From the NCBI RefSeq assembly GCF_015694405.1, contig NZ_JADQDB010000006.1, forward strand, positions 248,001 to 312,000: a stretch of DNA of 64,000 bases, written 5' to 3'. The position numbers and the translations under genes were made by a program. A model generated the notes under the pieces. That model had not been told where the DNA came from, did no database searches, and was given only the letters and a program-made list of their open reading frames with translations. Position 1 is the stretch's first letter; every line of letters begins with the position of its first letter. Source of the DNA: Pelagibacterium limicola (GTDB taxonomy: Bacteria > Pseudomonadota > Alphaproteobacteria > Rhizobiales > Devosiaceae). Below, piece by piece: positions 1 through 64,000 of this stretch.

Positions 1-2
1 TT

Positions 3-935
3 TCCATCGCCGTTCAGATGGACCCCATCGAAACCATCAATCCCCTTGGCGATTCGAGCTTTGCCCTGATGCTCGAGGCACAGAATCGCGGCCATACCCT
101 GTTCTATTATACCCCTCAATCCCTAGCCCAGCGCGGCGACACCGTCACCGCCCGTGTCCACGCGATCGCGGTCGACGATAAGGACAAGGGCCTGCATTTC
201 ACCCTTCGAGACTGGCAGAAAACCGATCTCTCTACGCTCGATGTCATCCTGCTCCGCCAGGATCCGCCCTTCGACATGAACTACATCACGACGACCCACA
301 TGCTCGAGCGGATCCATCCCAAGACCCTTGTCGTCAACCACCCCGGGGAAGTGCGCAACGCGCCCGAAAAAATCCTTGTGACAAGCTTTCCCGAACTGAT
401 GCCCGATACACTCATTACGCGCGACGAGCGGGAAATCCGCGAGTTCCGCGCCGAATTCGGCGATATCATCATCAAGCCCCTGTTCGGCAATGGCGGGGCG
501 GGCGTGTTCCGCGTCAAGCCCGACGATGAAAATCTCGGCTCGCTTCTCGAGATGTTCAACGCCAATTTCCGCGAGCCCTTTATGGTCCAGCGCTATCTGC
601 CCGAGGTGCGCAAGGGGGACAAGCGCATCATCCTCGTGGATGGCAAGCCCGCCGCCGGGCTCAATCGCGTGCCCCAGCCGGGCGAAGTGCGTTCCAATAT
701 GCACGCCGGCGGACGGCCCGAGCTTTCCGAACTGACTAGACGCGAACACGAGATCTGCGAGATCATCGGCCCCGAACTCAAAAAGCGTGACCTCATATTT
801 GTCGGCATCGACGTCATCGGCGACTACCTCACCGAGATCAACGTCACGTCTCCCACCGGTATCCGCGAAGTCCGCCGCTTTGGCGGACCCGACATCGCCG
901 CCATGGTCTGGGACGCCATCGAGGGACGGCGCTAA
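3..935 (+). CDS. gshB: Glutathione synthetase, 5' end outside window
   Basis: ATP-dependent ligase joining gamma-glutamylcysteine to glycine, the second step of glutathione synthesis in the cytoplasm. The frame is open to the left edge and reads S-I-A-V-Q before the first visible Met (position 18). GshB proteins typically begin with a few residues followed by VAVQMDP, so the true start lies just outside the window and only about ten residues are missing. The ATP-grasp fold is visible: [17 protein letters not shown] (about residues 150-166 from the visible Met) and the C-terminal [12 protein letters not shown] metal/ATP-binding segment. The length is normal for the family (about 315 residues). 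Confidence 0.95.
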
Positions 936-952
936 GGGCATGCTGGGTACAC

Positions 953-968
953 TGATTCACGTGGAACA
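953..968. promoter_or_regulatory. parS-like motif between gshB and marC
   Basis: The 16-mer TGATTCACGTGGAACA matches the general bacterial parS consensus TGTTTCACGTGAAACA at 14 of 16 positions, with the central TTCACGTG intact. It is intergenic, ending just before the ribosome binding site of marC, and lies about 21 kb from dnaA. Binding by ParB is inferred from the motif only. Confidence 0.4.
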
Positions 969-980
969 GGGGGAGATCGC

Positions 981-1607
981 TTGAACGCCAGCTTTCTGGT
1001 CGCCTTTGCGACGTTTTTCGCAACTGTCGGCGTTGCCGACATCGCCTTCATCTTTGCGGGGCTGACCCAGAACAACACGGCGCGCGACCGATTTATTTTT
1101 GCAACGCGCGGCGTCCTGATCGCGACGGGCATCCTCTTGTTCTTCGGGGTGGTGGGAAACCTCATACTCGATCTCTTCGGCATCACCCTGCCGGCTCTGC
1201 GCGTCGCCGGCGGTATTCTCCTGCTGCTGATCGCCATCGACATGGTGTTTGCGCGGCATTCGGGTGGCACCGGTACGACGAGCGAAGAAGAGGAAGAGGG
1301 CATGACCCGCAATGATATCTCGGTCTTCCCGCTCGCCATGCCGCTACTCGCCGGACCTGGCGCGATCAGCGCGGTGATCCTGCTCACCACCGGGGCTAAC
1401 ACCGACTTCGAATTCTGGCTGGTGCTTCTGGCGCTCGTGGCAACGCTCTTTATCGCCTGGCTGACGCTGCTCGTTGCCATCCCCATCCAGAAACTCATGG
1501 GCCGCACGGGCCTCGCCGTGCTGACCCGCGTGGTCGGAATCCTGCTCGCAGCGCTCGCCGTCCAGTTCGTATTCGACGGCGTGCGCGATTCGGGGCTTCT
1601 GGGGTGA
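981..1607 (+). CDS. MarC family integral membrane protein
   Basis: A 208-residue inner-membrane protein of the MarC (UPF0056) family. Its physiological substrate is not established, and the old link to multiple antibiotic resistance is doubtful. About six hydrophobic segments are visible. The loop after the third contains an acidic run (TSEEEEEGMT, about residues 96-105), and the family-like LAMPLLAGPGAISAVILLT follows. The start is TTG at 981, preceded by a strong AGGGGGAG five bases upstream. No ATG lies near the conserved N-terminus. It follows gshB closely and may be read through from it. Confidence 0.85.
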   Translation: MNASFLVAFATFFATVGVADIAFIFAGLTQNNTARDRFIFATRGVLIATGILLFFGVVGNLILDLFGITLPALRVAGGILLLLIAIDMVFARHSGGTGTTSEEEEEGMTRNDISVFPLAMPLLAGPGAISAVILLTTGANTDFEFWLVLLALVATLFIAWLTLLVAIPIQKLMGRTGLAVLTRVVGILLAALAVQFVFDGVRDSGLLG

Positions 1608-1619
1608 GAAACTCCCCGC

Positions 1620-2468
1620 CTATTTGAGCGCGGTGCACCGCCCCTGGGCGGCAAGACGCAGATAGTTGCGCGGCTCGCAACCGGTGAGGAAGAACTGGAT
1701 CCACTCCTGTTCGTTGCCGTAATAGACATTACGATCCACCTCGCCCCTGACCCCAGGGACCGTGCCCGTCTGGGTATACTGCCAGAACGCCCACGGCCGG
1801 TTGCGATAACGCTCATGAGGCTGGGCCGCGACCGAGCGCAGCCACATCGGATTATCGAGCGGCACGCCCTCGAGAATGTCGCGGTGGAAATTGATGTCAG
1901 TGTAGATGATCGGCACCTTGCCGGTATGGGCTTCCATGCCGGCAAGCATGATGCGGATTTTCTCGAGCACCTCTTCGCGGCTCAGATTGGGGCGGCACGC
2001 GGAATGGTTGTTCCATTCGAGGTCGAGCACAGGCGGCAGCGCATCGTGCTCCACGGGGACATTCTGGGCGAACCAGGCCACCTGCTCGTGCGCCGGGCGG
2101 CACCAATAGACGAAATGATAGGCACCGCGCGGGATGCCCGCTGCGCGGGCGGCTCGCCAGTTTTCGTGAAAGCGGCGGTCGAGGTGATCCCCGCCATCCG
2201 TCGCCTTGATGAAGGCAAAGCGCGTTCCCGCCCGCGCCACCGCGTGCCAATCGATCTGTCCCTGATGGTGCGACACGTCGATGCCGTGGATCGGAAGCGA
2301 ATGCGCCCGTGCCACGCCGGGATGCGGTTTGTTGTCTCCCTTGGCGGGATAGTAATTGTGCCCGCAGGCCGCGAGGGCTCCGGCGAGGACCAGACCCGCG
2401 AGCAGGCCCACTGCATGGCGAACGAACGGGGCTTTCTTGTTCTCCGGGGAACGCAGGCCAAGGGGCAT
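1620..2468 (-). CDS. GH25 family lysozyme-like lipoprotein
   Basis: A 282-residue secreted muramidase-like protein of glycoside hydrolase family 25, expected to cleave the MurNAc-GlcNAc bond of peptidoglycan. The N-terminus has a basic region (ENKKAPFVRH), a hydrophobic stretch and the lipobox LAAC, so it is probably a lipoprotein. The GH25 barrel begins at GIDVSHHQGQIDW, and the catalytic acidic pair is visible in DLEWNN after strand four. The WQYTQTGTVPG segment near the C-terminus is also typical. No phage genes surround it, so a chromosomal cell-wall role is more likely than a phage endolysin. It lies downstream of a lone receiver gene on the same strand. Confidence 0.88.
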   Translation of the reverse strand: MPLGLRSPENKKAPFVRHAVGLLAGLVLAGALAACGHNYYPAKGDNKPHPGVARAHSLPIHGIDVSHHQGQIDWHAVARAGTRFAFIKATDGGDHLDRRFHENWRAARAAGIPRGAYHFVYWCRPAHEQVAWFAQNVPVEHDALPPVLDLEWNNHSACRPNLSREEVLEKIRIMLAGMEAHTGKVPIIYTDINFHRDILEGVPLDNPMWLRSVAAQPHERYRNRPWAFWQYTQTGTVPGVRGEVDRNVYYGNEQEWIQFFLTGCEPRNYLRLAAQGRCTALK

Positions 2469-2479
2469 CGGGCGGTAAA

Positions 2480-2512
2480 CCTTTCAATTTGCATAAAATG
2501 CCAAGTGAAAGG
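2480..2512. repeat. Nested inverted repeat before the GH25 gene
   Basis: The arms CCTTTCA (2480-2486) and TGAAAGG (2506-2512) flank an inner GCAT-AAA-ATGC dyad (2491-2501). It begins 12 bases upstream of the GH25 start, between that gene and the upstream receiver gene. It could be an operator, or a hairpin in the transcript coming from the receiver gene; the sequence does not decide. Confidence 0.4.
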
Positions 2513-2559
2513 TCTAATGAGGCCTTTTGCGTTAAAGGGGCCCTCACGGAAAGGGTTAA

Positions 2560-2949
2560 TCAGGCGTAAAGGTCGTTTCGCCTGCGCTTATGCGTGAGCG
2601 CGCGTGCCCGCGCGATTACCGCGCGCGGATCATAGGGTTTGGCAAAAAACCGGGTGCGGTCCACCCCTTTTGCCGGGTCTCTGCCGGAGGTGACAAGCAC
2701 GGGCACGTCGGGCCGGGTCTTTTCGACAAGATCGGCCAGATCGAGCCCGTTTCTGAGCCCCGGCATTTCGACATCGGTAAAAACGAGCCCGATATGCTCG
2801 CGCTCGGCGAGAATATCGATGGCTTCATCGGCACTGCCCGCTTCGATGACGGCAAAGCCGGCATCCGAGAGCGCGAGCGCCATATCGAGGCGCACGAGCG
2901 GATCGTCCTCGACCACGAGCACGGCGCCATTGGTATTGACCGTTTTCAT
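2560..2949 (-). CDS. Single-domain response regulator (receiver only)
   Basis: A 129-residue CheY-like protein with a complete receiver fold and no output domain. The acidic pocket is VVEDD near the N-terminus, the phosphoacceptor Asp is in VFTDVEMPG (about residue 59), the conserved Ser/Thr is in VLVTSGRD, and the Lys is in FFAKPYD. The start has AGGAG eight bases upstream. No histidine kinase is adjacent. Alphaproteobacterial stand-alone receivers of this kind often act in phosphorelays or general stress signalling, but the partner here is unknown. Confidence 0.88.
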   Translation of the reverse strand: MKTVNTNGAVLVVEDDPLVRLDMALALSDAGFAVIEAGSADEAIDILAEREHIGLVFTDVEMPGLRNGLDLADLVEKTRPDVPVLVTSGRDPAKGVDRTRFFAKPYDPRAVIARARALTHKRRRNDLYA

Positions 2950-3103
2950 CTTGGTTTACTCCTGACCAGCCCTTTGCGGCGGCAGGCTCCCCGTCGGCAG
3001 GCCGGACGGTTCATCTGTTCGTTCGCACAATGGCTTGGGCCAGCGAAAGTTCCTCGCGAAGGGTTCGCGCCCCATGCATGGCCGCCCTGCGCTCAGCACA
3101 AAT

Positions 3104-3118
3104 GTTCTATTAATGTTC
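3104..3118 (+). promoter_or_regulatory. LexA-type SOS box upstream of comM
   Basis: The sequence GTTC-TATTAAT-GTTC matches the alphaproteobacterial LexA operator GTTC-N7-GTTC exactly. It lies 62 bases before the comM start and abuts a possible -35 element (TTGTCG, 3119-3124), which is where a LexA repressor would block transcription. No other GTTC-N7-GTTC was noticed in the intergenic regions of the window. Confidence 0.55.
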
Positions 3119-3180
3119 TTGTCGAGGCTTCCCGATGCTGCTAGCGTCCGGCATGTTTGGGGGCAACAGGAGGGTCGGGC

Positions 3181-4707
3181 ATGGCCACTTCGATTGCGAC
3201 GGTGGCGTTCGAGGGCATAAGGGCTGTCCCCGTGGACGTGCAGGTGCAGATTTCACCCGGTTTTCCAAGGTTCAATATCGTGGGGCTACCCGACAAGGCG
3301 GTCGGCGAAAGCCGCGAACGCGTCCGCGCCGCCTTGATTGCTTCGGGGCTGGCGCTACCGGCCAAGCACATATCGGTCAATCTCGCGCCCGCCGACCTGC
3401 CCAAGGAAGGCAGTCATTACGACCTGCCCATTGCGTTGGCCTTGATGGCAGCCATGGGCGCGATACCGGCTGACATGCTCGATAAATATTTCGTGCTTGG
3501 CGAACTTGCGCTCGATGGCCGCATTTCGCGCGTGCCCGGCATATTGCCCGCCGCAATCGCTGCCAATGGCGAGGAACGTGGCATCATTTGCCCGGCAGCC
3601 TGCGGTCCGGAGGCCGCATGGGCCGGCGGCGAGATCGACATTATCGCCGTCGAAAGCCTTTTTGCGCTCGTCAATCACCTTGCCGGGCGCCAGATCGCGG
3701 CGCGACCGGTCCCCCAGAAGGCCTTGGCGGTCGAAGGCGAGGAAGATCTGGCCGACATCAAGGGCCAGGAGCTTGCCCGCCGCGCGCTCGAGATCGCCGC
3801 AGCCGGCGGGCACAATTTTCTGATGGTTGGACCGCCGGGCGCCGGCAAATCCATGCTGGCCCAGCGCCTGCCCTCGATCCTGCCTCCGCTCGATCCAAGG
3901 GAGATGCTCGATGTATCGATGATCGCATCGATCGCCGGCACGCTGCGCAACGGCGCGCTCTCGGACCGCCGCCCCTTTCGCGCACCTCACCATTCGGCCT
4001 CGATGGCAGCCCTTGTGGGGGGTGGACACAATGCGCGTCCGGGGGAAGTGTCGCTGGCCCATAACGGGGTCCTGTTTCTCGACGAGTTGCCCGAATTCCA
4101 GCCCCAGGTGCTCGACAGTCTGCGCCAGCCGCTCGAGAGTGGCCAAACGGTGATCGCCCGAGCCAATGCCAAGGTCACCTACCCTGCCCGCGTACAGCTC
4201 GTGGCCGCCATGAACCCGTGCAAATGCGGCATGGCCGGTACGCCCGGCCACACCTGCCGCCGGGGCGACAAATGCGCTGCCGACTATCAGGGGCGGATTT
4301 CCGGACCTTTCCTCGACCGTATTGATATCCGCATCGACGTACCTGCCGTCTCGGCCGCTGACATGATCGGCAGGGGCGGAGGTGAAGGCGAAGCGAGTGC
4401 CAGCGTTGCGGCGCGCGTTGCCCGCGCGCGAAAAATCCAGCGTGATCGTTATCTGGCGCTCGGCGCCGAGGGCGTCTTCACCAATGCGGCCGCCTCTTCG
4501 CGGATCATCGAGGCGGTGGTTGACCCCGACGCCGAAAGCCGCGCCTTGCTGTTGCGCGCGGCCGAAGCCTTTTCGCTCTCGGCCCGCGCCTATCACCGGG
4601 TCCTGAAGGTTGCGCGCACGCTGGCCGATCTTTCGGGCAGCGAGGCGGTCAAAAAAACCCATATCGCCGAAGCCTTGAGCTACCGGCTCAACATGACGGC
4701 GGCATGA
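3181..4707 (+). CDS. comM: YifB/ComM family Mg-chelatase-like AAA+ ATPase
   Basis: A 508-residue protein of the YifB/ComM family. In naturally competent bacteria ComM is a hexameric helicase that promotes branch migration during integration of transforming DNA; in others its role is unclear. It has an N-terminal Lon-protease-like fold (TVAFEGIRAVPVDVQVQISPGFP), then the AAA+ Mg-chelatase domain with Walker A GPPGAGKS (about residue 217), Walker B VLFLDELPEF and a Cys-containing insert (MNPCKCGMAGTPGHTCRRGDKC). The start at 3181 is preferred over an upstream start at 3157 because AGGAGG precedes it and homology begins here. A LexA-type box lies upstream. Confidence 0.93.
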   Translation: MATSIATVAFEGIRAVPVDVQVQISPGFPRFNIVGLPDKAVGESRERVRAALIASGLALPAKHISVNLAPADLPKEGSHYDLPIALALMAAMGAIPADMLDKYFVLGELALDGRISRVPGILPAAIAANGEERGIICPAACGPEAAWAGGEIDIIAVESLFALVNHLAGRQIAARPVPQKALAVEGEEDLADIKGQELARRALEIAAAGGHNFLMVGPPGAGKSMLAQRLPSILPPLDPREMLDVSMIASIAGTLRNGALSDRRPFRAPHHSASMAALVGGGHNARPGEVSLAHNGVLFLDELPEFQPQVLDSLRQPLESGQTVIARANAKVTYPARVQLVAAMNPCKCGMAGTPGHTCRRGDKCAADYQGRISGPFLDRIDIRIDVPAVSAADMIGRGGGEGEASASVAARVARARKIQRDRYLALGAEGVFTNAAASSRIIEAVVDPDAESRALLLRAAEAFSLSARAYHRVLKVARTLADLSGSEAVKKTHIAEALSYRLNMTAA

Positions 4708-5264
4708 TGGACAGCGCGTTGAGGGTTTTCACAAAGCTCGCCGTCAACAATGCGCTCGCTAACTTGAGGCTGGCCCAGGCGGTTGCATCGCTCTCCCAAG
4801 CCGACTTCGAGGCCCCGCGGACGGGCTTTTTCCCCTCGCTCAAGGCAACGCTCAACCACATTCTCATTATCGATTGGTTCTATATTGACGCGATCAGGGG
4901 CGGAACGCTCGGGCCCCAAGCGTGGGCCGATGAGACCCCGTTCGGGGATGCGGCAAGCCTTTATGTCGCGCAACGCAAGAGCGATCTTCAGCTTTTCGCC
5001 TTCTGCCAAGGGCTCGCACCGCACGACCTTGCCGCGCCTGTTCACCTCCACCGCCAGTCCCGCATCCAGACGGAACGGCTCGACGACGTTCTGAGCCATC
5101 TTTTCCAGCATCAGACCCACCACCGCGGGCAGGCTCACGCAATGCTCTCGGGCACCCCGACCGCCCCGCCCCAGCTCGATGAATTCATCACCGCGGACGA
5201 CGCAAAGTTCCGGTCCGAGGAATTGAGCGCCTTCGGCTGGGACGAAACCGCGCTGGGTTTCTGA
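4704..5264 (+). CDS. DinB family protein
   Basis: A 186-residue member of the DinB/YfiT four-helix-bundle superfamily. These are usually metal-binding proteins and often thiol-dependent transferases; the substrate here is unknown. The three metal-ligand histidines typical of the family are visible: LNHILIIDW near residue 50 and HLFQHQTHHRGQAH near residues 130-145. The start overlaps the comM stop (ATGATG around 4704), so the two genes are probably translationally coupled. The name DinB comes from damage-inducible B. subtilis relatives, which is notable given the SOS box ahead of comM. It is not DNA polymerase IV. Confidence 0.88.
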   Translation: MMDSALRVFTKLAVNNALANLRLAQAVASLSQADFEAPRTGFFPSLKATLNHILIIDWFYIDAIRGGTLGPQAWADETPFGDAASLYVAQRKSDLQLFAFCQGLAPHDLAAPVHLHRQSRIQTERLDDVLSHLFQHQTHHRGQAHAMLSGTPTAPPQLDEFITADDAKFRSEELSAFGWDETALGF

Positions 5265-5300
5265 GGATCTCCCTGCTGGACTTTCGGCCCGGTTTTTCTT

Positions 5301-5318
5301 AATGTAATCGATATCATT
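5301..5318. promoter_or_regulatory. 18-bp imperfect palindrome before the aldo/keto reductase
   Basis: AATGTAATCGATATCATT is symmetric in its outer AATG/CATT and in its central ATCGAT. It lies in the 190-base gap between dinB and the aldo/keto reductase, about 137 bases before the start. It looks like a repressor operator; the regulator is unknown. A partial resemblance to a Fur box is too weak to name it. Confidence 0.3.
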
Positions 5319-5454
5319 GTGGCTGCGGGATAGTATTGCCCGCCGTCGCGCCCATCAGAACATCGTCAGATTTTTCAATGCTTCCGGCAGCGTGCTTCAG
5401 CGCATCTGCCAGGATCGTCCCGTCGTCTCGACACCGAACTTTGGAGATAAAGCC

Positions 5455-6297
5455 ATGTCATCCGATGCCACTTTGACCCTCAACACCGGACACACCATCC
5501 CCTCGCTCGGCCTCGGTGTCTGGCGCATGACCGACGAGGAAGCCGCCTATATCGTCAGCGCAGCGATCACCGCTGGATACCGTCATATCGATACCGCCCA
5601 GGGCTACCACAACGAACAAGGCGTCGGCGAAGGCCTGCGCCGCGCGGGAATCGGGCGCGGGGCGGTCTTTGTGACCTCAAAGCTCCGTACGCGCGATTTC
5701 GGCTATGACAATGCCCTGCGCTCATTCGACGAGACGGCCAAAAGGCTCGCGCTCGAAACCCTCGATCTCTTCCTCATCCACTGGCCGATGCCGGCCTTCG
5801 ATCTTTACGTCGAGACCTGGAAGGCGCTGGTCGCGCTCCACCGCGAGGGCCGCATCGCATCGGTCGGGGTGTCCAACTTTCTCCCTGAACACATTGAGCG
5901 CATCGCCGACGAAACCGGCGTCCTGCCCGCCGTCAACCAGCTCGAACTTCATCCCTATTACCAGCAGCGCGATGTCCGCAATTTGCACGCCGAGCACGGC
6001 ATCGTCATCGAAAGCTATAGCCCGCTGGGCGGCAACGGCGCGCCGATCCTCGCCGATCCGGCGGTCAAGGCCATCGCGGACAAGCACGGCAGGACCCCGG
6101 CACAGATCGTCATACGCTGGCACATTGAGGAAGGGCTCGTCGTCCTGCCCAAAACCGCCAACCGGGCGCGCCTTGCCGAAAATGCCGACGTTTTCGCGTT
6201 TTCGCTCGATGGCGACGACATGACGATGCTTCGCGGCCTCGATCGCCCGGACGGAAAGACCCTTCCGCACCCCAAAGACATGAACGACATGTTCTGA
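5455..6297 (+). CDS. Aldo/keto reductase
   Basis: A 280-residue NADPH-dependent oxidoreductase of the aldo/keto reductase superfamily (AKR), probably of the 2,5-diketo-gluconate-reductase/YafB-YqhE type acting on small carbonyls. The catalytic tetrad is visible: Asp and Tyr in HIDTAQGYHNE, Lys in VFVTSKL and His in LFLIHWPMP. The (beta/alpha)8 signatures GVSNFLPEHIERI and VLPKTANRARLAENADVF are also present. An upstream in-frame start at 5317 would add 46 unrelated residues; the start at 5455 has GGAGA eight bases upstream. Its tail is convergent with prfC. Confidence 0.93.
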   Translation: MSSDATLTLNTGHTIPSLGLGVWRMTDEEAAYIVSAAITAGYRHIDTAQGYHNEQGVGEGLRRAGIGRGAVFVTSKLRTRDFGYDNALRSFDETAKRLALETLDLFLIHWPMPAFDLYVETWKALVALHREGRIASVGVSNFLPEHIERIADETGVLPAVNQLELHPYYQQRDVRNLHAEHGIVIESYSPLGGNGAPILADPAVKAIADKHGRTPAQIVIRWHIEEGLVVLPKTANRARLAENADVFAFSLDGDDMTMLRGLDRPDGKTLPHPKDMNDMF

Positions 6298-6319
6298 CGT
6301 TCGGCCGAAGGGCGAGGCC

Positions 6320-7885
6320 CTACGCCGCCTCGCCGCGGTCCCGCGTCGCCATGAAGGTCAGTTGCGGGAAGTCCTTGGCGCAGCGGTCGATTTCCCACTG
6401 GCTGGGGGCGAGGAACACCGGGTCGCCATAACGATCCTCGGCGATGTTGAGCCGATGCAGCGCCGCAAATTTTTCGAACTGCGCCTTGTCGGCGACCTTG
6501 ACCCAGCGCGCCGTGACATATTGCGCCGGTTCGATACGGATCGGAACCGAATATTCGGCCTGTGCCCGGCTCGTCAGCACCTCGAGCTGCAGCGGACCGA
6601 CCGCGCCCACGTAATAGCCAGCGCCGAGAGAGGGCTTGAACACCTGCACGACCCCCTCCTCGGCCAGGTCGGACAAAGCCTTGGCGAGCTGCTTGGTCTT
6701 GCTGGCATCCGAAAGATGCACGCGGCGCAGGATTTCGGGCGCGAAATTGGGAATGCCCGTCACCGTCACGTCCGGGCCTTCGGTCAGCGTGTCGCCCACC
6801 GAAAGCGTCCCGTGATTGGGAATGCCGACCACGTCCCCGGCCAGCGCTTCCTCGGCCAGTTCGCGCTCGCGGGCAAAAAAGAACATCGGGTTGGTGACCT
6901 TGAGATCCTTGCCCGAGCGCACGTTCTTCAACCGCATCCCACGCTTGAGCGCCCCCGAGGCCACGCGCACGAAAGCCACGCGATCGCGGTGGTTGGGGTC
7001 CATATTGGCCTGCACCTTGAAAACGAACCCCGTGCATTTATCGCCCGCCGGGTCGACCGGTTCGGGGAGTGCCGGCTGGGGCCGCGGCGGCGGCGCAAAC
7101 CGGCACACAGCTTCGAGAAGGTGCTTGACGCCCACCGATTTCAGCGCCGAGCCAAAATAGACCGGTGTCAGATGGCCAGCGAGATAGGAGTCGAGATCAA
7201 AGCGCGGCAGCGAGTCCCGGGCCAGTTCAAGGCCTTCCATCGCCCCGCTGATAGTCAAATTCTGGCTGTCGGCAAAGCGCGCCGCCAGCACCTCCACCCC
7301 CGGGGCATCGACGGAAATCGTCCCGTCAGGCGCCACGAACCGTCCCGTTTCGAGATCGATCATGCCGTTGAAGTCGACCCCCGCCCCCACCGGCCACATC
7401 ATCGGCGCAGTGTCCAGCGCAAGCGTTTCCATGATTTCGTCAAGGATTTCGAGCGTATCGCGCGCTTCGCGATCGATCTTGTTGACGAAGGTGATGATGG
7501 GAATGTCGCGCAGCCGGCAGACCTCGAAGAGCTTTCGCGTCTGCGCTTCGATGCCTTTGGCCGCATCGATCACCATGATCGCCGAATCGACCGCTGTCAG
7601 CGTCCTGTAGGTATCTTCCGAAAAATCCGCGTGGCCGGGCGTATCGAGAAGATTGAGCGTTAATCCCATATGCTCGAAGGTCATCACGCTCGAGGTGATC
7701 GAAATGCCGCGTTTCTGCTCGATTTCCATCCAGTCCGAGCGGGTGCGCCGCCGCTCCCCGCGCTCCTGCACCTCGCCGGCTAGATGGATCGCGCCCGAGG
7801 CCAGAAGCAGTTTTTCGGTGAGCGTCGTCTTGCCCGCGTCCGGATGAGAGATGATGGCAAAGGTGCGGCGGGAAAGGTGGTTCAA
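6320..7885 (-). CDS. prfC: Peptide chain release factor 3
   Basis: A 521-residue translational GTPase that recycles class I release factors RF1/RF2 from terminated ribosomes. The G motifs are G1 SHPDAGKTTLTEK, G3 DTPGHADF and G4 NKID. RF3-type domains II and III follow (GVVQVFKPSLGAGYYVGAVGPLQLEVL). The start is TTG at 7885 (LNHLSRRTFAIIS) with GGAGA about ten bases upstream, giving the normal RF3 length of about 525. The longer open frame to 8011 would add 42 residues with no family match and would run into the divergent MFS operator. Confidence 0.95.
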   Translation of the reverse strand: MNHLSRRTFAIISHPDAGKTTLTEKLLLASGAIHLAGEVQERGERRRTRSDWMEIEQKRGISITSSVMTFEHMGLTLNLLDTPGHADFSEDTYRTLTAVDSAIMVIDAAKGIEAQTRKLFEVCRLRDIPIITFVNKIDREARDTLEILDEIMETLALDTAPMMWPVGAGVDFNGMIDLETGRFVAPDGTISVDAPGVEVLAARFADSQNLTISGAMEGLELARDSLPRFDLDSYLAGHLTPVYFGSALKSVGVKHLLEAVCRFAPPPRPQPALPEPVDPAGDKCTGFVFKVQANMDPNHRDRVAFVRVASGALKRGMRLKNVRSGKDLKVTNPMFFFARERELAEEALAGDVVGIPNHGTLSVGDTLTEGPDVTVTGIPNFAPEILRRVHLSDASKTKQLAKALSDLAEEGVVQVFKPSLGAGYYVGAVGPLQLEVLTSRAQAEYSVPIRIEPAQYVTARWVKVADKAQFEKFAALHRLNIAEDRYGDPVFLAPSQWEIDRCAKDFPQLTFMATRDRGEAA

Positions 7886-8009
7886 GGTGGGTTGTCTCCG
7901 GAGTCCGGCGAAAGGCTCGACCCTAACGCGCCGGGCTCCTCTAGCGCAAAACCGGCCCTTTGCGAAGGCCGGAGCGATAAAAGCACTTGCCAAGGGGTTT
8001 GACTTGATC

Positions 8010-8035
8010 ATAAAACAAGGTGTAGCTTGTTTTAT
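8010..8035. promoter_or_regulatory. Perfect 10-bp inverted repeat operator before the MFS gene
   Basis: ATAAAACAAG (8010-8019) and CTTGTTTTAT (8026-8035) are exact reverse complements separated by six bases. A likely -35 (TTGACT, 7999-8004) lies just upstream and a weak -10 (TAGCTT, 8023-8028) falls inside the repeat, so a bound dimer would cover the promoter. This is the classic layout for TetR- or MarR-type repression of a drug exporter. No such regulator gene is adjacent. Confidence 0.65.
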
Positions 8036-8046
8036 TGGTGACCGTC

Positions 8047-9468
8047 ATGGGCGTTTCATCGGATTGGGCCGAAATCGTCTCTCCGCGATATCTTGGGGCA
8101 ACCACGACGCTTTGCCTCGGCGTTGCGCTGCTGTCCTTCAACGTCTTTCTGGCGGCCGTCGCGATTCCCTCGGCGGTCCAGGATTTGGGCGGCGTGCCGC
8201 TTATCGCCTGGGCGACGACGCTGTTTCTCGTCTTTGCCATCATGGGCGGAACCGCTGCGGCCAACCTCAAGGCGCGCTTCGGGGCGCGAGCGACCCTCAT
8301 CGGGGCTGCGCTCGTGTTTATCGCCGGCTCCGCGCTTGCGACCATAGCCGGCTCCATGCCCGAACTTCTGGCCGGCCGGGCGCTTCAGGGGCTGGGCGAA
8401 GGCATCGTCGCTGCCGTCTGCTATGCGCTGATCCCTGAGCTCTTCCCGTCCCGCCTCGTGCCCAAGGTTTTCGGCGCCGAATCGGTCATCTGGGCACTTG
8501 CGGCCTTCGGAGGGCCGGTCCTTGCAGGGCTTCTGACCGAAACGGTCTCCTGGCGTGCCGCCTTTGCAGCCAATCTGCCGATGGGCGCCATTTTCATCGC
8601 GCTGACGCTTGTCGTCGTCCCGCCGCGGCTTGAAACCGCCGCCATGCCGCAAAAACTGCCCCTTGTTCGCCTCGGCCTGATCGGCATGGCGATCGTCGTC
8701 ATCTCCATCGCTTCTCTGCTCACCAGTCCCGTGCTCATGGGCCTTTGCCTCGTGATTGCCGGTGCGATGCTGTTCGCCATCGTCCAGCGCGACGCCAATG
8801 CCGAGGTCCGGCTCTTTCCGACGGCCGCGTTCCGGCTGCGGGATCCGGTTGGCGCGGGGCTGGCCGTCGTCCTTCTCATGCCTGTGGCGCAGGCCGGCGC
8901 AGCGGTCTATCTCGTCTACATGCTCCAGCAACTATGGGATTTCGGTCCCTTGTTGGCGGGGTTCTCGGGCGCGCTGATGTCGATGTGCTGGAGCATCGTG
9001 GCGGTGGCCATCGCCGGGGTAAAGACCCACGAGACCAAGATGCGCCTTATCCGGACCGGCCCTGCCTTACTGGTTTTGGGGCTTGTCAACCTGGCGGTTG
9101 CCGTGGTGATCGGTCAGCTCTGGCTGGTCATCCTGGCGCAAATCCTCATCGGCTCCGGCTTCGGTGCCTCCTGGGCCTATCTCAGCCAGACTATCATGGA
9201 AACCGCCCGTCCTGGCGAGCGCGATACCGCCTCCGCGCTTCTGCCCACCATCCAGTCTGCCGGCTACGGCATTGGTGCGGCCATTGCCGGCCTCGCTGCC
9301 AACAGTGCCGGTTTGGCCGTTGCCCAGACGGCCGACGCGATACGCGGCGCCATGATTGCGGTATTCGTCCTCTGTGCGGTTTTGAGCCTGCTGGGGCTGT
9401 ACGCGGCCTTTGCCATGACGCGGGCGGTGGCAAAGTCCGAAATCGATACGCGCGTAATTTCGGGTTAA
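8047..9468 (+). CDS. MFS transporter, multidrug-efflux-like
   Basis: A 473-residue major facilitator superfamily protein with many hydrophobic segments. It has the loop-2/3 motif GGTAAANLKARFGARATLIGA and a motif-C-like segment FGGPVLAGLLTETVSWRAAFAANLP, typical of drug/H+ antiporters, so efflux of a toxic compound across the inner membrane is likely. The substrate cannot be read from sequence. The start is taken as ATG 8047; GTG 8038 and TTG 8035 are also in frame, but they sit at the edge of the palindromic operator. The Shine-Dalgarno sequence is weak, and if the predicted -10 is right the leader is very short. Confidence 0.88.
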   Translation: MGVSSDWAEIVSPRYLGATTTLCLGVALLSFNVFLAAVAIPSAVQDLGGVPLIAWATTLFLVFAIMGGTAAANLKARFGARATLIGAALVFIAGSALATIAGSMPELLAGRALQGLGEGIVAAVCYALIPELFPSRLVPKVFGAESVIWALAAFGGPVLAGLLTETVSWRAAFAANLPMGAIFIALTLVVVPPRLETAAMPQKLPLVRLGLIGMAIVVISIASLLTSPVLMGLCLVIAGAMLFAIVQRDANAEVRLFPTAAFRLRDPVGAGLAVVLLMPVAQAGAAVYLVYMLQQLWDFGPLLAGFSGALMSMCWSIVAVAIAGVKTHETKMRLIRTGPALLVLGLVNLAVAVVIGQLWLVILAQILIGSGFGASWAYLSQTIMETARPGERDTASALLPTIQSAGYGIGAAIAGLAANSAGLAVAQTADAIRGAMIAVFVLCAVLSLLGLYAAFAMTRAVAKSEIDTRVISG

Positions 9469-9492
9469 GTCGATTTATGGTTGATTTGGCCC

Positions 9493-10104
9493 ATGGAATA
9501 CCGTGGCGTCATCGCAAGCTGGAACGACGAGAAGGGATTTGGCTTCATCCGGCCTGAGGCCGGCGGAGGGGACATATTCTTCCATATCAGCGATTTTCTG
9601 GGGACAACGCGTCCGATCGCAGGCCATGCGGTCGAGTTCGAGATTGGCGTCGGACGGCAGGGAAAGCACGCGGCCCTCAGGGTGCGCCCGCGCCTTGCCT
9701 ACGTCCCGGGCCGTGGTGGGACGCCGGAATACTTTGAGCGCGACAGCATCAGGGTCTGGCTGGCAACCGGTTTGATAGCTCTGGCTTTTGCCGTTGCGAT
9801 CCTTGATCGTGCCCCCATCCTTCTGACCGGTATCTACCTTGCGATGGGCGCCGGTGCCTTTGGGCTCTATTGGCTGGACAAGAAAATGGCCGGCTCGGGC
9901 GGCTGGCGCGTTTCTGAGGCGAGTCTGCATTTGGTGGATATGGCATTCGGGAGCGCGGGCGGACTGCTTGCGCAGCAGGTCCTGCGCCACAAGACCTCAA
10001 AGCCGGCATTCGCAGGCATCAGTTATTTGATCGCGGGGCTGCATGTGACCCTGCTCGGTGGCCTTCTCGCCGGGCTCGATGTCGTTCTGGCCTCCGCGTT
10101 CTGA
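9493..10104 (+). CDS. Cold-shock domain fused to DUF1294 membrane domain
   Basis: A 203-residue two-domain protein. Residues 1-65 form a cold-shock nucleic-acid-binding domain with RNP1-like KGFGFI and RNP2-like DIFFHIS. After a linker, residues 90-200 form a DUF1294 membrane domain with three or four hydrophobic segments and a GLYWLDKKMA loop, which is diagnostic. The architecture is known in proteobacteria but its function is not. The first start in the frame (9481) is TTG; ATG 9493 is preferred because the cold-shock domain begins directly after it. It follows the MFS gene by 24 bases and may be co-transcribed. Confidence 0.88.
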   Translation: MEYRGVIASWNDEKGFGFIRPEAGGGDIFFHISDFLGTTRPIAGHAVEFEIGVGRQGKHAALRVRPRLAYVPGRGGTPEYFERDSIRVWLATGLIALAFAVAILDRAPILLTGIYLAMGAGAFGLYWLDKKMAGSGGWRVSEASLHLVDMAFGSAGGLLAQQVLRHKTSKPAFAGISYLIAGLHVTLLGGLLAGLDVVLASAF

Positions 10105-10108
10105 ACAG

Positions 10109-10154
10109 GAAAAAGGATTCACGTGAAGCAGTATCGGGCTGCTTCACGTGAATC
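10109..10154 (-). terminator. Rho-independent terminator of aceA, with parS-like arms
   Basis: A perfect 16-bp stem (10116-10131 with 10139-10154) and a 7-base loop are followed on the minus strand by CTTTTTCC, so it terminates leftward transcription from aceA. Each arm is itself a near-palindrome around TTCACGTGAA. One arm read as TGCTTCACGTGAATCA matches the parS consensus at 14 of 16 positions, and the other (GGATTCACGTGAAGCA) at 13 of 16. Confidence 0.75.
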
Positions 10155-10221
10155 ACTGGCGCGAAAGGAGCGCGTAGAGCGGAGAGCTTAAGGCCGGAGC
10201 GCCCCGGGTTTATCGCGCCAA

Positions 10222-11520
10222 TCAGTGGAACTGAGCGGCCTCGGTTGATCCGGTCATGGCGGTGGTTGCCGCCCGGCCCTGGCTGACAGCGGTCGCCACC
10301 GCATCGAAATAGCTCGTGCCCACCTCGCGCTGGTGCCGCGTTGCCGAGAACCCGTTGGCTTCGGCGGCAAATTCCGCCTGCTGCAGCTCGGAATAGGCCG
10401 CCATGCCCCGCGCCTTGTAGCCGCGCGCGAGGTTGAAGGTCGTGAGCGACAGATTGTGGAATCCGGCGAGAGTGATGAACTGGTATTTATACCCCATCGC
10501 CCCCAGTTCGCGCTGGAAAGCTTCCATTTCCGCTTCGCCCATATATTTGGCCCAGTTGAACGAGGGCGAGCAGTTATAGGCTAGCATTTGGTCGGGGTGT
10601 TCCTTTCGGATCGCCTCGGCAAAACGTTTCGCGTCCTCAAGGTTAGGCGTCGAGGTTTCGCACCAGATGAGATCGGCATAGGGCGCATAGGCAAGCCCGC
10701 GCGCAATGGCCGCTTCAAATCCGCCCTTAAGGCGGTAAAAGCCCTCCTCGGTCCGCTCACCGGTTATAAACGGTGCATCGTACTCATCGATATCGGAGGT
10801 AATGAGCTGGGCCGCCTCGGCGTCGGTGCGCGCCATGATGAGAGTCGGCACTCCCATGACGTCGGCGGCGAGCCGCGCGGCATTGAGCGTCTTGACGAAG
10901 GTGCGGGTGGGGACGAGCACCTTGCCGCCCAGATGCCCGCACTTTTTCTCGGATGCCAACTGGTCCTCGAAGTGCACCGCCGCGGCCCCTGCTTCGATCA
11001 TCGCCTTCATCAGCTCAAAGACATTGAGCGCGCCGCCGAACCCGGCCTCGGCGTCGGCAATGATCGGCACGAAATAATTGGTATCGGCGTCGGACTTGCC
11101 TTCGAACCGCTCCATCGTCTGGATCTGGTCGGCTCGCTGGAGCGCCTTGTTGATGCGCTTGACGACCGCCGGAACAGAATCGACAGGATAAAGTGATTGA
11201 TCGGGATACATGTTGCCCGACGAGTTGGCGTCCGCCGCCACCTGCCAGCCCGAGAGATAGATCGCCTTCAGACCCGCTTTGATCTGCTGGACGGCCTGGT
11301 TGCCGGTAAAGGTTCCGAGCGTCGGGACGTAGTCCTCCGTATGAAGCAGCTCCCATAGGCGCCGCGCCCCGTTTTCGGCCAGCGTATGGCGGATTTGCAG
11401 CGAGCCTTTGAGCTTTTCGACGTCGAGCACGGAATAATCGCGCCTGATCGTGCGCCACCGGTCCGGTGCCCAATCGGGGGCGGGAAAGGTTTCCGGCGCG
11501 GTCTGGGGCTTGTCGAGCAT
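10222..11520 (-). CDS. aceA: Isocitrate lyase
   Basis: A 432-residue enzyme that cleaves isocitrate to glyoxylate and succinate, the first glyoxylate-shunt step, needed for growth on acetate or fatty acids. The catalytic signature [11 protein letters not shown] is visible (about residues 190-200), as are metal-binding [20 protein letters not shown] and YNCSPSFNW. The length is typical of the short bacterial form. It is preceded by a small gene on the same strand and divergent from a RamB/ScfR-type regulator. Malate synthase is not in the window. Confidence 0.97.
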
Positions 11521-11573
11521 TTTGAATTTCTCCTCCTTGTGGAAAGCAATAGGTGTTGGCGAGCGAAGCGGGC

Positions 11574-11798
11574 TTACGCCCCGGCTCGCCGGGCAAAGGT
11601 CGCGGCAATCATCTTGGCGCCGTTGAAAAGGGTTTCGCCCCCGGCGAGGGTAAAGCTGTGCTTTCCGCCCCGATGGACAATGGCGTATTCCCGCTCCGCC
11701 AGCCCTTGGGCCGCAAAGCTCTCCATCACCTCAGCCATCGAGGGCGCGATGATGGTGATGAAGTCTTCGTCCGGGATATCTGTGGTCATGGCGTTCAT
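11574..11798 (-). CDS. Small hypothetical protein upstream of aceA
   Basis: A 74-residue protein, 53 bases upstream of aceA on the same strand, so very probably in its operon. The start at 11798 is supported by GAGGAG seven bases upstream; an earlier in-frame Met at 11813 would overlap that site. The protein is soluble, with an acidic N-terminus (TTDIPDEDF) and a compact [30 protein letters not shown] core. No domain is recognised. The context suggests a role linked to isocitrate lyase or its regulation, which is inference only. Confidence 0.75.
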
Positions 11799-11904
11799 CG
11801 CCGTTCTCCTCAAGCGTAGGGTGCAAGCAGTCCTGCCTGCCTTAAGTAAAGAATTGACAAAATGACGGTTTGTTGCAAGATAAATAGTGAAATCAGCTAG
11901 TTAA

Positions 11905-11954
11905 ACTGTAAAGCCTTGCAAAGAATGGGCAGCGGACTTGTAAAGATTGTAAAG
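11905..11954 (+). promoter_or_regulatory. Array of four TTGYAAAG-like repeats, putative ScfR/RamB sites
   Basis: Four related 9-mers lie in direct orientation: ACTGTAAAG (11905-11913), CTTGCAAAG (11915-11923), CTTGTAAAG (11937-11945) and ATTGTAAAG (11946-11954). They form two close pairs and the last one touches the ribosome binding site of the regulator gene. RamB/ScfR-family regulators are known to bind TTTGCAAA-like motifs, so these are good candidates for autoregulation and control of aceA. A further TTGCAAG is at 11873-11879 and a perfect -35 (TTGACA) at 11854-11859. Confidence 0.6.
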
Positions 11955-11968
11955 AGGAGGCGCTCGAA

Positions 11969-13372
11969 ATGACCGCGACCGAGCCGCAGATCGGAGGCAG
12001 GATCAAGCGCTTGCGGCGCTTGAAGGGCGTTTCGCAGGCCCAGCTCGCCGAAGCGCTCGACATCTCGGCAAGCTACCTCAACTTGATCGAACATAATCGT
12101 CGCAGGATCACCGTACCGCTCCTCTTCCGGACAGCGGGCTATTTCGGCGTCGAGCCGGGCGAGCTGGCCGAAAGCGACGACGGGCGGCTGGTGGGCGACC
12201 TGATGGAGCTTTTTGGAGACGATATCTTTGCCGATGCCGACCTCACCAACCAGGATATTCGCGATCTCGCCGCCAACCATCCTGCCGTCGGGCGCGCCGT
12301 CCTCAAGCTTTTCGACCACGTCAGGCACCTGCGTAGCCCCGAGGCGCGCACTGAGACGGCGCCCGAAACCGGGCATAACGTCGTCACCGAAGCGGTTTCC
12401 GACTTCCTGCAGGAAAACGCCAACCATTTCCCTGCACTCGAAACGGCGGCCGAACGCGTGCGGCACGATATCGACAATGCCGCGGAACGGTTTGAAGAAG
12501 GCCTGCGCGTCTGGCTTTTCAACGTCTTCGGCATCGAAACAAGGCTTGCCTCGCTCCCCAATGGCGTAATGCGGCGGCTCGAGGGGGGCGGGCGCGTGCT
12601 GGCCATCGCCGATACGCTCGAGCCGGAATCCGCGCTTTTCGTGATGGCCCAGCAGGCGGCGCTTCTGGCCGCCAAAGCCGAGATCGACCGGCTGATCGAA
12701 ACCAGCACCCTGCCCCAGCCCGACGCCGTCCCCCTCGCCCGCAATGTGCTGGCGTCCTATACGGCAGCGGCGCTGATCATGCCCTACGAGGCGTTTTACA
12801 CCGCCTGCCGCAACACCCGCTACGACATCGAGCGGCTGGGCCGCCGTTTCCGCGCCAGCTTCGAGCAGGTCTGCCACCGGATGACGACGCTCCAGCGGCC
12901 GGGCATGGCCGGCATCCCGCTTCACTTGGTGAGGACCGACATCGCGGGCAACATTTCCAAGCGATTTTCGCTCTCGGGCATTCACATCCCGCGCCATTCG
13001 GGCGCCTGCCCGCGCTGGAATGTTTATTCCGCCTTCCTCAACCCCGGCCAGATCAACGTGCAGCTTTCCCAGATGCCCGACGGGCAACGCTTTTTTTGCA
13101 TCGCCAAAGCGATAACCAAGGGCGGCTATGCCCATAACGCCCCACGCCGCCACATCGCCATCGGGCTTGGCTGCGCGATTTCCCATGCCGCCAATATGAT
13201 TTATGCGGAGGGGATCGACCTCGATGCGCCATCTGGTGCGGTACCGATCGGGGTGGGCTGCCGCATCTGTCCGCGCATGGAATGCGGCCAGCGCGCCCAT
13301 CCTCCCGCTGACCACCGCTTTTCTGCCGATACCGGAGAGCGCATGGAAAATCTTTATATGCAGCGTGGCTGA
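11969..13372 (+). CDS. RamB/ScfR-type XRE family regulator (short-chain acyl-CoA)
   Basis: A 467-residue transcription factor. Residues 10-65 form an XRE helix-turn-helix (SQAQLAEALDISASYLNLIEHNRRRI). A long ImmA/IrrE-like middle region follows, with LIMPYEAFYTACRNTRYDIERLGRRF but no HEXXH. The C-terminal DUF2083 part has the Cys cluster GCRICPRMECGQRAHPP. RamB of actinobacteria controls aceA/aceB, and ScfR members such as PccR of Rhodobacter sense short-chain acyl-CoA. Its position divergent from aceA supports control of the glyoxylate shunt here. The start has GAGGAGG upstream. Confidence 0.88.
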   Translation: MTATEPQIGGRIKRLRRLKGVSQAQLAEALDISASYLNLIEHNRRRITVPLLFRTAGYFGVEPGELAESDDGRLVGDLMELFGDDIFADADLTNQDIRDLAANHPAVGRAVLKLFDHVRHLRSPEARTETAPETGHNVVTEAVSDFLQENANHFPALETAAERVRHDIDNAAERFEEGLRVWLFNVFGIETRLASLPNGVMRRLEGGGRVLAIADTLEPESALFVMAQQAALLAAKAEIDRLIETSTLPQPDAVPLARNVLASYTAAALIMPYEAFYTACRNTRYDIERLGRRFRASFEQVCHRMTTLQRPGMAGIPLHLVRTDIAGNISKRFSLSGIHIPRHSGACPRWNVYSAFLNPGQINVQLSQMPDGQRFFCIAKAITKGGYAHNAPRRHIAIGLGCAISHAANMIYAEGIDLDAPSGAVPIGVGCRICPRMECGQRAHPPADHRFSADTGERMENLYMQRG

Positions 13373-13470
13373 ACCTAGGCCACAAATCGTGGGTTCGGGT
13401 TTTCCGTCCGCAAATGCGTGCCATCAGAGGTTCGCATCATTTATGCGCGCAGCTGCGGAAATGGGCTGAA

Positions 13471-13529
13471 CCGGCTGGCCAGCCGGGGCGTTGTTCGGGC
13501 ATGATAAGGCGCTTTTGCCGCAAAGGCGC
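13471..13529. promoter_or_regulatory. Two palindromes upstream of ohr
   Basis: The 198-base gap before ohr holds a perfect 16-bp palindrome CCGGCTGGCCAGCCGG (13471-13486) and a near-perfect dyad GCGCTTTTGC-C-GCAAAGGCGC (13509-13529, one mismatch). The second ends 40 bases before the ohr start, a plausible operator position. No ohrR gene is adjacent and neither dyad matches a known OhrR site. Confidence 0.35.
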
Positions 13530-13569
13530 GAACCGCCCTTGCGATTCGGATGCTGAACGGGAGTAAAAA

Positions 13570-13995
13570 ATGGAAATTCTATACACAGCCCATGCCACCG
13601 CCACCGGCGGCGGCCGCAATGAGGGACACTCTGCCACCGACGACGGCAAGGTCGACGTCAAGCTCTCGACGCCCAAGGAAATGGGTGGTTCGGGCGAGGG
13701 CGCCAATCCCGAACAGCTCTTTGCCACCGGATATTCGGCCTGTTTCCTGGGAGCATTGCGCTTTGTGGCCGGTAAGGATCACAAGAAGCTGCCCGACGAT
13801 ACGACGCTTACGGCCGATGTTGGCTTTGGCAAGCGTGACGACGGCGAAGGGTTCGGGCTCAAGGTGACACTCACCGCCCACGTTCCGGGCTTCGACGTCG
13901 CAACGGTCAAGGACCTGATGGACCGCGCCCACATCGTCTGCCCCTATTCCCATGCCACCAAGGGCAATATCGAGGTCAACCTCGTCGTCGGCTGA
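13570..13995 (+). CDS. ohr: Organic hydroperoxide resistance protein (Ohr)
   Basis: A 141-residue OsmC/Ohr-fold thiol peroxidase that reduces organic hydroperoxides with lipoyl thiols. The two catalytic cysteines are visible: the peroxidatic Cys in GYSACFLGAL (about residue 58) and the resolving Cys in AHIVCPYSHATKGNI (about residue 122). The N-terminal ILYTAHATATGGGRNEGHSATDDGKVDVKL is typical of Ohr rather than OsmC. GGGAG precedes the ATG. It converges with the leftward block beginning at 13998, with only two bases between the stop codons. Confidence 0.95.
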   Translation: MEILYTAHATATGGGRNEGHSATDDGKVDVKLSTPKEMGGSGEGANPEQLFATGYSACFLGALRFVAGKDHKKLPDDTTLTADVGFGKRDDGEGFGLKVTLTAHVPGFDVATVKDLMDRAHIVCPYSHATKGNIEVNLVVG

Positions 13996-13997
13996 GC

Positions 13998-14741
13998 CTA
14001 GACCTCTTTCGCAGCCCGGCCGTAGCGGAGGATCGTCGTTTCCCCGCTGCGCGCCGAATAGACGAGGAGCTTGCCGACGAGCGGTTGGCCATAGCCCGCG
14101 ATGAGCTTGAGCGCCTCATTGGCCATCATCGTTCCGACGATCCCCGGCAACACGTTGAGCACACCCGCCAATTCGCAGGGCGGGCTGTCCTCGGGCCCGG
14201 GCGTCTCAGGATAAAGATCGGCAAAAGAGGGGTTCGCGCCCGCATAGGGCATCAGCACGGTCAGCGACCCGTCGAATTGGCCCAGCGCACCCATGACCAG
14301 CGGCACCCTGGCCCTCGCACACGCATCCGCCACGGCACGTTTGGTCTCGAAGCTGTCGGTTCCCTCGATGACGAGATTGTAGCCCGCCACGATTTCTGCC
14401 GCGATCTCCGGATCCACCCCCACGGGATAGGCGACAAACCGCACATGAGGATTGATCCGGCCCACAAACGCCTCGGCGCCTGCGGTCTTGGGCTGGCCGC
14501 CATTCGCCTCGCCGTAAAGGATCTGGCGCTGGAGGTTGGAAACCGAAACCGTATCGGGATCGGCCACCCCCAGCGTGCCGACACCGGCCGCCGCAAGATA
14601 GGCAATGACCGGGCTTCCAAGGCCTCCCGCGCCCACGACCAGAACGCGGCTGCGCGAAATCTTTTGCTGGCCTGCTCCTCCGACACCCTTCAAGACCAGA
14701 TGTCGCGCATAGCGGGCGCTTTCGGCAGGGCTTAGGGTCAT
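13998..14741 (-). CDS. HesA/MoeB/ThiF family adenylyltransferase-like protein
   Basis: A 247-residue E1-like enzyme of the ThiF/MoeB/HesA family, which adenylates the C-terminal Gly of ubiquitin-like sulfur carriers. The nucleotide site GAGGLGSPV (after about 35 residues) and the signature DPDTVSVSNLQRQILY are present. A Cys occurs in PPCELAGVLNVLPGIVG where MoeB/ThiF have one. The paired zinc-binding CxxC motifs of classical MoeB are not visible. The start at 14741 overlaps the upstream stop (ATGA). It is the last gene of the coaBC-dut block and no sulfur-carrier gene is nearby, so the partner is unknown. Confidence 0.85.
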   Translation of the reverse strand: MTLSPAESARYARHLVLKGVGGAGQQKISRSRVLVVGAGGLGSPVIAYLAAAGVGTLGVADPDTVSVSNLQRQILYGEANGGQPKTAGAEAFVGRINPHVRFVAYPVGVDPEIAAEIVAGYNLVIEGTDSFETKRAVADACARARVPLVMGALGQFDGSLTVLMPYAGANPSFADLYPETPGPEDSPPCELAGVLNVLPGIVGTMMANEALKLIAGYGQPLVGKLLVYSARSGETTILRYGRAAKEV

Positions 14742-15502
14742 TGAGTCCCGCGTTCGCCCACAGGCAGTGCAATAAAGCGCCGGTCCGGGCCCTCGAAGCC
14801 ATGCGACCACACAGAGAGCACGGCTACCGCGGAGGTGTTCTCGTAAGCCCCGAAGGGCAGGAAGACGCCATAGAACTTATAGGTGATGACGCAGCCGCGT
14901 GAGGTCGGCACTCGCGTGTCGCGATGAATCTCGTCGATCTGGCCTTCTGTCTCGCGCACGAGTGCATAGCCCATCGGCGCGCCCTCGAAAAATTCGCAAT
15001 TGGTTGCCGAAGGTGCCTTGAAAATCTCGAGGCCGAGATGGAATTCCCCCTGCGTTTCCGCCAGACCCCAGCTCGGAATGCCGTAGGAAAGCGTCAGCCC
15101 GTCATCGTTCAGTTCGCCATCGCCCCGAAGAGCGATCGGCAGGGCCGGGCGATAGATGCCGTGGGCGTTGAGCGCCTCGCCCGCTTCCGCAAACGCTTTC
15201 TGCCGGGCCGCCGATAGCGCCGTGTCCTCGTCGTCTATACGGGCGCGCACCGGCGTGCCCCCGGCAAACCGGTCGGTATCGAGGTCGATGAGAAAGATAT
15301 CGGAATAGGGGAAACCCGAGCCGTCCTGGATGCCGAATTGCTCGAAAGCGAAATAGCGCCCGTCCTCGGAAAACCCAAGAGCATTGAACTGCGCGCTTTC
15401 GGCAGCCGACGCCGCGGCCGGGGCCAGCAACAGGCCAAGACTAAGCGCCAACCCCCGTAGAACCAAACCCGCCTTGCCCACGTGCCGTCTCCTCCAGTTC
15501 AT
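14738..15502 (-). CDS. DUF2259 family secreted protein
   Basis: A 254-residue predicted periplasmic protein. A basic N-terminus (NWRRRHVGK) and hydrophobic stretch end in a signal-peptidase-I-like ASAAES. The mature part begins with the family segment [40 protein letters not shown], which identifies DUF2259, common in rhizobia. Its function is unknown. The start lies inside the 3' end of dut (overlap about 60 bases), and its stop overlaps the next gene, so the block is translationally coupled. A second start nine bases upstream (15511) is possible. Confidence 0.82.
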
Positions 15503-15890
15503 CGACCACAACGATCTCGCTCTGTGCCAGGGCCGCGATCACCATCTGCGCGATGCGATCGCCCCGCCGGATCGAGAACGGCGCGCTCCCGTGATTGACG
15601 AGGATCACCTTCACCTCGCCGCGATAATCGGCGTCGATGGTTCCGGGCGCATTGAGCACTGTAACCCCAAAGCGCGCTGCAAGACCAGAACGGGGCCGTA
15701 CCTGCGCTTCAAAGCCAGGGGGGATCGCAAGGGCAAAGCCGCACGGCACAAGATCATGGCCGCCCGGGGGGAGCAGAAGAGGCTCGTCCTCGGGCACTGC
15801 CGCGCACAGATCATACCCCGCCGCCTCGCCGGTCTGCCGCGATGGCGGAGGCAGTCCCCTGCCATGCGCGAGCCATTTGAGCGCGACCAC
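15441..15890 (-). CDS. dut: dUTP diphosphatase
   Basis: A 149-residue trimeric dUTPase that hydrolyses dUTP to dUMP and pyrophosphate, keeping uracil out of DNA and feeding thymidylate synthesis. All five motifs are recognisable: [46 protein letters not shown] and the C-terminal [11 protein letters not shown]. The start is taken as GTG 15890 ([13 protein letters not shown]), which gives the normal length. The open frame extends upstream to 15941 only by overlapping the preceding lipoprotein gene. It shares its operon with coaBC, as in many alphaproteobacteria. Confidence 0.94.
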
Positions 15891-15894
15891 GGCC

Positions 15895-16485
15895 CTACTT
15901 CTGGACGATGGCATAGGCCTCTTCGGGCAATTCGACGTCACCGGTCAGGAGCGCTGCGAAGGGAATGACAAAGCTTGCCGACAAGCCGTCCGCGGCAACA
16001 TCCATATTGGTATCGACGATCCGCCCGCCCGAAACTGCCATGGTGATGGAATTGCCCTCGAACATCGCGGCCATCATGGCGAGCATTTCGGGGTCTTCTC
16101 CCGCACCCATGCCCTGGCCGATCTCTTCGGAAAGATCGCCGAGCGGGAAGCTCACGCGCACCTGTCCGCCGCCGATCGCCTCGATCATGGGACCTTCGCC
16201 GTCTTCACCGAGCTCAAGCTCGCCGAACGGGCCGGATTGGGTCACGACGCACGAAACCGATTCAGGCGTCTCGATCAATTCGCCCTCGTCGCAAAAGCCT
16301 TCCTCGCCCTCGACCTGCTGTGCCGCGACCATCTCATAGACGTCGGCGGCCATTGTGGTGGTCATCGTGCCCTTGGCTTCGGTTTCGCTCAGGATCTCGA
16401 CTTCCATCGAGATGTCCATGCACGCGGCAAGAGACAGCGTGAGCACGGCGGCGCCGGTTAGCTTGGCGACTGGTAAATGGAACAT
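15895..16485 (-). CDS. Hypothetical lipoprotein, LppM-like
   Basis: A 196-residue protein with signal peptide and lipobox LAAC (Cys near residue 21), so it is probably membrane-anchored in the periplasm. The mature N-terminus [30 protein letters not shown] resembles LppM-type lipoproteins, but this is a pattern judgement. The rest is rich in acidic residues and Met, with a conserved-looking Cys pair ([18 protein letters not shown]). The start at 16485 is chosen because the signal peptide begins there and AAAGG precedes it; the longer frame to 16761 would overlap coaBC. It lies between coaBC and dut. Confidence 0.75.
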
Positions 16486-16589
16486 CGAACTTTGCCTTTC
16501 GTCCTCAACAGCTTTTGCCGCCCCCACGGCAGCGTCACGCTTGTGGGGGCACTCTCGCCGCAAACCGGGCATATGGCAAGCGCCCGGAA

Positions 16590-17804
16590 TCAGTCGCCAA
16601 GTGCAATGGTGATTTTTTCGGCAAGACGCGCAGCCACCGCGCGCTTGGAAAGCGCCCCCCAGTCCTCTTCGCCGTTCTCCGAGAGAAAGAGAATTGCCGT
16701 ATCGTCCCCGCCGAAAATGCCGCTGCCCGGGCTCACATCGTTGGCCAGCAGCCAGTCGCACCCCTTGGCCGTTCTTTTGGTCCGTGCGCGATTGAGGAGG
16801 TCACCCGTCTCCGCCGCAAAGCCGACGACGAGGCGCGGACGCTGCCCGCCGGGAAGCGAGGCCACGGATTTCAAAATATCGGGGTTGGCCTCCAGGCGGA
16901 GCTCAGGCGGCGATTGACCCTCACCCTTCTTGATCTTGTCCGATGCCGGCTCGACCACGCGCCAGTCGCCGACCGCCGCGCAGAACACCGCGCCATCGGC
17001 GGGCAAACTGTCCTCGACCGCCCGCTGCATTTCGAGCGCGGTATCTACCGCGACGATCCGGCACCCCTTGGGCGCGGCCGATTCTGCTGGCCCGGTGACG
17101 AAAATCACCTCCGCACCCCTTGCCGCCAAAGCCTCGGCAATCGCTGTGCCCTGCTTACCGGAGGAGGCGTTGGAAATGTAGCGGACCGGATCGATGGGTT
17201 CGCGCGTCGGCCCGGAGGTAACGATGATTTTCCTGCCTGCCAAAGGTTGCGGCGCTGCCTGGTTGGCAAAGTAATCCTCGATTGCCGCTAGGATTGTCGC
17301 AGGTTCGGCGAGCCGGCCCGGCCCGTATTCCCCGCATGCCATCTCGCCCTCGTCGGGCCCCACGAACCGCACGCCGTCGGCCTTGAGCGTTTCGATGTTG
17401 CGCCGGGTGGACGCAGCTTGCCACATCCGCACGTTCATGGCCGGGGCGGCGAGTATGTCGGTGTCGGTTGCCAGAAGGCAGGTCGAGGCGAGATCGTCGG
17501 CCTGTCCCGCGGCCATCTTGGCCAGAAGATTGGCGGTTGCCGGCGCGATAACGATAAGGTCCGCGGAGCGCGACAATTCGATATGGCCGATCTCGGTCTC
17601 GCGCGTTAAGTCGAACAGCGCGGTCAGCGCGGGACGCCCCGAGATCGCCGAAACTGTAAGGGGCGAGACAAAGTGCGTCGCGCTTTCAGTGAGGATCGCC
17701 TGCGCGGTTCCCCCTGCCTTCTGGATCAGGCGTATGAGTTCGATCGCCTTATAGGCGGCAATACCACCAGAAACGATCAGGAGAATATGCTTTCCGGCGA
17801 GCAT
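16590..17804 (-). CDS. coaBC: Phosphopantothenoylcysteine decarboxylase / phosphopantothenate-cysteine ligase
   Basis: A 404-residue bifunctional flavoenzyme of coenzyme A synthesis. The N-terminal CoaC half has the FMN-binding start KHILLIVSGGIAAYKAIELIRLI, the catalytic His in GHIELSRSADL, and PAMNVRMW. The C-terminal CoaB half begins at KIIVTSGPTREPIDPVRYISNASSGKQG and includes AAVGDWRV. The start at 17804 is preferred over 17951 because the N-terminus then matches the family and GGGG lies upstream. It starts four bases after the ubiB stop. Confidence 0.96.
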   Translation of the reverse strand: MLAGKHILLIVSGGIAAYKAIELIRLIQKAGGTAQAILTESATHFVSPLTVSAISGRPALTALFDLTRETEIGHIELSRSADLIVIAPATANLLAKMAAGQADDLASTCLLATDTDILAAPAMNVRMWQAASTRRNIETLKADGVRFVGPDEGEMACGEYGPGRLAEPATILAAIEDYFANQAAPQPLAGRKIIVTSGPTREPIDPVRYISNASSGKQGTAIAEALAARGAEVIFVTGPAESAAPKGCRIVAVDTALEMQRAVEDSLPADGAVFCAAVGDWRVVEPASDKIKKGEGQSPPELRLEANPDILKSVASLPGGQRPRLVVGFAAETGDLLNRARTKRTAKGCDWLLANDVSPGSGIFGGDDTAILFLSENGEEDWGALSKRAVAARLAEKITIALGD

Positions 17805-17808
17805 GTCT

Positions 17809-19353
17809 TTACCCCAGAAGCCAAGCGAGGATGGCGAAACCGGCCAGGCCCAGAACAATGAGCCCACCCCACCCCAGCGCCACGAGCAGGGGATCGCGTA
17901 CCTTGGCGATATGGTGATCGGCTTCGATATCTCCAAGGACCCCCTCGGCACGGGCGGCGATTTCGGGCAGCCGCCGCACGGCGCCGAGGAGCGCCCTGAC
18001 CTCGTCGCGCACGATTTCGGCCTGACCGAGCGGCCCTACGGCCCGGCGGACCCATTCTGAAACGATCGGCTCGGCCGCTTCCCACATGTTGAATTGAGGA
18101 TCGAGCAGGCGCGCAGTGCCTTCCACGAGCACCATGTTCTTTTGCAAAAGCACCAGCTCGGGCCGGGCCTCCATGTCGAATAGCTCGGTGACGTCGAGCA
18201 ATTGCCCCAAGACCCGCGCCATTGAGATCTCGTCCGCCCCCCGTCCTACCAGAGGCTCGCCGATGGCGCGCAGCGCCTGGGCGAAATCGGCGATTGAATG
18301 GGTTTCGGGCACATAGCCGATTTCAATGTGGAGTTCGGCGATGCGGCGATAATTGCGCGTGATGAAGCCATAGAGGATTTCGGCAAGAAACCGCTGCTCG
18401 CGTCTGCCGATCCGGCCCGTTATGCCCAGGTCGACCGCAACGATATTGCCGGTTGTCGGGTCAGCGAAAAGATTGCCCGGATGCATGTCGGCGTGGAAAA
18501 ATCCGTCGCGGATGGCGTGTCTGAGGAAGTTCCTGACCAACGCGCGCGCAAGCTCGGGCCGTGACAGCCCGGCCGCATCGATGCGCGCCACATCCCGGAC
18601 GGGGATCGCATCGATCCAGCTTGTTGTCAGCACCGCGCGTGCGGTCTGCCCCCAATGGACGACGGGGACCGCAAAGCCGGGGTCGTCCTTTGTGTTGTCG
18701 GCCATTTCCGAAATGGCCGAGGCTTCCATCCGCAAGTCCATCTCGAGCGCTGCCGAACGCGCCAGCGTGTCGACGATATACCGGCCGCGAAACCGTTTTG
18801 CGCCGGGCACGATGCGCTCGGCGGCGCGTGCAAGTGCATAAAGCCCTGCGAGGTCGCTCTTGAACCGCGCCTCGATTCCCGGGCGCAGGAGCTTTACAGC
18901 TACCGTCTCCTCCTGCCCGTCGGGGTGAACGAGGGTAGCCCGGTGCACCTGGGCGATCGAGGCTGCCGCAATCGGCGGCGAGACATCCTTGAGCGCTCTC
19001 GCCTTTTCCCCCAGTGCCTCCTCAAGCAGCCCCGGCACCAAACTCGGGTCGAAAGGCGGCATGGCGTCCTGAAGCCTTGCGAGATCGTCCGCAACGCTCC
19101 CCCCGACGATGTCGCGGCGGGTGGCGAGCATCTGCCCGAGCTTGACATAGGTGGGGCCGAGGCGATTGAGCGCGTTGGCGAGCCGGGTAACGCGCCCGGT
19201 CTTTCTCACGTCGCGCTTTTCAATCAGACGCGCGACCGAGACCAGCGCCTTGGCCGAGGGTGGGATCGGCTGGCCCTCGGCAAGCGAGAACGCGCCTTCG
19301 CGCGCCAGAACGAAGCCGGCGCGTGCGAGCCGGAAATAGGTGCCCAGACCCAT
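17809..19353 (-). CDS. ubiB: UbiB family ubiquinone biosynthesis ATPase/kinase-like
   Basis: A 514-residue atypical kinase/ATPase (ABC1/ADCK/UbiB) required for aerobic ubiquinone synthesis. Family features are the KxGQ motif in GPTYVKLGQMLATR (about residue 72), the Ala-rich nucleotide loop AAASIAQVH, catalytic HADMHPGNLF and the metal-binding VDLG. Two hydrophobic helices at the C-terminus (VALGWGGLIVLGLAGFAILAW) anchor it in the inner membrane. It directly abuts ubiE, which supports a shared ubiquinone operon. Confidence 0.96.
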   Translation of the reverse strand: MGLGTYFRLARAGFVLAREGAFSLAEGQPIPPSAKALVSVARLIEKRDVRKTGRVTRLANALNRLGPTYVKLGQMLATRRDIVGGSVADDLARLQDAMPPFDPSLVPGLLEEALGEKARALKDVSPPIAAASIAQVHRATLVHPDGQEETVAVKLLRPGIEARFKSDLAGLYALARAAERIVPGAKRFRGRYIVDTLARSAALEMDLRMEASAISEMADNTKDDPGFAVPVVHWGQTARAVLTTSWIDAIPVRDVARIDAAGLSRPELARALVRNFLRHAIRDGFFHADMHPGNLFADPTTGNIVAVDLGITGRIGRREQRFLAEILYGFITRNYRRIAELHIEIGYVPETHSIADFAQALRAIGEPLVGRGADEISMARVLGQLLDVTELFDMEARPELVLLQKNMVLVEGTARLLDPQFNMWEAAEPIVSEWVRRAVGPLGQAEIVRDEVRALLGAVRRLPEIAARAEGVLGDIEADHHIAKVRDPLLVALGWGGLIVLGLAGFAILAWLLG

Positions 19354-20118
19354 CTAGAACTTCCAGGCCCCATGCAAGGCGGCGATATTGCCCGATAATG
19401 GCGTGTGCGTGACGCGCTTGAATCCCGCCTCGGCGATCATCGCTGAAAAAGCCGCCGGTTCGGGAAAATTCCGGATCGATTCGACGAGATACTGATAGGG
19501 GTCGGCATCTCCGGTCACCATCCGGCCGAGCGGCGGGATGACATGGTCGGAAAAAAGCTCGTAGACCTTGGCCAGCCCCGGTACGTCGACGCGCGAAAAT
19601 TCGAGAACCAGCAGCCGTCCGCCACGCACAAGCACGCGGTGTGCTTCGCGGAGCGCCCTGTCGATCCGGGGAACGTTGCGAATGCCGAAGGCGATCGTAT
19701 AGGCCTCGAAACTCGAATCCGCGAAAGGCAGCTCTTCTGCGTTGGCCTCGACGAACCTCACGCGGGAAGGATACCGCCAGTGCTTGGCACGCTCGGCGCC
19801 CACCGCCAGCATCTCGCCATTGATGTCGGAAACCGTCACCTCGGCATATCCATGGCTGGCATCGAGGATGCGCATGGCGACATCGCCGGTTCCGCCAGCC
19901 ATGTCGAGCACGCGGAAGGGGCGGGCCCCGTGCCGCGGCGGCGCGAGGCGGGCCACCATCTGGCCCTTCCAGAGCCGGTGCACCCCCCCGCTCATCAGAT
20001 CGTTCATCAGATCATAGCGCGAGGCGACCTTGAAGAAGACGTCGTTGACCAGCCCCTGCTTGTCCTTGAGCGGCACGGTGCGGGCACCAAAATGGGTGGT
20101 GTTTTCGGCCTCTTGCAT
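19354..20118 (-). CDS. ubiE: Ubiquinone/menaquinone C-methyltransferase
   Basis: A 254-residue SAM-dependent methyltransferase acting on the quinone ring. Motif I is [15 protein letters not shown], and the UbiE signatures [17 protein letters not shown] and [20 protein letters not shown] are clear. The start at 20118 is chosen because AAGAGAG precedes that ATG and the length is then normal; upstream ATGs at 20163 and 20172 would add 15-18 residues. It is followed at once by ubiB and divergent from mutM. Confidence 0.94.
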
Positions 20119-20235
20119 GTCGCTCTCTTGTTCGGATGGCGTATTCGGGGTTATGACCTTCATGGCCACCATAAAGCAAGCTTTTGGGCGGCGGAATGGT
20201 TAGCCGCGTCGCAGGTCCCTTAAAGTCGAACCCTC

Positions 20236-21117
20236 ATGCCCGAATTGCCTGAAGTCGAAACCGTCAGACGCGGGCTCGAGCCGTTCCTTGCCGGCGCGCG
20301 CATCGAGGCCGTCTCGCTCTATCGGGAAAATCTGCGTTTCCCCTTTCCGCAGGGCTTTGCCGCCGCGCTCGAGAACAGGCGCATCGAAACCCTCACCCGC
20401 CGCGCCAAATACCTGCTCTTTACGCTCTCGGACGGCGCGGTCTGGATGACCCATCTGGGGATGACCGGGGCCTATATCATAAAAGACCACCCGCTCGATG
20501 AACCCTCAAGGCGCAATGCGGGCGACACAAGCGGCAGGCATGTCCATTTTTCCGCTTCCCTCTCCCATCCCCTTCACGGCGCGCTCACCCTTTCTTATGC
20601 CGACCCGCGCCGCTTCGGTTTCATGGGGCTTTACCCGCCCGGCACGGCCAATCCCTTTCTCGATCCCCTGGGCCCCGAGCCTTTGGGGAACGCGCTCAAC
20701 CCCGCCATGCTCGCTTCAGCCTTCAAGAACCGCAAGGGTCCTGTCAAAACCCTGCTGCTCGACCAGACTCTCGTTGCCGGGCTTGGCAATATCTATGTGT
20801 GCGAGGCGCTGCACCGCGCCGGAATTCTTCCGGCCCGCAGCGGCGCGAGCCTTGTCGATCCGGACGGCGCGCCGCGCCCCGAGCTTCTGGCCCTCGTGCC
20901 CGCCATTCGGAACGTCCTCGAGGAAGCGCTCGCGGCGGGTGGCTCGACCCTGCGCGACTTCCGCAACAGCGACGGTACGCCCGGCTACTTCCAGCACAGT
21001 TTTGCCGTCTATGGGCGCGAGGGATCCCCTTGCCCCAAACCTGGATGCGGCGGCACCGTCGTCCGACTCGCTCAGGCCGGCCGCTCGAGCTTTTACTGCA
21101 CGTCCTGCCAGCATTGA
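20236..21117 (+). CDS. mutM: Formamidopyrimidine-DNA glycosylase
   Basis: A 293-residue bifunctional glycosylase/AP-lyase that removes 8-oxoguanine and Fapy lesions. The catalytic N-terminus PELPEVETVRRGL begins directly after the initiator Met, the helix-two-turn-helix lies in LLLDQTLVAGLGNIYVCEALHRAGI, and the C-terminal zinc finger is CPKPGCGGTVVRLAQAGRSSFYCTSC in two CxxC-type pairs. Full length. The mutM stop overlaps the -35 of the rpsT promoter. Confidence 0.97.
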   Translation: MPELPEVETVRRGLEPFLAGARIEAVSLYRENLRFPFPQGFAAALENRRIETLTRRAKYLLFTLSDGAVWMTHLGMTGAYIIKDHPLDEPSRRNAGDTSGRHVHFSASLSHPLHGALTLSYADPRRFGFMGLYPPGTANPFLDPLGPEPLGNALNPAMLASAFKNRKGPVKTLLLDQTLVAGLGNIYVCEALHRAGILPARSGASLVDPDGAPRPELLALVPAIRNVLEEALAAGGSTLRDFRNSDGTPGYFQHSFAVYGREGSPCPKPGCGGTVVRLAQAGRSSFYCTSCQH

Positions 21118-21142
21118 CTCTTGACCTATGCCCCACTATAGA
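21114..21142 (+). promoter_or_regulatory. Predicted sigma-70-type promoter of rpsT
   Basis: TTGACT (21114-21119) and TATAGA (21137-21142) are separated by the ideal 17 bases. The -35 overlaps the mutM stop. The predicted transcript would have a leader of about 115 bases containing a CCGGGGC-TC-GCCCCGG hairpin before the rpsT start. S20 is often translationally autoregulated, so the leader may matter. Confidence 0.65.
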
Positions 21143-21262
21143 CCGGCCTTCATCGGCCGGGGCTCGCCCCGGTCATTCCGGTTGTGCCGGCCCTCTATTA
21201 GGGGCTTCGAGCACGCAAGGCATCCCGACGGCGTCCACGCCGTAGCCATGAGGAAAGATCAA

Positions 21263-21526
21263 ATGGCAAATACCCCTTCGGCCAAAAAGGCCACCCGCAA
21301 GATCGAGGCCCGTACCGCGATCAACACCGCGCGCCGCTCACGCGTCCGCACCTTCCTTCGCAAGGTTGAGGAAGCCATCGCCGCCGGCAAGAAGGACGAG
21401 GCGGTCGCCGCGCTCAAGGTCGCGGAGTCCGAGCTCCAGCGTGCCGCCGGCAAGGGGGTCTTTCACAAGAACCTCGCGGATCGCAAGGTCTCCCGCCTCG
21501 CAAAACGCGTCAAGGCCATCGCCTGA
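21263..21526 (+). CDS. rpsT: 30S ribosomal protein S20
   Basis: An 87-residue, very basic helical protein that binds 16S rRNA in the 30S body. The typical start [17 protein letters not shown] and the segment [19 protein letters not shown] are clear. The start at 21263 has AGGAAAG upstream; an open frame reaching back to 21128 has no family match. The monocistronic gene is bounded by its own promoter and a strong terminator, and precedes dnaA as in many Hyphomicrobiales. Confidence 0.97.
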
Positions 21527-21573
21527 CCGCATCGAAGCGGGGATGTATGCACGCCCCGGTGGAACAAGTTTTC

Positions 21574-21600
21574 AAAGCCCTCCTCGCGAGGGCTTTTTCC
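21574..21600 (+). terminator. Rho-independent terminator after rpsT
   Basis: A perfect 9-bp stem AAAGCCCTC / GAGGGCTTT (21574-21582 with 21588-21596) with a 5-base loop is followed by TTCC. It lies 48 bases after the rpsT stop. Confidence 0.85.
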
Positions 21601-22198
21601 TTGCCTGAATCGTAACGACGAATCCGTCATCCCATTGTCATTTTTCAAGGTTGGAAGCGGCAGCGAGCACAGCAGCGGGAAAATTAATCTCCTTCAAGAA
21701 TCTCCGCTAAGAAATCGATTCAGCAAGGAGTCACATACCCTTACTTTTATCATGCCCGGCCCGCAAAAATCCCCGTCTGGCGCAACTTGCGAGTCAAGCC
21801 CAATTTTGATGAAATCTGCGGTTGTGTGCGAAAATTTGGCTGTCTAAAATGCCTTCGTTGGATGAAAACGAGAGCGGCGGGTTTCAAGAAGAAACGAACC
21901 GCCGCCTAGAAACCAGGGGGTTGAAATGCAAGGATCGCATGGTGAGATAAGGCTATTCTTAACTCCACCGGACGACCCGGCAGACTCTCCCACGTAAACT
22001 CCTGACTTCTTGATCCAGTACAACGCGTAACAGTTGCGTGCCCTGGCACTTTTGTGCCGTTTTCAATTTGGATGTGACGTCGAACTCCGCAGAATGACTT
22101 GCGGGTCGGTGGAGTTTTGTTGCCCTTTTTAGGGTGGAAAACGGGGAAACTGGCCGTTGGGGACGAACGGCCCAAAAACAGGAAGAGGCTAAGTAGAA
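21601..22198. other. Long non-coding region upstream of dnaA with several hairpins
   Basis: About 600 bases between rpsT and dnaA are visibly less GC-rich than the neighbours and hold no convincing gene. Structured elements are: a bulged 12-bp stem at 21874-21905 (outer GCGGCGG/CCGCCGC, inner GTTTC/GAAAC); a short GGCAC-TTTT-GTGCC hairpin followed by GTTTT at 22045-22062; and a perfect 7-bp stem GGCCGTT/AACGGCC at 22152-22172 just before a strong AGGAAGAGG. No cluster of TTATCCACA-type DnaA boxes is seen; one degenerate box (GGTGGAAAA, 22133-22141) is the best match. It may hold the dnaA promoter and leader. An origin here is not supported. Confidence 0.5.
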
Positions 22199-22315
22199 AT
22201 GGAATCGATCGCGGCGACCGATCGTGCGGCTTGGACAAGCCAACCGGGGCAAAAGGTGCATAAGGCGGGCGCGGACCCGCAAGCCGTGGGGGGAGTCACA
22301 AACGGGGGCAGGGAA

Positions 22316-23743
22316 ATGACGCTAAACTCCGATGGAGTGTGGCTGCGTGTGCGGGCGCGGCTCAGGGCGGCAGTCGGCGAAGATGTATTCACATCATGGT
22401 TCGCCCGGCTCGAGCTTGAGGAAATCGTGGGCGACCTCGCACACCTTTCGGTGCCCACGCGGTTTCTTTGTTCCTGGATTCAGTCCAATTACATCGAAAA
22501 GATCATGGAGGCCTTTACCGCCGAGGATTCGGCGATCGGCCGCATCCATATCACGGTGCGCGTCAACGGGCAGGCCCGCCCCCGGCTGGTGAGCCCGGCC
22601 GAACCCGACGCATCCGAGGACACGGTGCAAACCGATTCCCGCCCCCCGCTGCCACTGACCCAAACCGGACAGTCCGCCGCCCCTCGCGCCGATGCGCTCG
22701 TGGGCAGCGCGCTTGACCGCAAGCTGACCTTCGAGAGCTTTGTCGTCGGTTCGGCCAATGAAATGGCGCTTGGCGTTGCGCGACAGGTCGCTTCGGCCGC
22801 CGCCAACAACACCGTCACATTCAACCCGGTCTATGTCCACTCGACCGTTGGCCTGGGCAAGACCCATCTGCTCAACGCCATCGCCTGGGCCGCCGGCGCC
22901 GCTGACGGCACGCGCAACATCGTCTATCTCACCGCCGACCATTTCATGTACCACTTCATGACCGCGGTGAAGCACCAGTCGGCGCTTGCCTTCAAGGAGT
23001 GGCTCCGGCGTATCGATCTGCTCCTGATCGACGATATGCAGTTCCTGCAGGGCAAGTCGGCCACCGAGTTCGGCCACACGCTTTCGAGCCTGATTTCGGG
23101 CACCAAGCAGGTCGTCGTCGCCGGGGATGCGCCCCCACGCGATCTTGAAATGCTGGACGATCGCGTACGCTCGCGGCTTTCGGGCGGGCTTGTGATCCCC
23201 ATCGCGCCGTTCGACGCCGAATTGCGTCGCGCCATCGTCCAGAAGCGCGCCGATCAGGCCATCGCCCGGTTCCCCGGACTGAGCATCCCCCCGGCAGTAA
23301 TCGATTACGTGGCGCGCTCGATCGTCTCGCACGGACGGGATCTCGACGGCGCTGTGAACAGGCTGGTCGCTGCGAACCAGCTCACCAAGGAACCGATCAC
23401 GGTGGCCCTGGCCGAAAGGACGCTCCAGGATCTGATCCGCAACCGGGAAACCCCTCGCGTGCGCATAGAGGATATCTTGAAGATCGTGGCCCGCCACTAC
23501 AAGGTTCCGCGCAACGATCTCCTGTCCTCGCGCCGTTCGCGCGATGTGGTGCGCCCGCGCCAGATTGCCATGTATCTCGCCAAGTCGCTGACTGCGCGCT
23601 CGCTGCCAGAAATCGGCCGCCGGTTTGGCGGACGCGACCATACCACCGTGCTCCATTCGGTGCGAAAGGTCGAGCAATTGATGAGCCAGGACGGGGAACT
23701 GACCCAGGAAATCGAACTCCTCAAAAGGATGCTCGAAGAGTAG
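22316..23743 (+). CDS. dnaA: Chromosomal replication initiator DnaA
   Basis: A 475-residue AAA+ initiator that binds DnaA boxes and opens the origin. Domain I starts with [29 protein letters not shown]. Domain III has Walker [15 protein letters not shown] and Walker [13 protein letters not shown]. Domain IV ends with the DnaA signature around KSLPEIG-type [20 protein letters not shown]. The start at 22316 gives the usual length and domain I position. An in-frame ATG at 22199 with a good AGGAAGAGG ten bases upstream would add 39 residues (514 total) and cannot be excluded. Confidence 0.95.
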
Positions 23744-23801
23744 GTGCCTTTGCGGGCGGCGCCTTGGCTCGTCCGCCAAAAACCTCTGCAAACCATTATG
23801 C

Positions 23802-23838
23802 GCAAGGGCCCCTGCGACAGGTGGGGGCCTTGCGTTTT
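23802..23838 (+). terminator. Terminator after dnaA
   Basis: GCAAGGGCCCC (23802-23812) pairs with GGGGGCCTTGC (23823-23833) over 11 positions with one G-G mismatch and a 10-base loop, followed by GTTTTG. It separates dnaA from dnaN, so dnaN probably has its own promoter in the remaining 90 bases or depends on read-through. Confidence 0.65.
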
Positions 23839-23925
23839 GCCGAATGGCAGGGCAGGGTCTCGGCCCGGCGTTTTCTTTCCAAAACGCCAGACCGGGTGTG
23901 AACAGGATACGGGACAAGGTAAGCG

Positions 23926-25044
23926 ATGAAGGTAACGCTCGAGCGCAACCATCTTTTGAAATCGCTGGGGCATGTGCACCGCGTGGTGGAGCGACGCAAC
24001 ACATACCCCATCCTTGCCAACGTCCTGATGAGCGCCACGGCCGAGGGGCTGGACCTGCGCGCAACCGACCTCGATATCGAGGTGACCGAGTCCGTTCCCG
24101 CGATGACCGGCACGCCGGGTACGACGACCGTGCCCGCGCACACCCTATATGAGATCGTTCGCAAGCTTTCTGACGGCGCCGACGTGGTACTTGAGACCGA
24201 TGGCAACGACCAGATGCAGATTTCCTCTGGCCGCTCGCGCTTCCACCTCCAGTGCCTCAACCCCGACGGGTTCCCCGATCTCAAGTCCGGGGCATTCACT
24301 CATACCTTCTCGATAGCGGCTGGCGTGCTCAAGGACCTGATCGAGCGCACCCAGTTCGCGATTTCCAACGAGGAAACCCGCTACTATCTCAACGGCATTT
24401 TCATGCACACGGTGGATTCCGGTGCCGGCATCGTGCTGCGCGCGGTAGCGACGGATGGACACAGGCTGGCCCGCGTGGAGGCCGAGGCTCCCAGGGGGTC
24501 GGCTGGAATGCCCGGCATCATCGTTCCGCGCAAGACGGTGTCCGAGGTCCTCAAGCTGCTCGATGGCGTCGAGGGCGACGTCGGGGTCGAATTGTCCGAT
24601 ACCAAGATCCGCTTCACCCTTGGCGGGGTCGTCCTGCTCTCCAAGCTCATCGAGGGGTCGTTCCCCGATTACGACCGCGTGACCCCCAAGAACAACGACA
24701 AGGAGCTGGTGATCGACCGCGACAGCCTTGCGCGCGCCGTCGACCGCGTCTCGACCATCGCCTCGGAGCGCGGCGGCAAGGCGGTCAAGCTCTCGCTCAG
24801 CCCCGGCCAGCTCGAATTGACCGTCACCAACCCCGATCATGGCACGGCCAACGAAGAACTGCCCGCCGGGTTCGAGCTCGAAGGATTCGAGATCGGGTTC
24901 AACGCGCGCTATCTTCTCGAGATCATCTCCCAGATTCGCACCGAAAATGCCGTCTTTCTTTTCAACGATGCCGGCTCGCCCACGCTCGTAAAGGACCAGG
25001 GCGAAACCCTGGCGCTGTTCGTCCTGATGCCGATGCGGGTGTAA
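23926..25044 (+). CDS. dnaN: DNA polymerase III beta subunit (sliding clamp)
   Basis: A 372-residue ring-forming clamp that tethers Pol III and other polymerases to DNA. It begins [34 protein letters not shown], has the central [18 protein letters not shown] and ends FVLMPMRV, the usual C-terminus that forms part of the protein-binding pocket. Three repeated clamp domains fit the length. The gene lies in the ancestral order dnaA-dnaN-recF-gyrB. Confidence 0.98.
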
Positions 25045-25145
25045 GGCGCGGTTTTGCGCCTGCATGAAAGCACCAACGGATCTTTGCGGGCGAAGGCTGC
25101 CCTGACCCAGGCGAAGGTCAAGGTGGCCGGCGGCCCTTCAATCCC

Positions 25146-26276
25146 ATGACCACACCCGACCGCTACATCTCCCGGCTGCGCCTCACGAGCTTCCGTAACT
25201 ATACGAGCGCGGCGCTCGACCTCGATCACCGCCACGTGGTTCTGGTTGGGGAAAACGGGGCTGGAAAGACCAATCTGATCGAAGCGGTCTCGCTGCTCTC
25301 GCCGGGACGGGGGCTGCGGCGTGCGCCGTTCGAGAGTCTCGCTCTCTCGGGAAGCGACGGGATGTGGGCGGTCGCCGCGACGGTCGAAACTCCCTTCGGC
25401 CCGGCCGACATGGGAACCGGCGCGACCACCGACACTGCCGCCGCCCGGCGCGTGAGGATCAACGGCGCCAATGCCCGGTCGGTCGAGGAGATGAGCGATT
25501 ATCTGCGCGTTCTCTGGCTCATCCCGGCCATGGATGGGATCTTTTCCGGTCCCGCCGCCGATCGCCGGCGGTTTCTCGATCGTCTCGTCACGACTCTCAT
25601 TCCCGGCCACTCCGCCGCGGTGGGCGATTTCGAGAAGGCCATGCGCCAGCGCAACAGGCTCCTTGAGGAAAACGGCGATCCCGCCTGGCTCTCGGCCATC
25701 GAGACGCAAATGGCCGAAACCGCAAGCGCCATTCACTTCGCCCGTGCCGATTCTCTGGCTCACCTCCAGGGCGTCATGGCTGCCAACGTCGCCGATACCG
25801 GGTTCCCCGAGGCGCTCCTCGAGCTTTCTCCGCTCTTTGAGGATTCGGTCCCAGGCACCGCAAGCGCGCTCGAAGCCGAGCTTGTTGGCCGCTGGAAAAC
25901 CGCGCGCGCCCTTGATAAGGCGGCGGGCCGCACCACATTTGGACCTCACCGCGTCGACCTCGCCGTGACCCACAAGGACAAGGCGATGCCCGCAGGACTT
26001 TGCTCGACAGGCGAGCAGAAGGCGCTACTGATCGGGCTGGTCCTGGTCCATGCGCGGCTCGTCGCGCAGATGACGGGGATCACACCCCTCCTTCTCCTCG
26101 ACGAGATCGCCGCCCATCTTGATCCCAGGCGCCGCGCGGCGCTGTTCGATGCGCTGGACAAGCTCCGGACCCAGTGCTGGATGACCGGAACCGACCCGGT
26201 GCTTTTCGCCGATCTGGGGGCCCGCGCCCAGCGTTTCGCGGTGGACGCCGGCCAGCTCGCCCGGATGCCGGGATAA
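25146..26276 (+). CDS. recF: DNA replication and repair protein RecF
   Basis: A 376-residue SMC-like ATPase that helps load RecA at single-strand gaps and stalled forks. The N-terminal LRLTSFRNYTSAALDL and Walker A GENGAGKTNLIEAVSLLSPGRGLR are diagnostic. The signature motif is in CSTGEQKALLIGLVLVHARL and Walker B in PLLLLDEIAAHLD. It lies about 100 bases after dnaN and 96 before gyrB. Confidence 0.97.
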   Translation: MTTPDRYISRLRLTSFRNYTSAALDLDHRHVVLVGENGAGKTNLIEAVSLLSPGRGLRRAPFESLALSGSDGMWAVAATVETPFGPADMGTGATTDTAAARRVRINGANARSVEEMSDYLRVLWLIPAMDGIFSGPAADRRRFLDRLVTTLIPGHSAAVGDFEKAMRQRNRLLEENGDPAWLSAIETQMAETASAIHFARADSLAHLQGVMAANVADTGFPEALLELSPLFEDSVPGTASALEAELVGRWKTARALDKAAGRTTFGPHRVDLAVTHKDKAMPAGLCSTGEQKALLIGLVLVHARLVAQMTGITPLLLLDEIAAHLDPRRRAALFDALDKLRTQCWMTGTDPVLFADLGARAQRFAVDAGQLARMPG

Positions 26277-26345
26277 ACGGGCCAAATCCGACCGCACCAT
26301 CCCTAAGGCTTGGGGTTTGGCGGCGGATCGGATAGAAGTGATTGA

Positions 26346-28802
<2,457 letters not shown>

Positions 28803-28813
28803 GGCCCAATAGC

Positions 28814-28872
28814 GTTGCGCCGGCGCAACACCTTGTGGCCGGTATGGAAATTCTCACATAAACCGGCCACAA
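28814..28872. repeat. Two inverted repeats between gyrB and the PBP gene
   Basis: The gap holds a perfect 16-bp palindrome GTTGCGCCGGCGCAAC (28814-28829) and an 11-bp inverted repeat TTGTGGCCGGT (28833-28843) / ACCGGCCACAA (28862-28872) with an 18-base spacer. Neither is followed by a T-run on the plus strand, so simple termination of gyrB is doubtful. Confidence 0.5.
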
Positions 28873-28961
28873 TTGCCGGTGATGAACGTTTATGTGCATG
28901 AGCCCGGCGCCGCCTTTGCGCCGCCGTGCCCGCTTTGCCCCCACGCCCGAGTGAACCGCTG

Positions 28962-31019
28962 ATGGACCTTCGCCTTTCTCCCGATGACCGCATCGATGCC
29001 GGCGGCAAGTCAAAGCCTGCCGGAACGGCAAGGCCCGCGCCCAAGTCGGCGGCAAAGCCGCACCAGGCAAGGCAGCCCAAGGGGCCGAAAAAACCCCGCA
29101 AGCGCCGGTCCGGCATTGGCGGATTCTTTGTCTCGATAATCTATTTTGCCTTCTCGGTGGCCATTCTCGGCTGTGTAGCCGTGGCGGGGATCGTCTTTTA
29201 TTACGGTGCCGAGTTGGGATCGTCCGACACCTGGACCGTTCCCCAGCGGCCGCCCAATATCCGCGTTTTGGCCTCCAACGGTCAGCTGCTCTCGAACCGT
29301 GGGCAGACCGGGGGCGAAGCGATCGCCTATCACGAACTCCCCTATTACGTGCCTCTGGCGGTGATCGCTTCGGAAGACCGGCGGTTTTTCAGCCATTTCG
29401 GCGTCGATCCCATCGGCCTTGCGGTTGTGGCTCTCGAAAGCGTGCAGGCGCGGCAGCTGACGCGCGGCGCCTCGACCATCACCCAGCAGGTGGCCAAGAA
29501 CCTCTTCCTCACCCCAGACCAGACCATGGGCCGCAAGGTGCAGGAAGCCCTGCTCGCCGTCTGGCTGGAGAACAACTACACCAAGGAAGATATCCTCGAG
29601 CTCTATCTCAACCGCGTGCATTTCGGCGCAGGGGCAACCGGCATCGAGGCGGCGGCGCAGACCTATTTCGGGATTTCCGCGCGCAATCTCTCGCTCGGCC
29701 AGGCGGCCATGCTGGCCGGTATCCTGCCGGCGCCTGCCACCTACAACCCCAAGAGCCATCCCCAGCGGGCCATCGAGCGCCAGCGGATCGCGCTCGCCAA
29801 TATGGTGCGCGAGGGTTATATAACCCAAGCCGAGGCCAACGCCGCCCAGATCGATCCGGACCGCTCGACCATTCCGACCCGGGTCGCAGGGTCGGAATAT
29901 TACGTCGCCGACTGGGTGGAAACGCTGATGAATGCCTATCTCGGCGAGGTCCACGAGGACGTGATCGTCTCGACGACCATCGACTGGGAACTTCAAAAGC
30001 ACGCCGAATTCGTCGTTCGCGAAGCCGTGCGCGAAAATGCCGAATCACGCCGGTTCAACCAGGCCGCGCTGGTCGCGATGGACACAGAGGGCCGGGTCCG
30101 GGCGCTGGTCGGCGGCGTAGACTATACCCAAAGCCAGTATAACCGGGCGGTCACCGCGCGGCGCCAGCCGGGCTCGACCTTCAAGCCCTTTGTCTATCTC
30201 GCCGCGCTGCAGCAGGGATACACCCCCGACACGCTGATGATCGACGAGCCGTTCGACTACAATGGCTGGTCGCCCCAGAACGCGAGCAACAGCTATGTCG
30301 GCCCGGTTCTGCTGCGCGATGCACTGGCCTTTTCGATCAACACGGTCGCCGCGCGGCTGGCCATCGATATCGGCCCGCAGAACGTGGTCGAAACCGCCTA
30401 TCGCATGGGCTTTTCCTCGAACTTCATGGCCGTGCCCGCCATTGCGCTCGGTACCCAGGAAGTTTCCCTGCTTGAACTGACCGCCGCCTATGCGCCCTTT
30501 GCCAATGGTGGGCATGGCGTCATTGCCAACGTCATCACGCGCATCACGACCACCGAGGGCGAGGTGCTTTATGAGGCTGTGCCCGCCGGGCCGGGTCAGG
30601 TGATGACCGACGAGCAGGTCGGCATGATGAACGACATGCTGCGGGCCGGCGTCGAGGCGGGCACCGGCCGCGGTGCCCAGCTGGGCGGCTGGCCGATGGC
30701 CGGCAAGACTGGCACCTCCCAGCGCAGCCGCGACGCCCTGTTCGTGGGTTACACCGCGAGCTGGGTCGGCGGGGTGTGGCTGGGCAATGACGACGATACG
30801 CCCATGCGCAACATGTCGGGTGGCGCGATCCCGGCCCAGATCTGGCGCAATTTCATGGCCAAGGCCCATGAAGGTCTGCAGGTCGCCAACCTGCCCGGCA
30901 CCTATGTCCGGCTCCAGGACCGCGTCGCAGACCCCAACACGGTCTATATACCGCAGGAAGGCCAGGCACCGGCCGATGACAATATCGGCAGCCTGCTCAA
31001 CTCCATTTTCGGCAACTGA
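28962..31019 (+). CDS. Class A penicillin-binding protein (PBP1a-like)
   Basis: A 685-residue bifunctional peptidoglycan glycosyltransferase/transpeptidase. A cytoplasmic N-terminus rich in Lys, Pro and Ala (residues 14-50) precedes one membrane helix (about 57-80). The glycosyltransferase domain has the catalytic Glu in AVIASEDRRFFSHFG and the RGASTITQQVAKNLFL motif. The transpeptidase domain has SxxK in PGSTFKPFVY, SxN in AFSINTVAARL and KTGTS. The start at 28962 is preferred over 28926. The C-terminus is short, with no extra domain. Confidence 0.95.
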   Translation: MDLRLSPDDRIDAGGKSKPAGTARPAPKSAAKPHQARQPKGPKKPRKRRSGIGGFFVSIIYFAFSVAILGCVAVAGIVFYYGAELGSSDTWTVPQRPPNIRVLASNGQLLSNRGQTGGEAIAYHELPYYVPLAVIASEDRRFFSHFGVDPIGLAVVALESVQARQLTRGASTITQQVAKNLFLTPDQTMGRKVQEALLAVWLENNYTKEDILELYLNRVHFGAGATGIEAAAQTYFGISARNLSLGQAAMLAGILPAPATYNPKSHPQRAIERQRIALANMVREGYITQAEANAAQIDPDRSTIPTRVAGSEYYVADWVETLMNAYLGEVHEDVIVSTTIDWELQKHAEFVVREAVRENAESRRFNQAALVAMDTEGRVRALVGGVDYTQSQYNRAVTARRQPGSTFKPFVYLAALQQGYTPDTLMIDEPFDYNGWSPQNASNSYVGPVLLRDALAFSINTVAARLAIDIGPQNVVETAYRMGFSSNFMAVPAIALGTQEVSLLELTAAYAPFANGGHGVIANVITRITTTEGEVLYEAVPAGPGQVMTDEQVGMMNDMLRAGVEAGTGRGAQLGGWPMAGKTGTSQRSRDALFVGYTASWVGGVWLGNDDDTPMRNMSGGAIPAQIWRNFMAKAHEGLQVANLPGTYVRLQDRVADPNTVYIPQEGQAPADDNIGSLLNSIFGN

Positions 31020-31025
31020 AATATA

Positions 31026-31064
31026 ATTGAACGAATTGAACGTTTTCCGTTCAATTCGTTCAAT
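31026..31064. repeat. Perfect 17-bp inverted repeat between convergent genes
   Basis: ATTGAACGAATTGAACG (31026-31042) pairs exactly with 31048-31064 around a 5-base loop. Each arm contains a tandem TTGAACG-AA-TTGAACG. It lies between the convergent PBP and YgjP-like genes and is AT-rich compared with its surroundings. On the minus strand it is followed by TATATTT, on the plus strand by CAAAAAT, so a bidirectional terminator is plausible but not canonical. Confidence 0.65.
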
Positions 31065-31076
31065 CAAAAATACGCG

Positions 31077-31811
31077 TCACCCAATTCTCATCAATTGCTG
31101 CCCATTGGCCTTGAGCCAACGCCGCCCCTTTTCGTAATCGGGAAGCGCGCGCCCCACCGTACGCCAGAACACGGGCGCATGGTTCATTTCGAGGATATGG
31201 GCCACCTCGTGCGCGGCGACATAATCGAGAACGAAAGGCGGCGCCATGACGAGCCGCCAATTGAAATTGAGCCGTCGCGCCGACGAGCATGATCCCCAGC
31301 GTGAAGATTGGTCGCGCAGCGAGATGGCGGCAACCTTGACCCCGAGCGTGCCCGCATGGATGGCGCAGGCCGCTTCGAGGTCGGCGCGAGCCTCGGTCTT
31401 GAGCCAATCGATGAGCCTGCGCCGGCAATGGGCTTCTCCGCCCGGAACGTGAAGCTCGGCACCTTCGATTCCCCGAGTTGGTGTGACCAGTCCGCGCGCC
31501 CGATCGAGGGCGATGATGCGGTGGTCCTCCCCGCGTAGCGGGATAATGGCACCATGCGCGATACGCGGTGCTTCGCCAGTGCTCTCGAGCCGGGCGTCGA
31601 GCCACCCCGCATGGCGCGAGAGGAAGGCTTCGGCATCCCTCCAGCGCCCGAGGCGGGGGACGGTGAGAACCGGGCCGTGACGCGGCGAAATGGATAGCCG
31701 GTAATTCTTTGCGCGGTCCGAGACCCTGACGGCAACGGTAATCGCACGACCGCCGAAATCGAGATCGACGGAGGCGGGTGGCCGGGGCTGAAAGAGCGTC
31801 CTGAGCCCCAT
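31077..31811 (-). CDS. YgjP-like M48/SprT-type metallopeptidase
   Basis: A 244-residue protein of the YgjP (DUF45) family of predicted zinc peptidases. The zinc site HEVAHILEMNH (HExxH plus a third His) is near residue 190, followed by SPVFW-like APVFWRTVGRALPDYEKGRRWLK. The segment SLRDQSSRWGSCSSARRLNFNWRLVMAP is a family hallmark. It is probably cytoplasmic, as there is no signal peptide. Physiological substrates of this family are not known. Confidence 0.9.
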   Translation of the reverse strand: MGLRTLFQPRPPASVDLDFGGRAITVAVRVSDRAKNYRLSISPRHGPVLTVPRLGRWRDAEAFLSRHAGWLDARLESTGEAPRIAHGAIIPLRGEDHRIIALDRARGLVTPTRGIEGAELHVPGGEAHCRRRLIDWLKTEARADLEAACAIHAGTLGVKVAAISLRDQSSRWGSCSSARRLNFNWRLVMAPPFVLDYVAAHEVAHILEMNHAPVFWRTVGRALPDYEKGRRWLKANGQQLMRIG

Positions 31812-31883
31812 GAGGCCACCGGTCCTTTCAAAGGTCTATTGCGAATCGGATTGCGCCCATTATGCCGGGCGCCGGGCATCGGG

Positions 31884-31926
31884 GGAATAAAAGAACGGCA
31901 CACGCCGGCGGGAGGGCGCGTGCCGT
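31884..31926 (-). terminator. Terminator of the DUF2852 gene
   Basis: On the minus strand a 12-bp stem with one mismatch (ACGGCACGCGCC / GGCGTGTGCCGT, 31895-31926) and an 8-base loop is followed by TCTTTTATTC. It ends leftward transcription from the gene starting at 32390, before the YgjP-like gene. Confidence 0.75.
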
Positions 31927-31964
31927 CAGATGGGCCTCGGAAGGGGGCCGAAGGCCCGGGGTTT

Positions 31965-32390
31965 TCAGTATTGCCGGTCCTCGTCGGACGGCCGCTGGGT
32001 GCGTTCGCGCATGAAGCGGTCGAACTCTTCGCGGTCGCGGGCCTTGTGGAGGTTGGCGAGGTATTCCTCGAACGCTTCGCGTTCCTCCTCGAGCCGGCGG
32101 CGCTCCTCTTCGAGGCGCTTCAATTGCTCTTGGCGATAGTCGTCGAAAGCCGCGTTGCCGGTCGCACCGCGATAGCCGCGGTAGTGACCATTGTGGCAAT
32201 GACGGCCCTTGAAGCTATGCTTACGCTCCTTGAGCCAGCTTTCCGCCCTCTCCTTGGACCCACCGAAATATTCGCCCCAAAGGATATAGGCGAGGACGGC
32301 AAAGCCCAGGGGCCAGAAGACGATGAAGCCAAGCACCATCAGCGCGATGGTCAAGGCTGACCATTCGGGTTTGATCAATGCAGTGTTCAT
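31965..32390 (-). CDS. DUF2852 membrane-anchored protein
   Basis: A 141-residue protein of family DUF2852, widespread in Hyphomicrobiales and of unknown function. One or two hydrophobic segments at residues 10-42 (ALTIALMVLGFIVFWPLGFAVLAYILWGEYF) are followed by a His/Arg-rich loop (CHNGHYRGYRG) and a strongly charged coiled coil (EQLKRLEEERRRLEEEREAFEEYL). The start at 32390 has GGAGG eight bases upstream. It is flanked by its own terminator and divergent from regB. Confidence 0.87.
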   Translation of the reverse strand: MNTALIKPEWSALTIALMVLGFIVFWPLGFAVLAYILWGEYFGGSKERAESWLKERKHSFKGRHCHNGHYRGYRGATGNAAFDDYRQEQLKRLEEERRRLEEEREAFEEYLANLHKARDREEFDRFMRERTQRPSDEDRQY

Positions 32391-32534
32391 AGGGTCTATC
32401 CTCCAGTCTCGAACAGGCAATAACTGGGGATCCGCGCCCCCCAATCAAGTGAACCGATGACGATTTCTGCATCTTGAAATCCTGTGCTAGAAGGCCCATG
32501 CGCATCCCGCGCACGCCGGTCCCGAGGCCTCCTC

Positions 32535-33923
32535 ATGAGCGTTTTTTCCCCCTCAGAGCCTTTTTCGGCTCCGCGCGCGGCGCGCCCGTTGCGGCTCGGA
32601 ACGCTTGTCCTCTTGCGCTGGCTGGCCATTGTCGGCCAGCTCGCGAGCGTTCTCATCGTCCACTTCGGGCTGGGATACCGGCTGCCTCTCTTTGAGTGCC
32701 TAGTCCTCATCTTCGCCTCGATCACCATCAACACGGGCCTCCTGATCCGCTACGGGCCCGGGCACAGGCCGAACGCAAGGCTGGCATTCTACCAGCTCGC
32801 CTATGACTGCGTGCAGCTTGGCGGGTTGCTCTATCTGACCGGCGGGCTGGGCAATCCCTTCGCGCTGCTTTTGCTTGCGCCGGTTTCGGTCTCCGCCTCG
32901 ACGCTGCCCTCGCGCGAGACGCTTCTGCTGGTGGCCCTGGTGACGATCATCGCAACGCTGCTTGCGCTCTATCATCAGCCCATGCCGTGGGACTCCGCCG
33001 TTCCGTTTTCTCCGCACCCGCTCTACCTTCTCGGCGTATGGACGGCGATCCTGTGCGGGGTGGGGTTCATTGCCGGTTATATCAACAAGGTTGCCCACGA
33101 GGCGCGCCAGCTCGCGGACGCGCTCACGGTCACCGAACTGGCGCTCTCGCGCCAGCAGCAGCTTTCCGCGCTTGATGGGCTGGCCGCGGCCGCGGCCCAC
33201 GAACTGGGCACGCCGCTCGCCACCATCGCCCTTGCCGCAAAAGAAGTCCGGCGGGACGCGAGCGATGCGGACCTTGCCGCCGACCTCGACCTTATTCTCG
33301 AGCAGGTCGCGCGGTGTCGCGCCATCCTGGGGAAGCTGAGGAGCCTCAAGCCGTCGGGCGCGGACATCTTCGAGGACGTTTCGCTCTCCGATGTCATTGC
33401 CGAACTGGCCAAGCCCCACGAGGCCTCGGCGGCCGGAGCGGGCAAGACCATCACCATCACCCGTTCGGACTTCGGGGGTAAGGAGCCCGTCATCCTGCGC
33501 GATGTCGGCCTGCTATACGGGCTTGGCAACCTCATCGAGAATGCCGTGCAGTTCGCGCAAGCGACGGTTACTATCGGCGCCGGCTGGGATCACAAACGCG
33601 CCGTCATAACGATCACCGACGACGGACCGGGTTTTGCACCCGAACTCCTGAGCCGGCTGGGTGAACCCTTCCTCACCTCGCGCTGGCGAGAGAAGGGCGA
33701 TGGCGACCCGCGCGACCCCGATGGGGCCGGGGGGCTGGGCCTGGGGGTCTTCATCGCCAAGACCCTGCTCGAGCGGACCGGCGCCAATCTGCGCTTCTTC
33801 AATGCCAAGCCCACCGGCCACGCCTGCGTCGAAATCTCCTGGCCGCGCGCAACGCTCGAAGCCCGCCAGGACGACGAGCGCGGCGGGCGAAAGGTGCCGG
33901 ATCGGGATGGCTTTGACCTTTGA
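32535..33923 (+). CDS. regB: Redox-sensing histidine kinase RegB/ActS/PrrB
   Basis: A 462-residue membrane kinase of the RegB family that controls respiration, carbon and nitrogen fixation and similar energy pathways in response to redox state. It has about six membrane segments (30-180), including the quinone-binding heptapeptide GGLGNPF. The phosphorylated His is in AAAHELGTPLATIALAAKE. A Cys in QVARCRAILGKL sits where RegB has its redox-active Cys. The ATPase domain has NLIENAVQFA, DDGPGFA and GGLGLGVFIAKTLLERTG. The start at 32535 is used; the frame opens at 32484. It is followed by regA. Confidence 0.94.
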   Translation: MSVFSPSEPFSAPRAARPLRLGTLVLLRWLAIVGQLASVLIVHFGLGYRLPLFECLVLIFASITINTGLLIRYGPGHRPNARLAFYQLAYDCVQLGGLLYLTGGLGNPFALLLLAPVSVSASTLPSRETLLLVALVTIIATLLALYHQPMPWDSAVPFSPHPLYLLGVWTAILCGVGFIAGYINKVAHEARQLADALTVTELALSRQQQLSALDGLAAAAAHELGTPLATIALAAKEVRRDASDADLAADLDLILEQVARCRAILGKLRSLKPSGADIFEDVSLSDVIAELAKPHEASAAGAGKTITITRSDFGGKEPVILRDVGLLYGLGNLIENAVQFAQATVTIGAGWDHKRAVITITDDGPGFAPELLSRLGEPFLTSRWREKGDGDPRDPDGAGGLGLGVFIAKTLLERTGANLRFFNAKPTGHACVEISWPRATLEARQDDERGGRKVPDRDGFDL

Positions 33924-33960
33924 GCGCTTTTTGGCGATAAAAGCGGCACCCTGAAGGAAC

Positions 33961-34518
33961 ATGATTATGACCGACCTGTCCGGCCTTGCCGAAAACGATC
34001 GTACGCTGCTGCTGGTTGATGATGACCAGCCCTTTTTGAGCCGGCTTGAGCGGGCAATGGACAAACGCGGGTTTATCGTGACGATCGCCGATTCCGTGGC
34101 GGCCGGTCTTGCAGCCGTCAAATCCAATCCCCCGGCCTTTGCCGTGGTCGATCTGCGGCTCGAGGACGGAAACGGTCTTGAGGTCGTTTCCGCGCTGAAC
34201 GAAAGGCGCCCCGAGGCACGCGCAGTGGTACTGACAGGTTATGGCAACATCGCGACCGCGGTGACCGCCGTCAAGCTCGGGGCCGTCGACTACCTTGCCA
34301 AGCCCGCCGATGCCGACGATATCGTCAAGGCACTTCTGGCCGACGAAGCGGTCAAGCCCGAGCCGCCCGAAAACCCCATGAGCGCGGACCGGGTGCGCTG
34401 GGAGCATATCCAGCGCGTCTACGAATTGTGCGATCGCAACGTCTCTGAAACTGCGCGCCGGCTCAATATGCACCGCCGCACCCTCCAACGCATCCTCGCC
34501 AAAAGAGCCCCTCGCTAG
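33961..34518 (+). CDS. regA: Response regulator RegA/ActR/PrrA
   Basis: A 185-residue partner of RegB. The receiver domain has LLVDDDQPF, the phosphoacceptor Asp in FAVVDLRLEDGNG and Lys in DYLAKPADADD. The linker is Pro-rich (KPEPPENPMSADRVRWEHIQRVYE), as in all RegA orthologues, and the C-terminal Fis-type helix-turn-helix NVSETARRLNMHRRTLQRILAKR is nearly invariant in the family. The Shine-Dalgarno AAGGA fits the second ATG (33967) better than the first, so the protein may be 183 residues. Confidence 0.95.
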   Translation: MIMTDLSGLAENDRTLLLVDDDQPFLSRLERAMDKRGFIVTIADSVAAGLAAVKSNPPAFAVVDLRLEDGNGLEVVSALNERRPEARAVVLTGYGNIATAVTAVKLGAVDYLAKPADADDIVKALLADEAVKPEPPENPMSADRVRWEHIQRVYELCDRNVSETARRLNMHRRTLQRILAKRAPR

Positions 34519-34529
34519 GCAATGCCTCG

Positions 34530-36119
34530 ATGACCGTCTCGCTTTCCTTTTTCGGAGCCGCCGGGACGGTGACCGGCTCGTGCTACCGCATCACCCATCC
34601 CAAGGGATCGTTCCTCGTAGATTGCGGCATGTTTCAGGGGAACAAGTCGGTCAGGGACCTCAACTACAAGCCCTTCCCCTTCGCGCCGGGCGACATCGAT
34701 TACGTCCTCCTGACCCATGCGCATATCGACCATTGCGGCTTGCTGCCCCGGCTCTATCGCAAAGGGGCACGTGCGCGCGTCTATGCGACCGCCGCGACCA
34801 ACAGGCTCTTGGAGTTCGTGCTTGCTGATGCCGCAGGCATCCAGGAAAGCGAAGCCGAGCGCGAAACCAAAAAACGCAAGCGCCGGGGCGAGGCTCCCGC
34901 CGAGCCGCTTTATGAACTCAAGGACGCTGAAGAAACGCTCAGGCACCTCACCGACATAGCCTATGACGAATGGTTCGTGCCGGGACCCGGGGTCCGGGCC
35001 CGGTTCTGGAACGCGGGGCACATCCTGGGCTCCGCATCCATCGAGATCGAGATCGAGGATGGAAACGGCAGTCCGGTGCGTATCCTGTTTTCCGGCGATA
35101 TCGGCCCGGATGAAAAAGCCTTTTACCCGTCTCCCGAAGCGCCCGCCGGGCTCGATTATCTCGTCTGTGAGGCAACCTATGGCGGACGGGAGCGCGCAGC
35201 CTATACGCTCGACAACCGCCGTGCGGCCCTCGCAGCGGAAATAGCCGGCGCGATGGAACGGGGAGGCAATCTCATCATCCCCACCTTCGCCGTCGAGCGC
35301 AGCCAGGAACTGCTGCACGATATCGGCGTCCTCATCAAGCAAGGTACGATCAACCCCAGCCTCGTGGCGCTCGATTCACCGCTCGCCAGCCGCGTGACGG
35401 GACTCTTCGGGAAATTTGCCGCCGGGTTCGAGGACGTCGAGTTGAGCGCGGAAGAGCTTTTCGCAGATCCGCGCTTCCGCATCATCGAGGACGTCGAGGA
35501 ATCCAAGGGGCTCAACGCGATCCATGGTGGGGCCATCATCCTTTCGGCCTCGGGCATGGCCGAGGCGGGGCGCATCAAGCATCATTTGCGCAACAATCTC
35601 TTCCGGCACAATGCAACGGTCCTGTTCGTCGGTTATCAGGCGCAGGGGACGCTGGGGCAGATCATCCAGTCGGGTGCCAAGGAAGTGCGCATTCACGGCA
35701 CGCTCGTGCCGGTCCGGGCGACGATCAGGACCATCCAGAACTATTCGGCCCATGCCGACCACTCTGAACTCCTCGCCTGGATCAAGGCCCGCCAGCCGGT
35801 TTCGGGCGCCGCCTTTCTCGTTCATGGCGACGACGAGCCCCGCGCCGCGCTGCGGGCAGCCCTCCTCGCGCTCGGCATGGCGTCCGATCAGGTGATCGTA
35901 CCCGAACTCGACGACATGGTGACGCTCATGGCAGGGGGGCAAACCGCGCTCGCACACCCCGCCGCCCCGCGCATCAGCCACGCGCAATTGAGTCACGATT
36001 GGCACAACGCCTATGCCGAATTCGTCATCGCGCTCTCGGACCGCCTGCGTGGCGCCTCCAGCGACGAGGATCGTGCAAGGATCATGGAAACGCTCAAGCA
36101 AACCCTTGAGCGCCGCTAG
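34530..36119 (+). CDS. MBL-fold beta-CASP nuclease-like protein with RMMBL domain
   Basis: A 529-residue metallo-beta-lactamase-fold hydrolase of the RNA-processing beta-CASP group (CPSF73/YSH1-like). The metal site THAHIDHCGLLPRL is near residue 65, followed by motif 3 AGHILGSASIEIE and motif 4 FSGDIGPDEK. The beta-CASP insert contains PTFAVERSQELL and ILSASGMAEAGRIKHHL, and the RMMBL end is NYSAHADHSELLAWI. Nuclease action on RNA is inferred from the family. It starts 11 bases after regA, so it may be co-transcribed with the redox system. Its stop is six bases from that of tlyC, convergent. Confidence 0.9.
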   Translation: MTVSLSFFGAAGTVTGSCYRITHPKGSFLVDCGMFQGNKSVRDLNYKPFPFAPGDIDYVLLTHAHIDHCGLLPRLYRKGARARVYATAATNRLLEFVLADAAGIQESEAERETKKRKRRGEAPAEPLYELKDAEETLRHLTDIAYDEWFVPGPGVRARFWNAGHILGSASIEIEIEDGNGSPVRILFSGDIGPDEKAFYPSPEAPAGLDYLVCEATYGGRERAAYTLDNRRAALAAEIAGAMERGGNLIIPTFAVERSQELLHDIGVLIKQGTINPSLVALDSPLASRVTGLFGKFAAGFEDVELSAEELFADPRFRIIEDVEESKGLNAIHGGAIILSASGMAEAGRIKHHLRNNLFRHNATVLFVGYQAQGTLGQIIQSGAKEVRIHGTLVPVRATIRTIQNYSAHADHSELLAWIKARQPVSGAAFLVHGDDEPRAALRAALLALGMASDQVIVPELDDMVTLMAGGQTALAHPAAPRISHAQLSHDWHNAYAEFVIALSDRLRGASSDEDRARIMETLKQTLERR

Positions 36120-36125
36120 CCGATT

Positions 36126-37196
36126 TTATTCGGCAGCGTGCTGGCCCGTTTCGGGGCCCGGCGCATCGGTCCTGGGACCGGCGATCAACAGGCGCTGCTT
36201 GCGTTTCTTGCGGGTGATGCGGACCTGACGAACGCGGCGGGCGTCGGCACGGGTGATCTCGAACTCGAAACCCTTGAGTTTGGAGACCACCTCCCCGCGC
36301 ACCGGGACGCGCCCGACAAGGGCAAAGACCAGCCCGCCAAGCGTATCGACATCCTCGGCGTATTCGCCCGGATCGAAGTCGGGCCCGACGGCGGCGATCA
36401 ATTCGCTGAGCTCGACCCGCGCGTCCGCAAGGAAAACGTCCTCGCCGACCGTCTTGAGCATCGCGGCCTCGTCCTCGTCGTGCTCGTCCTCGATGTCACC
36501 CACGACGGCCTCGAGCAGGTCCTCGATGGTCACCAGCCCATCTGTGCCGCCATATTCGTCGACCACCACGGCCATGTGGATGCGGGTCGCCTGCATCGAA
36601 GCCAGAAGATCGGTGACCGGCATTGAGGGCGGCACAAACAGAACCTTGCGCACGAGATCGAGCTTGCCGATCTTTTGCTTGAGGGCCGGGGTCACCAATT
36701 TTACCGGGCTTGTCCCGTTTCCATTGCCGTTCCCGTTGGTGCCGGCCGGCGGCTTGGCCTTTTCGGTGATGCGGTCGAGAACATCCTTGATGTGGATCAT
36801 GCCCACGACATTATCGAGACTTTCCTCGAAAACCGGCATCCGCGAATGCCCGGCTTCCCGGAACCGGGCGATGACCTGACCGACCGCGACCTGGGCCTCG
36901 ACCGCCTCGATATCGGCGCGCGGGACCATGACGTCCTCGACGCGCATGTTGCCCAGCTTCAGGACATTTTGCAAAATCGTCCGCTCAGATGCCGAAAACC
37001 CGTCTTCGGACTTGGCTTCGGGCGCCTCAAGCGCTTCCTGGATCTCATCACGCAGCGAAGGCGCGCGCGCGGCGAGCAGCGCACGCAATTTCGCCCATAG
37101 GGACGGGCGCTTTTCGCCATTGGTGGGTATCAAACTGTCGCCCTGTGGGCGATGCGGCCTTTGCGCCGCGGCGCTAGGTTGATCGATATCGGTCAT
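36126..37196 (-). CDS. tlyC: Hemolysin-family CBS-domain protein (TlyC/CorC)
   Basis: A 356-residue cytosolic protein with two CBS domains (from NMRVEDVMVPRADIEAVE to the EYGGTDGLVTIEDLLEAVVGDI segment) and a C-terminal CorC/HlyC transporter-associated domain (VFLADARVELSEL to GFEFEITRADARRVRQVRI). The membrane DUF21 domain is absent, as in CorC-type members linked to Mg/Co handling. A Gly-Asn repeat (NGNGNGNG) interrupts the region between the CBS motifs. It lies downstream of miaB-phoH-ybeY; the lnt gene that often follows tlyC is absent. The start at 37196 is preferred over 37238. Confidence 0.9.
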   Translation of the reverse strand: MTDIDQPSAAAQRPHRPQGDSLIPTNGEKRPSLWAKLRALLAARAPSLRDEIQEALEAPEAKSEDGFSASERTILQNVLKLGNMRVEDVMVPRADIEAVEAQVAVGQVIARFREAGHSRMPVFEESLDNVVGMIHIKDVLDRITEKAKPPAGTNGNGNGNGTSPVKLVTPALKQKIGKLDLVRKVLFVPPSMPVTDLLASMQATRIHMAVVVDEYGGTDGLVTIEDLLEAVVGDIEDEHDEDEAAMLKTVGEDVFLADARVELSELIAAVGPDFDPGEYAEDVDTLGGLVFALVGRVPVRGEVVSKLKGFEFEITRADARRVRQVRITRKKRKQRLLIAGPRTDAPGPETGQHAAE

Positions 37197-37245
37197 TGCG
37201 GGGTGCGGAGAACGGCATCGCGTCCTGTCCGGCGGCACTCCATGT

Positions 37246-37277
37246 CACATTGCGCAATGTGCCAGAAACGGTGGCAC
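37246..37277. repeat. Overlapping dyads between ybeY and tlyC
   Basis: A perfect 16-bp palindrome CACATTGCGCAATGTG (37246-37261) overlaps by three bases with a hairpin GTGCCA-N7-TGGCAC (37259-37277). The two stems cannot form at the same time in one RNA. They lie in the 85-base gap between ybeY and tlyC. Confidence 0.45.
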
Positions 37278-37281
37278 GGCC

Positions 37282-37764
37282 TCATATCGGCTCCTGCCCA
37301 TCATAAGGATCGGCATAGCCCATTTCCAGCATAATATCGGTTTCATGCTTTTCCATGACAAGGGCCTCGGACCGTTTCTCGTGATCGAACCCCAGCACAT
37401 GAAGCATGCCGTGCACCAGAAGATGGACGAAATGGTCCTCAAACGGCTTGGAAAGCGCGGCCGCTTCCTGCACGAGCGTCTCATGGGCCAGCGAGATGTC
37501 GCCCAGAAGCCCTTCGAGCGGATCGTCGGGCGCAACTTGCGGAAAGGAAAGGACGTTTGTGGTTTTGTCCTTGCCTCGCCACTCCCGGTTGAGCGCGCGC
37601 TGATGGGCGTCATCGGTCAGAAGCACGCTGATTTCGGCAGGCCCGGAAAGCGCGCGGCCCGAACCCGCGAGCGCCGCGCGCAAAGCTTTTTCGGCTAAGC
37701 GCTCGAGGGTTTCCGGCCACTCTCCGGCCTCGATCGACATTTCGATATCGAGGGGAAAGCTCAA
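37282..37764 (-). CDS. ybeY: Endoribonuclease YbeY (rRNA maturation factor)
   Basis: A 160-residue zinc endoribonuclease involved in 16S rRNA 3'-end processing and 70S ribosome quality control. The metal-binding motif HGMLHVLGFDH is near residue 117, and the conserved NREWRGKDKTTNVLSFP segment precedes it. The start is read as TTG 37764, overlapping the phoH stop (TTGA), which implies coupling; an internal ATG at 37740 would give 152 residues. The phoH-ybeY pair is conserved. Confidence 0.94.
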   Translation of the reverse strand: MSFPLDIEMSIEAGEWPETLERLAEKALRAALAGSGRALSGPAEISVLLTDDAHQRALNREWRGKDKTTNVLSFPQVAPDDPLEGLLGDISLAHETLVQEAAALSKPFEDHFVHLLVHGMLHVLGFDHEKRSEALVMEKHETDIMLEMGYADPYDGQEPI

Positions 37765-38798
37765 AGCGCGAGTGGCCCTTCGCCGGCCGGCGGCTTGCCG
37801 GTGGCGCCTTCATAGGCCCTGACAATCCGCGCGACGAGTGCGTGGCGCACCACATCCTTGTCCGAAAAGCGCGAGATATGGATGCCATCGACGCCCGAAA
37901 GCAGATGCAGGGCCTCGACAAGCCCCGATTTCTCGCCACGCGGCAGGTCGACCTGGGTGGGATCGCCCGTGACGATCATTTTGGAATTTTCACCCAGCCG
38001 GGTGAGGAACATCTTCATCTGCACCGAAGTGGTGTTCTGCGCCTCGTCGAGAATCACCGCGGCGTTGGAAAGCGTGCGCCCGCGCATGAAGGCCAGGGGT
38101 GCCACTTCGATGGCGCCGGAGGCAATGCAGCGCTCGACCACTTCGGCCTGCATCATGTCATAAAGCGCGTCGTAGAGGGGCCGGAGATAGGGATCGACCT
38201 TTTCCTTCATGTCGCCGGGCAGGAACCCCAGCCGCTCGCCGGCTTCGACAGCCGGGCGGGAAAGGATGATACGGTTGATCTCGCCGCGCTCGAGGAGCGT
38301 CGCGGCATGGGCGACGGCAAGATAGGTCTTGCCGGTACCGGCCGGGCCGACGCCGAACACCATCTCGAAACGATCCATGGCGCGGATATAGCCGTCCTGG
38401 GCTGGGTTGCGCGCGACGATGGTGGCCTTGCGCGTGGCGATCTGGGCCATGCGCACCTTACCCTTTTTCTCCAATGTGGGGAGCGAGAGCTGGCTGTCGT
38501 CGGTCTCGATCATGCGAATCACCGCATCGACATCGGCGGGCGCGACGGGCTTGCCCTCCTCGAGCATGTCATAGAGCGATTCGAGTGCGCGGCGCGCCTG
38601 GTCGACCGAACCGGGCATCCCTCGCAACATGACGTGATTGCCGCGCGAATTGGCCTCGACCCCCAGACGCTGCTCGAGGAGCGCGAGGTTCTGGTCAAAT
38701 TCCCCGTAAAGCTGGGATACGAGCCGGTTGTCCTCGAAGGCAAGTTCGAGATGGGCGGCGGTGGACTGGTCGGGTTGCGACCGCAGGTTCCGTGTCAA
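37761..38798 (-). CDS. phoH: PhoH family ATPase
   Basis: A 345-residue PhoH-like P-loop ATPase. Walker A is GPAGTGKTYLAVAHA, Walker B VILDEAQNTT, and SRPAVEAGERLGFLPGDMKEKVDPYLRPLYDAL is diagnostic. An N-terminal KH-like region precedes the ATPase domain, fitting a role in RNA metabolism with YbeY. The start is TTG at 38798 with GGAG about ten bases upstream; no ATG fits the conserved N-terminus LELAFEDNRLVSQLYGEFDQNL. Confidence 0.93.
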   Translation of the reverse strand: MTRNLRSQPDQSTAAHLELAFEDNRLVSQLYGEFDQNLALLEQRLGVEANSRGNHVMLRGMPGSVDQARRALESLYDMLEEGKPVAPADVDAVIRMIETDDSQLSLPTLEKKGKVRMAQIATRKATIVARNPAQDGYIRAMDRFEMVFGVGPAGTGKTYLAVAHAATLLERGEINRIILSRPAVEAGERLGFLPGDMKEKVDPYLRPLYDALYDMMQAEVVERCIASGAIEVAPLAFMRGRTLSNAAVILDEAQNTTSVQMKMFLTRLGENSKMIVTGDPTQVDLPRGEKSGLVEALHLLSGVDGIHISRFSDKDVVRHALVARIVRAYEGATGKPPAGEGPLAL

Positions 38799-38849
38799 AC
38801 GCTTAAAGCTCCGCAGCAGCGTTGCGACTCTAGATAGACGATAACGATA

Positions 38850-40235
38850 TCAGACAGCGATTCGATCCGCTGTGACAATTCTGCCGGTCAGGGAATTTTT
38901 CCCCGTCGCAAGGATTTCCACTGGTAGGATCTGCCCGATGAGGTTCTGGTCCGCCTCGATATGAACGGCCTGCAGATAGGGAGAGCGTCCCGCGACCTGA
39001 CCTGGGTTGCGACCGGGCTTTTCGATGAGCACCGGCAGGGTGAGCCCTACGCATCCCGAATTGAAGCCCTGCGACTGGCGCGTGATTTCCCCCTGAAGGA
39101 CTTCGAGGCGCTCGGCCTTGATGGCCTCCGGCACCTGATCGACCATCTCGGCGCCCGGCGTGCCGGGGCGGGTGGAATATTTGAACGAGAAAGCCGAGGC
39201 GTAGCCGACCTTCTTGACGATATCGAGCGTCGCCTGGAAATCGGCATCGGTTTCGCCGGGGAAGCCGACGATGAAATCTCCCGAAAGCGCGATATCGGGA
39301 CGCGCGGCGCGGATGCGGTCGATCAATTCGAGATATTGAGCCGCCGTATGCTTGCGGTTCATGGCCTTCAGAATCGCATCGGACCCGGACTGGATGGGCA
39401 GATGGAGATAGGGCATCAGTTGCGGCAGATCGCGATGGGCAGCGATCAGCTCGTCATCCATGTCGCGCGGATGCGAGGTCGTGTAGCGGATGCGCGCAAG
39501 CCCCTCGATTTCCGCAAGCCTGTGGCAGAGTGCGCCGAGGCCAACGGTTTCCCCATTGTCGCCGAGCCCGTGATAGGCATTGACGTTCTGCCCTAAAAGC
39601 GTGATTTCCCTCACCCCGGCATCCGCCAGCGCGCGGGCTTCGCTCAGAACCTGCGCGACCGGGCGCGAAACCTCGGCCCCGCGCGTATAGGGGACGACGC
39701 AGAACGAACAGAACTTGTCGCAGCCCTCCTGGACGGTCAGGAAGGCCGTCAGCCCGCGCGAAATGGTGACGTCCCTCTTGGGCGCCGGAAGATGGGCAAA
39801 CTTGTCTTCTTCGGGAAATTCGGTGTCGATCACCCGCGCGGTCCGGGCCTTGGCCACAAGGCTTGGCAGGCGGTGGTAGGATTGCGGGCCGACGACCAGG
39901 TCGACGGCCGGAGCACGGGCCATGATCTCCTCGCCCTCGGCCTGCGCAACGCAGCCGGTGACCCCGATCAGCATCTTTTTTGCGCCCGGACCGCGTTCAT
40001 CGCGGAAATCGCGGATGCGCCCGAGCTCGGAAAACACCTTTTCCGAAGCCTTTTCGCGGATATGGCAGGTATTGAGCAGCACGAGATCGGCGTCGTCCAT
40101 CTCGGCGGTCTGGACATAGCCGTGGGCGCCCAGCGCGTCGGCCATGCGATCGCTGTCGTAAACGTTCATCTGGCAGCCATAGGTCTTGATGAAGACCTTC
40201 TTGGCCGGGGCGGGGCTGGACGGGTTCTCGCTCAT
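38850..40235 (-). CDS. miaB: tRNA-2-methylthio-N6-dimethylallyladenosine synthase
   Basis: A 461-residue radical-SAM methylthiotransferase that modifies A37 of tRNAs reading UNN codons. The N-terminal [4Fe-4S] cluster cysteines are in TYGCQMN, NTCHIRE and TGCVAQ. The radical-SAM CxxxCxxC is CDKFCSFC, and a C-terminal TRAM domain ends the protein. The start overlaps the plsC-like stop (ATGA), so it is coupled to the upstream acyltransferase. Only 51 bases separate it from phoH. Confidence 0.97.
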
Positions 40236-41047
40236 TGCGCCCCTTTACAATAAACCCCCTCGCTTGGCAAAGCCTGCCCGCGATTGAGCGCCACGAGCAT
40301 CGCACGCACCTGATGCTCAGCCCGGCTCGACACCGTCTTGCGCGCGCCGTTTGCCGGCATCGGAGAGCAGAAGGCGATGGTGACCGATTTAGGGCCCGAG
40401 GCGAGGATATGCCAAAGGTTGTCGCCGAGTCCCATGTTTCCGACCCAGGCGATCCTGGGGCGCTCATGGCGCGAAAGCGGAAGGCCGGAGATCGCGGTAT
40501 AGGCGATGGCCATGGGCTGGATGACGACTTCTTGAGAGCCGGCATCGCCCATCGCCTTTTCGGCAGCGCCGATCAATGCCGATTTGAAGGGCAGCACATG
40601 CGTACCGATGCCCGACGTGCCTTCGGCAAAAAGCAGCACCGGGTCGCCGGCAGCCAGCGCATCGCCCATGGCACGCGCGGTGCGTCCCGTATCGGTCCTG
40701 CGGGTGCGGTCGACAAAGATCGTTTTCTGCAGTCTCGCGAAAAACCCCACCAGCGCCCAGTTTGCCACGTCGGATTTGGCGACGAAGCGGACCGGGATGA
40801 CGGAGGCGATGGCAACGATGTCGAGCCAGGAGATGTGATTTGCAACCAGCAGCACCGGCACGTCCGTGGCGGGCCGGCCGTGGACGGTGACCTTGAGGCC
40901 GAGCGCGAAGGCAAGGAGCCTGAAGAACAGCCCGGGAAGTACCCCCCAAGCGCGCGGGGCAAATCTCAAAAGCACGAGCTGGAAAGGCAGGCCGACCAGG
41001 GCGAAAGGCACCACGACCAGCGCGATGAAGGCCAGTCTCAGGACCAT
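40232..41047 (-). CDS. PlsC-family acyltransferase, probably OlsA-like
   Basis: A 271-residue inner-membrane lysophospholipid-type acyltransferase. Motif I is NHISWLDI (NHxxxxD), motif [27 protein letters not shown], and an N-terminal membrane helix ([26 protein letters not shown]) is present. In Sinorhizobium the gene in this position, between fur and miaB, is the lyso-ornithine-lipid acyltransferase OlsA. Because olsB lies 11 kb upstream in the same cluster, OlsA is the best guess, but a phosphatidic-acid-forming PlsC cannot be excluded from sequence. Confidence 0.82.
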
Positions 41048-41054
41048 TGACAGC

Positions 41055-41492
41055 CTAGCCGTCCTTTTCGGCCAGCGGCACCGCGTAGAGTTCGAGCCGG
41101 TGATCGACGAGCTTGTAGCCGAGTTTTTTAGCGATCAGTTCCTGGATGGCCTCGATGTCCTCATTGCGGAATTCGATGACCTTGCCCGAGCGGATATCGA
41201 TCAGGTGGTCATGGTGCTCGTCGGGAATCTGCTCGAAACGCGCGCGCCCATCCTTGAAGTCGTGCTTGGTGACGAGCCCGGCTTCCTCGAAAAGATTGAC
41301 CGTGCGGTAGACGGTCGAGAGCGAAATTCTGGGATCGATGGCCGAAGCGCGGCGGTAGAGTTCTTCGACGTCAGGATGATCCTCGGCGGCCTCGAGCACG
41401 CGGGCGATCACCCTGCGCTGCTCGGTCATGCGCATATTGCGCGTAACGCATTGTTCCTCGAGCGTTGCCTCGCCGGCCGGCCGAATCCCCAT
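41055..41492 (-). CDS. Fur family metalloregulator (Mur-like)
   Basis: A 145-residue ferric-uptake-type repressor. The winged helix contains HPDVEELYRRASAIDPRISLSTVYRTVNLFEEAGLV, and the metal-binding HHDHLIDIRSGKVIEF follows. The CxxC pair that binds structural zinc in E. coli Fur is absent; only one Cys is present, near residue 15. This is typical of rhizobial Fur proteins that act as manganese regulators (Mur), so Mur is likely. It lies between rimI and the acyltransferase in a conserved order. Confidence 0.88.
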   Translation of the reverse strand: MGIRPAGEATLEEQCVTRNMRMTEQRRVIARVLEAAEDHPDVEELYRRASAIDPRISLSTVYRTVNLFEEAGLVTKHDFKDGRARFEQIPDEHHDHLIDIRSGKVIEFRNEDIEAIQELIAKKLGYKLVDHRLELYAVPLAEKDG

Positions 41493-41524
41493 GCCGCTCC
41501 CGCCTTTGTCGTATCGCTATCGGG

Positions 41525-42004
41525 TTAGCCGAGATCGGCGCGCATGACAAGCGCGGTGGCTGCCTGGCCGTCGGGGCGGGGATAGTAGCCCTTTCGGGTG
41601 CCGATCTGGGAAAAACCGAAGTTTTTATAAAGCGCGATGGCGCTTTTGTTGGTCTCGTCGACCTCGAGAAACAAGGTGCGCACCGGCGTCATCATCAGGT
41701 CCGCAAGTCCGGCGGCCAACAGGGCGCGCCCGATCCCCTTGCCGCGCCGGGCCGGATCGACCGCTATGGTCAAAAGTTCGGCCTCTTCGCCCGAAAGGCG
41801 CAGCATCATGAAGCCGTGGACGGTGCGGCGGCTATCGACGGCGACATAGGCCGGCGTCGTCGTGGGATCGGCCAGATAGGCCTCGAAATCGGTGCGCGGC
41901 CAGCCTCGAAAAAATCCGGCCGCATGGATTTTCGCCATCGCCTCGGCGTCACGGGTTTCCCCGAGCGTGACATGGAGCCCCATCGGGGCCATCCAGATGC
42001 TCAT
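41525..42004 (-). CDS. rimI: Ribosomal-protein-alanine N-acetyltransferase
   Basis: A 159-residue GNAT acetyltransferase of the RimI type, which acetylates the N-terminal Ala of ribosomal protein S18. The acetyl-CoA site is LTIAVDPARRGKGIGRALL, and LFLEVDETNKSAIALYKNFGFSQIGTRKGYY is typical. Start 42004 overlaps the tsaB stop (ATGA). The tsaB-rimI pairing is widespread and often reflects shared translation functions. Confidence 0.92.
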   Translation of the reverse strand: MSIWMAPMGLHVTLGETRDAEAMAKIHAAGFFRGWPRTDFEAYLADPTTTPAYVAVDSRRTVHGFMMLRLSGEEAELLTIAVDPARRGKGIGRALLAAGLADLMMTPVRTLFLEVDETNKSAIALYKNFGFSQIGTRKGYYPRPDGQAATALVMRADLG

Positions 42005-42597
42005 TGGCGCGCGACCTTTCCCTTGATCTGCGGCTTGGCATCGGCTGGCCGGATATAGACCGGATCGGGAGGAAAGCGGTCGGCGTCCGCGAGCGCGGCA
42101 AATCGCGCCACTTGCGCAATATCGACCCGCCAATCATCGGGAGCGGTGCGCGCGGCGGCTTCGAGGCAGTGTTTGAGATCGGCGAGTTGCGCCGCATCCA
42201 ACGGCATGCCGGGCGCAGAAAAACTCTGCCGGTAGGCCTCGTTGCGGCCCGCATCGAGGATGATTTCGCTTCCCCCCGGCCGGGAGAGAGAAATGGCAAA
42301 AAGGGTCGGCAAACCGATGACCGGAATCGCCCGCGCCAGCCCCAGACCGCGCGCCACCGACAGCCCGATGCGCAATCCGGTGAATGAACCCGGGCCGGTG
42401 GTGACGGCAACCTGGTCGAGATCGAGGTAATCGTGCCCGTTCCGCGCCAGCAGCGCGCCGATCCGGTCCATGATGATCTCGGCGTGGCCCTTCGCGATCT
42501 CCTCGACTGCCGTATCGACACGGTCATCGCGCATCGCCAGCGCCAGTTGCAGGCGCTCGCGGGATGTATCGATGGCAAGGGTCAGGGGCGAACTCAT
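42001..42597 (-). CDS. tsaB: tRNA threonylcarbamoyladenosine biosynthesis protein TsaB
   Basis: A 198-residue ASKHA-fold scaffold of the TsaBDE complex that makes t6A37 in ANN-decoding tRNAs. It begins LTLAIDTSRERLQLAL, and the segment VAVTTGPGSFTGLRIGLSVARGLGLA is diagnostic. The start at 42597 is chosen over 42633 because the family begins there. It is coupled to rimI downstream. Confidence 0.93.
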   Translation of the reverse strand: MSSPLTLAIDTSRERLQLALAMRDDRVDTAVEEIAKGHAEIIMDRIGALLARNGHDYLDLDQVAVTTGPGSFTGLRIGLSVARGLGLARAIPVIGLPTLFAISLSRPGGSEIILDAGRNEAYRQSFSAPGMPLDAAQLADLKHCLEAAARTAPDDWRVDIAQVARFAALADADRFPPDPVYIRPADAKPQIKGKVARQ

Positions 42598-42687
42598 GTC
42601 GTGAGCGATAGTGCCAAAAGCAAAGCCCCGCAAGCCGGTTACGCGGTGCGGGGCCTTGTGCGGGTGTGAGGCCGGAAAGTGCTGGCG

Positions 42688-43251
42688 CTAAATCTGCTCG
42701 ACCTGCTCGACGCCGGGGACGAAGTGGCGCAGGAGGTTCTCGATGCCTGATTTCAGGGTTGCAGTCGAGGACGGGCAGCCCGAACAGGCGCCCTGCATGT
42801 GGAGAAACACCGTACCCTCGCGATAACCGCGGAAGGTGATGTCGCCGCCATCCATGGCAACGGCAGGCCTGACGCGCGTCGCGAGCAGTTCCTTGATGAC
42901 TTCGACGGTCTCGGCGTCCTCCTCGTCGAAGAATTCTTCGGCGGAAACGGGCTCGACCGCGGCGCTGTCACCCAGGATCGGCTTGCCGCTCATGAAGTGT
43001 TCCATCACGGCGCCGAGAATGGCGGGCTTGATGTGCGACCAGTCGATCGCGTCTTCCTTGGTTACCGAAACGAAATCGGACCCCAGAAACACCCCGGAAA
43101 CACCGTTGACCGAAAAAAGCGCCGACGCCAGCGGCGAGACGCGGGCCGTCTCGGCGTCGCGGAAATCGCGTGGTTCGCCTTCCAGCACGGAGCGGCCGGG
43201 AAGGAATTTGAGCGTGGCCGGATTCGGGGTTGCTTCGGTCTGGATAAACAT
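42688..43251 (-). CDS. NifU-family iron-sulfur scaffold/carrier (Nfu)
   Basis: A 187-residue Fe-S delivery protein with an N-terminal Nfu_N domain (MFIQTEATPNPATLKFLPG) and a C-terminal NifU-like domain with the cluster-binding CxxC in QGACSGCPSSTATLKSGIENLL. A Glu/Asp-rich linker (FFDEEDAETVEV) joins them. It probably hands 4Fe-4S clusters to client enzymes; the nearby radical-SAM enzyme MiaB would be one candidate, by inference. Confidence 0.94.
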   Translation of the reverse strand: MFIQTEATPNPATLKFLPGRSVLEGEPRDFRDAETARVSPLASALFSVNGVSGVFLGSDFVSVTKEDAIDWSHIKPAILGAVMEHFMSGKPILGDSAAVEPVSAEEFFDEEDAETVEVIKELLATRVRPAVAMDGGDITFRGYREGTVFLHMQGACSGCPSSTATLKSGIENLLRHFVPGVEQVEQI

Positions 43252-43339
43252 GGCGGGCCCCTCTGGGCTTCAATCGCATTTAGAATGGTTCCAAAATAGT
43301 CTTTCGCCGCGCGATTGCAAGGGGCTTGCTCGGCCCTTT

Positions 43340-43873
43340 TCAGCACAATGCCGCGAGGTCGCTATCCGAAATCGTGCCTGGCACCACGGTCACCGGCACG
43401 CGGAACGCGTTGGCGCCGCGCGCCGCAATGGAGGAGACAAGCGGGCCCGGACCTTCGGCGGAATCGGCGGCGGCCAGGACGAGGATGGCGATATCGGGGT
43501 CTTCGGCGATCAAGGCTTCGATGGCGTCGACTTTGCTGCCTTCCTTGATCACCTTTTCGACCTTGATCGAACCGAAGGCCGCGATCCGCGCCGCCTGCCG
43601 TGCCTGCAATGTCTCGAGCGCACTCCACGCCTCGGCGCGCATGATTTCCTCAACGCCCAGCCAATGATGGTGATCGTCGGGCTCGATGACCGAGAGCAGG
43701 ACCACGGTCCCCCCGGTGCGGCGAACGCGCAAGGCGGCAAACGTTACCGCCTTGGCGCATTCCTGGCTGTCGTCGACGATGACGAGAAATTTGCGTTTGT
43801 ATTCGTCGGTGTAGCGGTCTTCGGTATCGGGCAAGCGCGACTGTCCCCCGCCTGTGCATCCTGAGGTGGTCAT
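43340..43873 (-). CDS. Universal stress protein (UspA family)
   Basis: A 177-residue single-domain Usp with the fold start KFLVIVDDSQECAKAVTFAALRVRRTGGTVVLLSVIE. The classic ATP-binding G-2x-G-9x-G(S/T) end is degenerate here (DIAILVLAAADSAEGPGPLVSSIAARG), so nucleotide binding is uncertain. An N-terminal polar stretch of about 25 residues precedes the domain. It lies between nfu and trpS in the conserved cluster, and its role is unknown. Confidence 0.87.
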   Translation of the reverse strand: MTTSGCTGGGQSRLPDTEDRYTDEYKRKFLVIVDDSQECAKAVTFAALRVRRTGGTVVLLSVIEPDDHHHWLGVEEIMRAEAWSALETLQARQAARIAAFGSIKVEKVIKEGSKVDAIEALIAEDPDIAILVLAAADSAEGPGPLVSSIAARGANAFRVPVTVVPGTISDSDLAALC

Positions 43874-43931
43874 GCTGCCACACGGGAAGCCCGCCGCGCA
43901 AGCTGGCCGTTAGACAGCAAAATGGCAATGG

Positions 43932-44966
43932 TCAGCCGATGAAGCCGACGATGCTGCGCACCTCCTGCATGGTCCTTGCGGCGATTTCCCGGGCCCGCTC
44001 GGCGCCATTGCGCATAATTGCCTCGATTTCTCCTGGGTCGGCCACGAGGCGCCGCATCTCGTCGGCCTGTGGTCCCAGTACAGAAACCGCCAATTCGGCG
44101 AGGGCCGGCTTGAAAGCGCCGAATCCCTGCCCGCCAAATTCGGCTATGACTTCTGCAGTGCTTTTATCGATCAAGGCCGCGTAAATGCCGACGAGATTTG
44201 CGGCCTCGGGCCGGCCCTCGAGTCCCTCGGCGGTCTCGGGGAGCGGCTCGGGATCGGTCTTGGCCTTCTTGATCTTGCGCGCGATCGTATCGGCATCGTC
44301 CATGAGATAGATCGTCGCCATGTCCGAGGCTGTTTCGGACTTGCTCATCTTTTTGGTGCCGTCGCGCAGGCTCATGACGCGTGTGGCCGGGCCGGCGATG
44401 ACCGGCTCGGTCAGGGGGAAGAAATCGTCTTCAAAGCCGTTGGCCGCAATCGAGGTGGCATAGTCGTTGTTGAACTTCTGCGCGATGTCGCGGGTGAGTT
44501 CGAGGTGCTGCTTCTGATCGTCGCCCACAGGGACGTGGGTGGCCTTGTAGAGGAGAATGTCGGCTGCCATCAGCGATGGATAGGCGAAAAGCCCAAGCGA
44601 GACATTCTCGGAATTCTTGCCCGCCTTGTCCTTGAACTGGGTCATGCGCGCCATCCAGCCCATGCGCGCCACGCAATTGAAGATCCACGCCAGTTCCGCA
44701 TGTTCGGCGACCTGGGACTGGTTGAAAATGATCGATTTTTCCGGGTCGACGCCCGCCGCGATATAGGCTGCCGCAATCTCGTAGGTCCAGCGCTTCAGAT
44801 CGGCCGGGTCTTGCCAGACGGTGATCGCGTGCATGTCGACGACGCAATAGATGCAGGGCATCTGGTCCTGAAGGGGCACAAAGCGCCGGATAGCGCCCAG
44901 ATAATTGCCCAGATGCAGGTCACCCGAGGGCTTGATGCCGGAAAAAACGCGATTTGTGGCTGGCAT
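43932..44966 (-). CDS. trpS: Tryptophan-tRNA ligase
   Basis: A 344-residue class I aminoacyl-tRNA synthetase. It begins with the TrpRS signature [19 protein letters not shown], which contains the HIGH-type motif HLGN. The KMSKS loop is TKKMSKSE, and [21 protein letters not shown] is typical. Full length. It lies directly downstream of murJ. Confidence 0.97.
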
Positions 44967-45005
44967 GGTTGGTCTTTGGGTTGGGCGGTTCTTGAAAAGC
45001 GAAGC

Positions 45006-46580
45006 CTAGTTAGCCGCTCTGTCCTTTCGCCGCAAGCGCGAGAAGAGCACGCTGAGCCGCTGGACGCCGGTGAAGTGGATGAGGCCGAAATAGATGGCCA
45101 TGCCCCCACCCACCAGCAGCAAAAGCGCAAGTGCCTTGACCATGAGCGCTGATTGTGGCGCGAGCCAGGGCGCAAGGAGCGTCGCGAGCCCCCAGACGGC
45201 AAGCGCCATCAAAAATGCCGCGATAACGATGATGCCATGCCGCCGCGCCTCGCGCGCCGAAAGCCGGAAATGACCCCGCCGCCAGAGAATCGCAGCAAGC
45301 ATGAACGCATTGATCCAGGCCGACAGAGTGGTGGCGATGGCGATCCCCACATGCGCGAGGAAGGGGAAAAGCGCCAGCGAAATGGCGATGTTGACGACAA
45401 CCGATATGGCGGCGAGGACCGTGGGCGTCATCGTGTCCTCGCGGGCAAAAAAGCCCGGCTGGAAGACTTTGATCAGCACAAAGGCCGGCAGCCCCCACGC
45501 GAAAGCGACAAGTGCCGCCGCCGTCGCCGCCGTCGCCGTCGCATCGAAGGCGCCGCGCTCGAAGAGAACCGAGACGACCGGAGCGGCCAGGACGCCAAGA
45601 GCGGTTGCCGCCGGAAGGCTCAGGAGCATGGAGATCAGCAGCGCCGATTCCTGGGACTGTGTGGCCTCAGCCTCGCGCCCCCTTTTAAGATGACGCGCCA
45701 GCTCGGGCAGCAGCACGACCGACACGGCAATGCCGATGATCCCGAGCGGAAACTGATAGAGCCGGTCGGCGTAATAGAGGTAGGAAATGGCGCTTTCGGC
45801 CTGCGAGGCGATAATGGTGCCGACGAAAATATTGATCTGGGTGATGCCGCCGGCAAAGATCGCCGGGACCGCAAGGAGCCAGAACCGGCGCACGTCAGGG
45901 TCGACGCGCGGGAACCGGAACCGGGGCATGAACCCGGTTTTCCTCACCGCCCACACAACCAGCCAGAGTTGAACGACGCCCCCCGCCATGACCCCGATGG
46001 CGACCCAGATGGCGTCCAATTGCGGATCGCCGCTCCGATAGACAACAAGGCCGGCCAGGACAATGATGGTGGCCACGTTCAAAAGCACCGGCGCAAAGGC
46101 TGCGGCGAGGAACTTTCCCAGCCCGTTGAGAATGCCGCCATAGGCCGCCATCAGCGACATGCAGGCGAGATAGGGAAAGCAGATGCGGGTGAGGAGCACC
46201 GTCAGCTCGAACTTTTCCGGATCGGCGAGGAACCCCGGCACAAAGGGGACGAGGATCCACTCCATGAAGATCTCGGCAAGGATCGTGACGATCACCAGGA
46301 AAACGATCAGCCAGGAGATGATGCGGGTTGCAAGATCGCGCGCCGCCGCCTCGCCCTGCTGCTCGAGGGATTTGGCGAAAAGCGGCACGAAGGCGGTGTT
46401 GAAGGCCCCCTCGGCGAAAAGGCGCCGGAAGAGATTGGGAAACCGGAAGGCGGCGAAAAAGGCGTCTGCGGCGGGCCCCGTGCCAAGCACGCCCGCCATC
46501 ATGATGTCGCGCAAAAAGCCGAAAATCCGGCTCAAAAGCGTCAGGGCTGAAACCGAAAGAAAGTTCCGGTAAAGACTCAA
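45006..46580 (-). CDS. murJ: Lipid II flippase MurJ
   Basis: A 525-residue polytopic MOP-superfamily protein that moves lipid II across the inner membrane for peptidoglycan synthesis. It begins LYRNFLSVSALTLLSRIFGFLRDIMMAGVLG and includes the MurJ hallmark FRLPNLFRRLFAEGAFNTAFVP as FRFPNLFRRLFAEGAFNTAFVP. The start is TTG at 46580, just after the glnD stop (four bases between), with AAGG ten bases upstream; the frame opening at 46715 would overlap glnD by 130 bases. Confidence 0.95.
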   Translation of the reverse strand: MSLYRNFLSVSALTLLSRIFGFLRDIMMAGVLGTGPAADAFFAAFRFPNLFRRLFAEGAFNTAFVPLFAKSLEQQGEAAARDLATRIISWLIVFLVIVTILAEIFMEWILVPFVPGFLADPEKFELTVLLTRICFPYLACMSLMAAYGGILNGLGKFLAAAFAPVLLNVATIIVLAGLVVYRSGDPQLDAIWVAIGVMAGGVVQLWLVVWAVRKTGFMPRFRFPRVDPDVRRFWLLAVPAIFAGGITQINIFVGTIIASQAESAISYLYYADRLYQFPLGIIGIAVSVVLLPELARHLKRGREAEATQSQESALLISMLLSLPAATALGVLAAPVVSVLFERGAFDATATAATAAALVAFAWGLPAFVLIKVFQPGFFAREDTMTPTVLAAISVVVNIAISLALFPFLAHVGIAIATTLSAWINAFMLAAILWRRGHFRLSAREARRHGIIVIAAFLMALAVWGLATLLAPWLAPQSALMVKALALLLLVGGGMAIYFGLIHFTGVQRLSVLFSRLRRKDRAAN

Positions 46581-46584
46581 GGTC

Positions 46585-49371
46585 TCATGCCTTCTCGTGA
46601 CCGGCAGCAAAAACCGCTTCCAGCGCCTCGCGGATGCGCTTCTGGCGGGCCGGTGCGGTGATCTTGGCGCCAGTGAGGTCGGTGACATAGAAAACGTCCA
46701 CCGCCTTTTCGCCATAGGTGCCGATATGGGCCGATCCGATGGTGAGGTTAAGGTCGGAAAGCGCGCGCGTCAGGTGGTACAAGAGGCCCGTCCTGTCGAG
46801 CCCGGAAATCTCGATCACCGTGAACTTGTCCGATAGCGCATTGGAGATGAAAATCTCGGTGGGGACCGAGAAGGGCTTGAGACGCTTGTTGTAGCGCGAA
46901 TCGTAACCGAGATCGGCGGGAAGATATTTGCGGCCCTCGAGCAGCGACCTCACCGTATCGATGATGCGGTTGGCGCGCAGCTTTTCGTCTTCGTCGGCGG
47001 TAAAGGCACGGCGAAGCCTGAAGGTATCGAGCGCGTGCCCGTCGCGGGTGGAAAAGATCTGCGCACCGATGATCGAGGCGTCCGCCATCGTGCAGGCCCC
47101 GGCAATCAGCGATAGCAGGCGCGGGTGGTCGGGCGTGTAAAAGGAGACTTCGGTGATCGATTCGAAGGTCTTGATGGCGATCGACCCGGCAAAGGGGGAC
47201 CCGGACTTCTGTGCGCCTTCGATCATTTTCGCATGGGCGACCTGGAGTTCGGGCTCGGCCCTCAGCCAATAATTGGGGTAGTGGCGCTCGAGATAATCAT
47301 CGAGCTTTTCGGCCGGCCAGTGTGAAAGCGCTGCGCGCAGGGCATCCTGCGCCTCGATGACCCGGTCGCGCTGGGAGACCTGCGAATGACCGCCGGACAA
47401 CAGGGGTTCGGTGGCGTAATAGAGGGCGCGCAGGAGGGAGCCTTTCCAGCCCGTCCAGACGCCGGGACCGACCGCGCGGATGTCGCAGGCCGTGAGGATC
47501 ATCAGGAGTGCGAGACGCTGCGGGCTCTGGACGGTCTCGGCGAAGGCCTTGGCGGTCTCGGGGTCCTGGATATCGCGGCTTTGCGCGATTTCGCTCATCA
47601 GCAGGTGATGGCGAACGAGCCAGGCGACGGTTTCGGTTTCCGCCGCCGACAGCCCGAGCCGGGGGCAGAATTTCCGAGCGATCGCTTCACCGGCTTCGGA
47701 ATGATCCTCAGGGCGCCCCTTGGCGATGTCGTGGAGAAAGAGCGCCACATAGAGCAGGCGCACGTCCGATAGATGGGGCAAAAGCTCGTAGGTCAGGGGC
47801 AGTTCGTCCCTGAGCTTGCCGTTCTCGACCTCGGCCATCACCCCGACGGCGCGGATCAGATGCTCGTCCACCGTATAGTGGTGATACATGTTGAACTGCA
47901 TGAGCGCGACGATCTTGCCGAACTCGGGCACGAACTTTCCCAAAACGCCCGATTCGTTCATCCAGCGCAGCACGCGCTCGACCGATTCAGGCGAGGTGAG
48001 GATGTCGAGAAAGCAGGCGTTGGCGTCCCGGTCGTTGCGCAGCTTCGCATCGATCAGGCGCATGGAGCGGGTGATTTGCTTGAGCGCATCGGGGTGGAAC
48101 ATCACACCCTCGCGGCCCGCCACATGGAAAATGCGGATGAGGTTGAGGGGGTTTTGCTCGAAGACGTCGGGCCGGGCCACCGTGATCCGTCCGTGTTCGA
48201 GGAGGAAATCGGCCTCGCCCCGGATCGGGGTGCGGGCCTTGCGGAAACTGTCAAAGACCCGTCCGAACCCGGAAACCTTCTTGGCGTGGGCAAATTCGAG
48301 CGAGGTGCAGAAAATGCGGGTGAGGTCGCCCACATCCTTGGCGACGAGGAAATAGTGCTTCATGAACCGCTCGACGCCCAGCATACCGGCGCGTCCGGCA
48401 TAGCCAAGCCGCTCGGCCATCTCCTGCTGGATCTCAAAAGTCAGCCGGTCGTCGGCCCGGCGCAGGAGAAAATGCAGGTTGCACCGCACCGCCCAGAGGA
48501 AATCTTCGGCGCGCTCGAAACGCCGATATTCGGCGCGCGAGAAGACGCCCTTCTCGATCAGTTCCGCCGCGGTCTGAACGCGGTAGAAATACTTGCCGAT
48601 CCAGTAAAGCGTGTTGAGGTCGCGCAAGCCGCCCTTGCCGTCCTTGACGTTAGGCTCGACGACATAGCGCGTATTGCCCTGCGCCTCGTGCCGCGCATCG
48701 CGCTCGGCCATCTTGGCGGCGATGAACTCCGAGCCCGTGACCGCGACGATCTCGGCCTCGAACCTGCTCCGCATCTGCTCGAACAGGCGCTTTTCGCCGG
48801 TGAGGAACCGGCTTTCGAGCGTTGCCGTCCGGACCGTCATGTCCGAGCGCGCCATGCGGATCGAATCCTCGACCGACCGCACAGCGTGGCCGACCTTTTG
48901 CCCCAGATCCCAAAGCATATAGAGCACGAATTCGGTGACCGACTCGCCCCACGGGGTCTGCTTGTAGGGCAGGATGAATAAGAGATCGATGTCCGAACCC
49001 GGTGCCAGCGTCCCGCGCCCGTACCCGCCGACGGCAGCGATGGCCAACGCCTCGGCCTCCGAGGGGTTTTCCCGCGGGAAAACATAGCGCGTGGCCCACA
49101 GATGCGCGGCGCGGATGATTTCGTCCTGTGCGGCGCAAATCGCATGCGCGCAGCGCCTGCCTTTACGGGTCTCGATGAGTTCGGCCTCCGCCGCCTTGCG
49201 CGCCGATTTGAGCGCATTGCGCAGATGCTCGAGAACGACGGCCCGCGCCTCAGGCCCGGCGGGGGCGGTCTCGCCCAGCCGGTCGCGGATCTCGGCGACG
49301 AGGTTTTCCGCATTGAGCGCGGTACCGGCGCGCGGTTTTCCGGTTTCGCGGTCAGCGAGCGCCGTCGGCAT
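46585..49371 (-). CDS. glnD: PII uridylyltransferase / uridylyl-removing enzyme
   Basis: A 928-residue bifunctional nitrogen sensor that uridylylates PII proteins when glutamine is low and removes UMP when it is high. The nucleotidyltransferase site GGYGRGTLAPGSDIDLLF is near residue 115, the HD hydrolase motif is in FLHDIAKGRPEDHSEAG, and two ACT domains at the C-terminus sense glutamine. The start overlaps the 3' end of mutS by 20 bases. Full length. Confidence 0.97.
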   Translation of the reverse strand: MPTALADRETGKPRAGTALNAENLVAEIRDRLGETAPAGPEARAVVLEHLRNALKSARKAAEAELIETRKGRRCAHAICAAQDEIIRAAHLWATRYVFPRENPSEAEALAIAAVGGYGRGTLAPGSDIDLLFILPYKQTPWGESVTEFVLYMLWDLGQKVGHAVRSVEDSIRMARSDMTVRTATLESRFLTGEKRLFEQMRSRFEAEIVAVTGSEFIAAKMAERDARHEAQGNTRYVVEPNVKDGKGGLRDLNTLYWIGKYFYRVQTAAELIEKGVFSRAEYRRFERAEDFLWAVRCNLHFLLRRADDRLTFEIQQEMAERLGYAGRAGMLGVERFMKHYFLVAKDVGDLTRIFCTSLEFAHAKKVSGFGRVFDSFRKARTPIRGEADFLLEHGRITVARPDVFEQNPLNLIRIFHVAGREGVMFHPDALKQITRSMRLIDAKLRNDRDANACFLDILTSPESVERVLRWMNESGVLGKFVPEFGKIVALMQFNMYHHYTVDEHLIRAVGVMAEVENGKLRDELPLTYELLPHLSDVRLLYVALFLHDIAKGRPEDHSEAGEAIARKFCPRLGLSAAETETVAWLVRHHLLMSEIAQSRDIQDPETAKAFAETVQSPQRLALLMILTACDIRAVGPGVWTGWKGSLLRALYYATEPLLSGGHSQVSQRDRVIEAQDALRAALSHWPAEKLDDYLERHYPNYWLRAEPELQVAHAKMIEGAQKSGSPFAGSIAIKTFESITEVSFYTPDHPRLLSLIAGACTMADASIIGAQIFSTRDGHALDTFRLRRAFTADEDEKLRANRIIDTVRSLLEGRKYLPADLGYDSRYNKRLKPFSVPTEIFISNALSDKFTVIEISGLDRTGLLYHLTRALSDLNLTIGSAHIGTYGEKAVDVFYVTDLTGAKITAPARQKRIREALEAVFAAGHEKA

Positions 49372-52069
49372 GTCGGGCCTTTTTCAATTCATATATCCAT
49401 TCGAGCGCTTCGCGCGGCGTCATCTCGTCGGGGCGAGCCTCGTCGATCATAGAAATGAGAGGGTTATCACGAGGTTGAGGCGAAAGCACAGGGGGCGGGC
49501 TTTGTGAAAACAGTGGCAGGTCGGCCAGAGCGGAAGCCGGGTTGGCCATTCCACGCTTTTCCAGCGTATCGAGCACGGCCCGGGCACGCGCGATGACCGG
49601 ACCGGGGAGCCCGGCAAGGCGTGCGACCTGGATGCCGTAGGAGCGATCCGCGGCACCGGGGCCGACCTCGTGGAGAAATACCACTTCGCCCTGATATTCG
49701 CGGACCTTCATCGTATGGTTCGAGACGCGTTCGAGCGTTGCCGCGAGCGCCGTCATTTCGTGGTAATGGGTGGCAAAGAGCGCGCGGCAGCCGGTTGATT
49801 CATGCAGCGCCTCGACGCAGGCCCATGCGATCGATAGCCCGTCGAAAGTCGCGGTGCCCCGCCCGATCTCATCGAGAATGACCAGGGAGTGGCGTGTCGC
49901 GCGGTCGAGGATCGCCGCGGTCTCGACCATTTCGACCATGAAGGTCGAACGCCCGGACGCGATGTCGTCCGATGCGCCGACGCGCGAAAAGACCCTGTCG
50001 ACGACCCCGATATGGGCCGAGCGGGCGGGAACGTACGACCCCATCTGCGCGAGAATGGCGATCAGCGCATTCTGGCGCAGGAAGGTCGATTTGCCGCCCA
50101 TGTTGGGCCCGGTCACGAGCCAAAGCTGACCGCCCTCGCCATTCGTTCCCGAAAGCGCGCAATCATTGGCGACAAAGCTCTGCCCTTCGCCCTCCAGCGT
50201 CCGTTCGACCACGGGATGCCGGCCTCCTTCGATCATGAAGGCAAGCGAATCATCGATCTTGGGCCGCGCGAAACTGCGTTCGGCGGCGAGCAAGGCCAGC
50301 GCAGCGGCCACATCGAGCCCGGCGAGCGCGTCGGCGACGGCTTGCAGCAATGGGGTCTCGACCAGGACAATTTCGCGCAGCCGCGTAAAAATCGCGGCCT
50401 CGATTTCGAGCGCGATATCGTTGGCCCGCGCGATGCGGCCTTCGAGATCGGCCAACTCGCCGGTGGTGAAGCGCATGGCATTGGCCAGCGTCTGGCGATG
50501 GATGAAGCGGTTGTCAAAAGCCCCGTTCATGAGCCTTGCGCCGTGGCTGGCCGGAACCTCGACGAAAAACCCCAAAACGTTGTTGTGCCTGATCTTCAAG
50601 GCCTTGACGTCGGTCAGATCAACAAGCTCGGCCTGAAGCTGGGCGATGATCTTGCGGCTTTCCGAACCGAGCCTGCGCTGCGTGTCGAGCTCGGCTTCAT
50701 AGCCGGTGGCGACAAACCCGCCGTCACGGGCAAGGAGCGGAACGTCATCGGCCAGTGCACGCGCCAGTTCATCGGCAACGGGCTGGGGGGCGGCATCGAG
50801 CGTGGCCGCGATCTCTTCGAGCCCCGGAGGCAAGGGCGCCAGGTCCGAGATCGAAGCCTTGAGGGCGCCGGCGATGGTGCGTGCCTGCGCAATGGCACGG
50901 CCGACAGCTGCGAGATCGCGCGGGCCGCCGCGGTCGAGATGGAGCCGGGTCAGCGCGCGGGCGATATCGGGGGTGGTCCTCAGCATCCCGCGCAGGGCCG
51001 ATACGAGCGTCGTATCCGCGACCAGCCGTTCGACCATGTCGAGCCGCGCATTGATCGCCGCGGGGTCGACCAGCGGGGCCGCGAGCCGCTGCGCAAAGGC
51101 ACGCGCCCCGGGTTGGGTGACCGTCAGGTCGATGGCGTGCCGGAGCGCACCGCGGGTTTCCCCGCGCTGGGTGACGAGCAATTCGAGTGAGGCGCGTGTC
51201 GCCATATCGATGCGCATATGGGACACGCCCCGCTCGACGAGCGGCGGGCGGAGCGCGACCCCCGAGGACTTCTGCGTTTGGGCTACATAGGCGAGGAGCG
51301 CGCCGAGTGCGGCGCGGGCCGGTCGTGAAAACGCGGTGGGATCGACCAAGCCCGCGAAAGTCTCGCGCAGGAGCAGGGCTCCGGTTTCCGAATCCGAGGC
51401 ATCGGCCGGACCTTGAACAAGCCGGGCCACAACCGTCTGGGGCAGGCCCGCTTCGGCCTTGAGGGTCTGGAAAAGCGCAGGTGGGGCAATGATTTCCGCG
51501 GGATCGATCCGTCCGATCTCGTCGGCCAGTGCCTCTGGCTGGCAATCGGCCGCGAACATCTCGCCGGTCGAAATGTCCGTCCATGCGAGGGCATAGCCCT
51601 CATCGCCATGCCGGACGCGCGCCAGCGAAAGGAGGAAATTGTTCCCGCCCTGGGGCAGAAGGTCGTCCTCGGTCAGCGTGCCGGGGGTCACGAGCCGTAC
51701 CACGTCGCGTTTGACGACCGATTTCGAGCCGCGCCTTCTCGCTTCGGCGGGGTCTTCGACCTGCTCGCAGACCGCAACCCGGTGGCCGAGCCCGATCAGT
51801 TTCTTGAGATAATCCTGTGCGGCATGCACCGGAACCCCGCACATGGGGATGTCGGCACCCTGATGCTTGCCACGCCGGGTCAGCGTGATGCCGAGGGCTT
51901 GGGCGGCAATTTCGGCGTCCTCGAAGAACAGCTCGTAAAAATCGCCCATGCGGTAAAACAGGAGATAGCCGGGATTGGCGCCCTTGATCTCGAAAAACTG
52001 CGCCATCATGGGCGTGACGGCTCCCGGATCGGAAGCGAAATTGCCAGCCTGTTGCGCCGTGGTGTCCAT
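49352..52069 (-). CDS. mutS: DNA mismatch repair protein MutS
   Basis: A 905-residue mismatch-recognition ATPase. The mismatch-binding FYRMGDFYELFFEDA (Phe-x-Glu in FYE) is near residue 40, Walker A is GPNMGGKSTFLRQ, and Walker B LVILDEIGRGTATFDG. The start at 52069 is chosen because an upstream TTG at 52135 would add residues with no family match. It is downstream of olsB and overlaps glnD. Confidence 0.97.
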   Translation of the reverse strand: MDTTAQQAGNFASDPGAVTPMMAQFFEIKGANPGYLLFYRMGDFYELFFEDAEIAAQALGITLTRRGKHQGADIPMCGVPVHAAQDYLKKLIGLGHRVAVCEQVEDPAEARRRGSKSVVKRDVVRLVTPGTLTEDDLLPQGGNNFLLSLARVRHGDEGYALAWTDISTGEMFAADCQPEALADEIGRIDPAEIIAPPALFQTLKAEAGLPQTVVARLVQGPADASDSETGALLLRETFAGLVDPTAFSRPARAALGALLAYVAQTQKSSGVALRPPLVERGVSHMRIDMATRASLELLVTQRGETRGALRHAIDLTVTQPGARAFAQRLAAPLVDPAAINARLDMVERLVADTTLVSALRGMLRTTPDIARALTRLHLDRGGPRDLAAVGRAIAQARTIAGALKASISDLAPLPPGLEEIAATLDAAPQPVADELARALADDVPLLARDGGFVATGYEAELDTQRRLGSESRKIIAQLQAELVDLTDVKALKIRHNNVLGFFVEVPASHGARLMNGAFDNRFIHRQTLANAMRFTTGELADLEGRIARANDIALEIEAAIFTRLREIVLVETPLLQAVADALAGLDVAAALALLAAERSFARPKIDDSLAFMIEGGRHPVVERTLEGEGQSFVANDCALSGTNGEGGQLWLVTGPNMGGKSTFLRQNALIAILAQMGSYVPARSAHIGVVDRVFSRVGASDDIASGRSTFMVEMVETAAILDRATRHSLVILDEIGRGTATFDGLSIAWACVEALHESTGCRALFATHYHEMTALAATLERVSNHTMKVREYQGEVVFLHEVGPGAADRSYGIQVARLAGLPGPVIARARAVLDTLEKRGMANPASALADLPLFSQSPPPVLSPQPRDNPLISMIDEARPDEMTPREALEWIYELKKARHADGAR

Positions 52070-52138
52070 CAGGATTTGAAGCGGTCTCGCATGGGGAAAG
52101 TCAGGGAACCTAGAGTATATCGGAACCGATTCCAACCG

Positions 52139-52966
52139 TTAGACGCGGCTTGTCAAAGCCGGTCCCGGTCGAGGTTCAAAGCGCCGCCGCCAGGGGCGTG
52201 GCGCATCGGCAAGGGGCGCGACAACGAGGACATCGATGGTCCCGAAAACGGGATCGACAAAGGCGGTGCGCCCGATATGGGCGCCGATTTGCAAGTAACC
52301 GCGGACAAGGGCCGGCATCTGGCGCATGGCGAGCCGACGGTCGAGCGCTTGGGGCGCAACGAGGTCCATGGGAACGGCGCCCCCGGACCGGGCCTCGGCA
52401 TGCCATGCCGGTCCTCCAACCTCGTGGTGACAAAGCCAGGAGAGAGCCATGGCGTGTGCCCTCGGGTCGGTCCCCGGAAAACTCGCCACGCCGAAATAGA
52501 CATCGATTCCGTGCCGCGCAGCGTAAACGAAAAGCCCGCGCCAGAGCGCATCGAGCACGCCTAGCGCGCGATAAGGTTGTGCAACGCAAGAGCGTCCCAC
52601 CTCGCAAAAGCGCAAATGCGGATGGCGTCCAAAAAGCTGGGCGAGATCGAATTCGGCGTCCGAATAAAAGCCGGAAACCGCCGCTTCCGAGCGCAAGGCG
52701 CGATAGGTGCCGACGACGGGCGGTCTCCCCTCGGGCGTTTTCGCGCTACGATCGCAAACGATGATGTGATCGCAAAAGGGGTCGAATCGGTCGGCCTCGA
52801 TCCCCGAGGCCAGCGGGGGAAGCTGTGCTTCGGTGCGGAACACCTCATGCCGCAGCTGCTGGGCGGCGCGAACTTCCGCTTCGCTTGCCGCAAGGCGCAC
52901 CTCAAACGGCCCCTGACGGGCAAGGATGTGATCGTCGGCAGCATATCTTAGAGCGGCTGGGGCCAA
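52139..52966 (-). CDS. olsB: L-ornithine N(alpha)-acyltransferase OlsB
   Basis: A 275-residue GNAT-like enzyme of the OlsB family that transfers a 3-hydroxyacyl group from ACP to ornithine, the first step of ornithine-lipid synthesis. FEVRLAASEAEVRAAQQLRHEVF at the N-terminus and CEVGRSCVAQPYRALGVLDALWRGLFVYAARHGIDVYFGVASF are family segments. The start is TTG 52966 with GGAGG five bases upstream. In Sinorhizobium olsB is also next to mutS. The fold resembles acyl-homoserine-lactone synthases, but the context supports OlsB. Confidence 0.9.
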   Translation of the reverse strand: MAPAALRYAADDHILARQGPFEVRLAASEAEVRAAQQLRHEVFRTEAQLPPLASGIEADRFDPFCDHIIVCDRSAKTPEGRPPVVGTYRALRSEAAVSGFYSDAEFDLAQLFGRHPHLRFCEVGRSCVAQPYRALGVLDALWRGLFVYAARHGIDVYFGVASFPGTDPRAHAMALSWLCHHEVGGPAWHAEARSGGAVPMDLVAPQALDRRLAMRQMPALVRGYLQIGAHIGRTAFVDPVFGTIDVLVVAPLADAPRPWRRRFEPRPGPALTSRV

Positions 52967-53028
52967 AAGGTCCTCCGTTCCGGGACGTGCCGCCGATCAT
53001 AAGCAAGACCGGCGAAAGACAAAACCGG

Positions 53029-54045
53029 TCAATTGGGCGCGATGGCGATCCTGCACCGGTGACGATAGGGATTGTCCGGCGTGATGATGATCGAGGGGAA
53101 ATGAGGATGTGCAAGCGCGCCGGGAAACGCCTGGTCCTCAAGACAAAGCCCCGAATATTTTCCGTACCGCCTGCCCTCGAGCCCCGGCACCGGGCAGTCG
53201 GTCATCACGCCGTTATAGAACTGCACCCCAGGCCGGTCGGTAAAAAGCTCGAGCCGCAACGCCTCGTCGGGCCCGACGACCGACGCAACCGGCTTTGCCG
53301 GATCGCGGCGCGTGGCCAGGGCCAGGTTGAGGTCGTAATCGACGGGCGCCCCCGAAGCATCGCGCAGGGTGCGCGGCGTCCTGAGATCGTAGGGTGTGCC
53401 GGAAACCGGAAGCAGTGCGCCGGTGGGCAGGAGCGCATCATTGACCTCGCTATAGGCGGGAGCGTCGATCTGGACCGTGTGATCGAGCACGTCAGGACCC
53501 GTGCCGAGATTGAAATAGTGGTGCTGGACGAGGCTCAGCGGCGTCGGGCGGTCGGTGGTCGCGGAAAGATCGAGGCTGAGGCTGTAACCCTCGAGCCGGT
53601 AGACCGCTTCCACTTTCACCCTGCCGGGAAAACCCATTTCGCCATCGGGCGAGGTATAGGTGAAGCTGATCGCATTGCTTTGGGTGTCGGGCTCGATATC
53701 CCAGTCGACGCGCCCAAGGCCCCCCGGGCCGCCATGGAGGCAATTGGGGCCTTCATTGGCAGGCAGGGAATAGGTCTTGCCGTCGAGCGTGAATTTCGCA
53801 TCCGCGATTCGATTGGCGACGCGCCCCACGAGGGCCCCGAAATGCGGGCTGTGGACCGGATAGGGATCGAACGTCTCGAACCCCAGCGCGACCGGACGCA
53901 GCACCCCGCCCACGGGCACCCGCCAGTCCCGTACCGTAACTCCCCAGGTGATGACGCTGACCTCGACCCCGGTCGTCGAAACGAGCTTGGCCTCGTCCAC
54001 CCCGTGGCCCTGCCAGGTGCCAACCCTTTCAATTGCGATGGTCAT
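53029..54045 (-). CDS. galM: Aldose 1-epimerase
   Basis: A 338-residue mutarotase that interconverts alpha and beta anomers of aldoses such as galactose or xylose. The catalytic segment GRVANRIADAKFTLDG with NEGPNCLHGG, the catalytic His in VQHHYFNLG and the C-terminal Glu in CLEDQAFP are present. The start at 54045 has GAGGGGG upstream; the frame opens at 54150. It is divergent from the LacI-type regulator, and its product could speed supply of the xylose anomer used by XylA. Confidence 0.93.
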   Translation of the reverse strand: MTIAIERVGTWQGHGVDEAKLVSTTGVEVSVITWGVTVRDWRVPVGGVLRPVALGFETFDPYPVHSPHFGALVGRVANRIADAKFTLDGKTYSLPANEGPNCLHGGPGGLGRVDWDIEPDTQSNAISFTYTSPDGEMGFPGRVKVEAVYRLEGYSLSLDLSATTDRPTPLSLVQHHYFNLGTGPDVLDHTVQIDAPAYSEVNDALLPTGALLPVSGTPYDLRTPRTLRDASGAPVDYDLNLALATRRDPAKPVASVVGPDEALRLELFTDRPGVQFYNGVMTDCPVPGLEGRRYGKYSGLCLEDQAFPGALAHPHFPSIIITPDNPYRHRCRIAIAPN

Positions 54046-54108
54046 CAATACCCCCTCTTTGCCTGTTTCCCCGCCGCAGACTTGACGGATTCGCAGCAAG
54101 GCTGCAAT

Positions 54109-54122
54109 GAGTACCGTACCTC
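54109..54122. promoter_or_regulatory. Palindromic GAGTAC-type site in galM/lacI promoter region
   Basis: GAGTACCGTACCTC lies 22 bases before the regulator start. Its reverse complement GAGGTACGGTACTC shares its first eight bases with a site before xylB (55276-55289). This suggests a common operator bound by the divergent LacI-type regulator. Confidence 0.45.
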
Positions 54123-54143
54123 GATTGGCTTGGGGAGGCCGAT

Positions 54144-55187
54144 TTGGCAATCGAACCTGCTGGCGGACGGGTTACGGTGCACGATTTGGCGCGTGCGGCG
54201 GGCGTGTCTTTGGCCACGATTGATCGCGTGCTCAACGCGCGTCCCGGCGTGCGGCCCGCCACCGCGGCGCGGGTCGAGGAGGCAATAGCCCGGATCGGGT
54301 TCAAGCGCGACATGACGGCGTCGATGCTGGCGCGTGCCCGCGATATCCGGCTGGCCTTCATCTTGCCCGAAGGCACCAACCAGTTCATGACAAAGCTCGC
54401 CGAGGCGGTGGAGACCATCGGCGCGCAGGCGCGGGCCGAGCGCGTGGTCTTTGATCTCGACCGCATCCGGTCGATCGATGCGCAAGCGCTATCGGATGCG
54501 CTCGATGCGCTCGACGCCGATACCTATGATGGCGCGGCGATCGTTGCCATCGACAAGCCGGCGGTCCACGCGGCGGTGGCGAGGGCCACGGGGCGCGGGC
54601 TCAAGATCATAACGCTGGTCTCGGACCTTCCCGGATCGGCCCGGCGGGCCTTCGTGGGGATCGACAACGCGGCGGCGGGCCGCACGGCAGGAAGCCTCAT
54701 GGGCCGTTTCTGTCCCCAAGGCGGCAAGATCATGCTGGTCGCGGGCTCCATGGGCCTCATCGACCACGCCGAACGCATTTCGGGGTTCCGCAGCATCGTC
54801 AGTAGCGAATTCCCCGCCGTCTCGGTTTTGGGTCCGGTTGAAGGGCAGGACGAATTCACCCTGACCTACGAACGCACGCTCGCCTTTATGGGCGAGCATC
54901 CCGACATCGTCGGCGTCTATAATGTGGGGGCGGGCAATGCCGGGCTCGTCATGGCACTGACCGAGGCAGGGCTTGCAGGCAAGGTGCGGTTCGTCGCACA
55001 TGAATTGACCGGGCCGACCTGCGCCGGCCTCAATTCGGGAGTTATCGATGTGGTGATCGTTCAGAGCCCGGAAGACGAGATCCGGGCCGTATGGGCGGCG
55101 GCTCGGCGGCTGGTGCTGGGCCCCGACGCGGCGCCACCCGAGTCCCCCATCGAGATAAAGGTTTTCTTGCGCGACAATCTGCGCTAG
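54144..55187 (+). CDS. LacI family transcriptional regulator (xylose locus)
   Basis: A 347-residue repressor with an N-terminal helix-turn-helix and hinge (VTVHDLARAAGVSLATIDRVLNARPGVRPATAARVEEAI) and a periplasmic-binding-protein-like sensor domain (RLAFILPEGTNQFMTKLAE onward). The start is TTG 54144 with GGGAGG six bases upstream. Its position between galM and xylBA suggests it responds to xylose or a derivative. The exact ligand is inferred. Confidence 0.88.
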   Translation: MAIEPAGGRVTVHDLARAAGVSLATIDRVLNARPGVRPATAARVEEAIARIGFKRDMTASMLARARDIRLAFILPEGTNQFMTKLAEAVETIGAQARAERVVFDLDRIRSIDAQALSDALDALDADTYDGAAIVAIDKPAVHAAVARATGRGLKIITLVSDLPGSARRAFVGIDNAAAGRTAGSLMGRFCPQGGKIMLVAGSMGLIDHAERISGFRSIVSSEFPAVSVLGPVEGQDEFTLTYERTLAFMGEHPDIVGVYNVGAGNAGLVMALTEAGLAGKVRFVAHELTGPTCAGLNSGVIDVVIVQSPEDEIRAVWAAARRLVLGPDAAPPESPIEIKVFLRDNLR

Positions 55188-55275
55188 GTGAAGAGCCTCA
55201 CATGGCAGGCAAGCGATAGCGATGTGCCCGGAAAATGGTCTGTTCCACGCCGGGACTAGCTAAGCTGATAAAAAT

Positions 55276-55310
55276 GAGGTACGTACGTCAAAAATGCAGT
55301 GGAACTGCAT
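55276..55310. promoter_or_regulatory. Two palindromic sites upstream of xylB
   Basis: GAGGTACGTACGTC (55276-55289) has a central GTACGTAC and resembles the site before the LacI-type gene. Just after it is a perfect 7-bp inverted repeat ATGCAGT-GGA-ACTGCAT (55294-55310). Both are 28-62 bases before the xylB start, in the likely promoter region. Confidence 0.5.
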
Positions 55311-55337
55311 GGGTCCGGCGTAGGGAGGAGTGAAGCG

Positions 55338-56801
55338 ATGACCTATCTCGGTCTCGATATCGGCACATCCGGTGTCAAGGTGATGTTGATCGATGCAAAC
55401 GGGCGGGCGCTCGCGGAGGCCTCGGCCCCGGCGGTCGAGCCCGTCCGGCCCAGGCCGGGCTGGTCGGAACAGAACCCGGCCGACTGGTGGTCCGCGACGT
55501 TGGGCGCCATCGACGGGCTCAGGCAAAGCCATCCCAAGGAACTGGCCGCCGTCAAGGGCATCGGGCTCTCGGGTCATATGCATGGCGCGACGCTCCTGGG
55601 AGAAAATGACGACGTTCTGCGCCCCTGCATCTTGTGGAACGACGGGCGGTCTGCCGCTGAATGCGCGGAAATGGAAGCAGCGCTCCCCTCGTTGCGGAAT
55701 TTGGCGGGCAACATCGCCATGCCCGGCTTTACCGCACCCAAGATTGCCTGGGTGCGCAAGAACGAACCCGAAATCTATAAGAAAATCAGCAAGGTCTTGC
55801 TCCCCAAGGCCTATGTGCGGCTCCTCTTGACGGGCGAGCATGTGGAAGAAATGTCGGACGCCGCCGGAACCCTCTGGCTCGACGTCGCTAGGCGTGACTG
55901 GTCCGACGAACTCCTGGGCGTCACCGGGCTGACCCGCCAACACATGCCGCGCCTTGTCGAAGGCTCGGCATCGTCGGCACAATTGAAATCCGAACTCGCG
56001 GCCCGCTGGGGCATGTCCGGCGCGGTTATCGTTGCCGGCGGAGCGGGGGACAATGCGGCGGCGGCCTGTGGCATCGGGGCGATCCGGCCCGGCGAGGGTT
56101 TCGTCTCGCTCGGAACGTCCGGCGTGCTGTTCGTCTCGAACGAGAAATTCTCGCCCAATACCGATGGGGCGGTTCACGCCTTCTGTCACGCGATTCCCGA
56201 CACCTGGCACCAGATGGGTGTCATTCTCTCGGCCACGGACTCGCTCAACTGGCTCTCGCGCATCACCGGCAAGAAGCAGGCGGCGCTCTCGGGCGAGGCT
56301 GAAAGCCAGTTCACAGGGCCGGGGGAAGCGATTTTCCTGCCCTATCTTTCGGGCGAACGTACCCCCCACAACAACGCCAATGCGCGGGGATCGTTCGTGG
56401 GGCTTTCCCAATCGACCGACACTGCCCAACTCGCCCAGGCGGTGATGGAAGGGGTGAGCTTCGCCATGCGCGACTGCCAGCGGGTGCTGTCGGATGCAGG
56501 CACGCGGATCAATCGCCTGCTCGCGGTGGGTGGAGGCTCGAAATCCACCCTTTGGCTCAAGATGCTTGCCACCAATCTCAAGATGGAAATCGCGCTTCCC
56601 GAGGACGGCGATTTCGGCGGTGCGCTGGGGGCGGCCCGTCTTGGCCTGTGTGCCGCCGAGAATGCCGATCCCGCGCAGGTGATGTCCATGCCGCCGATCA
56701 AGACCACCATCGCGCCCGACGCGTCGCTGTCGGGGGCTTACGATCAACAGTACCAGCGCTATCGCGCGCTTTACGAGGGCATCGAGGAGGCCCGTATCTA
56801 A
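55338..56801 (+). CDS. xylB: Xylulokinase
   Basis: A 487-residue FGGY-family kinase that phosphorylates D-xylulose to xylulose-5-phosphate. The phosphate-1 motif is [17 protein letters not shown], the XylB signature [11 protein letters not shown], catalytic Asp in [14 protein letters not shown], and adenosine motif [18 protein letters not shown]. The start at 55338 has GGGAGGAG upstream. It is followed by xylA after one base, so the two form an operon. Confidence 0.97.
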
Positions 56802-56802
56802 G

Positions 56803-58110
56803 ATGAGCGATTTTTTCAAAGGCCTGTCCAAGGTCAAATATGAAGGCTCTGAGAGCAAGAACCCGCTGGCCTATCGCCATTACAACAAGGACGAGATCGT
56901 CGCCGGCAAGCGGATGGAAGACCATATCCGCCCGGCAATCGCCTATTGGCACACGTTTGCGGCCGAAGGCGGCGACCCGTTCGGCGGTCGGACTTTCGAC
57001 CGCCCCTGGTACGACAAGGGCATGGAAGGGGCGAAATTGAAGGCCGAAGTGGCCTTCGAGTTCTTTGACCTCCTGGACGTGCCGTTCTTTTGCTTTCACG
57101 ATGTCGATATCGCCCCCGAAGGCGCAACGCTCGCCGAGAGCAACAAGAACGTGCGCGAGATCGGCGACATCTTTGCAAAGAAGATGGAACAGACCGGCAC
57201 AAAGCTCCTCTGGGGCACCGCCAACCTCTTTTCCAACCGCCGCTACATGGCGGGCGCGGCGACCAACCCCGATCCGGACGTCTTCGCCTATGCCGCCGGG
57301 CAGGTCAAAAACGTGCTCGAGTTGACCCACGAACTGGGCGGGCAAAACTATGTGCTCTGGGGCGGCCGCGAGGGCTATGAGACGCTTTTGAACACCAAGG
57401 TCGGCCATGAAGCCGACCAGATGGCGCGCTTCCTCCATCTCGTGATCGACCATGCCAAGAAGATCGGCTTTGACGGCACGATTCTGATCGAACCCAAGCC
57501 GCAGGAGCCCTCCAAGCACCAGTACGACTTCGACGTCGCAACGGTCTACGGGTTCCTCCAGCGCTATGGTCTCGAAAAGGAGGTCAAGTGCAACATCGAG
57601 GTCGGGCACGCCTTCCTTGCCGGCCATTCCTTCGAGCATGAACTGGCCATCGCCTCCTCGCTCGGCATGCTCGGCTCGGTCGATGCCAATCGTAACGACC
57701 TGCAATCTGGTTGGGATACCGACCAGTTCCCCAACAATGCCGGGGAAATGGCACTGGCCTTCTATTACATCTTGAAACAGGGCGGCCTGGGCAAGGGTGG
57801 CTTTAACTTCGACGCCAAGGTGCGGCGTCAGTCGCTCGATCCCGCCGATCTGCTTTACGGGCATATCGGTGGCCTCGATACGCTGGCGCGCGGCCTCAAG
57901 GGCGCGGCTGCCCTCATCGCCGACGGCGAGTTCGACCGGTTGCTCGACGAACGCTATGCAGGCTGGGACAGCGGCATGGGCAAGGACATCCTCGCCGGAA
58001 AGCTCAGCCTGGCCGAGATCGCGGACCGGGTTCATGCCGAGAACATCAACCCGCAGCCCAGGTCGGGCCGTCAGGAATATCTCGAGAACCTCGTTAACCG
58101 CTTCGTGTAG
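56803..58110 (+). CDS. xylA: Xylose isomerase
   Basis: A 435-residue metal-dependent isomerase converting D-xylose to D-xylulose, of the longer class II type. Catalytic His in [12 protein letters not shown] (near residue 101), metal ligands in [32 protein letters not shown] and [19 protein letters not shown] are all intact. It is co-transcribed with xylB. Confidence 0.97.
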
Positions 58111-58130
58111 CAGCAGGCATAGCTGCAACC

Positions 58131-58177
58131 CCTCGCGAGCCTCCCTCTCCCGCAAAGGGACAGAGAGGCTCGTGAGG
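58131..58177. repeat. 13-bp stem between xylA and the beta-xylosidase
   Basis: CCTCGCGAGCCTC (58131-58143) pairs with GAGGCTCGTGAGG (58165-58177), with only a G-T wobble, around a 21-base loop. No T-run follows. In an operon this position fits an mRNA-stabilising or attenuating hairpin that would lower expression of the downstream gene. Confidence 0.5.
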
Positions 58178-58226
58178 CTGACATACCGCCGCTTCCAGGA
58201 CGATAAAAGGGGAGGAGACCCTAACC

Positions 58227-59825
58227 ATGCCGATGCGCCCCAATCCCATCCTGCCGGGGTTTAATCCAGATCCCTCCATCCTCAGGGTCGGCGACGACTA
58301 CTATATCGCCACCTCGACCTTCGAATGGTATCCCGGCGTCCAGATTCATCATTCCAAGGACCTTGCGAACTGGACGCTCATCACCCGTCCGCTGACGCGC
58401 AAGAGCCAGCTCGACATGCGTGGCAACCCCGATTCATGCGGGATTTGGGCGCCGTGCCTTACCCATGACGGGGAGAAATTCTGGCTGGTCTATACCGACG
58501 TCAAGCGCAAGGACGGCTCGTTCAAGGACGCCCATAACTATATCGTTACCGCCGAAGACATCATGGGGCCGTGGTCCGATCCGGTCTATGTCAATTCCTC
58601 CGGTTTCGACCCCTCCCTGTTCCATGACGACGACGAAAAAAAATGGTTCGTCAACATGCTCTGGGACCACCGTGGCCGCACGCACAAATTCACAGGCATC
58701 GCGCTCCAGCAATTCGATCCGGTGGCGGGAAAGCTGGTGGGCGACCGCAAGAACATCTTCAAGGGCACCGAACTGGCGCTCGTGGAGGGCCCCCACCTCT
58801 ACAAGCGCAATGGCTGGTATTACCTGCTGACCGCCGAGGGCGGGACGGGATACGAGCACGCTTGCACCTTTGCCCGATCGCGTTCGATCGATGGTCCCTA
58901 CGAGCTTCATCCCGACAAATATATCGTCACCGCCAAGGACACCCCGCTCAATCCGCTCCAGCGCGCCGGACATGGCGATATCGTCGAGACGCCCGACGGG
59001 CGGACCTATATCGTGCACTTGACCGGCCGCCCCACTACCCAGAAACGCCGCTGCGTCCTGGGCCGCGAGACCGCCATCCAGGAGGCGGTATGGAAGGATG
59101 ACGACTGGCTCTATCTCAAGCATGGAACCAACGTTCCGGCGTCCGAGGTCGAAGTGCCCGGCGTTTGGGACGAGGACGGGTTCTATGCCGAAAAGCGCTA
59201 CACTTTCGAGACCGGTAAACCGCTCGATATCGATTTCCAATGGCTCAGGACGCCGGAAACCGATCGCATCTTCCAGATCGCCGACAACAAACTGCGCCTC
59301 TTTGGCCGCGAGTCGATCGCCTCGTGGTTCGAGCAGGCCCTGGTCGCGCGCCGCCAGCAGCATTTCAACTATGAGGCGGAGACCGAACTAACATTCGATC
59401 CCACCGACGAGCGCGAGTTCGCCGGGCTGATCGCCTATTACGGGCGCTACAACTTCCACTATTGCGCGGTGAGCGGGGACGAGAACGGCAATCGCGAACT
59501 GCTCCTGATGAGTTCGCTCGTCAGCCACCCGGATGGAAATCTCTCCTTCATGGGCGAACCGATCCCGCTGCCCAAGACCGGGGCAATTCGTTTGAAGGCG
59601 GTGATCCGGGATTCCCAGCTCCAGTTCTATTGGGCCGAAAAGGGCGGGGACTGGCAGAAGGCTGGACCGGTACTCGACGCCTCGATCCTTTCCGACGAGT
59701 GCGGTGGACATGCCGAACACGGCAGCTTCACCGGTGCCTTTGTCGGCATGGCGGCTCACGACCTCAACGGCACGGCACGGCCCGCCGATTTCTCGTACTT
59801 CACCTATCGGCCGACAAGAGGGTGA
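58227..59825 (+). CDS. GH43 family beta-xylosidase
   Basis: A 532-residue glycoside hydrolase, probably xylan 1,4-beta-xylosidase (XynB-like). The five-blade propeller starts NPILPGFNPDPSILRVGDDYYIATSTFEW, with the catalytic base Asp in NPDPS, a second Asp in GFDPSLFHDDD and the acid Glu in ALVEGPHLY. A C-terminal beta-sandwich (from about residue 325) is typical. No signal peptide is present, so it acts on imported xylo-oligosaccharides. AAGGGGAGGAG precedes the start. No transporter gene is in the window. Confidence 0.93.
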   Translation: MPMRPNPILPGFNPDPSILRVGDDYYIATSTFEWYPGVQIHHSKDLANWTLITRPLTRKSQLDMRGNPDSCGIWAPCLTHDGEKFWLVYTDVKRKDGSFKDAHNYIVTAEDIMGPWSDPVYVNSSGFDPSLFHDDDEKKWFVNMLWDHRGRTHKFTGIALQQFDPVAGKLVGDRKNIFKGTELALVEGPHLYKRNGWYYLLTAEGGTGYEHACTFARSRSIDGPYELHPDKYIVTAKDTPLNPLQRAGHGDIVETPDGRTYIVHLTGRPTTQKRRCVLGRETAIQEAVWKDDDWLYLKHGTNVPASEVEVPGVWDEDGFYAEKRYTFETGKPLDIDFQWLRTPETDRIFQIADNKLRLFGRESIASWFEQALVARRQQHFNYEAETELTFDPTDEREFAGLIAYYGRYNFHYCAVSGDENGNRELLLMSSLVSHPDGNLSFMGEPIPLPKTGAIRLKAVIRDSQLQFYWAEKGGDWQKAGPVLDASILSDECGGHAEHGSFTGAFVGMAAHDLNGTARPADFSYFTYRPTRG

Positions 59826-59961
59826 CGGGGAGGAGGCGTTCTGCACAAGCCGGAACGCGCCAGATTGCACGAAAGGCGAATCCCGGAAACGGGATCCGCG
59901 TTTCGTGAAAGGCAGTAGCGCAGGGCGAGGAGGCTGCCGTTTCGGGGCGTTCAGGCCGGCC

Positions 59962-61191
59962 CTAGATTAGATCCGGGTGCCGGAAAACCAGCGTTGCGTT
60001 GGTGCCGCCAAAGCCGAAACTGTTCGAAAGCACGATGCCCAGGTCCACGTCGTCGCGGCGCGACCTCAGGATCGGCATGTCTTCAAATTCCGGATCGAGC
60101 GTTTCGATATTGGCGCTTTCGCAGATGAAGCGGTGCTGCATCATCAAGAGCGAATAGATGCACTCCTGCACCCCCGTCGCGCCGAGCGAATGCCCGGTCA
60201 GCGATTTCGTGGCCGATAGCGGCGGGCACTTGTCCTCATTGCCGAAGACCTGTCGCAGCGCTTCGATTTCCTTCTTGTCGCCCACCGGTGTCGACGTGGC
60301 GTGCGGGTTGATGTAGTCGACCTTTTCCTTGACGGTCTCGAGCGCGATTCTCATGCATCGAACCGCACCCTCGCCCGAGGGCGCCACCATGTCGTAACCG
60401 TCCGAGGTCGCGCCATACCCGACGATTTCTCCGTAGATCGTCGCGCCCCGCGCCTTGGCGTGTTCGAGCTCCTCGAGCACCAGAACGCCCGCGCCGCCGG
60501 CAATCACGAAACCGTCGCGATTGGCGTCGTAGGCCCGCGAGGCGGTCTGCGGGGTCTCGTTGAAATTCGAGCTCATCGCCCCCATCGCATCGAAAAGGTT
60601 CGACATCGACCAGTCGAGATCCTCATGCCCGCCTGCAAAGACGATGTCCTGCTTGCCGAGCTGGATCTGTTCGTAGGCATTGCCGATGCAATGCTTGGAC
60701 GTCGCGCAGGCCGACGAGATCGAATAATTCACTCCCAGAATGCCGAACTGGGTGGCCAGCGTCGCCGATGCGGTCGAGCTCATTGCCTTTGGGACGGCGA
60801 GGGGGCCGATGCGCTTGGGGCTCTTGTTGGTGCGGGTGATGTCGGCGGCTTCGACGACGGCACGAGTCGAGGGCCCGCCCGACCCCATGACGATTCCGGT
60901 GCGCGGGTTCTTGATGTCGTTCTCCGCAAGTCCCGCCATCGCGATGGCCTCGGCCATGGCGATGTAGTTCCAGGCCGCGCCCTTGGCCATGAAACGCGTC
61001 GTGCGCCGGTCGAGAACCGAAAAGGGGTCGAGCGAAGGCGCGCCATGCACCTGGCAGCGGAAGCCGTATTCTACATAATCCTCCGCACGGGAAATGCCGG
61101 GCCGCGCGGCCTTGAGACTATCGAGCACCTCGGAGATGTTGTTCCCGATCGAGGAAACGATCCCCATCCCGGTGACCACAACACGCTTCAT
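59962..61191 (-). CDS. fabB: Beta-ketoacyl-ACP synthase I
   Basis: A 409-residue condensing enzyme required with FabA for unsaturated fatty acid synthesis. The active-site Cys is in [12 protein letters not shown], and the two His are in [11 protein letters not shown] and [10 protein letters not shown]. The start at 61191 ([17 protein letters not shown]) is used; the frame opens at 61302 inside fabA. It is 58 bases downstream of fabA in the classic fabA-fabB operon. Confidence 0.96.
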
Positions 61192-61249
61192 CTTTGCCTC
61201 TTGGAATTCGTCAAATCGTTCGTTTCCGGACGGTCTCCCCGGGACGAGC

Positions 61250-61765
61250 CTAGAACGCGCTCGTGTCGGTAAAAAGGCCGACCCGGAGATCGTTCGCCTC
61301 ATAAATGAGCTTGCCGTCAGCCTTCAAGTAGCCGTCCGCAATGCCGAGCGCCAGTTTCGAGCGCATCACGCGCTTGATGTCGATCCCATATTCGACCAGT
61401 TTGATCCCCTCCGTCACCTGCCCGCGGAACTTGATCTCGCCGCCGAGTGCCCGCCCCCGTCCGGGCGAGCCGCCCCAGCCGAGGAAAAACCCGGTCATCT
61501 GCCAGAGCGCATCGAGCCCCAGGCATCCCGGCATCACGGGATCGCCGTCGAAATGGCATTTGAAGAACCAGAGATCCGGGGTCACGTCGAGTTCGGCGCG
61601 CACCTGACCCTTGGAAAAGGCCCCGCCATTGTCATCGATCCGCGTAATACGGTCAAACATAAGCATCGGCGGCAGAGGAAGCTGCGCATTACCCGGCCCG
61701 AACAACTCTCCGCGTCCGCACGCCAAAAGCTCTTCGTAATCATAGGAATGGGCGCGATCTGCCAT
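61250..61765 (-). CDS. fabA: 3-hydroxydecanoyl-ACP dehydratase/isomerase
   Basis: A 171-residue bifunctional enzyme that makes trans-2- and cis-3-decenoyl-ACP, the branch point to unsaturated fatty acids. The catalytic His is in [23 protein letters not shown], with the partner Asp in the LGLDALWQ helix. GAGGGGAG precedes the ATG. It heads the fabAB operon. Confidence 0.97.
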
Positions 61766-61789
61766 GAGCTCCCCTCAATTATTGAAACC

Positions 61790-61819
61790 TGTGTAGAGGG
61801 CATTGGCCAAGGGGGTCAA
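61790..61819 (-). promoter_or_regulatory. Predicted promoter of fabA
   Basis: On the minus strand TTGACC (61819-61814) and TACACA (61795-61790) are separated by 18 bases, 25 bases before the fabA start. The -35 is good and the -10 moderate. It lies in the gap between rpoN and fabA. Confidence 0.45.
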
Positions 61820-61894
61820 TAGATCATTTGGGTTTATGGCGCAGGGGCGCGGGGCTTTTCCACGAGGTCGGGAGGCTTGGTTGCCTCGGGCGGG

Positions 61895-63403
61895 TTACGC
61901 AAGCTGCATTTTCTTCTGGCGCCGCCGGACCACGGACGAGGGAATGTTCATCCCTTCGCGATATTTGGCCACCGTGCGCCGGGCCACGTCGATCCCCTGC
62001 TCCTTTTTGAGAATCTCGGCGATGGTGTCGTCCGAAAGCACAGCCTCTGCCGGCTCGGCGTCGATCAGCTGCCTTATGCGGTGGCGTACGGCCTCCGCCG
62101 AATGGTCCTCGCCCCCGCTCGCCGAATTGAGCGCCGTCGTAAAGAAGTACTTCATTTCAAATAGCCCGCGCGGGGTGGCCATGTACTTGTTCGCAGTCAC
62201 GCGCGAGACCGTTGATTCGTGCATTTCGATGGCGGCGGCTACCGTCTTGAGCGTCATGGGCTTCAAATGGGCGATGCCGTGGGTCAGAAAGGCATCCTGC
62301 TGCTTTACGATCTCGGTGGCCACCTTGAGAACGGTCTGGGCGCGTTGGTCGAGGCTCTTGGTGAGCCAGTTGGCCGTGTTGAGGCAATCGACGAGAAAGC
62401 TCTTTTCACCGGCGTTGCGCGTCTTTTTCGCAACCGTCGCATAATAGGTGCGGTTCACCAGAACCCGCGGCAGCACCTCGGAATTGACCTCGATCTGCCA
62501 GTCTCCCTGAGGCCCGCGCCGCACGAACACGTCGGGGACCACCGCTTGCACCGGCGCGCCGTCAAAAGCGCGGCCCGGATTGGGGTCGAGCGCGCGCAAT
62601 TCGGCCAGCATATCCATCAGGTCCTCGCGGCTCGCGCCGATGACCTTGGCAAGCCCCATGAGATCGTGGCTGGCGATCATGTCGAGCCGGACGAGAAGGG
62701 CCGCAATCATCGGGTCTAGCCGGTTCTTCTCGCGCAGCTGGATGGCAAGGCATTCGGACAGGTTGCGCGCAAAAACACCCAGAGGGTCGCAGCCCTGGAC
62801 CTTTTCGAGCACCGCTTCGACGGTTTCGGGGCGGGCGCCGAGCTGCTCGGCGATCTGCGCGCAATCGGTAACGAGGTAGCCCCGCTCATCGAGATTGTCG
62901 ATGAGGTTGCGGGCGATAAGGCGGTCGACCGGATCCTTGACGATCAGCGCCACCTGCTCGGCCAGATGGTCGGCGAGCGTCGGCCGGCTCGAGACATATT
63001 GGTCGATGTCGGGCGCATCGAGCCCGGCGAAGGTTGACTTGCCCTCGGGCCAGGAACTCGACTGGCTGAGCGAATCCTGACCGGTCTGCTCGGGAAACAC
63101 GTTTGCGACATCGGTATCGAAGCTGTCGGCGATCGAGGCCGCGCTTTCAAGGTGGGACGCCTGTTCGACGACGTCCCGGTAGGGGTCGATCTCGACGGCG
63201 CGTTCGCGTTCGAGCGGACTATCGCCGTCGCCTCCGTCCTCGCGTTCGAGCAGGGGATTGCGCATGAGCTCGGCGTCGACGAAGGCGCTCAATTCGAGAT
63301 GGCTCAACTGCAGCAGCCGGATCGAAGCCATGAGCTGCGGCGTGAGCGTCAGCGTCTGGGACTGCCGGACATCCAGCCGCGGCGATAGAGCCATAGTCGT
63401 CAT
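61895..63403 (-). CDS. rpoN: RNA polymerase sigma-54 factor
   Basis: A 502-residue sigma factor for enhancer-dependent promoters, often of nitrogen, motility or carbon genes. Region I is Gln/Leu-rich (RLDVRQSQTLTLTPQLMASIRLLQLSHLEL), region II is acidic, and the C-terminal RpoN box ARRTVAKYRE followed by GMNIPSSVVRR is intact. It is downstream of lptB as usual. The hpf and ptsN genes that typically follow rpoN are absent; fabA is next instead. Confidence 0.97.
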   Translation of the reverse strand: MTTMALSPRLDVRQSQTLTLTPQLMASIRLLQLSHLELSAFVDAELMRNPLLEREDGGDGDSPLERERAVEIDPYRDVVEQASHLESAASIADSFDTDVANVFPEQTGQDSLSQSSSWPEGKSTFAGLDAPDIDQYVSSRPTLADHLAEQVALIVKDPVDRLIARNLIDNLDERGYLVTDCAQIAEQLGARPETVEAVLEKVQGCDPLGVFARNLSECLAIQLREKNRLDPMIAALLVRLDMIASHDLMGLAKVIGASREDLMDMLAELRALDPNPGRAFDGAPVQAVVPDVFVRRGPQGDWQIEVNSEVLPRVLVNRTYYATVAKKTRNAGEKSFLVDCLNTANWLTKSLDQRAQTVLKVATEIVKQQDAFLTHGIAHLKPMTLKTVAAAIEMHESTVSRVTANKYMATPRGLFEMKYFFTTALNSASGGEDHSAEAVRHRIRQLIDAEPAEAVLSDDTIAEILKKEQGIDVARRTVAKYREGMNIPSSVVRRRQKKMQLA

Positions 63404-63553
63404 AATCCCCTGTGTCGTTCCAAGCCGGAAGGCGTCAGAACCGCCCGGCTTGCGAAGGCGACACTAGGGGATTTTCCCCGCGCATACAAGTTTCATGCCA
63501 GAGCCTGGAGAGGTGAAGATTCGATTGGTTAAGAGACGGCCCCGCAAGGACCC

Positions 63554-64000
63554 TCATAGCGAAAAACTCTCGCCGAGATAAACCCGTCTGGCGTCCGGAT
63601 CGGCCATGATCGTCTCGGGCCGGCCCTGGATCATGACCCGCCCCCCGTGGATCAGATAGGCGCGATCCACCAGCCGGAAGGTTTCGCGCACCTGATGATC
63701 GGTGATCAGCACCCCGATGCCGCGCTGGGTCAGCTGCCGGACGAGCCCCTGGATGTCGGCGACCGCGATGGGATCGACGCCCGCAAAGGGCTCGTCGAGC
63801 AGCATGAACTTGGGGTCTGCAGCCAGCGCGCGCGCGATCTCGACACGCCGTCTTTCACCCCCCGAGAGCGCCAGCGCATCGGCATCGCGCAGATGCGAGA
63901 CGGAAAATTCCTCGAGCAGCGCATCGAGCCGCGCAAGGCGTTCCTTCTTGTTCCGGATATGGCCCTCGAGCACGGCCAGCACGTTGTCCTTGACGCTCAG
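63554..64000 (-). CDS. lptB: LPS export ABC transporter ATP-binding protein LptB, 5' part outside window
   Basis: The C-terminal part of a cytoplasmic ABC ATPase that powers lipopolysaccharide transport with LptFG. Visible are the LptB family segment SVKDNVLAVLEG, the ABC signature LSGGERRRVEIARALA, Walker B FMLLDEPFAGVDPIAV and the switch His in LITDHQVRET. The frame is open to the right edge; Walker A and the start lie outside. It precedes rpoN by about 150 bases. Confidence 0.95.
   Translation of the reverse strand: MSVKDNVLAVLEGHIRNKKERLARLDALLEEFSVSHLRDADALALSGGERRRVEIARALAADPKFMLLDEPFAGVDPIAVADIQGLVRQLTQRGIGVLITDHQVRETFRLVDRAYLIHGGRVMIQGRPETIMADPDARRVYLGESFSL

Follow-up and report, generated by a model that had tools for sequence, protein, structure and literature searches.

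The window, by which we mean the whole stretch of Pelagibacterium limicola DNA that was analysed (64,000 nucleotides), carries at 11905-11954 an array of four short repeats between two divergent transcription units. On the minus strand lie aceA (10222-11520), encoding an isocitrate lyase of 432 aa (NF011645, 745 bits against a cut-off of 562; PF00463), and, nearer to the array, a 74 aa open-reading frame (ORF; 11574-11798), the predicted first gene of the aceA operon, whose product is a conserved small protein of no named family, with no Pfam or NCBIfam match at E ≤ 0.001. On the plus strand lies the gene of a RamB-like ScfR regulator of 467 aa (11969-13372), which has the ScfR domain order, with an N-terminal HTH domain (PF01381), an IrrE-like middle (PF06114) and a C-terminal ScfRs domain (PF09856). 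The initial annotation of this DNA had proposed a regulator of the RamB/ScfR kind standing divergent from aceA; PF09856 confirms the ScfR family, and the divergent aceA is upheld by NF011645 and by its recurrence in 33/33 loci of the same bacterial family.

All four repeats are on the plus strand, ACTGTAAAG at 11905-11913, CTTGCAAAG at 11915-11923, CTTGTAAAG at 11937-11945 and ATTGTAAAG at 11946-11954, and their TGYAAAG cores start at 11907, 11917, 11939 and 11948, giving spacings of 10, 22 and 9. The plus strand of the whole window holds six TGYAAAG, four of them in the array inside 48 bp, and dinucleotide shuffles of the window (n = 60) reached at most two per 50 bp. The four same-strand repeats of the initial annotation can thus be read directly from the DNA and are backed by the shuffle control, and its half-sites, paired at roughly one helical turn, are there, with periods of 10 and 9. 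Repeats 1 and 2 form Box B (11907-11921, plus strand, TGTAA-N5-TGCAA), whilst repeats 3 and 4 form Box C (11939-11952, plus strand, TGTAA-N4-TGTAA), 32 bp from Box B. Judged from these letters, the unit of the array is two boxes, in each of which a TGYAA half-site is directly repeated, with a B-C period of 32 bp, or about three helical turns. The TTTGCAAA-type motif of PrpR/RamB, to which the repeats had been assigned, is absent from 11799-11968, where the element is TGTAA-N4/5-TGYAA, and a class 1 RamB or PrpR-type site (the TTTGCAAA palindrome, or TTTGCGAA) was rejected with 0 occurrences in that interval. Across the genome of P. limicola, TGYAAA-N24..26-TGYAAA has three matches, two being the array and one the promoter of a second ScfR gene, and the reversed-pattern control has five, so the raw genome count is not significant by itself.

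The best NCBIfam model for the regulator is NF038139 (RamB) at 394 bits, below the cut-off of 700 bits; the proven RamB of Paracoccus denitrificans scores 427 bits and likewise falls below it, so this cut-off does not decide here. The regulator matches PrpR of Mycobacterium tuberculosis (MtPrpR) over residues 67-455 (E 1.3e-75), and its C347, C431, C434 and C439 align with all four [4Fe4S] ligands of MtPrpR, being identical at each (PDB 6cyy; PMC6765138, in the part of the paper available). Of the five listed MtPrpR CoA-contact residues two are identical (R322 and K331), one is changed from K to R and two differ. The systems diverge in other respects: MtPrpR controls the methylcitrate cycle whereas the window regulator adjoins aceA, and the MtPrpR site given in the same available part is TTTGCAAA-N1-TTTGCgAA, a site whose TTTGCAAA portion is absent from 11799-11968.

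Conservation of the boxes and the flanking genes

We compiled 78 loci, 33 belonging to the family of P. limicola, of which 12 fall in its genus, and 45 belonging to different families within the order and class, each with the 200 bp upstream of the regulator. These were taken from the best 30 of 67, best 30 of 37 and best 30 of 85 listed places in three regulator searches, in which 21/61, 260/297 and 263/337 genomes gave no match at the set limit; the remaining places numbered 37/67, largely other ScfR genes, 7/37 and 55/85. Before counting, we removed the duplicates of the P. limicola locus (L001, L034, L035, L056) together with L009, which is almost a copy of L008. At E ≤ 1e-120 a regulator gene of this kind is present in 74/337 genomes of the class. 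In L060 the start codon is missing at the aligned start, which leaves its start-codon distance unsure, and in L014, a same-genus genome, the regulator match carries one in-frame TAG.

A B/C pair at a period of 31-33 bp (shuffle p ≤ 0.01) was found in 33/33 best-match family loci, which are not independent because 12/33 belong to the own genus, and in 31/45 of the others, with the two-box test failing in 14/45 distant loci; these figures, like the Ccr counts given below, depend on the sequence limits used to collect the regulators. The initial annotation had named a lack of conservation of the repeats as one refutation, and they recur in the best-match loci just counted. Distances between TG[TC]AA half-sites, taken with no alignment, point the same way: in the 33 best-match family loci the leading distances are 32 (21/33), 9 (21/33) and 61 (17/33), against a maximum of 3 in 300 shuffle sets, and half-site distances of 9, 10, 32 and 61 all stand strongly above the shuffles, whilst in the 45 best-match other loci distances of 8, 9, 32, 40 and 41 lead (9 to 13 loci each). 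In L032, L050 and L054 Box B reads TGTAAAT-N1-ATTTACA, an inverted repeat, which shows that half-sites can take either orientation.

The initial annotation stands as regards the four repeats, and to them is added a further box that it did not contain. Box A (11845-11859, plus strand) is a half-site pair, AGTAAAGAATTGACA, scoring 10/10 with the layout (T/A)GTAA-N5-TGACA and a period of 10, and lies 62 bp upstream of repeat 1, beyond the putative aceA promoter. At a score of 9/10 or better it occurs in 33/33 family and 22/45 other best-match loci, compared with 0.5% of shuffles, and in family loci its distance to repeat 1 is held at 60-63 bp; it is missing in 23/45 best-match non-family loci, all 23 among the class-level loci. 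A broader Box A consensus gave 33/33 family loci (shuffled 24/660) and 21/45 others (shuffled 20/900), and a displaced-position control at eight positions in 47 non-family loci, including two from Paracoccus, returned 0, 0, 0, 2, 0, 0, 4 and 0. We did not find this well-conserved part described in the literature text passages that were searched, as far as these were available.

The genes on the aceA side are conserved to different depths. Both aceA and a homologue of the 74 aa ORF lie divergent from the regulator in 33/33 best-match family loci; amongst the 45 best-match loci of other families, within the fetched flank, an aceA match is found in 41 (35 at at least 60% identity) and the small ORF in 18, leaving four with no aceA and 27 with no small ORF, and in all 74/78 best-match loci have an aceA match beside the regulator. 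Eight homologues of the ORF were aligned; its structure model has a beta-alpha-beta-beta order (mean pLDDT 84) with no PDB match at E ≤ 0.001, and a plasmid search with the ORF gave no match. The proposal that aceA is the controlled gene draws support from its divergent position and needs one amendment, in that the first gene driven would be the 74 aa ORF and then aceA. Six loci (L032, L049, L050, L051, L054 and L055) retain the small ORF and repeats resembling the boxes, but the next gene is only 29-36% identical to aceA, as though aceA had been exchanged there for an isocitrate lyase of another subfamily. SMc00767 of Sinorhizobium meliloti, which we take to be a short ORF and regulator adjoining aceA, was reportedly studied together with aceA by Ramirez-Trujillo in 2007, and may or may not be related to the 74 aa ORF.

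Related operators and the second ScfR gene

The operator of P. denitrificans RamB provides a direct comparison. According to the available part of Kremer et al. 2023 (PMC10370305), this RamB requires a pair of boxes set apart by an 18-bp spacer; it acts as an activator of the glyoxylate-cycle operon on acetate and restrains the operon on succinate, and ramB expression is very low under all conditions tested. With box sequences from the oligos of Table 3 of that paper, in the portion available, the P. denitrificans DSM 413 genome reads AGTCAGTATTGTCA-N18-TGTAAGGTTTGTCA-C-ATG directly ahead of ramB; in P. versutus DSM 582 the second box is unchanged and the first slightly different. The P. denitrificans operator and that of the window have in common a 9-bp half-site period, a 32-bp box period and a box beside the regulator start, and in both the ScfR regulator and glyoxylate-cycle genes are divergently arranged. 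Two traits of class 2 RamB proteins (PMC10370305) are found here: a pair of nearly identical boxes separated by an 18-bp spacer (32-bp period, 11907 to 11939), and clustering with glyoxylate-cycle genes, in this case through the adjoining aceA. The window differs in that its regulator is 38% identical to P. denitrificans RamB, in that its operon runs from the 74 aa ORF to aceA rather than from malate synthase to icl, and in its third box, where the available part of PMC10370305 describes two boxes and no third.

Grouping by sequence with P. denitrificans RamB, a further class 2 trait, was not seen in a tree of 36 ScfR proteins, the backbone of which is partly weak. There P. denitrificans RamB falls with MccR, PrpR and a Streptomyces ScfR (96/95), whilst the window regulator falls in another clade, mostly with own-family and own-order loci; we therefore call it RamB-like, presumably acting as the P. 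denitrificans system does, and do not file it as class 2, and any transfer of function from P. denitrificans RamB crosses ScfR subgroups. RamB of Azospirillum lipoferum lies next to a same-class locus (L076) in this tree, and in A. lipoferum 4B the regulator and aceA again diverge, and the region separating the two contains several TGTAA half-sites. In both Paracoccus genomes, 60 bp upstream of the first box, stands TGTCACAGTAGTAA, which has a full score against a relaxed Box A consensus and is suggestive only, since the consensus was relaxed with this string in view and 38/4000 shuffles score at least 9. Between the RamB boxes and malate synthase of P. denitrificans (L087), ~57-73 bases upstream of ramB, there is also a perfect inverted repeat, ATTGCTTT-G-AAAGCAAT.

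The second ScfR gene of P. limicola has a comparable promoter. A half-site pair exactly 32 bp apart lies upstream of its start in 15/15 promoters (L033, G000:C5, ~1501-1560, and L096-L109), these being the own promoter and 14 picked from amongst the weaker regulator-search matches, and a pair at 31-33 bp occurs in 0/750 shuffles of them, with a pattern that was fixed post hoc with the sequences in view. Autoregulation through boxes spaced by 32 bp looks like a shared habit of both ScfR proteins, going by these promoters, and cross-talk between the two regulators is possible. Malate synthase and acs had been suggested as further genes at which the pair might be found, and neither suggestion gained support: no box-pattern match lies within 400 bp upstream of the start of malate synthase G (glcB), whose operon promoter may lie further away, and acs was rejected as a co-target, the site near an acs-like (acetate--CoA ligase-like) gene being that of the second ScfR gene, from which this divergent gene is about 0.84-0.9 kb away (measured to site or gene). 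At two mismatches the genome holds four single-box matches besides the array, and the reversed-pattern control three, so we propose no regulon; two single-box contexts (L092 and L095) were inspected and neither was convincing.

Putative promoters, proposed operator function and alternatives

The putative promoter of the aceA operon lies between Box A and the array, with a -10 element TATCTT at 11877-11882 (minus strand; conserved columns TGCAAGA) and a -35 element TTTAAC at 11900-11905 (minus strand; a conserved GTTAAG/GTAAAG block beside repeat 1), separated by a 17 bp spacer. On the plus strand, TTGACA within Box A is a candidate -35 for the regulator gene, and AAGATA at 11877-11882, 17 bp after it, may serve as the matching element. 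A consensus sigma-70 promoter scan found no promoter, the putative ones included, which fits an activator-dependent promoter and proves nothing.

Sequence comparison shows the boxes, their spacings, their conservation and an arrangement matching that of the experimentally proven P. denitrificans RamB operator. We consider it quite probable that the repeats serve as operator for the RamB-like ScfR regulator encoded beside them, placed between its gene and the divergent 74 aa ORF and aceA, with boxes B and C activating aceA, binding repressing the regulator's own gene and Box A adding repression. The regulator would bind as dimers or a tetramer. With transcription of the aceA operon starting near 11870, boxes B and C would be centred at ~-44 and ~-76, on about one helix face, such that regulator bound there would sit just upstream of the aceA-operon -35 and activate when short acyl-CoA is high. 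Box A would fall at ~+12 to +26 of the aceA transcript, and the regulator promoter, its -35 supplied by the TTGACA of Box A and its -10 at the position used for aceA, would overlap that of aceA, with the regulator transcript predicted to begin near 11889 on the plus strand. Autoregulation is plausible from this layout: binding would repress the regulator gene because B and C lie in its leader and Box A over its -35. Box A would presumably serve repression by bridging or as a roadblock, keeping aceA off together with B and C when ligand is lacking.

How the regulator's own gene would be repressed bears on one feature that the initial annotation stressed, the contact of repeat 4 with the ribosome binding site. 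The first G of the Shine-Dalgarno GAGGAG (11954-11959, plus strand; 9 bases before the ATG at 11969) is indeed the last G of repeat 4 (11954), and the P. denitrificans box nearest ramB stops one base short of the ATG, so that bound regulator might be thought to hide the ribosome binding site or start of its own gene. As the main route of autoregulation this is very unlikely: a Shine-Dalgarno-like string ends repeat 4 in 9/33 best-match family loci only, repeat 4 stands anywhere from 1 to 49 bases from the start codon there whilst the box spacing stays at 31-33, and a DNA-bound repressor acts on transcription, not on a free ribosome binding site. The shared G is real, then, and the contact, going by its patchy conservation, is incidental. 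A heavier objection concerns Box A, which might be no regulator site at all, TTGACA being a plain -35 of the regulator promoter and the preceding TGTAAA part of the same promoter. TTGACA does rank amongst the best-conserved elements ahead of the regulator gene within the family and has its hexamer 17 bp downstream, and 23/45 distant loci keep no Box A although the two-box pattern is retained in 31/45. This account is nevertheless somewhat doubtful in our view, as Box A has the box layout and period and its fixed distance to repeat 1, the similar string TGTAAATTCATTGACA at the second ScfR gene ends 11 bases ahead of the start codon (L033) and is too close to be a -35, and P. denitrificans has an element at the equivalent place without TTGACA.

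Which protein occupies the array is the other question. Given TGTAAA/TGTCAA half-sites 32 bp apart at the second ScfR promoter in every genome examined there, the specificities of the two regulators look similar, and the array might be bound by the second protein (G000:C5) instead of, or besides, the adjacent regulator, or be common to both; we regard this as improbable, since the array adjoins the divergent regulator gene across families, mostly with aceA, and the second ScfR gene carries its own site. Least credible of all is AT-rich chance sequence or the site of an unrelated regulator such as PhaR. The AT-rich letters are the sole point in its favour, and the shuffle and displaced-position controls speak against chance. 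PhaR was considered for its action on central carbon genes in S. meliloti and rejected, its core YGCRNYGCR being absent from 11799-11968 (both the action and the core from the available part of PMC12542648).

The published RamB trigger is an intermediate of the ethylmalonyl-CoA pathway (PMC10370305, in its available part). The P. limicola genome has no crotonyl-CoA carboxylase/reductase (Ccr) over the cut-off, and at E ≤ 1e-100 Ccr is found in 4/78 locus genomes and not in 74/78, the own included, with a positive Caulobacter control; flux through that pathway is therefore unlikely as a general trigger, and a ligand derived from it is unlikely here on the gene content of the genome.

Overall, the array is, in its sequence features, a known switch in variant form, and for one well-conserved part of it we found no description. 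More tentatively, the three boxes may work as a switch on two overlapping divergent promoters, in which a ligand-free RamB tetramer bridges Box A to B and C and keeps aceA off, whilst short acyl-CoA leaves dimers on B and C that activate aceA and hold the regulator gene low. Were this true, the signal in genomes lacking the ethylmalonyl-CoA pathway would be acetyl- or propionyl-CoA itself. We found one paper on operator dissection in this group (PMC10370305, available in part), and the species studied there has a second pathway that is unusual. The third box offers a concrete possible reason for the published double role of activator and repressor, and if the three-box switch holds, the box-like element 60 bp from the proven boxes in Paracoccus could explain how RamB both activates and represses there.
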